43,943 nucleotides of DNA, from assembly GCA_013202295.1 (NCBI GenBank), contig JABMRT010000076.1, positions 1 to 43,943 of the forward strand, given 5' to 3'. Positions 1 through 43,943 of the stretch are shown one piece after another. This stretch comes from Candidatus Zhuqueibacterota bacterium. Its GTDB lineage: Bacteria > Zhuqueibacterota > QNDG01 > JABMRT01. The notes below the pieces were generated by a model that was not told the DNA's origin, did not search any database, and saw only the letters and a list, made by a program, of their open reading frames with translations. The stretch's first letter is position 1, and each line of letters opens with the position of its first letter. The translations under genes were made by a program, and so were the position numbers.

Positions 1-110
1 CAGTAGTACTGATGCTGATTTGTGTAAAATCTCATCTTGTCCTCCGTTCTTTAATGGATGTAGATTAAGTAAACGGTTTTATTTTCTTAGGACAAGAATA
101 ATATCAAGTG

Positions 111-232
111 GCTTAAACTGACCCGAAGGGCTCTGTGCAAATTAATACGCTCAGAGCACCGCATCAGCTTTTTTAAAAATCCGAACGTTCGGTGCGCCAC
201 AACCTTCGGGCAGCTTAGCCACAGCGTTAAGC
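111..232 (+). repeat. attC-like integron recombination site (leftmost)
   Basis: The left arm around 111-127 (CTGACCCGAAGG after GCTTAAA) is mirrored by CCTTCGGGCAG at about 204-214. The left arm carries one extra A that would bulge out of the stem, which is the attC hallmark. The site ends in the core GTTAAGC at 226-232, which fits the R' consensus GTTRRRY. The interior holds a second small hairpin (GCTCTG/CAGAGC) and would be a long variable terminal structure. The R'' box is imperfect, and the spacer on the right is longer than on the left, so confidence is moderate. Confidence 0.5.
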
Positions 233-581
233 GCTACATACTCAGGACATAATCACTAATACTCCCCCACACCGGGGAGAAGGATAAAGGAAAATATTAA
301 AAACATAACCACCCACAAATCCATTTATCCAAAAACCAAAGAAAAGGAATAACATCCCATACCCCTAAACCCCAAAGGTAAAAGGATAAAAAACAAAGAA
401 ACCCAAACCCAACTGAAACGCAGCACGCCGGCACTCACTGGAGCAAGGGCAGCGCTTAATGTCGCGCTCGCCCAACCAAGAGCCCACCCGGTTAAGCGTT
501 GCCCTATTGGGTAGACTACCGGATGAAAACTGAAATTTACTGTGACCATGAAAAATAATTCTGAAAACTTGAACTATTGGC
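233..581. other. Cassette-sized stretch without a credible gene
   Basis: This lies between two attC-like sites. Its left core GTTAAGCGC (226-234) is complementary to the R'' side GCGCTTAAC (580-588) of the next site, as expected for a single cassette. I see no convincing coding gene. A 74-codon open frame on the minus strand (325-549) crosses an inverted attC-like segment (about 443-502, arms AGGGCA..CGCTTAA and TTAAGCG..TGCCCT) and looks like a translation of repeat sequence. The A-rich stretch 290-410 has no motif I recognise. Confidence 0.45.
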
Positions 582-650
582 GCTTAACCAAGCCCTGCAC
601 CTGAACGACGGGGCATGAAGCCCCGTCGTCAGGTGAGCGCGACATTAGCC
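582..650 (+). repeat. attC site
   Basis: R'' is GCTTAAC at 582-588. The left arm is CACCTGA+A+CGACGGGGC (598-614), a 5-nt loop follows, and the right arm is GCCCCGTCGTCAGGTG (620-635). The arms pair perfectly except for one extra A in the left arm, the extrahelical base typical of attC. The site ends in ATTAGCC (644-650), an R' box in which the usual leading G is A. The overall shape and size (about 70 bp) match integron attC sites. No integrase gene lies in the window. Confidence 0.85.
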
Positions 651-1340
651 GTAAGTACGCGGCATCAAGTATTAACTATCTAACCGAAAGGAGCAAACAT
701 GTCACGGACAGCAATTCTTACAGCAATCCTGGCATTGGTAATTTTGGGTGGGTGTGATTCGAATGCTCCACGCCAAAACGCCGATCAGGAAATCATTGCT
801 CTCGAACGCAGCGCGTTGGACAAGTGGGCACAAAGCAATACGGATGGGTACATCGACATCTCTGCAGACGAGATTACCTGGTTCGACTTCACACCTGGTG
901 CGCAACTGAGGATAGACGGGCTCCAGGCAGTACGCGACTTTCTGAAACCTCTTACGGGGAATATTCCACCTCACACATATGATTTGGTGAATCCGAAAGT
1001 ACAGATTTATGGCAATACCGCCATCCTCACTTTCCATTGGAAGGCCTCAATGACAGACGGTACGCCACTGGATGGATGGAAGACCACTTCGGTATATAAC
1101 TGGAAAGACGGTAAATGGCGCCAAGTTCACGCTCACTGGTCGGTTGTCCAGAGTGAGTAGTCGTATGTTGTTGATGTGATAATGAAAACGATCGAGAATT
1201 ATCATTAGAAACAAAAATCGGCTAACAAAAAAATGCAGCCGACCAAACCGCCGTGTCCAAATACAAGTATGGTGGTTACTTTTAGTTTAGTGCTTTCTTT
1301 CAGTCTGTGTGTAAGCGGTTTGGCGGCTGCATTTTTAGCG
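645..1340 (+). mobile_element. Integron gene cassette with NTF2-like lipoprotein gene
   Basis: The segment starts at TTAGCCG (645-651), just after the crossover base of the upstream attC, and ends at the G (1340) of the next R' box. Its own attC begins with CGGCTAAC (1219-1226), the exact reverse complement of GTTAGCCG. A circularised cassette would therefore have perfectly pairing R'' and R' boxes. It carries one plus-strand gene with its own ribosome binding site close to the 5' end, the usual cassette layout. No integrase or cassette promoter is visible. Confidence 0.75.
699..1160 (+). CDS. Cassette-borne lipoprotein, SnoaL/DUF4440-like (NTF2 fold)
   Basis: A protein of 153 residues. It has a lipoprotein signal (hydrophobic residues 5-17, lipobox LGGC with Cys19), so the mature protein should be anchored on the outer face of a membrane. 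The rest resembles small NTF2-like proteins of the SnoaL/DUF4440 kind: an N-terminal helix (EIIALERSALDKWAQ), then alternating strands ending in TTSVYNWKDGKWRQVHAHWS. Such proteins bind small ligands or act as simple isomerases or hydrolases; no specific activity can be assigned. The start is supported by AAGGAG a few bases upstream. The gene lies alone between two attC sites, so it is probably a mobile cassette gene. The fold assignment is from pattern only. Confidence 0.8.
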   Translation: MSRTAILTAILALVILGGCDSNAPRQNADQEIIALERSALDKWAQSNTDGYIDISADEITWFDFTPGAQLRIDGLQAVRDFLKPLTGNIPPHTYDLVNPKVQIYGNTAILTFHWKASMTDGTPLDGWKTTSVYNWKDGKWRQVHAHWSVVQSE

Positions 1341-1346
1341 TTACAA
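1220..1346 (+). repeat. attC site with long variable terminal structure
   Basis: R'' is GGCTAAC (1220-1226). The left arm is AAAAATGCAGCCG+A+CCAAACCGC (about 1229-1251) and the right arm is GCGGTTTGGCGGCTGCATTTTT (1315-1336). They pair along their full length except for one extra A on the left. R' is GTTACAA (1340-1346). The central loop of about 60 nt makes the whole site about 127 bp, similar in size to long chromosomal-integron repeats. The single bulged purine in an otherwise perfect stem is the strongest evidence. Confidence 0.85.
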
Positions 1347-1425
1347 ACAAAATAAGAAACACCCTTCAATACATCATTTGAGCGACACTTCATAGCCAAA
1401 AGAAGGTTTTTGAGCGTGTAAAGCC

Positions 1426-1615
1426 TTTGTACAGTCAAATAATGGGCTTTGACGCTTGAATAATGCTCTTTGACACTCACTAAAAATGGTTTGACATCAG
1501 AATAAAACGTTTTGTCGGTCAAATAATGTGTGTTGACAGTCAATTAAAATGGTTTGACACTGGATAAAAACGTTTTGTAAATCGATAAAAATGGTTTGAC
1601 GGATCAGTAAATACG
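1426..1615 (+). repeat. Tandem array of nine degenerate 21-bp repeats
   Basis: Units begin with TTTGAC or close variants at 1426, 1448, 1469, 1490, 1511, 1532, 1553, 1574 and 1595. The first step is 22 bp and all seven later steps are exactly 21 bp. The rough plus-strand consensus is TTTGAC, about five variable bases, then AATAAAAATG. Degenerate TTTGAG half-units precede it. Units abut with no spacers, so it is not a CRISPR. Two helical turns per unit would put every unit on the same DNA face, as in iterons or multi-site operators. The array ends 69 bp before the start codon of the next gene. Confidence 0.8.
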
Positions 1616-1684
1616 AAAGAGAATGTGTTGCATCATGGGCGGGCACCGGAGAGATCAATCCAATTCCTCAAAAAGGAGAGAAAC

Positions 1685-2131
1685 ATGACCAAACGGGAAG
1701 AAAACCGGTATTCCATGTACCGCGCAGTGGAACAGGTACTGAGCGACAATCAGAGTGTGGTAGACAGTTTGCCCGCGCTTGCGGAAAGTGTGACAGAATT
1801 CAATACAGCCATGCAAGACATCAGTGATCAAGACAATGCGTACAAGACCATTACAGGCGGGGCCACAGATGCCAAGAACACGGCGGAAGAGGCGCTGATC
1901 GAGACCATGATCAGCCTGAGCGGCGCGACTTATGTGTATGGTAAAAAATCGGGGGACAACCATTCCCAATCTCTGAGCAAGTTTACGGAGAGTGATTTGA
2001 AACTGATGCGCGATTCAGATCTGGTACAGAAGGGCAAGAGCCTGCTTGAAATCTTTGATCACCCTGAGGTTCCACCCTCTGGGCGAACAAGAATGAAGGC
2101 TGTGCCTTTCTTTGAGAAAAGCGGCTTCTAA
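1685..2131 (+). CDS. Small helical hypothetical protein, probably C-terminally truncated
   Basis: A protein of 148 residues counted from ATG 1685, which has AAGGAG eight bases upstream; the longer frame from 1625 lacks such a site. The N-terminus (MTKREENRYSMYRAV) and the middle stretches ITGGATDAKNTAEEALIE and FTESDLKLMRDSDLV resemble a widespread family of roughly 200-residue helical proteins of unknown function, common in Bacteroidetes-type genomes. In those proteins the helix after LLEI usually continues much further. Here it gives way to a proline-rich, basic 25-residue tail, so the gene looks truncated or frameshifted near 2060. The family recognition is from memory of the pattern. The gene follows the 21-bp array directly. 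Confidence 0.6.
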   Translation: MTKREENRYSMYRAVEQVLSDNQSVVDSLPALAESVTEFNTAMQDISDQDNAYKTITGGATDAKNTAEEALIETMISLSGATYVYGKKSGDNHSQSLSKFTESDLKLMRDSDLVQKGKSLLEIFDHPEVPPSGRTRMKAVPFFEKSGF

Positions 2132-2139
2132 TTTGACCA

Positions 2140-2201
2140 AGCAACCCTATAAAATTTTGAAAGAAGATTTTCATCCGGTTGCTAAAAAGTCTGATATAGG
2201 G
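2140..2201 (+). other. Two overlapping inverted repeats in crossing order
   Basis: AGCAACC (2140-2146) can pair with GGTTGCT (2177-2183), and CCCTATA (2145-2151) can pair with TATAGGG (2195-2201). The left arms share two bases, and the order is a-b-a'-b'. The two hairpins are therefore mutually exclusive or could form a pseudoknot. It lies downstream of the truncated gene and upstream of the toxin-antitoxin operator. Two 7-bp matches could be coincidence. Confidence 0.3.
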
Positions 2202-2262
2202 TAGGAATCCCCCAGCAATCAAATTAGCTCATAAAATAAGGACTTTACTTTTATGGTCGACC

Positions 2263-2288
2263 GACGTATATTATCAGTACAATACGTC
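2263..2288 (+). promoter_or_regulatory. Putative autoregulatory operator of the toxin-antitoxin pair
   Basis: The perfect inverted repeat GACGTAT (2263-2269)/ATACGTC (2282-2288) is 12 bp apart and ends 10 bases before the antitoxin ATG; AGGAG follows it immediately. A palindrome GGTCGACC abuts on the left (2255-2262). Antitoxins of this kind commonly bind such repeats to repress their own operon. That role is inferred from position. Confidence 0.55.
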
Positions 2289-2298
2289 AGGAGAAAAA

Positions 2299-2544
2299 AT
2301 GAACACAAAACTAACTTTAAGGCTAGACGAAGAAGTGATAGGCCGCATTAAAAAATATGCAGGCAAAGAACAACTTTCACTCTCAAAATTTACCGAAAAA
2401 ATATTTCGCCAGATTTTAGATTCTTCTGAAGACAACACACAACATTTAACACCCATTGTAAAAAAATACAAAGGCATATTAAAAGACGATATAATTAATG
2501 ATAGAGAAGAATTAACCGATTATTTAATGAAGAAACACACATGA
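2299..2544 (+). CDS. Antitoxin, ribbon-helix-helix-like (DUF6364-like)
   Basis: A protein of 81 residues. The N-terminus KLTLRLDEEVIGRIKKYA is the typical short strand and helix of small DNA-binding antitoxins, followed by LSLSKFTEKIF, the second helix. The C-terminal half (about 50-81) is acidic/basic and probably wraps the toxin. It is followed at once by a PIN-domain gene (stop and start separated by one base), which is the usual antitoxin-toxin order. Expected role: it neutralises the toxin and represses the operon through the 2263-2288 repeat. The strongly A+T-rich codons contrast with the core genes further right, suggesting transfer. Confidence 0.8.
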   Translation: MNTKLTLRLDEEVIGRIKKYAGKEQLSLSKFTEKIFRQILDSSEDNTQHLTPIVKKYKGILKDDIINDREELTDYLMKKHT

Positions 2545-2545
2545 T

Positions 2546-2959
2546 ATGGATAAACTTTTCATAGATTGTAACATCTTGCTTGATTGGTTAACAGATCGAC
2601 CTCCTTTTTCTCAACATGCTGAAAAGTTACTCACATTGATTGAAAAGAATCAAGTTGAAGGATTTGTTTCACCACTGACTTTATCAAATACATACTATGT
2701 TCTCCGCAAACAAACTATAAAAAAAATCGCCAATGAATTTTTAAAAGATTCCAGGATACTTTTCAACATTATAGATATTACAAAAGATATTACAATTGAA
2801 GCGATTGAAAATAAATTCAAAGATTTCGAGGATGATCTGCACTATTATACTGCCCAACGGAATAATCTGAATTTTATAATAACAAGAAATAAATCAGATT
2901 TCATTAAAGATAAAATTAATATTTTGACAGCCGAAGAGTATCTGCGACTCGTGAGATAA
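2546..2959 (+). CDS. PIN-domain ribonuclease toxin (VapC-like)
   Basis: A protein of 137 residues. The PIN fold is suggested by FIDCNILLDWL at 5-15 (Asp7 as first metal ligand), the helix VSPLTLSNTYYVLRK at 41-55, and the acidic cluster DFEDDLHYYTA (Asp93, Asp96, Asp97) followed by IITRNKSDF (Asp118). These acidic residues bind the metal used to cut RNA. The TLSNTYYVLRK signature is typical of PIN proteins paired with DUF6364-type antitoxins. The usual glutamate of the second position is not obvious. It probably cleaves RNA when freed from the upstream antitoxin; the target is unknown. Confidence 0.85.
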   Translation: MDKLFIDCNILLDWLTDRPPFSQHAEKLLTLIEKNQVEGFVSPLTLSNTYYVLRKQTIKKIANEFLKDSRILFNIIDITKDITIEAIENKFKDFEDDLHYYTAQRNNLNFIITRNKSDFIKDKINILTAEEYLRLVR

Positions 2960-2985
2960 CCATATCAATGATCGTCCCGGGCGTT

Positions 2986-3012
2986 AAAAAGGAGGATTCA
3001 GCCCTCTTTTTT
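2986..3012. terminator. Bidirectional terminator between convergent genes
   Basis: AAAAAGGAGG (2986-2995) pairs with CCTCTTTTTT (3003-3012) with one G-T wobble and a 7-nt loop. The A-tract and T-tract make it usable on both strands. It lies between the toxin stop (2959) and the stop of the minus-strand nuclease gene (3044). Confidence 0.6.
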
Positions 3013-3043
3013 AAATTGCACACAAGGATTGTCCCAATTAGCT

Positions 3044-5617
3044 CTACCTCAACAGCATCATTTTTCTTGTTTGATGAATAGAGCCACTCTCCAGCACAAT
3101 CAAATACAATCCAGATGCAACTGCCTGTTTGAGGCGATCCTTTCCGTCCCATTGGCAGGTGTGCAGCCCATACGACAGGATGCCATCCGTCAGTGTGACC
3201 ACTTTCCGCCCTCTGAGATTCCACACAGATAAGGTCACAGGCATTGGGGTTGGCAGATCAAAGGTGATTCGTGTCTCTGCGTTAAAAGGATTAGGAAAAT
3301 TATCATTCAGCCGAAAATCCAAATGATTCGCAGGTGAATGCACTCCGTTTGATCCAGTGTTCAGATAGAGCACGCATCCATCATGATCAGACGCCCGAAG
3401 CAGAGAAGTTTCATCCGACTCAAATGATTCGGGTGCATCAGCATTGCCCCTCGCGAATGAAAAATCCGAAACAAACGCATCAAGCGCTTCAGAGGTCAGG
3501 ATATGATCCAGAGTCTGCGCCGAACCCTGATACACATACGAATAGCGTTCCGAATCCGGCAGAGTAAAAACTTGATTCATTAGTGGCGGGTCCACAATCG
3601 GCTCCACAGGAACCAGTGCACTCCCAGGATCGGGCTGACCTGTGATCTGACCGAGCACATCGATATACCCATCCGTAAACTGGTAGGCATTGAAGTCACC
3701 CAGCACAATAAGGCCCCATTCCGGATTCATTTCCTGAAAAGTGGTGATCCATTCCGAAACCCAAACAGCCTGCGCGTGCCGTTTCGCCCGGATCCGTGAT
3801 GAGTTGCCTCCCTCAATCCCTGATAACGACCGAAGGTGCACATTCATAATGGAAAGGGGCAGGTTTTCCGCATGTCCATACAAAACCAGCGGTGGCCGGT
3901 CATGCAGCGTGTAGACCGTGCCTGCGTGTGAAAAGGTGGTCTCCTTTCCAATCTGAACCATCGAATCCACCTCCACATTATTCCGGACAAGAAAACCGAC
4001 GTCAATGCCGCCGATGTCATTGCCCTCTGTTAAATGAGCTGAATACTCCACATCACTGTCCCTCGAATTGATGTGGTCAGCCAACTGTTCGAGGATGTCC
4101 AGATTTTCCACTTCCTGAACAGCCAGGATATCCGGACACTGCAGCACATCCACAATATATCCTGCCCGTTTGTTCAGCTTGATATCCACTGTTTCCGGTG
4201 TGAGAACCTCATCGAGTTTATCCGGATCATCCAGAGCATCCATCAGGTGATAGAGATTGAGTGTGCCGATTGTCATCTCATCCGGCTGTTTTGGACGCAC
4301 AGGCCGGTAACAGAGTGAGTCGCTGATTGCCAGGCTGGATGAAAGAAGTTGATATGAACCGAACGCGTAAGTCAGAACACCTTCAGCGGAATCCACTTTC
4401 GTTCCGGCGCAAAGGTTCCAATCCCTGCCGCTAAATTCTTCGGGATCTAGCATGAAAACTTCCGGATTGCCATCCCAGACAGGCAGCGAGGGCAGGCCGG
4501 GATATCGAATGCCCGGCTCTCGGAATACGCGATGGGCCGAAGCCGTGATCCACGCCTCTCCGTAGCCGTTTGTCGGAGCAGTGATTATTCCACCCTGGAT
4601 TGAAGTGCGCATACCTTCATAGCGTTCCAGCTCTGCCTCGGGCCAGGGCTGATTCGGGGACGGATTACTCGAATCAAACCTGACGCAGGATGGAAGCGGA
4701 TTTGCGGAGGAGAGTATGACGGCATCCTCATTCGGCTGTAGTTCAGTCAATCCCTCATATTCCACAACCTGTCCTGAAACATCCACTTGGTCGCCGACCT
4801 GGACTAATGGCTCCCCAGCTGTGTAAACGAAGAGACCGTCCGAAGTCTGTGGATTACTGTCAGAACGTGCTTCGGGTGTCTGTAGAAAAAATCCAAACGC
4901 TGTTATGCCCGTAACTATGTTATCCGAAAGCAAAACGAATTGACCTTCCAAAGGAGAGGTCATGCCTGCGCCTTGAACCTCGAAAATTTCCACGGATACC
5001 GATGGCGGTGAATTGGTGGCGCTCGGTGTGGGCAGTGCTGGTTTGAATGTGTCTGTCCGGCGTGCGCCTCCGCTGCCATTGGGAATGCGCTGAATTGAAT
5101 GATTGTCTTTGTCGCCCTCTCCGTCCTCATCCATCTGCACTTGTTCCGCCTCAAGTAAAATCAAGAGGCCCTCGGCAGTTGGATCATTGGTGCCGTAAAC
5201 CACAGCATCGATTAAATTGTCTGTGGTTACTGATGTGCCATTGGGAAAATCTGCACTGTCCATGCGGTACAGGGCCACAGCATCGGGTCCATTCTGCAGT
5301 GATCCGGTAGGGAAGATTTGATCCACTTCTGGCAGATCGGGATTGCCGAGTATGAAGTACCCATCCACATCTGTGACAAAGCCATCAAGATCAATTGCCC
5401 GATAGGATGCGTCTCCATTCCCATTAAAAAAGACCATCACCAGACCGTCGAGAGGTGTGTTTCCAACTCCTCCGTCAAACAGTTCGATGAATTCCATGGT
5501 GTCCGATCCGGGGGTGTCCGAATCCAGTTCATTGATGAGAAGTTCCGCATGAAGAGATATCCAACCAATCAGCAGGCCAATCAAACTGTAGCAAAAAATT
5601 TGTCTAAAGGGATTCAT
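3044..5617 (-). CDS. Secreted lamin-tail/endonuclease-exonuclease-phosphatase protein with sorting domain
   Basis: About 857 residues. I place the start at 5617 because GGAGGG lies eight bases upstream; an ATG pair six codons earlier lacks a site. Order: signal peptide (MNPFRQIFCYSLIGLLIGW), a lamin-tail-like domain (INELDSDTPGSDTMEFIEL), an OB-like region (VSGQVVEYEGLTELQPN), then an endonuclease/exonuclease/phosphatase domain with IGTLNLYHL, AVQEVEN (catalytic Glu), NVHLRS, LGDFNAY and a terminal ASDHDG (catalytic His). The C-terminal 90 residues form a FlgD-like/type IX-style sorting domain (FPNPFN, LYLIVLESG). It resembles extracellular nucleases of the ExeM/NucH kind, so it probably degrades extracellular DNA or hydrolyses phosphodiesters. 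It stands alone as a transcription unit. Confidence 0.88.
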   Translation of the reverse strand: MNPFRQIFCYSLIGLLIGWISLHAELLINELDSDTPGSDTMEFIELFDGGVGNTPLDGLVMVFFNGNGDASYRAIDLDGFVTDVDGYFILGNPDLPEVDQIFPTGSLQNGPDAVALYRMDSADFPNGTSVTTDNLIDAVVYGTNDPTAEGLLILLEAEQVQMDEDGEGDKDNHSIQRIPNGSGGARRTDTFKPALPTPSATNSPPSVSVEIFEVQGAGMTSPLEGQFVLLSDNIVTGITAFGFFLQTPEARSDSNPQTSDGLFVYTAGEPLVQVGDQVDVSGQVVEYEGLTELQPNEDAVILSSANPLPSCVRFDSSNPSPNQPWPEAELERYEGMRTSIQGGIITAPTNGYGEAWITASAHRVFREPGIRYPGLPSLPVWDGNPEVFMLDPEEFSGRDWNLCAGTKVDSAEGVLTYAFGSYQLLSSSLAISDSLCYRPVRPKQPDEMTIGTLNLYHLMDALDDPDKLDEVLTPETVDIKLNKRAGYIVDVLQCPDILAVQEVENLDILEQLADHINSRDSDVEYSAHLTEGNDIGGIDVGFLVRNNVEVDSMVQIGKETTFSHAGTVYTLHDRPPLVLYGHAENLPLSIMNVHLRSLSGIEGGNSSRIRAKRHAQAVWVSEWITTFQEMNPEWGLIVLGDFNAYQFTDGYIDVLGQITGQPDPGSALVPVEPIVDPPLMNQVFTLPDSERYSYVYQGSAQTLDHILTSEALDAFVSDFSFARGNADAPESFESDETSLLRASDHDGCVLYLNTGSNGVHSPANHLDFRLNDNFPNPFNAETRITFDLPTPMPVTLSVWNLRGRKVVTLTDGILSYGLHTCQWDGKDRLKQAVASGLYLIVLESGSIHQTRKMMLLR

Positions 5618-6012
5618 CTGTGTGCCCTCCATCATTTATACTCGGACGTTTGGACAGCTGTTTTAACAGGCGGGATAGTGAGTGTCCGCACCTGTATGGA
5701 TTACCCAAACGCGAATTGTTACGACATGCTGTAAAATCAGATGGTTGTGCAGTTGATAATGTGTGAATTCCAAAGATGCGGTTGTTTGAACTTGATGCGG
5801 ATTCTGTGATGTGATTTAATTCTTGTTTATTGTCCTCGTAGTAGAGCGAGATACAATTGTCCGATTATTTTATAGTTAAGTGCCTCCATTCCCAAAGCAG
5901 TATTAGCCTCTCCAAGCTAATTAAGATAAGCTGAATACAATATATAAACACAGACTGAAAAATCAAGGATTTTTATGGGGTAGAGGAGGAGTCCTCATAG
6001 AATGCTCTGGGG
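5618..6012. other. Intergenic region, no gene seen
   Basis: About 395 bp between the nuclease start and the nadE-like stop. No credible coding frame is present; a plus-strand frame that enters from 5318 is a shadow of the nuclease gene. It should hold the nuclease promoter, which I could not identify. The only structure seen is the small A+T hairpin at 5958-5974. Confidence 0.5.
5958..5974 (-). terminator. Possible weak terminator of the acyl/amido operon
   Basis: AAAAATC (5958-5964) and GATTTTT (5968-5974) form a 7-bp A+T-rich hairpin about 40 bp beyond the nadE-like stop on the minus strand. The stem is weak and the loop is only 3 nt, so this is tentative. Confidence 0.3.
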
Positions 6013-7008
6013 TTATCGGTCAAATAAGATTTTAATTTCCTTGACTTCTTCCACCAATTGTGGCGGCAAATGCAATGGTTTTGTCGCCATTCTTTTATGG
6101 AGGATATCCGCATAAACGCGCTCGATCTGCTCCGCTGTCTTTCCTATCGCCTCAGCCACATTCGCAGCAGGTATGTTGTGATTTTTCCCATATAGGCACA
6201 GATCAAATTGATCGTAGGGCACGGAAAAATAAAACTCCTCCTGACTCTGGTCCATGGAATAGGTATCGGTTGTAGGCAGCCTCTGTTGGATCTCCTTCGG
6301 AATGTTTAAATAAGTAGCCAGTTCATACACCTGCGTTTTATAGAGATGTGCGATTGGCTTCACATCTGCAGCACCGTCGCCGATTTTCACAAAGAATCCT
6401 TGATCATACTCCTGGCGATTGGGCGTGCCGGTCACTGCATAATTCAGCCGGTCTGCATGATAGTATTCCAGCATCTTGCGGATGCGCTGTTTGAAATTGG
6501 TGGCTGCTACAATTTGAGAATAGGCAGACGGGGTCAGACGCGCCTTGGTTTCTTTGCCATCAGGCGATTGAACCACAACAGAAAAGATGCGATATTCATC
6601 TGATTGCATCAGATTGGGTAAAACGATTTTACTCGAATAGTCTGAATCGTATTCCGGGATGATTGACCGGATTGCCTCGTCCCGGTGCTGGTAACACCCG
6701 ACCGCTTCAAGCATGGGTGTGATGTCTTCCTCAAGGGCTTCAATACAGAGATGATCCGCAATAAGTCGGCTTAATCGCAGAGTGTCAGGAGAGGAGTCTT
6801 TTTCAGGCAAGAGCAGTCCGAACACCCGTTCTTTTCCCAAGGCCTTGACACACAGCGCACCCACGACGCTGCTGTCGATACCTCCGGATAATGCCACAAC
6901 CACGCCTCGTTTTTTAAATTGTTTTAAAACCGAATCACAAAGAAAGTCTGTTATTTTTTTAGTCTCTTTGATACAGTCTATTTTTAACACATCAGAATGA
7001 AATGGCAT
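6013..7008 (-). CDS. NAD synthetase family enzyme (ammonia-type), in an amidation operon
   Basis: 331 residues. The PP-loop SGGIDSS (41-47) binds ATP, and TGTPNRQE..GFFVKIGDGAADVKPI (193-219) corresponds to the NadE signature. Housekeeping NadE has GTDHAAE-like sequence at the first part and a GQTDE-like one later, which here reads TTDTYSMDQSQEEFY. There is no nitrilase domain, so it would use free ammonia. It is the last gene of the minus-strand set, 14 bp after the AMP ligase. It could be the cell's NAD synthetase or a specialised paralogue that makes an amide in the adjacent pathway. The altered motif and location favour the latter weakly. Confidence 0.75.
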   Translation of the reverse strand: MPFHSDVLKIDCIKETKKITDFLCDSVLKQFKKRGVVVALSGGIDSSVVGALCVKALGKERVFGLLLPEKDSSPDTLRLSRLIADHLCIEALEEDITPMLEAVGCYQHRDEAIRSIIPEYDSDYSSKIVLPNLMQSDEYRIFSVVVQSPDGKETKARLTPSAYSQIVAATNFKQRIRKMLEYYHADRLNYAVTGTPNRQEYDQGFFVKIGDGAADVKPIAHLYKTQVYELATYLNIPKEIQQRLPTTDTYSMDQSQEEFYFSVPYDQFDLCLYGKNHNIPAANVAEAIGKTAEQIERVYADILHKRMATKPLHLPPQLVEEVKEIKILFDR

Positions 7009-7022
7009 GGCAAGATCCTTTT

Positions 7023-8555
7023 CTAAGGATTTTTTAATTTCTCTTTTAAAATTTTGCCTGAATCATTTTTAGGCAAGTCATCCAATAGGACGATAGTTTT
7101 TGGCTGCATATAAGAAGGCAATTTCTTTTTTAGATATTTTTTATAATCCTCTTCAGTGAAAGTAGCATTCTTACGGGGCACTATAAATGCTTTTATTGCT
7201 TCTCCCACAATATCATCCGGAATGCCAATGACAGCGGTTTCATGAACCTGATTCATCTCCAGAATACACTCCTCAATTTCCTTTGCACTGACACGTTCTC
7301 CTGCAACCTTTATAATATCTTTTTTCCGGCCGACTACATAAAGAAATCCTTCTTCATCCGTTTTCCCCAGATCTCCGGTAAAATAACATCCATTTTTTAA
7401 AACCTTGTCTGTTTCTACTGGATCATTCCAATAGCCCGCCATTATATTGGATCCTCGCGCAACGATTTCACCAATTTCTTCAGGACCGGCTTTTTCTCCT
7501 CGTTCATTTGCAACAAATAAATCCACATTGGGAATCGCCTTCCCGATGGATCCCCATTTTTTATGAAGCATTTCAGGATCAAGGTATGAAAGTCTTGCCG
7601 AAGCTTCTGTCGCACCATACATCACAACCAATTTGGCAGGAGAAAGGACTTTATCCACTTCCTTTTGAACCGAAACGGCCATTGATCCTCCTGCCTGTGT
7701 GATATACCGAAGATGATTAAACTGATATTCCCTTATGGTTGTTTTATTCAGCAGAATTATAAAAGTGGATGGCACTCCCGCAAATCCAGTTGCTTGTGTG
7801 TTTTTCAAAGTATCCAGTACAACTTGAGGATATGCAAATCGATTTTCAATGACTACCGAACCACCGGTATAAAAATGAGTATTTAACAGGGATTTACCAT
7901 AGATATAATAAAAAGGCAATACAACCATGATTCGATCTTTTGAGGTTAATTTTAGATAGTCCACAATAGAACGCGTATTTGATAATATATTCAAATGCGT
8001 TAGTGTCACACCTTTTGGTTTTCCGGTGCTACCAGAAGTATAGACAATTGAAGCCACATCCATATCGATAGATCGAACATTTGGATGAGAATGATTTCCA
8101 TTCCTATAGATATCTTTTAAACAGATGGAATGACAATGCCCGATTTCTTGATACTCTGACAAATCTTCCTGATTGATGATACACAAGTTTAAATGGGGAG
8201 ATTGACTCAATGCCGGAAGTAGTATTTTGGAAAATCTTTGATTGGAGATAATCCCCTTTGCCCCGGAATCATTGATATAATAGATCAACTTTTCCTTATT
8301 AGATGCTGTATTTAAAGCAACTGTAATGGCCCCGGCTTTCAGGATTGCATAATAGCCTATCACATAATCAAATGAATTTTCATACAACAGTGCGACTCGA
8401 TCTCCTCTTTTAATTCCGCCTTCAATTAAAGTATTGCAAACCTTGTTCGAAAGAGAATCGATTTCTCGGTATGTCATCCATTTTTCATCATTGTAAACAG
8501 CTTTGGAATCAGGATACTTCTGAGCAGACATCTCTAATATCTGATTGACCTGCAT
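7023..8555 (-). CDS. AMP-forming acyl-CoA/acyl-ACP ligase
   Basis: 510 residues, the normal size of the ANL superfamily. Motifs in order: YTSGSTGKPKGV (172-183, ATP-binding A3), YGATEAS (A5), FTGDLG (A7), VGRKKDIIKVAGERVS (hinge, A8) and the catalytic lysine near the end in DSGKILK (Lys501). It adenylates a carboxylic acid and passes the acyl group to a thiol. With an acyl carrier protein encoded two genes upstream, that carrier is the likely acceptor. GGGAGA precedes the ATG. Similar ligases occur with AsnB-like amidotransferases in exopolysaccharide and exosortase-linked loci. The substrate cannot be read from the sequence. Confidence 0.88.
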   Translation of the reverse strand: MQVNQILEMSAQKYPDSKAVYNDEKWMTYREIDSLSNKVCNTLIEGGIKRGDRVALLYENSFDYVIGYYAILKAGAITVALNTASNKEKLIYYINDSGAKGIISNQRFSKILLPALSQSPHLNLCIINQEDLSEYQEIGHCHSICLKDIYRNGNHSHPNVRSIDMDVASIVYTSGSTGKPKGVTLTHLNILSNTRSIVDYLKLTSKDRIMVVLPFYYIYGKSLLNTHFYTGGSVVIENRFAYPQVVLDTLKNTQATGFAGVPSTFIILLNKTTIREYQFNHLRYITQAGGSMAVSVQKEVDKVLSPAKLVVMYGATEASARLSYLDPEMLHKKWGSIGKAIPNVDLFVANERGEKAGPEEIGEIVARGSNIMAGYWNDPVETDKVLKNGCYFTGDLGKTDEEGFLYVVGRKKDIIKVAGERVSAKEIEECILEMNQVHETAVIGIPDDIVGEAIKAFIVPRKNATFTEEDYKKYLKKKLPSYMQPKTIVLLDDLPKNDSGKILKEKLKNP

Positions 8556-8620
8556 TTCACTATCTCCCGATTTGATGATTGCTTTTATCCATTTTGTATT
8601 GAATCAAAACAAGCATTGTA

Positions 8621-10603
8621 TCATTTACTTCGAACCCTTTGATCCACAATGACATCGGGTTCCATGTCCGCGCATATGAGACCGTCCGTATTTTCAACGA
8701 ACTGACGATGAAGCAATTGAGAAGATAAAATGCCAACCAGAGCCATGTTGTCGATCTCGGTGGGACGATCCGTCTTCTCCAGTTTCGCAATCAGCTTCGC
8801 AACCTTTCCGGGATCGAACAAACTTGCCTTTTTCAATGTGCTTTCTGATAACATGTCTTTGACATAGCCTGATGACTTTTCATGCAGCAGACTCTGTTTG
8901 ACCGGTGCGCGGTACGGATGTTTCTCGCGATGGACGATGTCTCCCGGCAGCTCATTCTCGTATGTCTTCCGCAGAATATATTTTTCGGTGAGTCCACGTA
9001 TTTTCCATTTCGGCGGTACTTTGCCCATGAATTCCAGGATACGATGATCGAGAAATGGAAGTCTGATTTCGAGGGAGTGGGCCATGGCCACCCGGTCTCC
9101 CTGCTGGGCAAGAAGGTAGTTGCTCATAAAAAGTTTCATTTCGAGATACTGCGCTTTGGACAATCCATTCCACTTCTCATAATCGGCTGGAAGCGATTCC
9201 CGCAGCAGAACTGTTCCATCGTACCGGCCGATGGTGTGTTTCAGATCGTCCGAAAAGAACGTCTTGATTTTCTCTGCATTATTCCATCGAATCCGATGAG
9301 AATAGAACGGATCGTTTGTATCCTCCAGGCCCTGAGCGAAAAAGGATTGCATCATGAGCCTCTGTCTCGGATCGTTGAAAATGTACGGATAGAGCCTGCT
9401 GATTAAAAGAGGCCGCATTTGAGAATTCGGCTGTCTGGCCCAGAATCTTCGGACCTTTGCTTCCCGGAAAATATTGTACCCCCCGAAGACCTCATCCGCA
9501 CCCTCGCCTGTGAGCACGACTTTTAATCCTACTTTATTCACTTTTTCTGAAAGAAGATAGAGGGGTACGGGAGCGGTGCGAAGAAGAGGTTTTTCGCAAT
9601 GGAGAATAACACCGGGTAAAGCTTCTGCGATTTTTGCGTTCGATGTAATGACTTCATGATGATGTACATTTAAAAAGGCGACCATCTTCTTTTGATATTC
9701 GCCCTCATCATACTCCGGCTCATCGAATCGAATCCCGAATGTCTGCACATTCGGATTAAAATGTTTTTTCACCAACATAGTCACGATAGATGAATCCAGC
9801 CCGCCGCTCAAATAGGTGCCGACCGGCACATCCGACCTGAGCCGCAGCCGGATCGAATCATACAGCAATTCCTCGATTTCCCTGCTGATATTTTTAGCCG
9901 GCCAGTTTATCAGCTTCGACTCGGGATAAAAAGGAATTTCCCAGTATTTTCGCTCGATGACCTTTCCATCGGCAGCAGTCAGACAATGACCAGGTGGAAG
10001 TTCGCGGATGTCTTTAAATGCGGTAGATCCGTCCAGCGTGGTCCAAAATGTAAAAATCTGCTCCAACGCAATTGGATCAATCTCTCGCTTGACCTGATCG
10101 CACATTAAAATGGCCTTGATCTCAGATCCGAAAAGCAACATGCCGTTCAGAATTGTGTAATACAACGGCCGGATTCCAACGCGATCCCTTGCCAGGAACA
10201 GGTTCTGTTTCTTTGTATCCCATATGGCAAAGACAAATTGCCCATTGAGCTCGTTCAGACAATCGGCTCCTTTTTCCTCATAGAGATGGAGAATAACTTC
10301 TGTGTCCGTTTGCGTGTAAAATCGATGTCCCCGCTTTTTCAGATCCACTCTGAGTTCGGGATAATTAAAGACCTCTCCGTTGTAAACAATCCACAGGGTT
10401 TGATCCTCATTATGAATGGGCTGTGTGCCCGAGCTCAAATCGATGATGCTCAGCCGGTCATTGACCAGTCCAACCCGGTCATCAAGATAGATGCCCTTTT
10501 CATCCGGCCCGCGATGATGCAGCGCATTCATCATACGCTTCAGCAATGTCAGGGAAATAGACTGGGAGGATTGAAAATTAAAAATGCCTGCAATACCGCA
10601 CAT
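8621..10603 (-). CDS. Glutamine-hydrolysing asparagine synthase family amidotransferase
   Basis: 660 residues. The invariant N-terminal MCGIAG gives Cys2 of the class II glutaminase, followed by HHRGPDEKG (29-37), YNGEVFN (74-80) and a synthetase domain with PP-loop SGGLDSS (266-272) and LTGEGADEVFGGY. Cys2 fixes the start, although no clear Shine-Dalgarno is visible; five bases separate it from the upstream acyl carrier protein stop, so translation may be coupled. Glutamine-derived ammonia is channelled to an adenylated carboxylate. It could make asparagine, but its position between an acyl carrier and an acyl ligase suggests amidation of a uronic acid or acyl intermediate, as with exosortase-associated amidotransferases. 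Confidence 0.9.
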   Translation of the reverse strand: MCGIAGIFNFQSSQSISLTLLKRMMNALHHRGPDEKGIYLDDRVGLVNDRLSIIDLSSGTQPIHNEDQTLWIVYNGEVFNYPELRVDLKKRGHRFYTQTDTEVILHLYEEKGADCLNELNGQFVFAIWDTKKQNLFLARDRVGIRPLYYTILNGMLLFGSEIKAILMCDQVKREIDPIALEQIFTFWTTLDGSTAFKDIRELPPGHCLTAADGKVIERKYWEIPFYPESKLINWPAKNISREIEELLYDSIRLRLRSDVPVGTYLSGGLDSSIVTMLVKKHFNPNVQTFGIRFDEPEYDEGEYQKKMVAFLNVHHHEVITSNAKIAEALPGVILHCEKPLLRTAPVPLYLLSEKVNKVGLKVVLTGEGADEVFGGYNIFREAKVRRFWARQPNSQMRPLLISRLYPYIFNDPRQRLMMQSFFAQGLEDTNDPFYSHRIRWNNAEKIKTFFSDDLKHTIGRYDGTVLLRESLPADYEKWNGLSKAQYLEMKLFMSNYLLAQQGDRVAMAHSLEIRLPFLDHRILEFMGKVPPKWKIRGLTEKYILRKTYENELPGDIVHREKHPYRAPVKQSLLHEKSSGYVKDMLSESTLKKASLFDPGKVAKLIAKLEKTDRPTEIDNMALVGILSSQLLHRQFVENTDGLICADMEPDVIVDQRVRSK

Positions 10604-10608
10604 GGCTT

Positions 10609-10878
10609 TTACTTTGGTTGGTTTTTATCGATTAAATGGATTGATTTTCTCTCTACAAAAGTTTCGATTTTACTTAAACTGTCCAGATTGTCCGGAACCA
10701 ATTCGTGATCATTAATGTGAATGTGATACGTTGTTTCGAGAAATGCGATCAGTTCCATAATGCCGAGGGAATCAATCAGACCCGCTTTCAAAAAAGAGGT
10801 ATCCTCTGAAAAACCGGCAGGGTCGCCGAATAAGAAATTGTCGATAATAAATTCTTTCATCGGTTCAATATTTGCCAT
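10609..10878 (-). CDS. Acyl carrier protein
   Basis: 89 residues, standard carrier size. GLIDSLGIMELI contains the Ser37 that takes phosphopantetheine (DSL motif), in the middle of a small acidic helical protein. It is not near fatty acid synthesis genes. It sits between a hexapeptide acyltransferase and an amidotransferase, with an AMP-forming ligase downstream. It most likely carries the acyl group that the ligase activates and the acyltransferase transfers. Confidence 0.88.
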   Translation of the reverse strand: MANIEPMKEFIIDNFLFGDPAGFSEDTSFLKAGLIDSLGIMELIAFLETTYHIHINDHELVPDNLDSLSKIETFVERKSIHLIDKNQPK

Positions 10879-11006
10879 AGTTACATGCTCTTGAGGTTAT
10901 GAAGTTCTCGCTAAAAATGTGAATTACAAATTTCTGAACACAAATCCAAAGATTTGTATTTATCTGTTTCACATCACCAAATCAAGCTTTATAATGAACA
11001 ACAGGA

Positions 11007-11552
11007 TTACTTCATCGGTCGTAAACCACGTACAAACATATCATATTCATTTTCATGGGTTAAAGGAATGGTCGCTTTTGCCAGGGGCCCTGCTTTGGGT
11101 GCGCCCCAGAAGATACCGGGAGGTACATTACGCGTTACAACAGTGCCTGCCTGAATCACTGAGCCGCGTCCAATAGTCACATTGGGCAAAATAACACAAT
11201 GAGGACCAATAAACACATCTTCTTCAATTATCACCGGCCCTGCATGTTCTTTGGATCGCTTGCCTCCCCAATAAAAATGGGTAAACACAGAGCTTCGCAA
11301 TCCGATGGAACTGTTGTCTCCGATAGAAATCGCTTCGGGGTGTAATTCATCAAGATAAACAAATTTGGAGATAAAGACTTGCTTTCCTATTCGAACACCC
11401 CGTATTTTATGCAATAACGGACGAATTCTATATCCGCCTGGCATAAAGAAAGTTAATCGGTTCAAAAAACGATGGAATATTTCCTTTAATTTAAAAATTC
11501 CCAGTTTGCGGAAAATAAACCACGGACTAATTTGTATCGATTTTCGTCTCAT
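11007..11552 (-). CDS. Left-handed beta-helix (hexapeptide) O/N-acyltransferase
   Basis: 181 residues from ATG 11552, which has AGGAAGTGG just upstream; a TTG seven codons earlier is less likely. Imperfect hexapeptide repeats run from about residue 60 to 150 (ISIGDNSSIGLRSSVF, VIIEEDVFIGPHCVIL, NVTIGRGSVIQAGTVV), ending in the usual GAPKAGPLAK. A catalytic histidine candidate lies in FTHFYWGG. The family acetylates or acylates sugars. It is the first gene of the five-gene minus-strand set, 128 bp from the carrier protein gene, and probably transfers the carrier-bound acyl group to a sugar. Confidence 0.85.
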   Translation of the reverse strand: MRRKSIQISPWFIFRKLGIFKLKEIFHRFLNRLTFFMPGGYRIRPLLHKIRGVRIGKQVFISKFVYLDELHPEAISIGDNSSIGLRSSVFTHFYWGGKRSKEHAGPVIIEEDVFIGPHCVILPNVTIGRGSVIQAGTVVTRNVPPGIFWGAPKAGPLAKATIPLTHENEYDMFVRGLRPMK

Positions 11553-11930
11553 TCCACTTCCTGCAAAAAACAAGGTGAATGAACATTACGCCGTAAATAT
11601 AAAATTATATTTTTATTAATGCTATAGAATATTTGTAATTGAACATTTCTTTATGTTTTTCTAAAAGCACGAGCAGATACACATGTCCATGCGTTTGACT
11701 TGTTATTTCGATCTTGTCAGGGTGAAAATGAATCCGGAAAGAAAATTATTATGCCATATCCAAGGACAATTAACAGGAGGGTTGGGCTCTCCGTTTATTC
11801 GTTCAAAAGTAAAACCTTCCAACATTCCATTTAGCGAATCCCGCATTGCGTGTGATTTGGAAATAAAAAGGGCGATTAAAAATGACCGCCCTTTTATATG
11901 AATCATGCAGGAGAAAAATAATAATCCTGA
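11553..11930. other. Intergenic region, no gene seen
   Basis: About 380 bp upstream of the acyltransferase operon and downstream of the frameshifted gene. Two short overlapping frames on opposite strands (11683-11906) mirror each other and look like chance. The region should hold the operon promoter. The only clear element is the hairpin at 11866-11895. Confidence 0.5.
11866..11895. terminator. Rho-independent terminator
   Basis: AAAAGGGCG (11866-11874) and CGCCCTTTT (11887-11895) form a 9-bp perfect stem with a 12-nt loop and A/T tracts on both sides. It lies 36 bp beyond the stop of the minus-strand DUF2378-like gene. Confidence 0.7.
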
Positions 11931-12561
11931 CTATTGCCACTTTAACTCATATTGAATGTTCCACAGCTCATCGTGCCTGCGTGTTTTCATGATCAAATCC
12001 ATTTGCATATTGCAACCGCCTGCCATTTCAATCGCCTTCTTCGAATATCCAAAACAGGCCGGGGGAAGCCAATCCAGAAAGATATCAGGCAGGTGAAATT
12101 CAACAATCGCGAGGCCGCTCTCCGCAACCGGCACGAAGACATTCCCGCATGTGAAAAAACGGCCCCACAATTTCGGGTAATTGCCGATTACATATTCCGG
12201 TTTTGCTAACTTGAAGAACATTTTATATAATGAATTCAAGCTGCGGTCCGCTATGTACTCATACATGCGCTCGGTTTCTTTACTGCTGATAATTCCAAGT
12301 TCGTGAGAGATGGTATAAATCATTTTTTTGAACGCGATGAATGGATAGGTGCCCAGAGTTAAGAGTCGCCCTCTCCAGAGTCTTGGAAGCTCCTTCCGGC
12401 AAATGATCGATTACCCGGTTCCATACATCTTCACCGTGTGTATTCAAAATGAATTCCTTGGCGTACACAAAATTAGAGCCTTTTGCCATGGCCTCAGTCA
12501 TGGCGGCCGGATCCATTATGGATCTGATTTGAATTTCTTCTACATCGTAAGAATGAGTCAT
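11931..12561 (-). pseudogene. Frameshifted DUF2378/TIGR02265-like gene
   Basis: Two overlapping frames together give one family-like protein. The first (from ATG 12561, with AGGA upstream) reads MTHSYDVEEIQIRSIMDP to LPEGASKTLERATL. The second continues TLGTYPFIAFKKMIYT to the stop at 11931. The frames switch by one base near 12345-12375. The joined protein, about 210 residues, matches the pattern of TIGR02265/DUF2378 proteins known from myxobacteria: FVYAKEFI, WNRVIDHLP, YPFIAF, YIADRSLNSLYKMFFKL, YPKLWGRFF, AGG. Function is unknown. The shift may be a real mutation or a sequencing error. Confidence 0.6.
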
Positions 12562-12964
12562 TGTTCCTGCCTCTCCGTGGCTGGTCAAAGGTTGTATAAC
12601 CGTGTGTGAGAGACAAGAACCGGGCCAATTTTATTATTGATTGTTTAGTCAATATATTGAATTTATATCGAGCATGTATTGATTTGGATTGATGCCGCAA
12701 TGTGGTCATTTGATAACATCTTTTTATGGGTTATCAGTTAAACCGCTCTTTTTACAGAGCTTGTGATTTCAGGCAATATCTATAGGATCTGTATAGAAAA
12801 GGTGACGATCCAAACGCTGTCAATTGTATGCGTTGTAATAGAAAAGCTCTTGCATTTACACGATGCATTATTATATTAATTTCAGTTTCACTTTATTTTG
12901 CGTGACATCTTTTGCTTTCTTATTAATTAGTTTTAGCTTATTCCTAAACAGGAGTTTAGGAACG
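12562..12964. promoter_or_regulatory. Intergenic region with inverted repeat
   Basis: About 400 bp between divergent genes, so it should hold promoters for both. TGATAAC (12711-12717) and GTTATCA (12730-12736) form a perfect 7-bp inverted repeat with a 12-bp spacer, a possible regulator site. A short hairpin GCTCT/AGAGC follows near 12745-12761. No gene seen. The open frame reaching back to 12863 in front of the BNR gene encodes an unlikely hydrophobic lead. Confidence 0.35.
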
Positions 12965-14311
12965 ATGATGAAAGTGATCGGTTTGTTTAAATCCCCTTTA
13001 ACCAACCGTTATACAAGAATGGAAACACATATGCACAGATTAATTGTTGCTGGCTTCGCGCTTTGGAGCCTCATTGCATCACCCACTTATGGCGAACAAG
13101 GAGAAACGACCGCGACTGTCTTTACTGAAGACGGCGCGTGGTGCTGGTTTCAGGATCCCCGTGCGGTGTATGTCCGTGGCAAACATGAACAGACCTACGC
13201 GCAATGGATGACCCGAAAAGGTGAATTGCAAATCGGGGCTTACGATCATGAGACAGGCGAGATTCTGATCCATACACTCAAAGAGAACTGGGATCAGGAT
13301 GATCACAATACGGGCGCCTTTCTTGTCCTGCCGAATAAGAGATTGATGGTCTTTTACGCGCAGCATTGCAAGCAGGAACTTTTCTGTAGAACCACGTCCA
13401 ATCCTGAGGATATTTCGCAATGGGAAGATGAGGTGACCATTAGCAATTCCGATAATATTACTTACGCGCATCCCGTATATTTGAGCGAAGAGAAGAAATA
13501 CTATGTGTTCTGGCGAGGACCCAGTTGGAAGCCGACGTTCGCCACCTCGTCCGATGGCATATCGTGGAGCGATCCTCAAATTCTGATTCAGGAGTCTGGG
13601 CGAGAGAGCACGAGTATCCGCCCCTATCTGAAGGTGATTAGCAACGGCGAATCCTCCATCCACTTTATGTTTACGGACGGCCATCCGAGAGATGAGGTTG
13701 AGAACTCCGTCTATTACTTGAAGTATGAAAAGGATCAATTTATTAAGGCCAATGGAGATCGGGTGGGATCCATGCGAGACCTGCCCATTCCACACAAGAG
13801 CAGTGATCTGGTTTATGACGGCAGCAGTGAAACCGGCCGGGCGTGGATCTGGGACATCGCGATTGATGAGCAGGGATTCCCCGTGATCGCCTATACGCGT
13901 CTCCCCACCGAGACAAATCACCGATACTGCACTGCTCGCTGGACTGGCAAACAGTGGCTGGATGTGGAGATCACTCCGGGCGGCAAGTGGTTTCCCCAGA
14001 CACCTGAAGGACACACTGAGCCGGAACCACATTATTCCGGCGGCATGGCGATTGACCACGCCGATCCATCCACATTGTATGTGTCAAGACCGATCAGCGG
14101 GATTTTTGAAATTGAGCAATGGAGCAGTCCGGATCAGGGAAAGACATGGACATCCATCGCAATGACTCAGAAGTCAACTCAAAACAATATACGACCTCTC
14201 GTGCCGCGTGGAACTCCAAAGGACAAACAGATTGTGCTTTGGATGTTCGGGGAGTATACACATTATACGAATTATGGAACGGGGATTCAATTGTTGGAGG
14301 TTGAGGATTAA
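12965..14311 (+). CDS. Secreted BNR-4 family (sialidase-fold) protein
   Basis: About 448 residues from ATG 12965 (AGGAG ten bases upstream). In-frame ATGs at 13019 and 13031 are alternatives; the last would place the signal peptide (MHRLIVAGFALWSLIASPTYG) right at the start. The mature protein begins with VFTEDGAWCWFQDPRAVYV and has repeated bladed motifs such as FATSSDGISWSDP and WSSPDQGKTWTS, the Asp-box pattern of beta-propellers. It fits BNR_4 proteins found next to polysaccharide-degrading enzymes. The substrate is unknown; a plant or algal glycan is plausible from the neighbours. Its 3' half is duplicated in the pseudogene at 15746-16686. Confidence 0.82.
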   Translation: MMKVIGLFKSPLTNRYTRMETHMHRLIVAGFALWSLIASPTYGEQGETTATVFTEDGAWCWFQDPRAVYVRGKHEQTYAQWMTRKGELQIGAYDHETGEILIHTLKENWDQDDHNTGAFLVLPNKRLMVFYAQHCKQELFCRTTSNPEDISQWEDEVTISNSDNITYAHPVYLSEEKKYYVFWRGPSWKPTFATSSDGISWSDPQILIQESGRESTSIRPYLKVISNGESSIHFMFTDGHPRDEVENSVYYLKYEKDQFIKANGDRVGSMRDLPIPHKSSDLVYDGSSETGRAWIWDIAIDEQGFPVIAYTRLPTETNHRYCTARWTGKQWLDVEITPGGKWFPQTPEGHTEPEPHYSGGMAIDHADPSTLYVSRPISGIFEIEQWSSPDQGKTWTSIAMTQKSTQNNIRPLVPRGTPKDKQIVLWMFGEYTHYTNYGTGIQLLEVED

Positions 14312-14407
14312 TGGATCGTTCCAGGCTTCCATCCCTGTATAGTTAATACACTCCAGGGCAGAACCCTGAGGTGATCAAAACATAAAATAGAAGGAGGGTA
14401 TTCAACA

Positions 14408-15658
14408 GTGTCCAATAAATCTTTTTCTCAGAACAGAAACGCGGCCTCTTCAGTTTTGGCCGTTTTGCTCCTAGTCGTCATTTTTATCGCGTGCCGCGGT
14501 CCGCAGCCAGCGGGCGTTCCCGAAACTGGTACCGCATGGATTGGAACCTGGAGCACAGCACAACAGCTTGTCGAACCGCGCAATCTGCCCCCTGAGCCGG
14601 GCCTGAGTGACAACACACTCCGGCAGGTGGTTCATGTTTCACTCGGGGGAAACCGCTTACGTGCGAGTTTCTCCAACGCGTTCAGCACCAGTCCGGTAAC
14701 CATGCATACCGTGCATGTTGCCGTCTCCGCAGGAGGCAGTGCCATTGATCCGGGGTCCGATTATGAACTGGAATTTGATGGAAATCCAAAAATCACCATC
14801 GCACCCGGCACTGCGGTAATGTCCGATCCATTCCCATTCGCATTAGAACCAGGGTCCAACGTAGCGATTACAATTTACTTTGGCGATACCTCACCGGATG
14901 TGACCGGCCATCCAGGTTCGCGAACCACCTCTTATCTGCAATCCGGGAATGCAGTTACTGCAGTCGATTTGCCCGATGCAGCCCGGACAGACCACTGGTA
15001 CATCATTGATGGGATCGATGTGCTGGCTCCGGAATCCGCTGCTGCGGTTGTTGTGCTGGGCAATTCCATTACCGATGGACGTGGATCGGGCACAAATAAG
15101 CAAAACCGTTGGCCGGATGAGTTGGCGAGCCGTCTTCGGATGAATACAGACACCCGTGATGTGGCTGTGCTGAACGCGGGGATTGGCGGGAATTGTGTGC
15201 TCCGCGATTGTCTAGGCCCTGCGGCTATTGCCCGTTTCGAGCGCGACATATTTGGGCTGGCCGGTGTGCGCTGGGCAATCATTTTTGAGGGGGTCAACGA
15301 CATCGGTCAGGCCGGAGGAGCAGAGGGCTCAGCCGCGGTTGCGCATGACTTGATTGCCGCATTTGATCTCATGATTGACCTTGCACATGCGCAGGACATC
15401 CGTGTGTACGGCGCGACACTGCTTCCTTTCGGCGACTCGTTTTATGATTCTGTAGATCATGAAGCGGCACGAACCACTTTGAACGAATGGATTCGAAGCA
15501 GCGGCCGTTTTGATGCGGTGATTGATCTTGACGCGGCTTTGCGCGATCCGGAGAATCCGTCGCGACTCTTGTCTGTAGTCGATACGGGTGATCATCTCCA
15601 TCCCAATGAGACAGGCCACCGGATGATGGCGGAAGCTGTTGATCTGGCGCTTTTTTAA
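14408..15658 (+). CDS. SGNH/GDSL-family esterase lipoprotein
   Basis: 416 residues, starting at GTG 14408 with AGGAGG about ten bases upstream. It has a hydrophobic signal with a lipobox-like FIAC (Cys29). An N-terminal beta domain (GTAWIGTWSTAQQ) is followed by the SGNH hydrolase: block I GNSITDG (Ser220), block III EGVNDIG, and block V DHLHPN (Asp395, His398). This arrangement matches XynE-like secreted esterases that remove acetyl or other acyl groups from glycans. Lying between two BNR-4 sequences and near a GH8 remnant and a GH5 enzyme, it probably helps debranch a polysaccharide. Confidence 0.88.
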   Translation: MSNKSFSQNRNAASSVLAVLLLVVIFIACRGPQPAGVPETGTAWIGTWSTAQQLVEPRNLPPEPGLSDNTLRQVVHVSLGGNRLRASFSNAFSTSPVTMHTVHVAVSAGGSAIDPGSDYELEFDGNPKITIAPGTAVMSDPFPFALEPGSNVAITIYFGDTSPDVTGHPGSRTTSYLQSGNAVTAVDLPDAARTDHWYIIDGIDVLAPESAAAVVVLGNSITDGRGSGTNKQNRWPDELASRLRMNTDTRDVAVLNAGIGGNCVLRDCLGPAAIARFERDIFGLAGVRWAIIFEGVNDIGQAGGAEGSAAVAHDLIAAFDLMIDLAHAQDIRVYGATLLPFGDSFYDSVDHEAARTTLNEWIRSSGRFDAVIDLDAALRDPENPSRLLSVVDTGDHLHPNETGHRMMAEAVDLALF

Positions 15659-15745
15659 GGAGGCCATAATCCCTCATGTCCAGCATTATACCTTGTTAAA
15701 ATGGATTGTACAATGAAACAGTGATGATAACTCCAGGGAGTACGA

Positions 15746-16686
15746 ATGAAAAAAAACATTTTTTTAATTGTGTCCGTCGCTTTGTCTGTTTCTTTAATTG
15801 GGATGCCCACCGATGACTTTGAAAAAGATGTGACTGATCACCGGGGAAAGATGGCGCCCTGGGAAAAGGGCGCCTGGGAAACGGGCGAATACCGCAATGT
15901 GTTCCTGGAGGCCGGGTATAAACAGGAAGAAATTGATGCAAAGCTGGCCAAAGCCTATTCCGATCTTTTTGAAGGGCCGAACAGAGTCTATTTTGAAGTG
16001 GGTGATTCAATGGCCTATGTTTCTGATTTGAAGAATCATGACGCCAGGACAGACGGCCATCCGAGAGATGAGGCGCAGAACTCTGTTTATTACTTGCGTT
16101 ATGAAAAGGGTAAATTTGTCAAAGCCAATGGAGACCGGGTGGGATCAATGAGTGAACTGCCCATTCAGCATAAGAGCAGCGATCTGGTTTATGACGGCAG
16201 CAGCGAAACAGGCCGGGCGTGGGTCTGGGACATTGCAATTGATAATCAGGGACATCCAGTGATCGCTTATACGCGTCTTCCCGCCGAGACAGATCACCGA
16301 TACTGCTACGCGCGGTGGACCGGGGAGAGGTGGTTGGATGTTGAGATTACGCCAGGTGGCAAATGGTTTCCCCAGACTCCCGAAGGGCACACTGAGCCGA
16401 AGCCGCATTATTCCGGCGGCATGCGATTGACCACGCCGATCCATCCACATTGTATGTGTCAAGACCGATTAGCGGGATTTTTGAGATTGAGCAATGGAGC
16501 AGTCCTGACGAGGGCGCGACATGGTCTCCCAGCGCGATTACTCAGGAGTCCGATCACAACAATATAAGACCTCTTGTGCCGCGTGGAACTCCTAAAGACA
16601 AACAGGCTGTGCTTTGGATGTTCGGGGAGTACGAGCATTACACGAATTATAGAACAGGAATAAAATTATTGGATCGCATGGATTAG
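15746..16686 (+). pseudogene. Chimeric, frameshifted GH8/BNR-4 pseudogene
   Basis: The first ~105 codons encode a signal peptide and the N-terminal part of a GH8 reducing-end xylanase (GAWETGEYRNVFLEAGYKQE, RVYFEVGDSMAYVSD). At about 16050 the frame passes directly into the BNR-4 sequence (TDGHPRDEAQNSVYYL), nearly identical to residues from TDGHPRDEVENSVYYL of the gene at 12965. The junction falls in a short shared stretch (ACGGCCATCCGAGAGATGA). One G is missing after 16423 relative to the intact copy (ATGGCG became ATGCG), shifting the frame; the rest reads on in frame from 16450 to 16686. The GH8 catalytic part is absent, so no working glycosidase is expected. An assembly error is the main alternative. 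Confidence 0.82.
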
Positions 16687-16787
16687 ATTGAAGCTTGGCC
16701 TAGAGAAAAGAACAGTATTGGACAAAGATGATAAATGACTTATATTAGCCATACTGAAAATTGAATCAGTGGGTCTATAAACTTAGG

Positions 16788-17750
16788 TTATGTGCACTTG
16801 TGATGGAGAAAACTGACTGATGAGAAGGCTTAACATTATTGGGTGCGGAAATGTTGGCAAGACGCTTGGACGCCTTTGGGCGCAGGAGAGGGTTTTTTCC
16901 ATTGGTGATATTCTGAACCGCTCAGAGGAAAGCAGCTCATCAGCAGCGCACTTTATCGGTGCCGGACAGGGGATCGCCGGAATAGCAGCGATGAGCCCTG
17001 CAGAGGTGTTCCTAATCAGCACTCCTGATGACCAGATAGTTGAGTCTTGCAGTGCACTTGCAGCTTCCGGCCTATTGCGAACAGGCGACATAGTGTTTCA
17101 TTGTAGTGGTGCCCTTCCCTCAGCCGGTCTTATCCCAGCCAAGGAGGCTGGTGCTTGCATTGGGAGCATTCATCCAGTCAAAAGCATCGCAAATCCTGAT
17201 GTGTCGGTAGAGACTTTTAGCGGTACTTTCTGTGGAGTAGAGGGCGACGACCAGTCACTGGAAATTCTCCGTCCGGCCTTTGAGGCGATCGGTGGAAAGA
17301 CCTTTGTTATCGATCCTCAATTCAAGACCATCTATCATGCCGCGGCGGTGATAGTCTGCAATTACCTGACATCGTTGATCGAGATTGGTGCTCAAGCCTA
17401 CGTCAAAGCTGGACTGGACCAAGAGACTTCCATGCATGTAATGGAACCGCTCGTGCGTGAAACTGTGGAGAATATTTTTGGTTCCGGTACGGTACGAGCG
17501 CTCACTGGGCCCATAGCCAGAGGAGACCATTCGATCGTTTCCAAACAACTCGCAGCTTTGGCTGACTGGAATCCGAGATTTGGCAACCTTTATCGTGATC
17601 TGGGAGCCGTCGCACTGGGGCTCTCCCATCTTCAGGGTACCGCATCACCAGACTCACTTGCAGCTTTGGCTGAGCTGCTAGAGCAAGAGTAGAACGTACA
17701 TAACCCATCACTGGTGCGGACGCAAAAAGCTGCGCCGCACAGTTCGAGTG
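16788..17750 (+). mobile_element. Isolated integron-type cassette carrying a DUF2520 gene
   Basis: The left boundary core is GTTATGT (16787-16793). The cassette's own attC starts with R'' ACATAAC (17698-17704), the exact reverse complement. The right boundary is the G (17750) of R' GTTATAA. A single gene fills it, ending six bases before the attC. No second attC and no integrase lie nearby. Excision would restore GTTATAA, so the cassette seems to sit at a secondary chromosomal site inside a glycan-degradation region. Confidence 0.7.
16820..17692 (+). CDS. Rossmann-fold oxidoreductase with DUF2520 domain
   Basis: 290 residues. The N-terminus MRRLNIIGCGNVGKTLGRLW holds the GxGxxG nucleotide-binding loop. 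The second domain (from about 130: SIHPVKSIANPD, then the helical KTIYHAAAVIVCNYL to the end) matches DUF2520 proteins, related to 6-phosphogluconate and ketopantoate reductases. The substrate is unknown; an NAD(P)-dependent reduction is the family expectation. The length is normal and the frame intact. Its position inside a cassette bounded by complementary core sites marks it as mobile. It has no obvious link to the surrounding glycan genes. A weak GGAG lies about twelve bases before the start. Confidence 0.85.
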   Translation: MRRLNIIGCGNVGKTLGRLWAQERVFSIGDILNRSEESSSSAAHFIGAGQGIAGIAAMSPAEVFLISTPDDQIVESCSALAASGLLRTGDIVFHCSGALPSAGLIPAKEAGACIGSIHPVKSIANPDVSVETFSGTFCGVEGDDQSLEILRPAFEAIGGKTFVIDPQFKTIYHAAAVIVCNYLTSLIEIGAQAYVKAGLDQETSMHVMEPLVRETVENIFGSGTVRALTGPIARGDHSIVSKQLAALADWNPRFGNLYRDLGAVALGLSHLQGTASPDSLAALAELLEQE

Positions 17751-17756
17751 TTATAA
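17698..17756 (+). repeat. attC site
   Basis: R'' is ACATAAC (17698-17704). The left arm is GTGCGG+A+CGCA (17714-17724), the loop is AAAAGC, and the right arm is TGCGCCGCAC (17731-17740). R' is GTTATAA (17750-17756). The stem is perfect apart from the single extra A in the left arm. At 59 bp it is a minimal-size attC. The arms are flanked by short unpaired spacers, as in known sites. Confidence 0.82.
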
Positions 17757-17795
17757 GATTATTTGTTCGAGCCCTGTCCCCCAGATTAAATATTA

Positions 17796-17827
17796 AACCT
17801 CCGAGAGAACAGGTCCTCCCGGAGGTT
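17796..17827. terminator. Terminator between convergent genes
   Basis: AACCTCCG (17796-17803) and CGGAGGTT (17820-17827) form an 8-bp stem. On the minus strand it follows the GH5 stop and is trailed by TTTAATATTTAAT. It is also where transcription leaving the cassette would meet the GH5 gene. Confidence 0.55.
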
Positions 17828-17858
17828 GTATTTTATAACTGGATTGTTCCGCTTAATT

Positions 17859-18926
17859 TTATTCTTCAGGAATCAACGCTCCTAAAAGTTCTTCTCGCCA
17901 TTCACCGGCATTCCGGTCGTAGATGCCGAACCCAGCACCGAATTCCCAATAAGCCCAGCTGAAATCAAACGACTCTGCAGTACGCGCCACGTGGTCGGTC
18001 CAGAGTACACGGGAGGCCATGTCGGCCTGCTCGTATGCGCCGAACTCACCCATATATACGGGCCGGTTTTCTGCTTCTGCCCAATCTGCGACAGATTCAA
18101 AATCACTTATGACCCGTGCATAATGGCTCTGCAGGTTGCCCCAGGTGGTGCCGAGCCAGTCTCCAGATCCTTCAACCCAACCGGTAGCGCCTTGATGAGT
18201 AAACTGAAACGGATTGTAATAGTGAAACGTGGCGATAAGGTGCTGATCGTTCTCAGGCAGATCGAGTGTGTTCATGGATGAAAAGCTGTTCCAGTTGATG
18301 GGGCCGATAACGACATTGCGTGTTGGATTTGTTTCACGAATCACATCCAATACAGCTTTATATACTTCGTCCCAATTATCGGCATTAAACTGGTCATGCG
18401 GTTCGTTTTTAATCTCAAAGATCACTGAATTCGGATAGTCTTTATATCGATCTGCGATTTGTCTCCAGATTTCCACGAACCACATTTTATTACCAAGTGG
18501 ATCGGCATCCAGCACATCAATATGGTGACAGTTGATAACAGCGTTTAGTTCCGCTCGAATTGCATTTTCAATCACCCAGTCGATACGACTGAAAAATGTT
18601 AGATCTATAGTTGAAGGATATACGGGCAAAGCGTGGTATCCCCAGCTGATGGGAACGCGAAGGGATTGAAATCCGGCCTGTTTAATCAGTGTGAAATATT
18701 CCTCCTGAATGACCATGCCCATGTCTCCTTCATTCTCACCTTCGAGCGCGTTGCCGAAATTGACGCCCCGACCAAGCAAGACATTTTGCTCAAATGCGCC
18801 AATCTCTTCAAAGGGCGGAAGTCCTACCGGGTCTTCTGAAAGGACGTTGGTCTTCTTTTTACACCCTGTTAGGCTCAGCAGGAGAGTAAAAAGTAAAAGT
18901 GTAAAAATTGAGTTTTTCCAGTTCAT
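17859..18926 (-). CDS. GH5 family glycanase lipoprotein
   Basis: 355 residues. Signal peptide with lipobox LTGC (Cys22), so it is membrane anchored. The TIM-barrel cellulase pattern is clear: GRGVNFGNALEG near the start, RVPISW (90-95), then INCHHID, the acid/base Glu175 in FEIKNEPHD, and the nucleophile Glu294 in YMGEFGAYE. Expected to cut beta-1,4-linked glucans, mannans or mixed-linkage glycans. It lies 77 bp behind the SUI1 gene on the same strand but probably has its own promoter. With the SGNH esterase and the GH8 remnant it marks a polysaccharide-use region. Confidence 0.9.
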   Translation of the reverse strand: MNWKNSIFTLLLFTLLLSLTGCKKKTNVLSEDPVGLPPFEEIGAFEQNVLLGRGVNFGNALEGENEGDMGMVIQEEYFTLIKQAGFQSLRVPISWGYHALPVYPSTIDLTFFSRIDWVIENAIRAELNAVINCHHIDVLDADPLGNKMWFVEIWRQIADRYKDYPNSVIFEIKNEPHDQFNADNWDEVYKAVLDVIRETNPTRNVVIGPINWNSFSSMNTLDLPENDQHLIATFHYYNPFQFTHQGATGWVEGSGDWLGTTWGNLQSHYARVISDFESVADWAEAENRPVYMGEFGAYEQADMASRVLWTDHVARTAESFDFSWAYWEFGAGFGIYDRNAGEWREELLGALIPEE

Positions 18927-19003
18927 GTTGCGTGCTCCTGATGTGGGTTAAAGGCAATAGGCGAAGGGCAATGGGCCTTCCGTCCTCTCTATTTAACCTT
19001 GAT

Positions 19004-19357
19004 TTAACCGCCTGTTTGTTTGACTTTAATTCCTTTGTTTTCCAGAAAGGATTTGACCTGTTTGATCCGGTCACCTTGAATGAGGATGATGCGGTCCTTA
19101 ATTGAACCACCGGTGCCGCAGGATTGTTTCAATTCCGATGCCAGTTGGCGCAATGCCTCATTGCCCATCTCCAACCCACTGATGGTGGTTACAGTCTTGC
19201 CTTTGCGGCCCTTGATCTCACGACGAATTTTCGCAATCCCGTCCCCTGTCGCTATCTGGTTTGCTTTCTCGCAAATACAATCCAAAACGGGCATAAAACA
19301 GTCCGGGCAGGATTGGTTTGAGCCTGTAGAGTAAACGGAGTGTGAGTTTTGATTGAT
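19004..19357 (-). CDS. SUI1/YciH-type translation initiation factor, predicted AUC start
   Basis: 117 residues if translation begins at ATC 19357; only 96 if it begins at the first ATG (19294). The SUI1 core is clear: GDGIAKIRREIKGRKGK, LASELKQSCGTGGSIKD, ILIQGD, and the C-terminal GIKVKQTGG. The codons before ATG 19294 encode SVYSTGSNQSCPDC, matching the conserved VYSTG start of the family and completing a CPDC..CIC metal-binding pattern. No ATG, GTG, TTG or CTG lies in frame there. AAGGAG sits seven bases before ATC 19357, while ATG 19294 has no ribosome binding site. The protein probably affects start-codon selection on the ribosome. It follows the protease stop by 16 bp. Confidence 0.8.
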   Translation of the reverse strand: MNQNSHSVYSTGSNQSCPDCFMPVLDCICEKANQIATGDGIAKIRREIKGRKGKTVTTISGLEMGNEALRQLASELKQSCGTGGSIKDRIILIQGDRIKQVKSFLENKGIKVKQTGG

Positions 19358-19373
19358 CCTGAGGCTCCTTGAC

Positions 19374-21521
19374 TTACTGAACTAAAATGGCTTTACGGGT
19401 CTGGGCTTCCGATCCGATTTTCGCCTGTATCAGGTACACACCCGAACTGACAGGCGTGCCGCTCGCGTCTTCCGCTTTCCAGATGCTCTGATGAAAACCG
19501 GCTTGCATTTCACCCTTCCAAAGCATTTGAATGTGCCGACCCTTTAAGTCATAGACATCCACTTGAATCGGCGAGGTCTCACGAAGTTGCCAGGAGACAG
19601 TCACCGAACCGTTGAAAGGGTTGGGATAGGCTGGATTCAAATGAAACATGCCGGGTATATTTTTCAAATCAGAATCGGTGTCAGAAGATGTGGCTTCCGT
19701 GACCTCAAGATTGACCGGAATTTTAATTTCGGACTGGCTTGCATCGTTTGAACTGATATAGAGGATTACAGAATAATTGCCAACGTCCAGGCTGTCTGTG
19801 TCAACCGTGATTTCTACGGCTGTGTTCATGCCGGACTCGATTATCCCTCCGCTGTTCTCGAGATTGAGCCAGTCCACAACTCCGTTTTCACCGCCGAATG
19901 AAGTTAAATCCAATCCCGCAGTGATGGTGCCATCCAAATAGGTCAGGGTTTGATCGCCATCCAAAATCAGAATCTCATCGAGAAACACGCCGTTTATCGA
20001 CGAATTGTTCGGTGAGGAATAAGCCAGATCAGAGGCGAATTCGAAACGGATAATCACATTGTCCATTTTAAAATTCGAAAGATCGAAAATTGCCTGTGTC
20101 CATCCGCCCGATGAGCCAGCCCAGCCGGGAACGCCGGGCCCCATGTTCCATCCCTCATTGGCGCCACCGAAGCTCCACAGGCTCTGGCAAGTGTAGGGCG
20201 GTGTGAGTGGGATGAGGGGATTAAAATTGTCGCCCCCATCCACGGAACACCAAACATTGGTGCCATCCCAGCCATCATAAGGTGCGCTTGCCCCGACCGG
20301 AGGCTCAATGGCCCAGGAGATCATGAAGCGAAGCTCCGGATGTGTTGCAGTTGAAAGGTCGATCGGAGGCAGATCCATGACCTGGCGCCAGTAATCGTCA
20401 TATCCCCCGATTTCCGGATCACCGTTCCAGAACGAAAAATCATCCCAGGCCCCGGATGTCTCTGTATGAAAGTTCGGGGGAAGCTGCTCAATATAATCCA
20501 CTGTGGAGTATTCCAGCTTGCCAGATCCATCATTGGTCAGAATCAGATGGGTGGTTTGGCTTTCGCCTTGTTCTACGGTTAGATTGAGTTCGCTGTTCGA
20601 AACCGACAAGGCCGGACCTCCCATGACACTGTCCCACACAAAAGGTATATACTCACCGATTTCGCACTGGCCCCATTTGATTCGAAAATATCCACCCTGC
20701 CCCCAGTTCGCACCCCAGCTGTTCTTGCAGACCCAGCTTTGCTCTGTGTCATCCCAGCCCACAATCAAGATGGCATGGCCGCCTTCATACTCTCCCCAGA
20801 TATGTTCATACACTCCGGATGAATAAAAGAAAAAATCGGCATACACTTCAAAGCTGGCAGTGACCGGGTGCCGGGCCACTGCGTTTTTAATGGTTTCTAC
20901 ATTGGCTTCGTCCAGTGAGACGTATCCCCATCCCGGAATGGTGACGGGTGTGGCCAGCAAGGCCGGGCATTCAGTTTCACAGAAGACGCCATCCCGTGCT
21001 TGATATGGCAGGCAAGCTTCTACTGGAATCCCATCCGTTCGGATATATTCAAGTGCTTCCTCAGACCGGCCACCGCTCGCACAGCTGCCGTTTGTGCATG
21101 AAATCAGAATCTGCTCGGATAGATCGACCTGTTCCTCTGAGTTGTTCAAATGAATCTTCATCCAGGATTCCACTTGGGCCACCGCACCGAACGCCCAGCA
21201 GCTGCCGCAGTCTGCCTGGTCCCTGACAGGCGTGAGCCAGTTGCCGTTGTGATTGCGCCAATCCAGCGCCTCAGGCAGGATGGTCATCTGATCAAGCTCA
21301 ATCAGGGCGACTTTTGCGTGTTCGGGTCGGTCTAGCCGGGCGCCGCACAGTCTGCGTCTCTGCTCTTGAGTTCTCCGCGATACGGAATTCTCGCTGGCGA
21401 TCCACGCTGCGTTCCTCAATTGAATCTCACGTTGGATTTCTTCAAGCGATTGTGTCTTTGCTACATTGGCCGCAATCAGGAGCCCCAAACAAAGCATTAC
21501 TATTGAGCGCAATTTAATCAT
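19374..21521 (-). CDS. Secreted papain-family (C1A) cysteine protease with sorting domain
   Basis: About 715 residues. I prefer ATG 21521 to the TTG at 21527, since GGAAA lies about ten bases upstream of it. Signal peptide (IVMLCLGLLIAANVAKTQ), a short propeptide, then the peptidase: QADCGSCWAF (Gln and catalytic Cys near residue 108), GGHAILIVGW (His) and CKNSWGANWG (Asn). The middle region resembles beta-sandwich modules, followed by a FlgD-like/type IX-style sorting domain (YPNPFNGSVTVSW, VYLIQAKIG). Expected to digest proteins outside the cell. It is followed closely by the SUI1 gene on the same strand, perhaps by read-through rather than function. Confidence 0.9.
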   Translation of the reverse strand: MIKLRSIVMLCLGLLIAANVAKTQSLEEIQREIQLRNAAWIASENSVSRRTQEQRRRLCGARLDRPEHAKVALIELDQMTILPEALDWRNHNGNWLTPVRDQADCGSCWAFGAVAQVESWMKIHLNNSEEQVDLSEQILISCTNGSCASGGRSEEALEYIRTDGIPVEACLPYQARDGVFCETECPALLATPVTIPGWGYVSLDEANVETIKNAVARHPVTASFEVYADFFFYSSGVYEHIWGEYEGGHAILIVGWDDTEQSWVCKNSWGANWGQGGYFRIKWGQCEIGEYIPFVWDSVMGGPALSVSNSELNLTVEQGESQTTHLILTNDGSGKLEYSTVDYIEQLPPNFHTETSGAWDDFSFWNGDPEIGGYDDYWRQVMDLPPIDLSTATHPELRFMISWAIEPPVGASAPYDGWDGTNVWCSVDGGDNFNPLIPLTPPYTCQSLWSFGGANEGWNMGPGVPGWAGSSGGWTQAIFDLSNFKMDNVIIRFEFASDLAYSSPNNSSINGVFLDEILILDGDQTLTYLDGTITAGLDLTSFGGENGVVDWLNLENSGGIIESGMNTAVEITVDTDSLDVGNYSVILYISSNDASQSEIKIPVNLEVTEATSSDTDSDLKNIPGMFHLNPAYPNPFNGSVTVSWQLRETSPIQVDVYDLKGRHIQMLWKGEMQAGFHQSIWKAEDASGTPVSSGVYLIQAKIGSEAQTRKAILVQ

Positions 21522-21667
21522 GTCCAATGAATTTCCAGTTTATTCCTGAAATAGATAGAATTTACACAGATTGAAAATAAGGAGATCAAAGGATTGTGAC
21601 AAGGGAAAAAAATGTGAAAGCATGAGAGGTGTAAAGATCTCTTATCCAACCCTGGAGAAGAGAATTT

Positions 21668-22687
21668 CTATTTTCTATTTTTAGTGTACTTCAAGTAATC
21701 CTTACGGGTTGTGAATCCCACATAGCCGAGATAGATGCCACCAGCTCCGTGTACATCCAGAACCCGCACCGCGATGGTGTTCGGTTTTCCGAATCGAATC
21801 ACATTTGGCGGGATAAAATAGGCGCGCTCTGCACTTCGGAATCCCCGTGTAATGCCGACCTCGTTTTCTCCCGGAAATATACCTGTTTTGCCAATTAATG
21901 TGCCATTTACATACACTTCATCGATGTTGTCAATTTGACCGAGCATGAGAATCAATTTCGAATCCGATAAGGATTTAGACAACGTGATTGTTTTTCGATA
22001 CCAGGCGATGCCGTCATATTTATGGCCCTGTTTTTCCCAATAGGATGGTACTTTAATGGTTTCCCATTTCTGATCGATCCAGTCAGGCTGTGCCCAATTC
22101 ATGGAGTCGCCCTTCCGGAATTTCCATTCGCCACTCAAATCCACTTTTAATTTTAACATGTCATGCTGTGAATAAATTCCCACTTCACCGATGACAATAC
22201 CGCCACCCAGCTGAGAATCAAAAACACGGACTGCGATACAATTCTCTTTTCCGAATTGTAAAACATTCTCATTCAATTCGTAAATTCGCCGCATATTGTA
22301 GGCGGTTTCATTGCTGGGCGGGAACTCACCTTCACCTCCTACGTGTATTCCATTCATGAATGTTTCATCGATATCATCAATGAATCCCAATTGCAGACAG
22401 AGCGATTTGCTCTTCAGGCTGTTAGGCAGATAAAACCGGATACGATACCACGCGTATCCGTCATACCCGGGATAGCCCTCGTTTTCCCACATGTTGGGTA
22501 CATGAATCAGCTCCCAGGATGAATCATCAAAATCAGGATCGGCATAGGCTTTGTTGTCTCCGATTTCAAAGCGCCATTTGCCGCAAAGGTCCACTTCTTG
22601 TTTGTAACTCGATGCCAACAGCAGATGAAAGTGCACGGCACTAAACAGTCCAGTGAAAATCATAATTTTTATATATCTATTCGACAT
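21668..22687 (-). CDS. Secreted protein with two galactose-binding-like domains
   Basis: 339 residues. After a signal peptide come two copies of the same ~150-residue module. Copy 1 has LCGKWRFEIGDNKAYADPDF, DGYAWYRIRFYLP and IDETFMNG. Copy 2 has LSGEWKFRKGDSMNWAQPDW, DGIAWYRKTITL and IDEVYVNG. This is the beta-sandwich sugar-binding fold found at the N-terminus of GH2 enzymes, but no catalytic domain is present. It may bind a glycan or act as a sensory domain. It lies downstream of the two-component genes on the same strand, separated by about 120 bp, so a link to that sensor is possible but unproven. Confidence 0.75.
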   Translation of the reverse strand: MSNRYIKIMIFTGLFSAVHFHLLLASSYKQEVDLCGKWRFEIGDNKAYADPDFDDSSWELIHVPNMWENEGYPGYDGYAWYRIRFYLPNSLKSKSLCLQLGFIDDIDETFMNGIHVGGEGEFPPSNETAYNMRRIYELNENVLQFGKENCIAVRVFDSQLGGGIVIGEVGIYSQHDMLKLKVDLSGEWKFRKGDSMNWAQPDWIDQKWETIKVPSYWEKQGHKYDGIAWYRKTITLSKSLSDSKLILMLGQIDNIDEVYVNGTLIGKTGIFPGENEVGITRGFRSAERAYFIPPNVIRFGKPNTIAVRVLDVHGAGGIYLGYVGFTTRKDYLKYTKNRK

Positions 22688-22807
22688 AAAGACAACCGGT
22701 TTTATCCATTTGGTATAGATTAATACTTTAACTTGTTGAAAGTGTCATCCTGATGTGAAAGAATGTAAAACATTTTGAACCACAGGTTTTTGCAAGGTCA
22801 TTCCAAA

Positions 22808-23488
22808 TTATCGGATGAATTTATATCCAATACCATATACAGTAATGATGTGCCGAGGATGTACTGGATTTTCCTCTATGGCCTTGCGCAACTTGACAAT
22901 ATAGTTGTCTACTGTTCTCGATGTCGGATAATGTTCATATCCCCAGACCTTGTCCAGAAACTGATCCCGGCTGATGATTTCACCCTGATGCTCAACAAAG
23001 TATTTCAGAATTTCAAATTCCTTGTGCGAAAGCTCTACCTCGCCATTGACATCATGTGCAGTGAGCTGGTCAAAATCCAAAGTCAATTTCCCAATCTGGC
23101 AGATCGGACTTCTTCCATCTGAATCGGGTGTACGCCGAAGCACAGCCTTGACCCGAGAGAGCAGTTCCCGAACGCTGAAGGGCTTTGTGATATAATCATC
23201 AGCACCCAATTCAAGCCCCAGTATTTTGTCAATTTCCTCTCCCCTGGCGGTGAGCATGATGATTGGTGTGTTGTTGTTCTTCGAACGCATTTCCCGGCAC
23301 ACATCATATCCCGATTTATGAGGAAGCATGACATCCAAAACAATCAAATGAGGCGTAAAGGAGGCAACCTTTTCGAGCGCCTCGGTGCCATTCTTTGCAA
23401 GCTCAACCTCATATCCTTCGAATTCAAAGTTATCTTGAAGGCCCTTTGCCATTTCAAATTCATCTTCTACAACGAGAATACGTGTCAT
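22808..23488 (-). CDS. OmpR/PhoB-family response regulator
   Basis: 226 residues, standard length. The receiver domain has ILVVEDE at the start, the phosphoacceptor Asp52 in LIVLDVMLP, TARG and TKPF (switch residues). The C-terminal winged helix runs from about 130 to 226 (HKEFEILKYF, SRTVDNYIVKLRKAI, ITVYGIGYKF). It is encoded one base after the histidine kinase stop, so the two are co-translated partners. Targets are unknown; the tandem sugar-binding protein gene follows on the same strand. Confidence 0.93.
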   Translation of the reverse strand: MTRILVVEDEFEMAKGLQDNFEFEGYEVELAKNGTEALEKVASFTPHLIVLDVMLPHKSGYDVCREMRSKNNNTPIIMLTARGEEIDKILGLELGADDYITKPFSVRELLSRVKAVLRRTPDSDGRSPICQIGKLTLDFDQLTAHDVNGEVELSHKEFEILKYFVEHQGEIISRDQFLDKVWGYEHYPTSRTVDNYIVKLRKAIEENPVHPRHIITVYGIGYKFIR

Positions 23489-23489
23489 T

Positions 23490-25094
23490 TCAACGCCCTT
23501 TTTTTCGATTCAAAGGAAAGACAAGAGAGAATGTGCTGCCTTCTCCGGTTTTACTCTCGACGGTTACCTTGCCTTGATGGATTTTCATGATATGCTGAAC
23601 CAGGCTCAACCCCAGACCACTGCCCTTGGTATTATGGACCAAAGTACCCCCCACGCGATAAAATTTGTCGAAAATTTTATTCTGTTCCGTCTCAGGGATA
23701 CCGATGCCAAAATCCTTCACAGAAAGGATGATGGACTCGGCCGTCTGCTTCAAGCAGATGATCATTTCTTGTGAGTTGGGGCTGAATTTCATCGCATTGT
23801 CAAGCAAGTTCACGAATGCCAACTTGATGGATTCACTATCGATCCAGACTCTGGGCGGGGTTTCTTGCAGGTCGGCTTTAATTTCGAATCCCTTTTGCTC
23901 AAAGTGATATTTATATACATCCAGAGTGTCGCGCACCAGCAGATAGAGATCCTGATTGATCATGCTGTACTTTTTCTTTTGCGATTCGATTCGTGAGAAA
24001 TCCAAAATATTGTTTATCAATTGGGTCAGGCGCGTGCTTTCATTCATGATGATGCGGTAATAATGATGTTTTTTCTCGTCTCCAGGCACGCGACCCATCT
24101 CCAGAGTTTCGGCGTGCATGCGAATCAAAGCCAGTGGCGTGCGAAGTTCATGCGACACATTGGCCACAAAGTCGGTCTTCATCTGGGCCAGCGCCATTTC
24201 AGATGAGATGTTTCGAAACAGATAAATGAGACCGAAAACCAGAATGGCGTTCACAAGAACGATAAAGAAGAGATTCTGGCGCGTACGCTTTGTGGATATC
24301 TGATCGACGGTCATGCCTTTTAGCTTGATCTTCAGTTCCAGATCTGGAATCACCCAGAGTTCTTCGCTGGTTTCAAATACTTCGCCCGGATTGGAGTCCG
24401 TCAAGTAGAGGTAGTTGTCAGAGTTTCGCTCCTGAACCGCAAAGATGAAATTTCCGTCATCCATCTCACTGAACTTACGGGCCACGATTTCATCGATAAA
24501 ATTAAATTCATCGAGAAACACACCTACAAGTGCGTCGGTTTGATTCTGGCTCAGAGCAAAGATCAGCAATTGAATTCGCTGATCGTTATCGCGGGTGGGC
24601 CAGCGCACGATGAAGGGCTGTAGATAGTCTTCTCTGGCGCGACGGCTCATTTTTTCGATACCGGGCTTGTTATCTGCAATCAGCTTGTTAAGCACGTCCT
24701 GATCGAGGATGGACATTGACTCATTTTCTGAATTCCGCCGGGGGCGATGCCAGAACTGAATTTCTGATTTTATGGATGGGCGGTAAAAAGCTCCGACTAC
24801 TGGGATGCCGGCCTCAAAGAGTTGTGCTGGTGGATCAGAGCCACCACTTTGAAGGTTCAGGTTGTGACGGGTATGAATGAATGTTCTCAACTCGGAGGCC
24901 CATGATTTGAAGTTGTCCCAGCAATGTGTGTTCACTGAAAAGAGGATGGTCTCGATCTGGCGGTCATAGATTGACCGAATCATGCCCTCGTCATTGTCCC
25001 TTTGAGCAAACTGGAATATGGTGTAAATGAATACAGGGAAGAGGAGGAAGAGTATGATGAGAAAGAATATTTTATTGGTCCATCTGATTTTCAT
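23490..25094 (-). CDS. Membrane sensor histidine kinase
   Basis: 534 residues from ATG 25094 (weak AGGG upstream). An earlier ATG (25181) would add 29 residues with no sign of being real. Topology: N-terminal membrane segment (FFLIILFLLFPVFIYTIF), a ~240-residue extracytoplasmic sensor without a recognised domain, a second membrane segment (LFFIVLVNAILVFGLIYLF), then the HisKA helix with phosphoacceptor His315 in NVSHELRTPL. The catalytic domain follows: N-box NLLDNAMKFS, DFGIGIP, F-box FDKFYRV, and GSGLGLSL. The pair with the adjacent response regulator is a classical two-component system; the signal is unknown. Confidence 0.92.
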   Translation of the reverse strand: MKIRWTNKIFFLIILFLLFPVFIYTIFQFAQRDNDEGMIRSIYDRQIETILFSVNTHCWDNFKSWASELRTFIHTRHNLNLQSGGSDPPAQLFEAGIPVVGAFYRPSIKSEIQFWHRPRRNSENESMSILDQDVLNKLIADNKPGIEKMSRRAREDYLQPFIVRWPTRDNDQRIQLLIFALSQNQTDALVGVFLDEFNFIDEIVARKFSEMDDGNFIFAVQERNSDNYLYLTDSNPGEVFETSEELWVIPDLELKIKLKGMTVDQISTKRTRQNLFFIVLVNAILVFGLIYLFRNISSEMALAQMKTDFVANVSHELRTPLALIRMHAETLEMGRVPGDEKKHHYYRIIMNESTRLTQLINNILDFSRIESQKKKYSMINQDLYLLVRDTLDVYKYHFEQKGFEIKADLQETPPRVWIDSESIKLAFVNLLDNAMKFSPNSQEMIICLKQTAESIILSVKDFGIGIPETEQNKIFDKFYRVGGTLVHNTKGSGLGLSLVQHIMKIHQGKVTVESKTGEGSTFSLVFPLNRKKGR

Positions 25095-25325
25095 AGAATG
25101 CCCTGTTCGACTGTGCTGGTTCCTCAAATCTTTTTGTAAAGTAATATAAACTGTTTTCAAATGAAAGATGATTTTGAGCAATCGGATTTTATCTCCATCT
25201 GTTTAATCTGTTGTATTTTTCAGATTGCTGTTGTAAATTAAGGCGATTTATTTGCCACATCAGTTTGATCCTACATCATGATTGACATCCAAAACTTCGA
25301 ACCTTGACCAAACAAGGGTTGTGTT

Positions 25326-26699
25326 ATGAAACATATCCGATATAGTGTATGGATTGTTTTTCCTGTATTTTTACAGGCTCAGGTTTTTCTGAATGAGGTG
25401 ATGTTCAATCCCTCTGGTCCGGAATCGAGTGATGAATTCGTGGAGATCCTGAATGCTTCCACGGGCACGGTCGATCTAACTGGCTGGCAGATTGGAGACG
25501 GTTCGGATTCGGATTTTCTATCCACCGCAGGAGAAGGTCTGTTCCTTGCTCCAGGCCAGTATGCATTGATCCTGGATCCCGATTATTTTGACAATTCCAC
25601 GACCTATGAAGACTTGATCCCTCCTGAATGCCTGATCTGCACCCTTGACGGTTCGACTTTCGGTAGTGGAGGTTTTTCAAACAGTCAAGCGGAAAAGGTT
25701 ACTCTCCTTGATGATTCCGGTTCCGAAGTTGATCAGCATGCCTACTCTATTCAAACCCCGGCCGGATACTCTGAGGAGCGGGTAGAAGACGCCTCCTCCC
25801 CCGAATATAATTTATGGAAAGGGAGTTCTTCTGAAAACGGCACACCGGGCGGCGCGAATAGTGTGAGCATCATTCCGGTTTCATTTGAAAAGTACACACT
25901 GATTATCAATGAGATTATGAGCGATCCCATTGTGGGTGAGCCGGAATGGTTCGAGATTTATAATCGAAGTTCAGAGACAATCAATCTCAATGGATGGATG
26001 TTCTCTGATTCTGACACGATTGAAATTATCCCATTCTGCTCTGAGGAGCGATCTATCAATGCAGGTGCGTATGCTGTGATCAGTGAGGATTCATCCCTCC
26101 TCAATTCCATGCTTGCCGGATCGGATCTGCTTTTCGTGCCTTCAATCTGGCCCTCTCTGAACAATGGCGAGGATGTGATCCATCTGGGCGATCCTTCCGG
26201 TCAATGGATTGATCAGGTTGCGTATGAAGCATCCTGGCAGGCCATTCCAAACACCTCACTTGAGCGAATCTCACCCGAAGGTGGATCAAGCGATAGCACA
26301 AACTGGTATTCATGCACTACCCCTTCTGGTATGACACCGGGTGAAGCAAATAGTGTGTATGCGTCATTCATTCCAACAAATTCGCAAATCACAGTGACTC
26401 CTGATCCGTTCTCACCGGATGGAGACGGGTTTGAAGACGTGGCCGTAATCACCTTTCATATCGCGACTGAGACGGCATCTGTCCGTCTTCAGATTTATGA
26501 TATAAGCGGACGTCTTATTCGTACACTGATCGGGGGTGGGTCTTCCGGCTCCCAAGGTCAGATTCTCTGGGACGGTAAAGATGAAAATGGAAAGATCGCC
26601 AGTATAGGTGTATATATTGTTTATTTGTCCAGCTTGAATGCGCGACAGGCTGTCCAGTCAGAAGCCAGAACCACACTTGTTCTGGCTGGTCGATTGTGA
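25326..26699 (+). CDS. Secreted protein with two lamin-tail domains and FlgD-like C-terminus
   Basis: 457 residues. Signal peptide (VWIVFPVFLQAQ), then a lamin-tail-like domain (LNEVMFNPSGPESSDEFVEI, LTGWQIGDG) and a second one from about residue 195 (IINEIMSDPIVGEPEWFEIY, LNGWMFSD). The last ~90 residues form a FlgD-like/gliding-type module (SPDGDGFEDVAVITF, LQIYDISGRLIRTL, ILWDGKDENG). No enzyme domain is present, so it may be a surface or adhesion protein. It is transcribed away from the two-component pair and stands alone. Confidence 0.82.
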   Translation: MKHIRYSVWIVFPVFLQAQVFLNEVMFNPSGPESSDEFVEILNASTGTVDLTGWQIGDGSDSDFLSTAGEGLFLAPGQYALILDPDYFDNSTTYEDLIPPECLICTLDGSTFGSGGFSNSQAEKVTLLDDSGSEVDQHAYSIQTPAGYSEERVEDASSPEYNLWKGSSSENGTPGGANSVSIIPVSFEKYTLIINEIMSDPIVGEPEWFEIYNRSSETINLNGWMFSDSDTIEIIPFCSEERSINAGAYAVISEDSSLLNSMLAGSDLLFVPSIWPSLNNGEDVIHLGDPSGQWIDQVAYEASWQAIPNTSLERISPEGGSSDSTNWYSCTTPSGMTPGEANSVYASFIPTNSQITVTPDPFSPDGDGFEDVAVITFHIATETASVRLQIYDISGRLIRTLIGGGSSGSQGQILWDGKDENGKIASIGVYIVYLSSLNARQAVQSEARTTLVLAGRL

Positions 26700-27149
26700 T
26701 TTACCATACAAAGCACATCATCTTTGATAGGAAACCAAGGCGATTCAATCCATTTAAACAAGTTATCCACATATTATTCACAGCTATGCAGTGCAGGTAG
26801 AAACAAGCAACTTTCCTGCTTAAAAATCCCATTTAATTGGATCCTGTATTCCGATATATATTAACACATAACAAATGCGCGCCAACATTTTGATATTCAA
26901 TTAATTACAGCATCCTTTCAATCGATTGTATGCATTGCCAAATATCGATTTACCAATGAGATAACGACGAATCCAATATTTCAAGAGTATTCATTCTTAA
27001 AGGCAGGGTGATGTTTTAAGTTATCCACATTTTCCGAACATTGAGCGATTATTGAAATAAGACACAGAAAAAGACCTTGTTTATTGACCTTAATTTCTAT
27101 ATATTTATCCGAAAATCTAAACAAATAATGGAAGGGGGGATTTTAATAT
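26700..27149. promoter_or_regulatory. A+T-rich intergenic region with three DnaA boxes
   Basis: No gene in 450 bp. It contains perfect DnaA boxes TTATCCACA at 26763-26771 and 27021-27029, both on the plus strand, and a one-mismatch box TTATTCACA at 26774-26782 only two bases after the first. The DNA between is strongly A+T-rich. It lies upstream of rpsU and, further on, dnaG. It could be a DnaA-controlled promoter region or part of a replication origin; neither can be settled from sequence alone. Confidence 0.55.
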
Positions 27150-27347
27150 ATGCCCTCAGTAAAACTTCGTGATGGAGAAACATTTGAGCGTGCATTCAAG
27201 CGGTTTACGAAGCAATGTGAAAAAGCTGGACTCATGTCAGACATCAAAAAACATCAACATTTTGAGAAACCCAGTGAAAGAAAGAAAAGAAAGTTAAACG
27301 CAGCAAAGCGTAAGATGCGTAAACTGCAAGCCATGTTGGTGCATTAA
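27150..27347 (+). CDS. rpsU: 30S ribosomal protein S21
   Basis: 65 residues. MPSVKLRDGETFERAFKRF is the typical start of bS21, followed by the basic tail PSERKKRKLNAAKRKMRK. A strong GGAAGGGGGGA precedes the start. It joins the small ribosomal subunit and helps mRNA binding. It begins a run of housekeeping genes that includes dnaG, recalling the classic rpsU-dnaG-rpoD arrangement, but here rpoD does not follow and yqeY, cvpA and mutS2 are inserted. Confidence 0.95.
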   Translation: MPSVKLRDGETFERAFKRFTKQCEKAGLMSDIKKHQHFEKPSERKKRKLNAAKRKMRKLQAMLVH

Positions 27348-27390
27348 CAGAACAGGTGGCGCTGATATACGGTTAAAAAGGAATGCTTTA

Positions 27391-27834
27391 ATGGGCCTGG
27401 AAGAAAAGCTAAGCACAGATTTGAAAGCAGCCATGAAGTCGAGTAACAAGGCTGTTGTGGATACACTTCGAATCATTCGTGCGGCGATTCAAAATGTCCG
27501 TCTTGACAAGAAAGAGGATCTCTCGGAAGAGGAAGTTCTTTCTGTAATCAGCAAGGAAGCCAAGAAGCGTAAAGAATCCATTGAACTGTATGAAAAAGGT
27601 GGCCGAACTGATCTGGTCGAGCAGGAATCCAAAGAACTGGAAATCATATCGGCCTATTTGCCTGAAGCAATGTCTGACGAGATATTGATCCCGATCATTG
27701 ATGAAGCCCTTCAAGAATCTGGCGTGGAAAGTATAAATGAAATGGGCAAAGTCATGGCACTGATCATGCCCAAGGTCAAGGGCAAAGCTGACGGCAAACA
27801 CGTTCAGGATCTGGTTAAAGAAAAACTGAGTTAA
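27391..27834 (+). CDS. yqeY: YqeY/GatB-related protein
   Basis: 147 residues. MGLEEKLSTDLKAAMKSSNK, VVDTLRIIRAAI and the C-terminal stretch MGKVMALIMPKVKGKADGK match the GatB/YqeY family, which shares its fold with the tail domain of the tRNA amidotransferase GatB. The precise function is unknown. YqeY lies next to rpsU and dnaG in many bacteria, as here (43 bp after rpsU). It is followed by a strong terminator. Confidence 0.93.
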   Translation: MGLEEKLSTDLKAAMKSSNKAVVDTLRIIRAAIQNVRLDKKEDLSEEEVLSVISKEAKKRKESIELYEKGGRTDLVEQESKELEIISAYLPEAMSDEILIPIIDEALQESGVESINEMGKVMALIMPKVKGKADGKHVQDLVKEKLS

Positions 27835-27858
27835 CCGGATTTTCTTGAGATTTTTTAT

Positions 27859-27895
27859 GAAGCCCTGCGCTTTTCGAGCCCAGGGCTTCTTTTTT
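27859..27895 (+). terminator. Rho-independent terminator of rpsU-yqeY
   Basis: GAAGCCCTG (27859-27867) and CAGGGCTTC (27881-27889) form a 9-bp stem, followed by six T residues (27890-27895). It separates rpsU-yqeY from the cvpA-mutS2-dnaG unit. Confidence 0.9.
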
Positions 27896-27961
27896 CAAAA
27901 GCAGAATGTATCAATCCAATAATGATGTCAAGTATTCTCTCCGATATAATCAGAGACTTAT

Positions 27962-28600
27962 ATGAATCCTTTTGATGCAATAATTCTTCTTATACTCGGA
28001 TTACTCGCAGTTCGCGGATTGATCAAGGGCATTGTCCTTGAAGTGCTCACATTGCTGGGATTGATTCTGGCCTATTTTATCGCGATCCGGGAGATGAGCA
28101 CGCTTGCAACCATAATTGGCAAGGGCATTGAACTGCCTCCTGCCGCCCTTACCACAATCAGTTTTATCATAATTTTTGTTATTATTTTTATCATCGTGAG
28201 GCTCATTGCCGGTGCAATTAGCAAGCTCATCAAAAAATCCCCAGTCGGATGGCTTGATCGGGGAGGCGGCTTCTGTCTCGGCCTGACGAAAGGCGCGATT
28301 ATCGCCAGTCTGGCTGCGATGCTTGTTTCACTCTTTCCCCTTTCCGGCATCTGGAAAGCCAAACAGGATCAGTCCCTTTTATTCAAGCCGATTCAGGTTG
28401 TGGCACCCGCACTTTTTAATACCGCTCAGAAGATTTTTCCAGAGGCCAAGAATTTCACAGAAGAAATGCGGGAAGTGATTGACAGCCAGACCGACAAAGC
28501 CAAAGAATATATCCTCAAAAAACAAATAGACTCAATCCAAGACACCCTCGATAAAGAAGCCAAAGTACTTCAAGATGCAGCCAAAAACCTTAACAAGTGA
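27962..28600 (+). CDS. CvpA family membrane protein
   Basis: 212 residues. Four hydrophobic segments fill the first ~130 residues (AIILLILGLLAVRGLIKGI, FIIIFVIIFIIVRLIAGAI among them), the CvpA/colicin V production pattern. A charged helical tail follows. The last 26 bases overlap the start of mutS2, indicating coupled translation; cvpA-mutS2 neighbourhoods are common in bacteria. Its role is not well defined; membrane or cell-envelope stress functions have been proposed for the family. The Shine-Dalgarno sequence is weak. Confidence 0.88.
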   Translation: MNPFDAIILLILGLLAVRGLIKGIVLEVLTLLGLILAYFIAIREMSTLATIIGKGIELPPAALTTISFIIIFVIIFIIVRLIAGAISKLIKKSPVGWLDRGGGFCLGLTKGAIIASLAAMLVSLFPLSGIWKAKQDQSLLFKPIQVVAPALFNTAQKIFPEAKNFTEEMREVIDSQTDKAKEYILKKQIDSIQDTLDKEAKVLQDAAKNLNK

Positions 28601-30929
28601 TATACTGGCTCTCGAGTTCGACCGCATTTTAGATGCAGTTGCCGATCGGACTCTTTCCTCTGCCAGTAAACAACACATTCTCACTCTTCCTTTTTTAAAC
28701 GATCAGGAACGCCTTGATAAAGAATTATCCCGTGTCACTGAATTTAAGGGATTGCTCGAGTTTGGCGATCCTTTTCCACTCGAGCGCTTTATCGATTTTC
28801 GTCCCATTATCAAACAGGTTGAGATAGAAGGATCCGTGCTCCAGTCAGAGCAGTTTCTCAAAGTTTGCCAATTCATTTCCATGATCGGCAGGCTCATCCG
28901 TTATTTTGAGGATCGGAAAGAAAAATATCCACTGCTTTTTAACATAATGTCTCGATGCGCACCCTTGCCCGAACTTGAGAAATCCATAGATCACATCATG
29001 GATCCCATAGGGGAAATCCGAGACAATGCTTCAGATGCATTGCGGAAGATTCGGCGAGACATCCATAATCACAGCGCGAAAATCCGTACCAGGCTGGATT
29101 CCTTGCTTCGGCAAATGGTGGACAAAGAGTATGCGCAGGACAATCAGCTCGTTTTGCGCGAAGGCAGGCTGGTGATTCCGATGAAGCAGAATCATTCCGC
29201 CCGTCTGAAAGGGCTGGTGCTGGATCAGTCCGCGAGTGGTGCCACGGTATTCATTGAGCCCTTTGCCGTGGCTGATCTGAATAATTCGCTTCGCCGTCTG
29301 AAACTCAATGAGAAAAAAGAAATTTACCGGCTTCTTATGGATCTCACGAATCAATTCCGCAGCCACCTGGATGTTTTCCAAACCAATCTGACACAATGTA
29401 TTCAGATGGATTCTTTGCACGCACGGGCGCGATTCGCAGTGGAGACCCAAAGTCATCGGGCTCTGTCCGGCAAATCCCATGAGATTGAGCTGAAAAACGC
29501 GAGACATCCCATGCTGCTTCAAAAAATGGATCGGGAACAGGTGGTTCCCCTGACATTTATAATGGATGACTCCATTCACACGCTAGTCATGTCAGGCCCC
29601 AACGCGGGTGGCAAAACTGTGGCCGCAAAAACGATCGGGCTCATGGCCCTGATGCATCAGCATGGGCTGCTCATTCCTACAGACGAGGATTCCACGCTAC
29701 CCCTTTTCTCCGCAATTTATGCAGATATCGGTGACAAGCAATCCATCGAACAGGATCTCTCCACCTTTTCTTCCCACATCGGCAATATTAAGCGCATTCT
29801 CGATTATGCAGATTCCAAATGTCTGGTGATCATGGATGAGATCGGTTCGTCCACCGATCCAGCGGAGGGTGTGGCGCTGGCCATTTCCGTGCTCCGCTAT
29901 TTGTTAAAAAAGGGCGCAACCACAGTGGTCACCACCCATCTTGGAGAACTTAAAGTTTTCGCCCATGATGAACCGGGTGTAGAGAATGGATCCATGCTGT
30001 TCAATCAGGACACCCTTTCGCCCACCTATCGGTTTCAATTGGGTCTACCGGGATCCAGCTACGCGTTTGAAATCGCGGAACGTCTCGGTGTGGATCCGCA
30101 AATCATCCAAGAAGCCCGGTCTCATATTGGGGAGAACCGCAACCGGCTGGATCAACTTGTCCTTAACCTTGAAAAGGAGCTGGAGAAGACGCGATCACGG
30201 CTTCACGAAGTCGAAATCCAGGAAAGCCGACTCTCCGGTCTCGTGCAGCTTTATCAGGGTAAAATCGACCGGATCAAGTTGGAATCCGAAAAACGACAAA
30301 GCGAAATTCTGGCCGAGGCCGATCAAATCCTGAAAGATGCCAATGTGACGGCCGAGCGTGTGATCCGCGAAATCAAGGAGGAGAAAGCAAGCCACACCGT
30401 GATCCAGGCCGGTCAAAAAGAGATTCGATCCCAACGAGAACAAATTAAAAAGATCCAAAAAAATGAATCCGGCCCGCCGCCCCAAATCAAACCGGGCGAA
30501 CGAGTTCGCTGGACGGTCACAGGGGCAACAGGGGAGGTGACGGGCAATCCCGACAAATCGGGACGGATCCAAATCCAGAGCAAAGGCGTGAAATTAAAAG
30601 TGCCCGCTACTGAATTGGAAATCGTGGAGGGCGGAGCGTCCCTCCCAAAGAAAAAGGGGAAGGTCCATTACCAGACGCCTTCCGCTATATCAAACGAGAT
30701 CGATCTTCGAGGCTTGACCGCCGAAGAGGCGATTCAGCGTACAGATCAATTCATCGGAGAGGCCGCTGTCTCCGGATTGACCTCTCTCTGCATTATTCAC
30801 GGAAAGGGAACAGGTGTGCTCAGAAAAGAGGTCGGCGAATTTCTGAAGCGGCATCCCCTCGTGAAAACCCAACGGCCCGGGCGTTACAATGAAGGCGATG
30901 CGGGCGTGACTGTGATCGAGATCAAATGA
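28575..30929 (+). CDS. mutS2: MutS2 ATPase/endonuclease
   Basis: 784 residues, the usual MutS2 length. Walker A SGPNAGGKT, the Walker B stretch LVIMDEIGSSTDPAEG and TTHLGELK mark the MutS ATPase core. A coiled-coil region (about 515-640) leads to a C-terminal Smr domain with EIDLRGLTAEEA and IIHGKGTGVLRK. MutS2 acts on branched DNA or on collided ribosomes rather than on mismatches. It overlaps cvpA and dnaG, so all three are probably one transcript. Confidence 0.96.
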   Translation: MQPKTLTSDILALEFDRILDAVADRTLSSASKQHILTLPFLNDQERLDKELSRVTEFKGLLEFGDPFPLERFIDFRPIIKQVEIEGSVLQSEQFLKVCQFISMIGRLIRYFEDRKEKYPLLFNIMSRCAPLPELEKSIDHIMDPIGEIRDNASDALRKIRRDIHNHSAKIRTRLDSLLRQMVDKEYAQDNQLVLREGRLVIPMKQNHSARLKGLVLDQSASGATVFIEPFAVADLNNSLRRLKLNEKKEIYRLLMDLTNQFRSHLDVFQTNLTQCIQMDSLHARARFAVETQSHRALSGKSHEIELKNARHPMLLQKMDREQVVPLTFIMDDSIHTLVMSGPNAGGKTVAAKTIGLMALMHQHGLLIPTDEDSTLPLFSAIYADIGDKQSIEQDLSTFSSHIGNIKRILDYADSKCLVIMDEIGSSTDPAEGVALAISVLRYLLKKGATTVVTTHLGELKVFAHDEPGVENGSMLFNQDTLSPTYRFQLGLPGSSYAFEIAERLGVDPQIIQEARSHIGENRNRLDQLVLNLEKELEKTRSRLHEVEIQESRLSGLVQLYQGKIDRIKLESEKRQSEILAEADQILKDANVTAERVIREIKEEKASHTVIQAGQKEIRSQREQIKKIQKNESGPPPQIKPGERVRWTVTGATGEVTGNPDKSGRIQIQSKGVKLKVPATELEIVEGGASLPKKKGKVHYQTPSAISNEIDLRGLTAEEAIQRTDQFIGEAAVSGLTSLCIIHGKGTGVLRKEVGEFLKRHPLVKTQRPGRYNEGDAGVTVIEIK

Positions 30930-32734
30930 AAGTACCTGACGATATCATTCAGCAGATTCGCGAATCCACAGATATTGTAGAAGTGGTTGGGGAGCATGTT
31001 TCCTTGAAGAAGCGGGGCAAATCCTATTTTGGACTTTGCCCTTTCCACCAGGAGAAGTCCCCCTCTTTTCATGTGGATCCTGTTCGTCAGTTCTTTCACT
31101 GTTTCGGATGCGGTGCGGGCGGCAATGTCTTTTCGTTTCTCATGCAGACCGAAGGCATGTCTTTTCCTGAATCCATGCGAATTCTGGCAGAGCGGGCCGG
31201 GATTCCGCTCCCTGAATCCGACCAAATGGAAGAGGCCCATAAAGAAACCGAAGCGCTGTACCGGATCAATCAGATGGCGGCTGATTTTTATCGTGACTGT
31301 CTGTATAAAACTGAAGCCGGCAAGAAAGTGCTTGGTTACCTTGAAGGCCGGGCATTCGACTCTGCCACAATCGATCTTTTTCAAGTGGGTTATGCGCCCA
31401 ATCTTTGGGACGGCCTGATTCAAAAGGCCACGCGGGAAGGAAGCAAACTCGACCTGCTCGAAAAAGCGGGCCTTATTGTTCCCAAAAAAGACGGCAGGGG
31501 ACATTATGATCGGTTCCGCGGTCGCTTGATGTTTCCGATTATCAATCCGTCAGGGCGCATCGCTGGATTTGGCGGGCGCATTCTCACAGACGACAAAAAT
31601 TCACCCAAATACATCAATTCCCCTGAGACTATTGTGTATCAGAAAAGCCGGATTCTTTACGGACTGCATCAGAGTAAAACCGGCATCCGGCGAGAAGATC
31701 TGGTGATTCTGGTTGAAGGATATACGGATCTGATGCGCTTGTTCCAGACCGGATTAGATAATGCGATTGCGACATCCGGCACAGCCCTGGCCGAGCAACA
31801 CGCCGTACTATTGTCCCGCTACACCAAAAATATCATCCTGGTATTTGACGGAGATGATGCGGGATTTCAGGCCACACGACGGGCGATCCAAATATTATTC
31901 GCTCAAGGTTTCAAAATCCGGATACTGGTGTTGCCTGAAGGCCAGGATCCCGATACGTGGCTACAGAAGCATCCCACCATCACCGGTGATGAAATCACTG
32001 CGCAATCTCTCGATGTCGTGGATTTCGTGATGTCCCGTGAATCCGCGAAAGAGAACACAGTGGAGGATCGGTCCCGATCCGCGCATGAAATTCTGGATTT
32101 GTTGGGAACCATTCAGGATCCCGTAGAACGGAATCTGCTCGTGAAGAAAACCGGAGAGATCCTCGATCTGGATGAGCGCGTGCTGTATGAGCAAATGAAG
32201 CGCTCTTTCACATCCGGTGAGAGTGTGCAACTCCTCATCCAAACCGATCGCAAGAATGTGCTTGATCAAGCCGAAGAGACCCTGGTCAAGCTGATGATTG
32301 AAGATGCAGGGAAATGGGGCAAAATCATCCCGGGCTATATTGAAGCCAAACATATTCAAAGACCTCAGACCCGGAGGATCTTTGAAACGATAATCCAGAA
32401 GCCTGCCAAAAAAGGGGGATGGACCATGGAAGTTATCCTCTCTCATTTTAATGAATCGCCTCAAATCCAGCGCAAACTGACAGAGCTTCTTGAAAATCCT
32501 TTTGAAAAAGAATTGAATTTAAATAAGTTGGCCTGGGATTGTATACTCAGATTACGAGAAGTGGAAGTTCAGCAACAAATCAATGAGATTCGACAAAAAT
32601 TAAAAACTGTACAACAGCAGGGTAAAGAAACAGATGTCCAACGAATTGAATATGAGGCTCTCAAGAAAATCCTAAAAAATATGAGGCTTGAATTGGCCGC
32701 GAAATGGAAAAAAGATATTGAAATTCACGAATAA
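30926..32734 (+). CDS. dnaG: DNA primase
   Basis: 602 residues. The N-terminal CHC2 zinc finger has Cys38, His41, Cys59 and Cys62 (LCPFHQEKS..FHCFGCGAGG). The TOPRIM catalytic core has VEGYTD and VFDGDDAG. A helical C-terminal region for helicase contact completes it. It makes RNA primers for DNA replication. The start overlaps the mutS2 stop by four bases (ATGA), showing translational coupling. Confidence 0.97.
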   Translation: MKVPDDIIQQIRESTDIVEVVGEHVSLKKRGKSYFGLCPFHQEKSPSFHVDPVRQFFHCFGCGAGGNVFSFLMQTEGMSFPESMRILAERAGIPLPESDQMEEAHKETEALYRINQMAADFYRDCLYKTEAGKKVLGYLEGRAFDSATIDLFQVGYAPNLWDGLIQKATREGSKLDLLEKAGLIVPKKDGRGHYDRFRGRLMFPIINPSGRIAGFGGRILTDDKNSPKYINSPETIVYQKSRILYGLHQSKTGIRREDLVILVEGYTDLMRLFQTGLDNAIATSGTALAEQHAVLLSRYTKNIILVFDGDDAGFQATRRAIQILFAQGFKIRILVLPEGQDPDTWLQKHPTITGDEITAQSLDVVDFVMSRESAKENTVEDRSRSAHEILDLLGTIQDPVERNLLVKKTGEILDLDERVLYEQMKRSFTSGESVQLLIQTDRKNVLDQAEETLVKLMIEDAGKWGKIIPGYIEAKHIQRPQTRRIFETIIQKPAKKGGWTMEVILSHFNESPQIQRKLTELLENPFEKELNLNKLAWDCILRLREVEVQQQINEIRQKLKTVQQQGKETDVQRIEYEALKKILKNMRLELAAKWKKDIEIHE

Positions 32735-32762
32735 ATTGATTATTGTTTAATTCACCGACAGG

Positions 32763-32836
32763 GGGCCCATAGCTCAGTTGGTTAGAGCGACGGACTCATA
32801 ATCCGTTGGTCGGAGGTTCGAGTCCTCCTGGGCCCA
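32763..32836 (+). tRNA. tRNA with CAU anticodon, probably tRNA-Ile2
   Basis: 74 nt that fold fully: acceptor GGGCCCA/TGGGCCC, D arm, anticodon stem ACGGA/TCCGT around the loop CTCATAA (anticodon CAT), and T arm GGAGG/CCTCC with TTCGAGT. The discriminator is A, and CCA is not encoded. CAU can mean elongator methionine or the lysidine-modified isoleucine tRNA. The C4-G69 and C5-G68 acceptor pairs resemble Ile2, and the acceptor lacks initiator features. It lies 28 bp after dnaG. Confidence 0.93.
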
Positions 32837-32935
32837 CGTTGTTCTTTATCAAGACATTTTAAGGAGATCTATTTCTTGGGCGGAATCTATCGAGCCACAT
32901 TCGGATTATCCTTTTTTAAATTTAAATTCACATTT

Positions 32936-32966
32936 AAAAGTGCACCTCTGCAAGGCGCACTTTTTT
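32936..32966 (+). terminator. Rho-independent terminator after the tRNA
   Basis: AAAAGTGC (32936-32943) pairs with GCACTTTT (32957-32964), with extra pairs inside (CCT/AGG), followed by a run of T. It ends the dnaG-tRNA unit before the zinc-ribbon gene. Confidence 0.85.
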
Positions 32967-33010
32967 ATATTGTAAGGGTTTCTGCTTTGACTCTTCGAGA
33001 GGAGGTATGA

Positions 33011-33748
33011 TTGAGGCCACTATTAGACCAGCTGATTTCTTTACAGGACATTGATTCGGAGCTGATTAAATTGAGAAGTATACGAGGCGACCTTCCCCAG
33101 CAAGTGAAGCGGCTGCAAGATGAATTGTCTGAAATTGAAGAAAAATTGAATACACAGGAACAAAAACTGTTGCTTTTTAAAAAAGAACAGGATATCACAA
33201 AGCTGGAAATAAAGGCCCTTGAAGGCAAGCAGCAGAAATATCAAAGCCAGCTTTTTGAAGTTAAAAACAATCGAGAATATGATGCCGTGACCATGGAAAT
33301 TGAAAATGTGAAGGAAAATGTCGATCAGAAAGAGGAACGGCTGCTCGAATTGATGGATCTGGATCAAGAGCTACAAAAATCAATTGAAGAAATCAAAACC
33401 GAATTGACCGAAAAAAAGGGCCAGGCCAAGACCAAAGATGGACAACTGAATTCGCTTCTCAAAAAAACCGAAGCGGAAGAAAAAACACTTGAAGAGAAGC
33501 GCAATAAACTGGTGGCATTGTTCCAACCCCGGATGATCTCGACGTATAATCGCATCCTGAAGGCGAAGAATGGTATGGCTGTGGTGCCGATTGTGCGCAA
33601 CTGTTGTTGCGGAGGATGCTATAAATCTCTTCCTCCCCAGCGGGTAATGGAGATTCGGGATATGGAACAGTTAATTCTGTGTGAGAATTGCGGCCGTATT
33701 ATTGTCTGGGATGAAGAGAAGGCCAGTAAAATGGATGATGCAGATTAA
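33011..33748 (+). CDS. Coiled-coil protein with C4 zinc ribbon (DUF164-like)
   Basis: 245 residues. It starts at TTG 33011, five bases after GGAGG; the nearby ATG (33007) is in another frame. Residues 20-170 form long coiled coils rich in Glu, Lys and Gln. The end has four cysteines in a zinc ribbon (NCCCGGCYKSLPPQ..LILCENCGRIIVW). This matches the zf-RING_7/DUF164 family, often encoded near rnpB and other RNA genes. Its role is unclear; nucleic-acid or ribosome contact is guessed. rnpB follows on the same strand. Confidence 0.88.
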   Translation: MRPLLDQLISLQDIDSELIKLRSIRGDLPQQVKRLQDELSEIEEKLNTQEQKLLLFKKEQDITKLEIKALEGKQQKYQSQLFEVKNNREYDAVTMEIENVKENVDQKEERLLELMDLDQELQKSIEEIKTELTEKKGQAKTKDGQLNSLLKKTEAEEKTLEEKRNKLVALFQPRMISTYNRILKAKNGMAVVPIVRNCCCGGCYKSLPPQRVMEIRDMEQLILCENCGRIIVWDEEKASKMDDAD

Positions 33749-33818
33749 TATAAAGTCCTACGCATTATGGTGCTGAATTTTTGATAGAAGACACGTTCTT
33801 TTTAAATGTCGAATGATT

Positions 33819-34230
33819 CCCCGAAGTAAAACGGGTGATCGCTTTCAGTTGGCTTGTCCAGTCTGGGAGAGGAAAGTCCGAACTCCGCAGGGTATGATGC
33901 TCCGGAAACCGGAGGCATTCCGATAATCGGAATGACGGAAAGTGCCACAGAAAATAAACCACTCCACGCATGTGGAGAAAGGGTGAAAAGGTGGGGTAAG
34001 AGCCCACCGCCCTGACGGTGACGTCAGGGGCATTGTAAACCCCATCAGGAGCAAGGCCAAATAGGCGAGGACTTCTGTTCCGCATCGTGGAACAGAGACA
34101 GAACGGCCCGTTCTGTTTGACTCACGGGTAGGCTGCACGATTCAGGCGGCAACGTCTGAACCAGATAAATGATCATCGATTCCGCCGTGTGCGGGATAAC
34201 AGGATTCGGCTTATAGTTTTACTTTCGGGG
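33819..34230 (+). ncRNA. rnpB: RNase P RNA (bacterial class A)
   Basis: About 412 nt. Conserved core: GAGGAAAGTCCGAACTCC near 33869, ACAGAAA near 33948, GGTAAGAGCCCACC near 33994, and ATAACAGGATTCGGCTTATAG near the 3' end. The ends pair as P1: CCCCGAAGTAAAAC (33819-33832) with GTTTTACTTTCGGGG (34216-34230), with one unpaired base. It is the catalytic RNA that trims tRNA 5' leaders. Exact ends are inferred from this pairing. The minus-strand open frames here are spurious. Confidence 0.95.
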
Positions 34231-34258
34231 ATATTTATTTTATTGGGAGTCCACATTT

Positions 34259-35947
34259 TTGCAGTGGTGTGTGACAGAAGCTGAAGATCAGAAAGCGGTT
34301 CAATCTCTTGCAGAGGCCTTGTCCGTAACGCCCTTGATATCCAAGATATTGTGTATGCGGGGCATTTGCGATTTTGAAACGGCGCGTTCATTTTTCCGCC
34401 CCTTGCTTTCCGATCTAAACGATCCATTTCTCATGGCGGATATGGAAAAGGCGGTTATCCGCATTGAGAAGGCGCTTGAGCTAAATGAGCGTATTTTCAT
34501 CTATGGCGATTATGATGTGGATGGAATAACAGCCGCTTCCATACTGATCCTTTTTCTGCGACGGCTTGGCGCGGATGTGATCTTTTATATCCCTGATCGG
34601 TTGAAAGAAGGATACGGCCTTACAGAATTCGGTATTGAGCAGGCCATTCAGCAAGAAGCCAAACTGATGATCACTGTGGATTGCGGCATTACCGCTGTGG
34701 AAGAAGTGGAACATGCGCGGAAGCAGGGTCTGGATATTATTATCAGTGATCATCACGAGCCAGCTGAAACCCTGCCGAAAGCGGTAGCTATTCTAGATCC
34801 AAAACGTGCCGGTTGTTCCTATCCGTTCAAGGAACTGGCCGGAGTGGGTGTGGCTTTCAAACTGATCCAGGCCGTGACGCAGCATATGGAGATGGATCCC
34901 GATCTGCCTGCCGAATATCTTGATCTGGTCGCGCTGGGCAGTGCGGCAGACATTGTGCCGCTTATCGATGAGAACCGCATTCTCGCGCATCAGGGGCTCG
35001 AGAAGATGAATCTTCTGGATCGGATCGGGATTCGCGCGCTCACAGAAATCTGCGGACTGAAAGGTCGGCGCATCGGCACCGGTCAGCTTGTCTTTATCAT
35101 GGCGCCGCGGATCAACGCTGTTGGACGGCTTGGGAACGCAGAGCAGGCAGTGCATTTGATGGTTACGGATTCGAAGGAGGAAGCCTCTCACATCGCGCAG
35201 ATACTTGACAAGGAGAATCAGACCCGGAAGTATATTGACGAAGAGACATTCAATCAGGCCCAGGAAATGATGGGGAACATGGAGGGTGAGGTTGGAAGCT
35301 CTGTGGTGCTGGCACGTGAGGGGTGGCATTCCGGAGTTATAGGGATTGTGGCCTCACGTATTGTTGAAAAAGTGTACCGTCCCACGGTGATGATTGCGAT
35401 TGAAGATGGTGTGGGCAAGGGATCTGCACGGAGCATTCCGAATTTTAATGTGTATTCCGCTATAAAAAAGTGTGAAAAACATCTCATTGCATTTGGCGGG
35501 CATAAATACGCGGCCGGACTAACCATTGATCCTAAAAACATCAAGAAATTCACCAAGGCGTTTCACAAAGCCGTGGATTCGCTCATGGAAGAGGACGATC
35601 TGGTTCAGCGTATCTATGTGGATGCCGAAATTGCCTTGTCTGACATCAGCGAAAAATTTGTCCGAATTCTAAACCGGTTCGCGCCGTTCGGTCCGAAGAA
35701 CATGCGGCCGGTTTTTCAGAGCAACAATCTGCAGGTCGTAGGAACACCACGTGTGATCGGCCGCAATCATCTCAAGTTTCGCGTTCAGCAGAAGAGCCAT
35801 GTATTTGACGCCATCGGATTCGGATTGGGACATTTATACGATAGGCTTTCAGAGGGCGAAGCCAATCTGGATATGGTTTATGTGATTGAAGAGAATGTAT
35901 GGAACGGTCAGGCGCGTACGCAATTGCGGGTAAAGGATCTGAGATGA
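34259..35947 (+). CDS. recJ: Single-strand DNA exonuclease RecJ
   Basis: 562 residues, start at TTG 34259 with GGGAG about ten bases upstream. The DHH phosphoesterase motifs are in order: IYGDYDVDG (Asp84, Asp86, Asp88), VDCGIT, ISDHHEP, and the DHHA1 glycine-rich FGGHKYAAG near 420. The C-terminal OB-like domain has FAPFGPKNMRPVF. It degrades single-stranded DNA 5' to 3' in recombination and repair. It follows rnpB by 28 bp and probably shares no transcript with the aminotransferase after it. Confidence 0.96.
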   Translation: MQWCVTEAEDQKAVQSLAEALSVTPLISKILCMRGICDFETARSFFRPLLSDLNDPFLMADMEKAVIRIEKALELNERIFIYGDYDVDGITAASILILFLRRLGADVIFYIPDRLKEGYGLTEFGIEQAIQQEAKLMITVDCGITAVEEVEHARKQGLDIIISDHHEPAETLPKAVAILDPKRAGCSYPFKELAGVGVAFKLIQAVTQHMEMDPDLPAEYLDLVALGSAADIVPLIDENRILAHQGLEKMNLLDRIGIRALTEICGLKGRRIGTGQLVFIMAPRINAVGRLGNAEQAVHLMVTDSKEEASHIAQILDKENQTRKYIDEETFNQAQEMMGNMEGEVGSSVVLAREGWHSGVIGIVASRIVEKVYRPTVMIAIEDGVGKGSARSIPNFNVYSAIKKCEKHLIAFGGHKYAAGLTIDPKNIKKFTKAFHKAVDSLMEEDDLVQRIYVDAEIALSDISEKFVRILNRFAPFGPKNMRPVFQSNNLQVVGTPRVIGRNHLKFRVQQKSHVFDAIGFGLGHLYDRLSEGEANLDMVYVIEENVWNGQARTQLRVKDLR

Positions 35948-36006
35948 TCCATCACCAATGAAAATTTAATCTCAAATAATTAGCGGGATTATTGGCAGGA
36001 GGCATT

Positions 36007-36927
36007 ATGTCATTCGACGAACAAGCAAAAGTCTGGAAAAACGGCAAGTGGATCGCATGGAAGGATGCCACCACGCATCTGGCGTCTCATGTGATCCATT
36101 ACGGCAGCAGCCTGTTCGAAGGGATTCGTTGCTACAAGACAAAAAAAGGATCGGCCATTTTTCGTCTGAAAGAGCACACGGAACGGCTGTTCGATTCAGC
36201 GAAGATCTATCGTATGGAAATTCCTTACACGCAGGATGAAATCAACGCGGCCTGTCTGGATATCATCCGTCAAAACAATTATACTGAAGCATATATCCGC
36301 CCGGTTGTGTACAGAGGGTATGGACCGCTCGGTGTAAATCCCTCCGGTTGCCCGGTTGAAGTCGTCATTATGACCTGGAAATGGGGTGCGTATCTCGGCA
36401 AGGAAGCCCTTGAAAAGGGTGTGGATGTCCGTGTTTCTTCATGGAACCGATTCGCGCCAAATACCGTGCCCACGCTGGCCAAGGCCGGATCCAATTACAT
36501 GAGTTCTCAGCTGATCAAGATGGAAGCGGTTCGGGACGGGTATGTGGAAGGCATCGCGCTGACGACCGACGGCACACTGTCCGAGGGCAGCGGTGAGAAT
36601 CTGTTTGTGATCCGAAAGGGAAAGATTCACACACCGCCAATGTCGTCCGCCATCCTGCCGGGGATTACGCGCGATTCGGTGATGACGATTGCCAAAGAGC
36701 TGGGATACGAAGTCATAGAAGAGGTTCTGCCGAGGGAAATCCTCTATATTGCAGATGAGGTTTTCTTTACGGGCACCGCGGCCGAGGTTTCACCAATCCG
36801 GTCGGTTGATAAAATTCAGATCGGCGCCGGATCTCGCGGCCCGATCACGAAAGTAATCCAGGACAGGCTGTTCCAGATCCTGACTGCAGAAGGCGAAGAT
36901 ACGTACGGATGGTTATCCCATATTTAG
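36007..36927 (+). CDS. ilvE: Branched-chain amino acid aminotransferase
   Basis: 306 residues from ATG 36007, just after AGGAGG; the TTG five codons earlier is unlikely. The class IV PLP fold is clear: [16 protein letters not shown] (substrate loop), [15 protein letters not shown], catalytic Lys near 159 in [22 protein letters not shown] and [10 protein letters not shown]. It interconverts leucine, isoleucine and valine with their 2-oxo acids. It stands next to housekeeping genes rather than an ilv operon. Confidence 0.93.
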
Positions 36928-36962
36928 TTCTTTGACAGAGAGTTCCAGGAGATTTATAGTTA

Positions 36963-37031
36963 ATGGGTAAACGCAGAAAGGCACCAGCCTTCGCTAAAGC
37001 TACGGCCTGGCAAGTACGGGACAAAGGGTAA
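36963..37031 (+). CDS. Short ORF repeating the start of nusB, interrupted by a palindromic repeat
   Basis: 22 codons. The first seven encode MGKRRKA, the same as the nusB start at 37072. The two DNA copies differ in three third-codon positions and in the start codon (ATG against GTG). AGGAG lies about eleven bases upstream. After codon seven the sequence runs into an imperfect palindrome (36983-37009, CCAG..TACGGCCTGG) encoding AFAKATAW, of the type dispersed in many candidate-phylum genomes. A working peptide is doubtful. Confidence 0.45.
   Translation: MGKRRKAPAFAKATAWQVRDKG
36983..37009. repeat. Imperfect palindromic (REP-like) element
   Basis: The arms CCAGCCTTCGCT and AGCTACGGCCTGG pair imperfectly around AAAGC. 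I recall this sequence as a short repeat scattered through genomes of several candidate phyla, where it gives odd peptides like AFAKATA. Here it sits between ilvE and nusB. A genome-wide count is needed to prove it is repeated. Confidence 0.45.
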
Positions 37032-37071
37032 TTAGATTTCACTCTATTTAGATTTAAAGGATGGTTGATTA

Positions 37072-37527
37072 GTGGGTAAGCGTAGGAAGGCACGCGAACT
37101 GGTTTTACAGGGATTGTACGCGCTTGAGGTGTCGGACAATCCGATCAAAACTGTGATCGAAGAAATTGAAGAACAGGATCCGGACCCGACCGTGCAGGAG
37201 TTCGCGTGTGATCTGCTGAGAAAGACGGTGCACAATCACACTGAGTTGGATGAGGTTGTCAGTAAATCCGTGAAGAACTGGAATTTCGACCGTATTGCGA
37301 TTATCGACCGGTTGATTCTCAGACAGTCACTTTGCGAGTTGATGCATTTTGAAGAGATCCCGCCAAAGGTGACGATCAATGAGGCGATTGATCTGGCGAA
37401 GAAATTCAGTACGGCAGAGAGCGGCCGTTTTGTGAATGGGATTCTGGATGCGGTGTTGAAGCAGCTGAAAACTGAAGACAAGATCAGCAAGTCGGGGCGG
37501 GGGTTGATGGATGGCGCGGTGAAGTAA
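37072..37527 (+). CDS. nusB: Transcription antitermination factor NusB
   Basis: 151 residues, start at GTG 37072 with AAGGATGG about ten bases upstream. MGKRRKARELVLQGLYAL is the characteristic NusB opening, followed by an all-helical body with FDRIAIIDRLILRQSLCEL and the signature PPKVTINEAIDLAKKFST and FVNGILDAVLKQL. It binds boxA RNA with S10 for antitermination of rRNA operons. A strong terminator follows. Confidence 0.95.
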   Translation: MGKRRKARELVLQGLYALEVSDNPIKTVIEEIEEQDPDPTVQEFACDLLRKTVHNHTELDEVVSKSVKNWNFDRIAIIDRLILRQSLCELMHFEEIPPKVTINEAIDLAKKFSTAESGRFVNGILDAVLKQLKTEDKISKSGRGLMDGAVK

Positions 37528-37557
37528 TACATGATAGACATTTCTTTTTTCAAGTGA

Positions 37558-37594
37558 ACACCCCGAAGACTTTAAGTCTTCGGGGTGTTTTTTT
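37558..37594 (+). terminator. Rho-independent terminator of nusB
   Basis: ACACCCCGAAGACTT pairs with AAGTCTTCGGGGTGT around a 2-nt loop, followed by seven T residues. One of the strongest hairpins in the window, ending the nusB unit. Confidence 0.95.
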
Positions 37595-37675
37595 GGTGAA
37601 AATGATTTGCATTTTCAAAAGGGATTTGTAAATTAGATTTAGCTTCAAATCAATTTATAAATATTAGAGTTTATA

Positions 37676-38395
37676 ATGATTCCAGAAGTTTTCATAACGC
37701 ATGCCACTGATATATTGGGTGATACTAGCGATGGTTTAACGGGTTCAAAGATTGCTGAGCTGTGTACAGCATACGCAATTGAATATGATGTTGATATACC
37801 GTACACAACATACCCGTTTCCACCTGAATTACAAAATAAAAGGACTGCCTTAAGAGAGAATTTAAAAGCGTTTACCTCTGAACAACAGTATCGAATAATA
37901 AAAACGCTGTGTGAATTACCACAATTTTCAGGTAGTAGCACTATAAAAGACTTGAGAATTAAGCTAATTACAAGATATAGTGAATTTGGTAACACAGATT
38001 CTGAAGTAAGTGAAGCTTTAATTGAAGAGACGAGGCATTGGCTTGCAGATTACCCAGATTCACTGAAAGTTTACGAAGACGCACTGGCGAAATTTGCAGG
38101 CAACATTTTTCAAAGAAACACTTTGGATGACTTAAGACTTTCATTAGAAATATTACTTAAAAAATTACTTGGAAATGAAAAGTCTTTAGAAAACCAGCTC
38201 GCTGATGTCGGTTCATTCGTCCAAGGTAAAGGTGGATCAAAAGAATTGGTAAATATGTTTGTTAAACTAATAGATTATTATGCCAAGTATCAGAATACTT
38301 ATATTAAACATAATGATTCTGTTGTTGAAGCAGAAATTGAAATAATATTAGAGATGACAAGTTCATTGATGAAATTTTTATTAAGAATCAAATAA
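37676..38395 (+). CDS. Hypothetical protein with abortive-infection-like C-terminal domain
   Basis: 239 residues. The N-terminal half contains IPYTTYPFPPELQNKRTALR and EQQYRIIKTLCELPQF; the C-terminal half contains DALAKFAGNIFQRNTLDDLRLSLEILLKKLL and NEKSLENQL. I recognise both as parts of a scattered, accessory family whose end resembles the abortive-infection C-terminal domain. No enzymatic motif is visible. The gene is visibly A+T-rich, has only a weak ribosome binding site, and is isolated between the nusB terminator and a membrane-protein gene, so transfer is likely. A phage-defence role is a guess. Confidence 0.65.
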   Translation: MIPEVFITHATDILGDTSDGLTGSKIAELCTAYAIEYDVDIPYTTYPFPPELQNKRTALRENLKAFTSEQQYRIIKTLCELPQFSGSSTIKDLRIKLITRYSEFGNTDSEVSEALIEETRHWLADYPDSLKVYEDALAKFAGNIFQRNTLDDLRLSLEILLKKLLGNEKSLENQLADVGSFVQGKGGSKELVNMFVKLIDYYAKYQNTYIKHNDSVVEAEIEIILEMTSSLMKFLLRIK

Positions 38396-38449
38396 ATACA
38401 TTAGGATCTTCTTTTAAAATTTATCTAGAAAAATTTCAGGAGAACACCT

Positions 38450-38746
38450 GTGCAAATATCACTCATTCAAACATTACTAATCATCTTCATTCTGATTGCC
38501 ACAGTCTGGGTTTTCATTAATACAATCATTACCAAAAAATGGCGAAACAAGGCGCCGGGTGAGGCGGAGAGTTGGAAAGCAGGCATCTTTTATTATAACC
38601 CAGATGACAAACGGCTCATGCTGCCGAAACGAACCGGGTTGGGTTTTACGTTGAACTTTGCACAGCCGACGGCGATTATTTTATTTTTACTTTTAGTATT
38701 TATCATTATTATAGTGGCATGTTTGAACCGAGGATGTAATATATAA
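38450..38746 (+). CDS. DUF5808 family small membrane protein
   Basis: 98 residues from GTG 38450, eight bases after AGGAG. Two membrane helices (LIQTLLIIFILIATVWVFI and AIILFLLLVFIIIIVACL) flank a conserved soluble stretch, WKAGIFYYNPDDKRLMLPKR followed by TGLGFTLNFA, the DUF5808 signature. Function unknown. It is transcribed in the same direction as the oxidoreductase gene 23 bp downstream, which may be in the same transcript. Confidence 0.8.
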   Translation: MQISLIQTLLIIFILIATVWVFINTIITKKWRNKAPGEAESWKAGIFYYNPDDKRLMLPKRTGLGFTLNFAQPTAIILFLLLVFIIIIVACLNRGCNI

Positions 38747-38769
38747 CAACTCAGAAACTGGAGGATTAA

Positions 38770-39915
38770 ATGCAAAACATAAAAACCGCGATCATTGGTG
38801 CGGGATTCATGGGCCCGGCGCATACCGAAGCCTTGAGAAGATTAGGTGTGCAGGTTGTCGGCATTCTCGGTGTGGATCAGGCGGAATCCGATAAGGCGGC
38901 TGAAAGTTTGGGCATTCCCAAGGCTTATGCCAGTTTCGAGGATGTGCTCAAGGATAAAGAAGTTCAGGTTGTGCATCTTACCACACCGAACAAGCTCCAT
39001 TTTCCCATGGCCAAAGCGGTCCTTAAAGCAGGAAAACATGTGCTGTGTGAGAAGCCATTGGCAATGACCTCCGCTGAAACCAAGGAGCTGGTTGCCTTGG
39101 CAAAAGAGACTGGTCTTGCTGCGGGTGTGAATTACAACATGCGCTTTTATCCGCTTTGTTTGCAGGCCAAAGACATGGTTCAAACCGGCGAGGCGGGCGA
39201 GATTCACTCGATTGTCGGCAGTTATGTGCAGGACTGGCTGCTTAAAGACACGGATTATAACTGGCGCGTACTGGCTGAAGAGGGAGGCGCTGTCCGAGCC
39301 ATCGGCGATATTGGTACACACTGGATGGACATGGTCCAAAACATTACAGGATTAAAAATTGTTGAAGTTCTGGCGGATCTCAAAATTTTGCATCCGGTGC
39401 GCAAGCGGCCCAAGGGCGAGGTTGAGACTTTTTCCGGCAAAGTGCAGGACATCCAGGCTACGGAAAATGTGGATATTATAACTGAGGATTGCGGCTCAGT
39501 TTTACTCCGATTCAACAATGGCGCGAGTGGCAATCTGTGGGTGTCCCAGGCCACAGCAGGACGCAAGAATTGTCTGCGGTATGAAATTTCCGGATCCAAA
39601 ACAGCTTTGTATTGGGACAGTGAATCGCCCAATGAAATATGGGTGGGTCAGCGCGACAAAGCCAACGAAAGAATGCTCAAAGATCCTGGCCTGGCAAGTG
39701 ATGCTGTACGTCCATATATCGGGTATCCGGGCGGGCACAATGAAGGTTATCCAGATTCATTCAAGCAATCCTTCCGCGCTTTTTATCATTTCATTGCCGC
39801 AGGAGATCCATCAGCAACGCCACAGTTTGCCACGTTTGAAGAAGGACATCATGAGGTTGTTTTATGTGAGGCGATTCTTAAGAGTCATAAAGAAAAGAAG
39901 TGGATAACTGTTTAA
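38770..39915 (+). CDS. Gfo/Idh/MocA family oxidoreductase
   Basis: 381 residues. The NAD(P)-binding domain opens with [19 protein letters not shown] and contains [20 protein letters not shown] and the signature CEKPLAMT (catalytic lysine). The C-terminal beta-sheet substrate domain holds [12 protein letters not shown] with the usual His. TGGAGG precedes the start. It oxidises or reduces a sugar or cyclitol. The isomerase-like gene downstream suggests a sugar catabolic pair; the sugar is unknown. Confidence 0.92.
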
Positions 39916-40068
39916 ACAAACGGCGCATGAGTAACGGTTAACGGGGAAAGAAGAGCGGGGATCATTCCACTTTTTCCGTTCCCCATTCCCCGATAATTGG
40001 ATGGTTTTAAGTGTCCTAAAGTATTTCAGTATATTTAAAGATATAAATAATCTTTTGGGGAGGACTTT

Positions 40069-40980
40069 ATGAAACTCGGATTTGTAACTGCCATATTGCC
40101 CGATCTTGGGCTGGATAAGGTGCTGCAGGTTGCAGTGGAGAATGGCTATGATTGCATTGAGGTGATGTGTTGGCCTCCGGGCAAGGCCGAGCGGCGTTAC
40201 GCGGGTGTGACACACATTGATGTGACCAGTTTAAATAAGACCAATGTGGCGAGCATTCAAGACAAACTTGCTGAGACAGGTATTTCCATCAGCGGGCTGG
40301 GGTATTATCCCAACGCATTGGCCGCGGACAAGGCTGAAGCCAAGGTTTACATCGACCACATCAAAAAGGTGATCAAGGCTGCGGCGCTGTTGGGCATCCC
40401 TGTGATGAACACATTCATTGGCCGGGACTGGACCAAATCTGTGGATGCCAACTGGCCCCGTTTTCTGCAGGTATGGAAACCGATTATCAAACTGGCCGAA
40501 GATCAGGGCGTGAAGGTGGCTATTGAAAACTGTCCCATGTATTTCTCTCAGGATGAGTGGCCGAGCGGTAAGAACCTGGCGCACAGCCCGGAAATCTGGC
40601 GGCGCATGTTTAACGACATCCCAAGTAAGAATTTTGGATTGAACTTTGATCCCTCTCATCTGGTTTGGCAGCGCATTGATTATTGCCGGGCGGTCCGCGA
40701 ATTTAAGAATAAGATTTTCCACGCCCATGCAAAAGATGCGCGCATTGACACACACAATCTGGATGAAGTGGGCATTCTCGCCACTCCTTTAAAATACCAT
40801 ACACCCAAGCTTCCGGGACTCGGTGATGTGAATTGGGGCAAGTATATCTCCGAACTCACAGAAGTTGGGTATAAAGGTCCATTGTGTGTTGAGGTCGAAG
40901 ATCGTGCTTATGAAGGATCGTTCAAGAATCGCACGGCAGCGCTTAAGCAGAGCGCAAGATATTTGAGGCAGTTCGTATAG
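40069..40980 (+). CDS. Sugar phosphate isomerase/epimerase (xylose-isomerase-like TIM barrel)
   Basis: 303 residues. Motifs typical of AP endonuclease 2/sugar isomerase barrels: [13 protein letters not shown] near the start, VAIENCPM (metal Glu), [14 protein letters not shown] (Asp, His), [11 protein letters not shown] (His) and [12 protein letters not shown] (Glu). These residues hold a divalent metal for keto-sugar epimerisation or isomerisation. GGGAGG precedes the start. Together with the upstream oxidoreductase it probably forms a short catabolic route. About 150 bp of GC-rich repeats (CGGGGA/TTCCCCG) separate the two genes. Confidence 0.9.
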
Positions 40981-41435
40981 CGCATTCTTTTTGGCATTGA
41001 TTTTTATCATTATTGTGTTGGCAAGATTGACCGGGTAGAAGTGCGGGATTGGTCCCATTAAAAAAACATATCATTTTATTGGCGTCAATAAAATGATAGC
41101 CATGACTAAAGGTGCAAATTAAGAGATCCCCGATTTTATGCTCACCCGTCCTACGTGATATTATAGTATTGCATTAGAAAAGAAAAATCCGCATCTTCGA
41201 ACACACGTCCATTCAAAAGGCACAGGTATCCTGTAAAACTTACGACATTTCGCCGTCTTAAAACTGAAATTTAATTATCCTTTTACAATACTGTTATTTT
41301 CTATGTTTGAAAAATGGACATGTTTTATGTATATTGATTGCGAAAGAGGGTGCCGGTGAAACTTTCTGGCGACTTGGACATTGAATCAATACTTGTGTGT
41401 TCATACCCAAAGACTCAAATGAGACGAGGAGCCAC
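40981..41435. other. Intergenic region before secA with a perfect palindrome
   Basis: No gene in about 455 bp. ATCATTTTATTG (41070-41081) and CAATAAAATGAT (41086-41097) form a 12-bp perfect inverted repeat with a 4-nt loop. A short T-run follows on the minus strand only, so it could terminate minus-strand transcription or bind a protein. The secA promoter should lie here. A short frame overlapping the secA start (GTG near 41350) has no clear support. Confidence 0.5.
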
Positions 41436-43943
41436 ATGCTCGATAAAATAATGAAACTCTTTTTCGGTAATAAACACGACAAGGAGATCAAGCGGCTTCA
41501 ACCTGTTGTAGACGAGATTATTCAGATTTATGAGACCTTGTCCGATTTGTCCGACGAAGCACTTCAAAATAAAACCAATATTTTCAAACAGCGCATCCTG
41601 GATGAAGTGGGTGAGGTGCGCGACAATCTGGATGAACTTCACGAAAAATTGAAATCCTCTGCGGATGATGACACCCTTGATTTAGAGGATATTCGCCAGC
41701 AGATTGAATCTCTTGAAAAAGAAGAAATAGATAAAACCGAAGCTGTGTTGTGGGAAATCCTGCCTGAAGCGTATGCAGTGGTCAAGGAAACCTGCCGACG
41801 TTTTGTGGGGAAATCCTGGAAAGTTGTCGGGGCCGATATCGTCTGGGATATGGTGCCCTTTGATGTGCAGCTGATCGGTGGGATTGTGCTCCACGAAGGC
41901 AAGATCACGGAAATGGCCACGGGTGAAGGCAAGACCCTGGTAGCGACGTTGCCGATGTATCTCAATGCGTTGGTGGGTAAGGGTATTCATCTGATCACGG
42001 TCAATGATTATCTGGCCCGGCGCGACTGTGAGTGGATGGGTGAGATCTTCAAGTTTCACAGCTTGACCGTGGCCTATATCACCAATGATATGGATCCCGC
42101 AGCACGAAAAAAAGCGTATCAGGCTGACATCACGTACGGCACGAACAATGAATATGGATTTGATTATCTACGCGACAACATGACCATTTCCCCCGAGGGA
42201 CTGGTTCAGCGGGGGCATCATTTCGCGATTATTGATGAAGTGGATTCCGTTCTCGTAGACGAAGCGCGCACACCATTGATTATTTCCGGACCGGTGGGCG
42301 AGTCGAGAAATAAATTTGCAGAAATGAAACTCCCTGTGGAGCAGCTCCTCAAGAGCCAGAATATACTGGTCAATCGATTGGTGGCCGAGGGCGAGCAGTT
42401 ATTGAAGGACGAGGATGAATATGAAGCGGGCATCAAACTGCTTCAGGCCCATCGAGGTGGACCCAAGAACAAGCGGCTGGTTAAAGTGCTTCGTGAATCC
42501 GGGATTCAGAAACTGATCCGGCGGGTGGAATCTGATTTCATGCGCGACAAGCGTCTTCAAGAGCTGGATGAGGATCTCCTCTACGCCATTGATGAGAAAG
42601 CCCACACCATTGATCTGACCGAGAAAGGGCGACAGACTATCGCGCCCAACAATCCCGAAATGTTTATTATGCCCGATCTGGCGACGGAATTATCCGAGCT
42701 TGAAGGCGATGAATCCATGGATCCCATGGACAAGGAAAAGCGCAAGGAAGCGCTTCAGATGGATTATGCCGAGAAGAGCGAACGGCTGCACAATATCAGC
42801 CAGCTGCTCCGCGCTTATTCCCTGTTTGAAAAGGATGTGGAATATGTGGTTTCTGATGACGGCAAGGTGATGATCGTGGATGAATTCACCGGCCGACTTA
42901 TGCCAGGCCGCCGCTTCTCCGACGGTTTGCATCAGGCTTTGGAAGCCAAGGAAAATGTCAAGATTGAACGCGAGACACAAACACTTGCCACAATTACACT
43001 TCAAAATTTCTTCCGTCTCTATACAAAATTGGCGGGCATGACCGGTACGGCCGAAACAGAGGCCGGTGAGTTCTGGACTATTTACAAGCTGGATGTGGTG
43101 GTCATTCCGACCAATGAACCCATCCGGCGTGACGATCAGGATGATGTGGTATTCCGTACCAAACGCGAGAAGTACAACGCAATCATTGACCGGATCGCAG
43201 AGACGCATGAAGCAGGCTATCCCGTACTCGTCGGAACAGTCACAGTCGATGTCTCCGAAACCCTTTCCCGAATGCTCAAGCGGCGCGGCGTCCGCCATTC
43301 CGTTTTAAACGCCAAATATCATCAGCATGAAGCTGAAATCGTGGCCCGAGCCGGAGAGCCGGGCATGGTCACAATTGCCACCAACATGGCCGGGCGCGGT
43401 ACAGATATCAAGCTGGGTGAGGGCGTGATCCGAATGCTGGATGAGGAGCTCGAAGAATTGGCCAAGGACGCTGTGAGCTCCATGCAAAAGGGCCGGACTG
43501 TATTTATCCACAAAGCACCGGATCTGGAACTCAAGCGTGTGATGGAAGCGATCACACGTCATCAAGGGGCATCCCGAATACTCAATACAGCGGGGGAGAA
43601 GGACCGACTCCTCCAGGGTGAAGACAAACTTCCTGAAGGCCATATTGCAATTATTCCGCGAACCATTAGCGGGCCCAATGATACGCGGATGGAGGGCGAA
43701 GGATTCCATCATATAAAAATCAGAGATTATGCGACAGGCGGTCTGCATATTATCGGCACGGAGCGCCATGAAGCCCGGCGCATTGACCGTCAGCTTCGTG
43801 GCCGTGCGGGCCGGCAGGGCGATCCGGGTCAGACGCTCTTTTATCTTTCACTCGAAGATGATCTGATGCGGCTGTTCGGTTCTGACCGAATCGCGGGCGT
43901 GATGGACCGGATGGGTCTTGAAGAAGGTGAAGTGATCACGCAC
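41436..43943 (+). CDS. secA: Preprotein translocase ATPase SecA (3' end beyond window)
   Basis: 836 codons are present, open to the window edge. ATG 41436 follows GAGGAG. The N-terminus carries the motor domain opening ([20 protein letters not shown]), then an acidic insertion ([20 protein letters not shown]) and [19 protein letters not shown] (Walker A), [43 protein letters not shown] (Walker B) and later [16 protein letters not shown]. It drives secreted proteins through SecYEG and should export the many signal-peptide proteins of this window. The C-terminal zinc-binding tail would lie outside. Confidence 0.97.

Follow-up and report, generated by a model that had tools for sequence, protein, structure and literature searches.

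Our analysis predicts an AUC start codon (ATC 19357-19355, minus strand) for the SUI1/YciH-family gene of the window, the 43,943-nucleotide stretch of Candidatus Zhuqueibacterota DNA analysed here. We consider it probable (roughly 0.7) that this codon is translated as a weak, IF3-sensitive start private to its lineage, and that it is not a conserved autoregulatory device. Bacterial SUI1/YciH proteins are relatives of eIF1, the eukaryotic start-site factor.

The SUI1/YciH gene and its reading frame

Read from the ATC, the coding sequence (19004..19357, minus strand) specifies 117 amino acids plus a stop. It exceeded the curated threshold of PF01253 (68.6 bits vs. 25.5; E = 6.7e-19), with the SUI1 domain at residues 42-111 of this product, after the ATG at 19294. 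The NF005297 profile (E = 1.5e-39) spanned residues 3-117 and was covered from position 8 to 121 of 121, at a score of 134.6 bits against an equivalog cut-off of 145. The gene is assigned to SUI1/YciH by its domain only, and NF005297 is its best-matching subfamily. A search of the genome revealed no second SUI1 copy, making the window gene the sole SUI1 found.

The frame is closed upstream by an in-frame TAG (19384-19382, minus strand). Past this stop it remains open, beginning TTC AGT AAG and passing through TCA AGG AGC, CTC AGG, the predicted start in ATC AAT CAA, AAC TCA CAC TCC and the VYSTG codons (GTT TAC TCT ACA GGC) to TGC CCG GAC TGT TTT ATG, the last being the first in-frame ATG (19292..19294, minus strand). 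No in-frame ATG, GTG, TTG or CTG occurs between the TAG and this ATG, and our frame reading confirmed the initial annotation in placing VYSTG and CPDC upstream of the first ATG, in a stretch devoid of these four codons. VYST and CPDC are encoded by codons at 19295..19354 (minus strand), which a start at the ATG would remove; CPDC forms the first half of a CPxC...CxC motif. Alignment of the window protein with six relatives gave V8, Y9, S10, T11, C17, P18, C20, C27 and C29 as invariant columns.

A Shine-Dalgarno (SD) sequence, AAGGAG (19365..19370, minus strand), precedes the ATC by seven bases, as had been noted from the sequence initially, and the ATC is the best-placed start behind it. Starts in this genome often carry SD-like matches of four or more bases (626 of 880 ORFs), and a match of at least six bases to AAGGAGGT arose by chance at 26 of 2283 codons (~1%), counted 5' of the first canonical start with near-cognate codons excluded. 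The predicted mRNA structure around the start was nothing special (z = -0.79). A missed indel concealing a canonical start was also considered and rejected: no ATG, GTG or TTG lies in any frame between the upstream stop and the ATG at 19294, so that a single indel would offer no rescue, while a single substitution at 19355 could.

The gene thus combines the features by which we recognized near-cognate starts, namely a suitably spaced SD, a conserved N-terminus and the lack of a canonical start. Together with the low sequence error rate described below and the absence of a rival start, these features make AUC probably the true start of sui1, as judged from a single metagenome-assembled genome and a single sequence from the genus, and the start codon initially proposed is therefore well supported.

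The gene immediately upstream encodes a papain-family peptidase (PF00112) with a Por secretion tail (PF18962; 19374..21527, minus strand). It ends with a TAA at 19376-19374, only 16 bases before the ATC of sui1, and the two genes are therefore probably cotranscribed and possibly also translationally coupled. Such a close upstream gene end, combined with a strong SD, could let a weak start function by ordinary means. Downstream lies a GH5 cellulase-family lipoprotein gene (17859..18926, minus strand) with no evident link to translation. The window also carries a tRNA-Met(CAT) gene (32763-32837, plus strand). The GGG/CCC pairs that initiator tRNA has in its anticodon stem are absent here, and the tRNA therefore looks like an elongator.

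Start codons of sui1 in related genomes

We compared 61 distinct homologous sui1 loci, 44 of them from the phylum. A canonical start was present 1 to 12 codons before VYST in 60 of the 61 (ATG in 46, GTG in 8 and TTG in 6), and the window gene was the only locus that lacked one. The predicted start site therefore agrees with those of its homologs, and only the codon differs. ATG served as the start in 31 of the 43 other phylum loci, a share near that predicted for the window genome as a whole (725 of 880). The initial annotation proposed looking for conserved AUC, AUU or AUA starts in related sui1 genes; none of the 60 other loci had one, and no poor start codon was conserved among the orthologs. 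Both relatives from the same family start at an ATG with the same N-terminus, an outcome that had been named in advance as pointing to a base error. It does count against conservation of the AUC, but the inference of a base error was contradicted by the error-rate test. The AUC of sui1 thus appears to be private to its lineage and, given the near-cognate starts of other genes described below, not specific to SUI1.

In one of the 60 homologs, L007 (G049:C2 906426-906773), the natural ATG is shifted by one frame, and the sole canonical start left is a GTG one codon ahead of VYST; the locus adjoins an A-run in an assembly of 5 contigs and is probably an indel error or a pseudogene. A pattern scan for conserved AUU, AUC or AUA starts of SUI1 genes in 395 genomes, from the phylum of a Desulfobacterales MAG, returned one match, L094, in which the ATC was out of frame and both a GTG and an ATG were in frame. 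Broader scans of two other phyla gave nothing in 40 genomes and two ATG-started genes in 334, with patterns too strict for absence to be counted.

Sequence error rate and other near-cognate starts

The error rate was estimated from 1.46 Mb of the window genome by scanning for in-frame stops with coding sequence on both flanks (measured sensitivity 0.58). At most two nonsense candidates were detected in this sample; nearly all other such stops were soon followed by a canonical start and apparently mark boundaries between neighbouring genes. These counts correspond to a base error rate near 1e-4, with an upper bound of 3e-4, and hence to a probability of 0.0002 to 0.0007 per gene that a given start codon was lost by error. 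This estimate assumes errors to be evenly spread, and one could go unnoticed within a stretch of locally poor sequence.

A blind scan of 960 ORFs, requiring a strong SD with a near-cognate codon and no canonical start for at least eight codons, recovered the window sui1 together with three other genes. One encodes a GNAT-like protein (L117; G000:C23 15993-16928, minus strand), with AAGGAGG followed by CTG and no canonical start for 39 codons. Another, for a signal-peptide protein (L198; about 6413-7171, minus strand), has AAGGAG followed by either ACG, at 7 bases, or ATC, at 4 bases, and no canonical start for 44 codons. The third, for a thioredoxin-like lipoprotein (L211; about 8292-8810, minus strand), has GGAGG and ATT, while most of its readable relatives carry ATG at the matching place. 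Four near-cognate starts were therefore seen, three of them found blind and some of those other than sui1 recognized only from their SD and signal peptide, among 174 strong-SD genes for which the loss of a start could have been noticed, whereas errors predict at most 0.13.

Matches with a canonical start and SD further 3', or within a low-complexity stretch, were left out. The latter applied to L128 (plus strand), a peptidyl-tRNA hydrolase-like gene with a VGLGNPG motif that is preceded by no ATG, GTG or TTG, leaving only ATA, ACG or ATT upstream as start candidates, in a low-complexity AGAAGGAG region. In a second genome (G007; 366 kb), no convincing near-cognate case was found among 105 genes with an SD of at least five bases, a number too small for the window genome to be called unusual.

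Alternative explanations

A wrong or minor-strain base in the assembly, with ATG as the true codon and one base off at 19355, would agree with the ATG starts and identical N-termini of both same-family relatives. This explanation is kept alive mainly by the rarity of published switches from AUG to near-cognate codons: AUG to AUU was reported once in 61,358 reconstructed AUG starts, and no switch to AUC (PMC5622118). That rarity is tempered by annotation, which rarely admits near-cognate starts. The estimated loss per start codon is too low to account for the near-cognate starts observed, which outnumber those expected, and we therefore regard a base error at the sui1 start as unlikely. Initiation at the ATG at 19294 would still yield a 96-aa protein with the whole SUI1 domain, since the Pfam match lies entirely 3' of that codon. 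This ATG has no SD, however, and starting there would cost the protein VYST and the CPxC half of the CPxC...CxC motif, which are invariant in the aligned relatives, so that it is a highly improbable start.

The AUC might also be retained if SUI1/YciH discriminated against poor starts as IF3 does, such that high SUI1 levels would repress SUI1 synthesis; YciH may reportedly share IF3-like fidelity work, according to the title of a 2006 paper. The infC gene of the window genome does start at AUU, and of the 29 infC genes readable across the phylum, 27 begin with AUU (19) or AUC (8) behind an SD. Autocontrol of the infC type would be expected to show such a conserved poor start, which sui1 does not, with AUU, AUC or AUA at 0 of 60 other loci. 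Genes without a role in initiation have similar starts in the window genome, and the AUC therefore needs no SUI1-specific reason. The suggestion that this gene is an independent case of the autocontrol known from infC and eIF1 was consequently not borne out: in the absence of conservation, we no longer consider it the main explanation and judge it decidedly unlikely, self-regulation of sui1 being possible but unsupported.

The IF3 of the window genome (L051) has Phe at an alignment position where 28 of 28 other IF3s of the phylum have Tyr. We take this position, matched by eye, to be that of E. coli Tyr75. The Y75N substitution in IF3 relaxes fidelity, and Firmicutes IF3 carries Phe at the Tyr75 position; our literature search for IF3 Y75N found nothing. 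In a further reading, which seems very unlikely to us, start discrimination has relaxed in this lineage, with the Phe as a possible cause, and this allowed AUC, AUU, ACG and CUG starts to spread and placed sui1 under joint control by IF3 and by itself.

Proposed mode of initiation

Under our preferred reading, a weak and lineage-private AUC start, the strong AAGGAG would position initiator fMet-tRNA on the AUC at 19357, probably helped by 30S subunits finishing the gene 16 bases upstream, and the 117-aa SUI1 would begin with Met instead of Ile. A weak, IF3-sensitive start is expected, since initiation complexes are destabilised by IF3 unless formed on AUG, GUG or UUG; expression would presumably be lowered, and the SUI1 factor itself may act as a second discriminator. 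The AUC would have replaced an ancestral ATG, GTG or TTG and would be among several near-cognate starts that this genome tolerates where the SD is strong. If so, the gene of a SUI1-family factor with an AUC start would provide a simple case for testing whether SUI1 proteins of bacteria, like IF3, distinguish between start codons in vivo. These results also suggest that gene callers limited to ATG, GTG and TTG miss true N-termini in this genome.

Comparison with known systems

The window protein resembles YciH and the PRK06824 type (1d1r_A, E. coli YciH) in its SUI1 domain and shares the N-terminal VYST of PRK06824-type relatives, but differs in its N-terminus, which carries the CPxC...CxC motif of the NF005297 branch. 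Its gene stands apart in its start codon, as all other readable sui1 loci offer ATG, GTG or TTG. Like infC, including that of the same genome and phylum, it is an initiation-factor gene with a predicted AUC or AUU start behind a strong SD; however, the poor start of infC is conserved across the phylum, whereas that of sui1 is private to one genome. A noncanonical case outside infC is the sigR gene of Streptomyces, whose GTC start is repressed by IF3, and IF3 opposes noncanonical starts in both GTC-start sigR and infC (PMC5472188). Like sigR, sui1 would be a gene other than infC with a noncanonical start predicted to be set by IF3, although the sigR start was proven experimentally and serves the sigma/anti-sigma ratio (PMC5472188), while that of sui1 is read from sequence.
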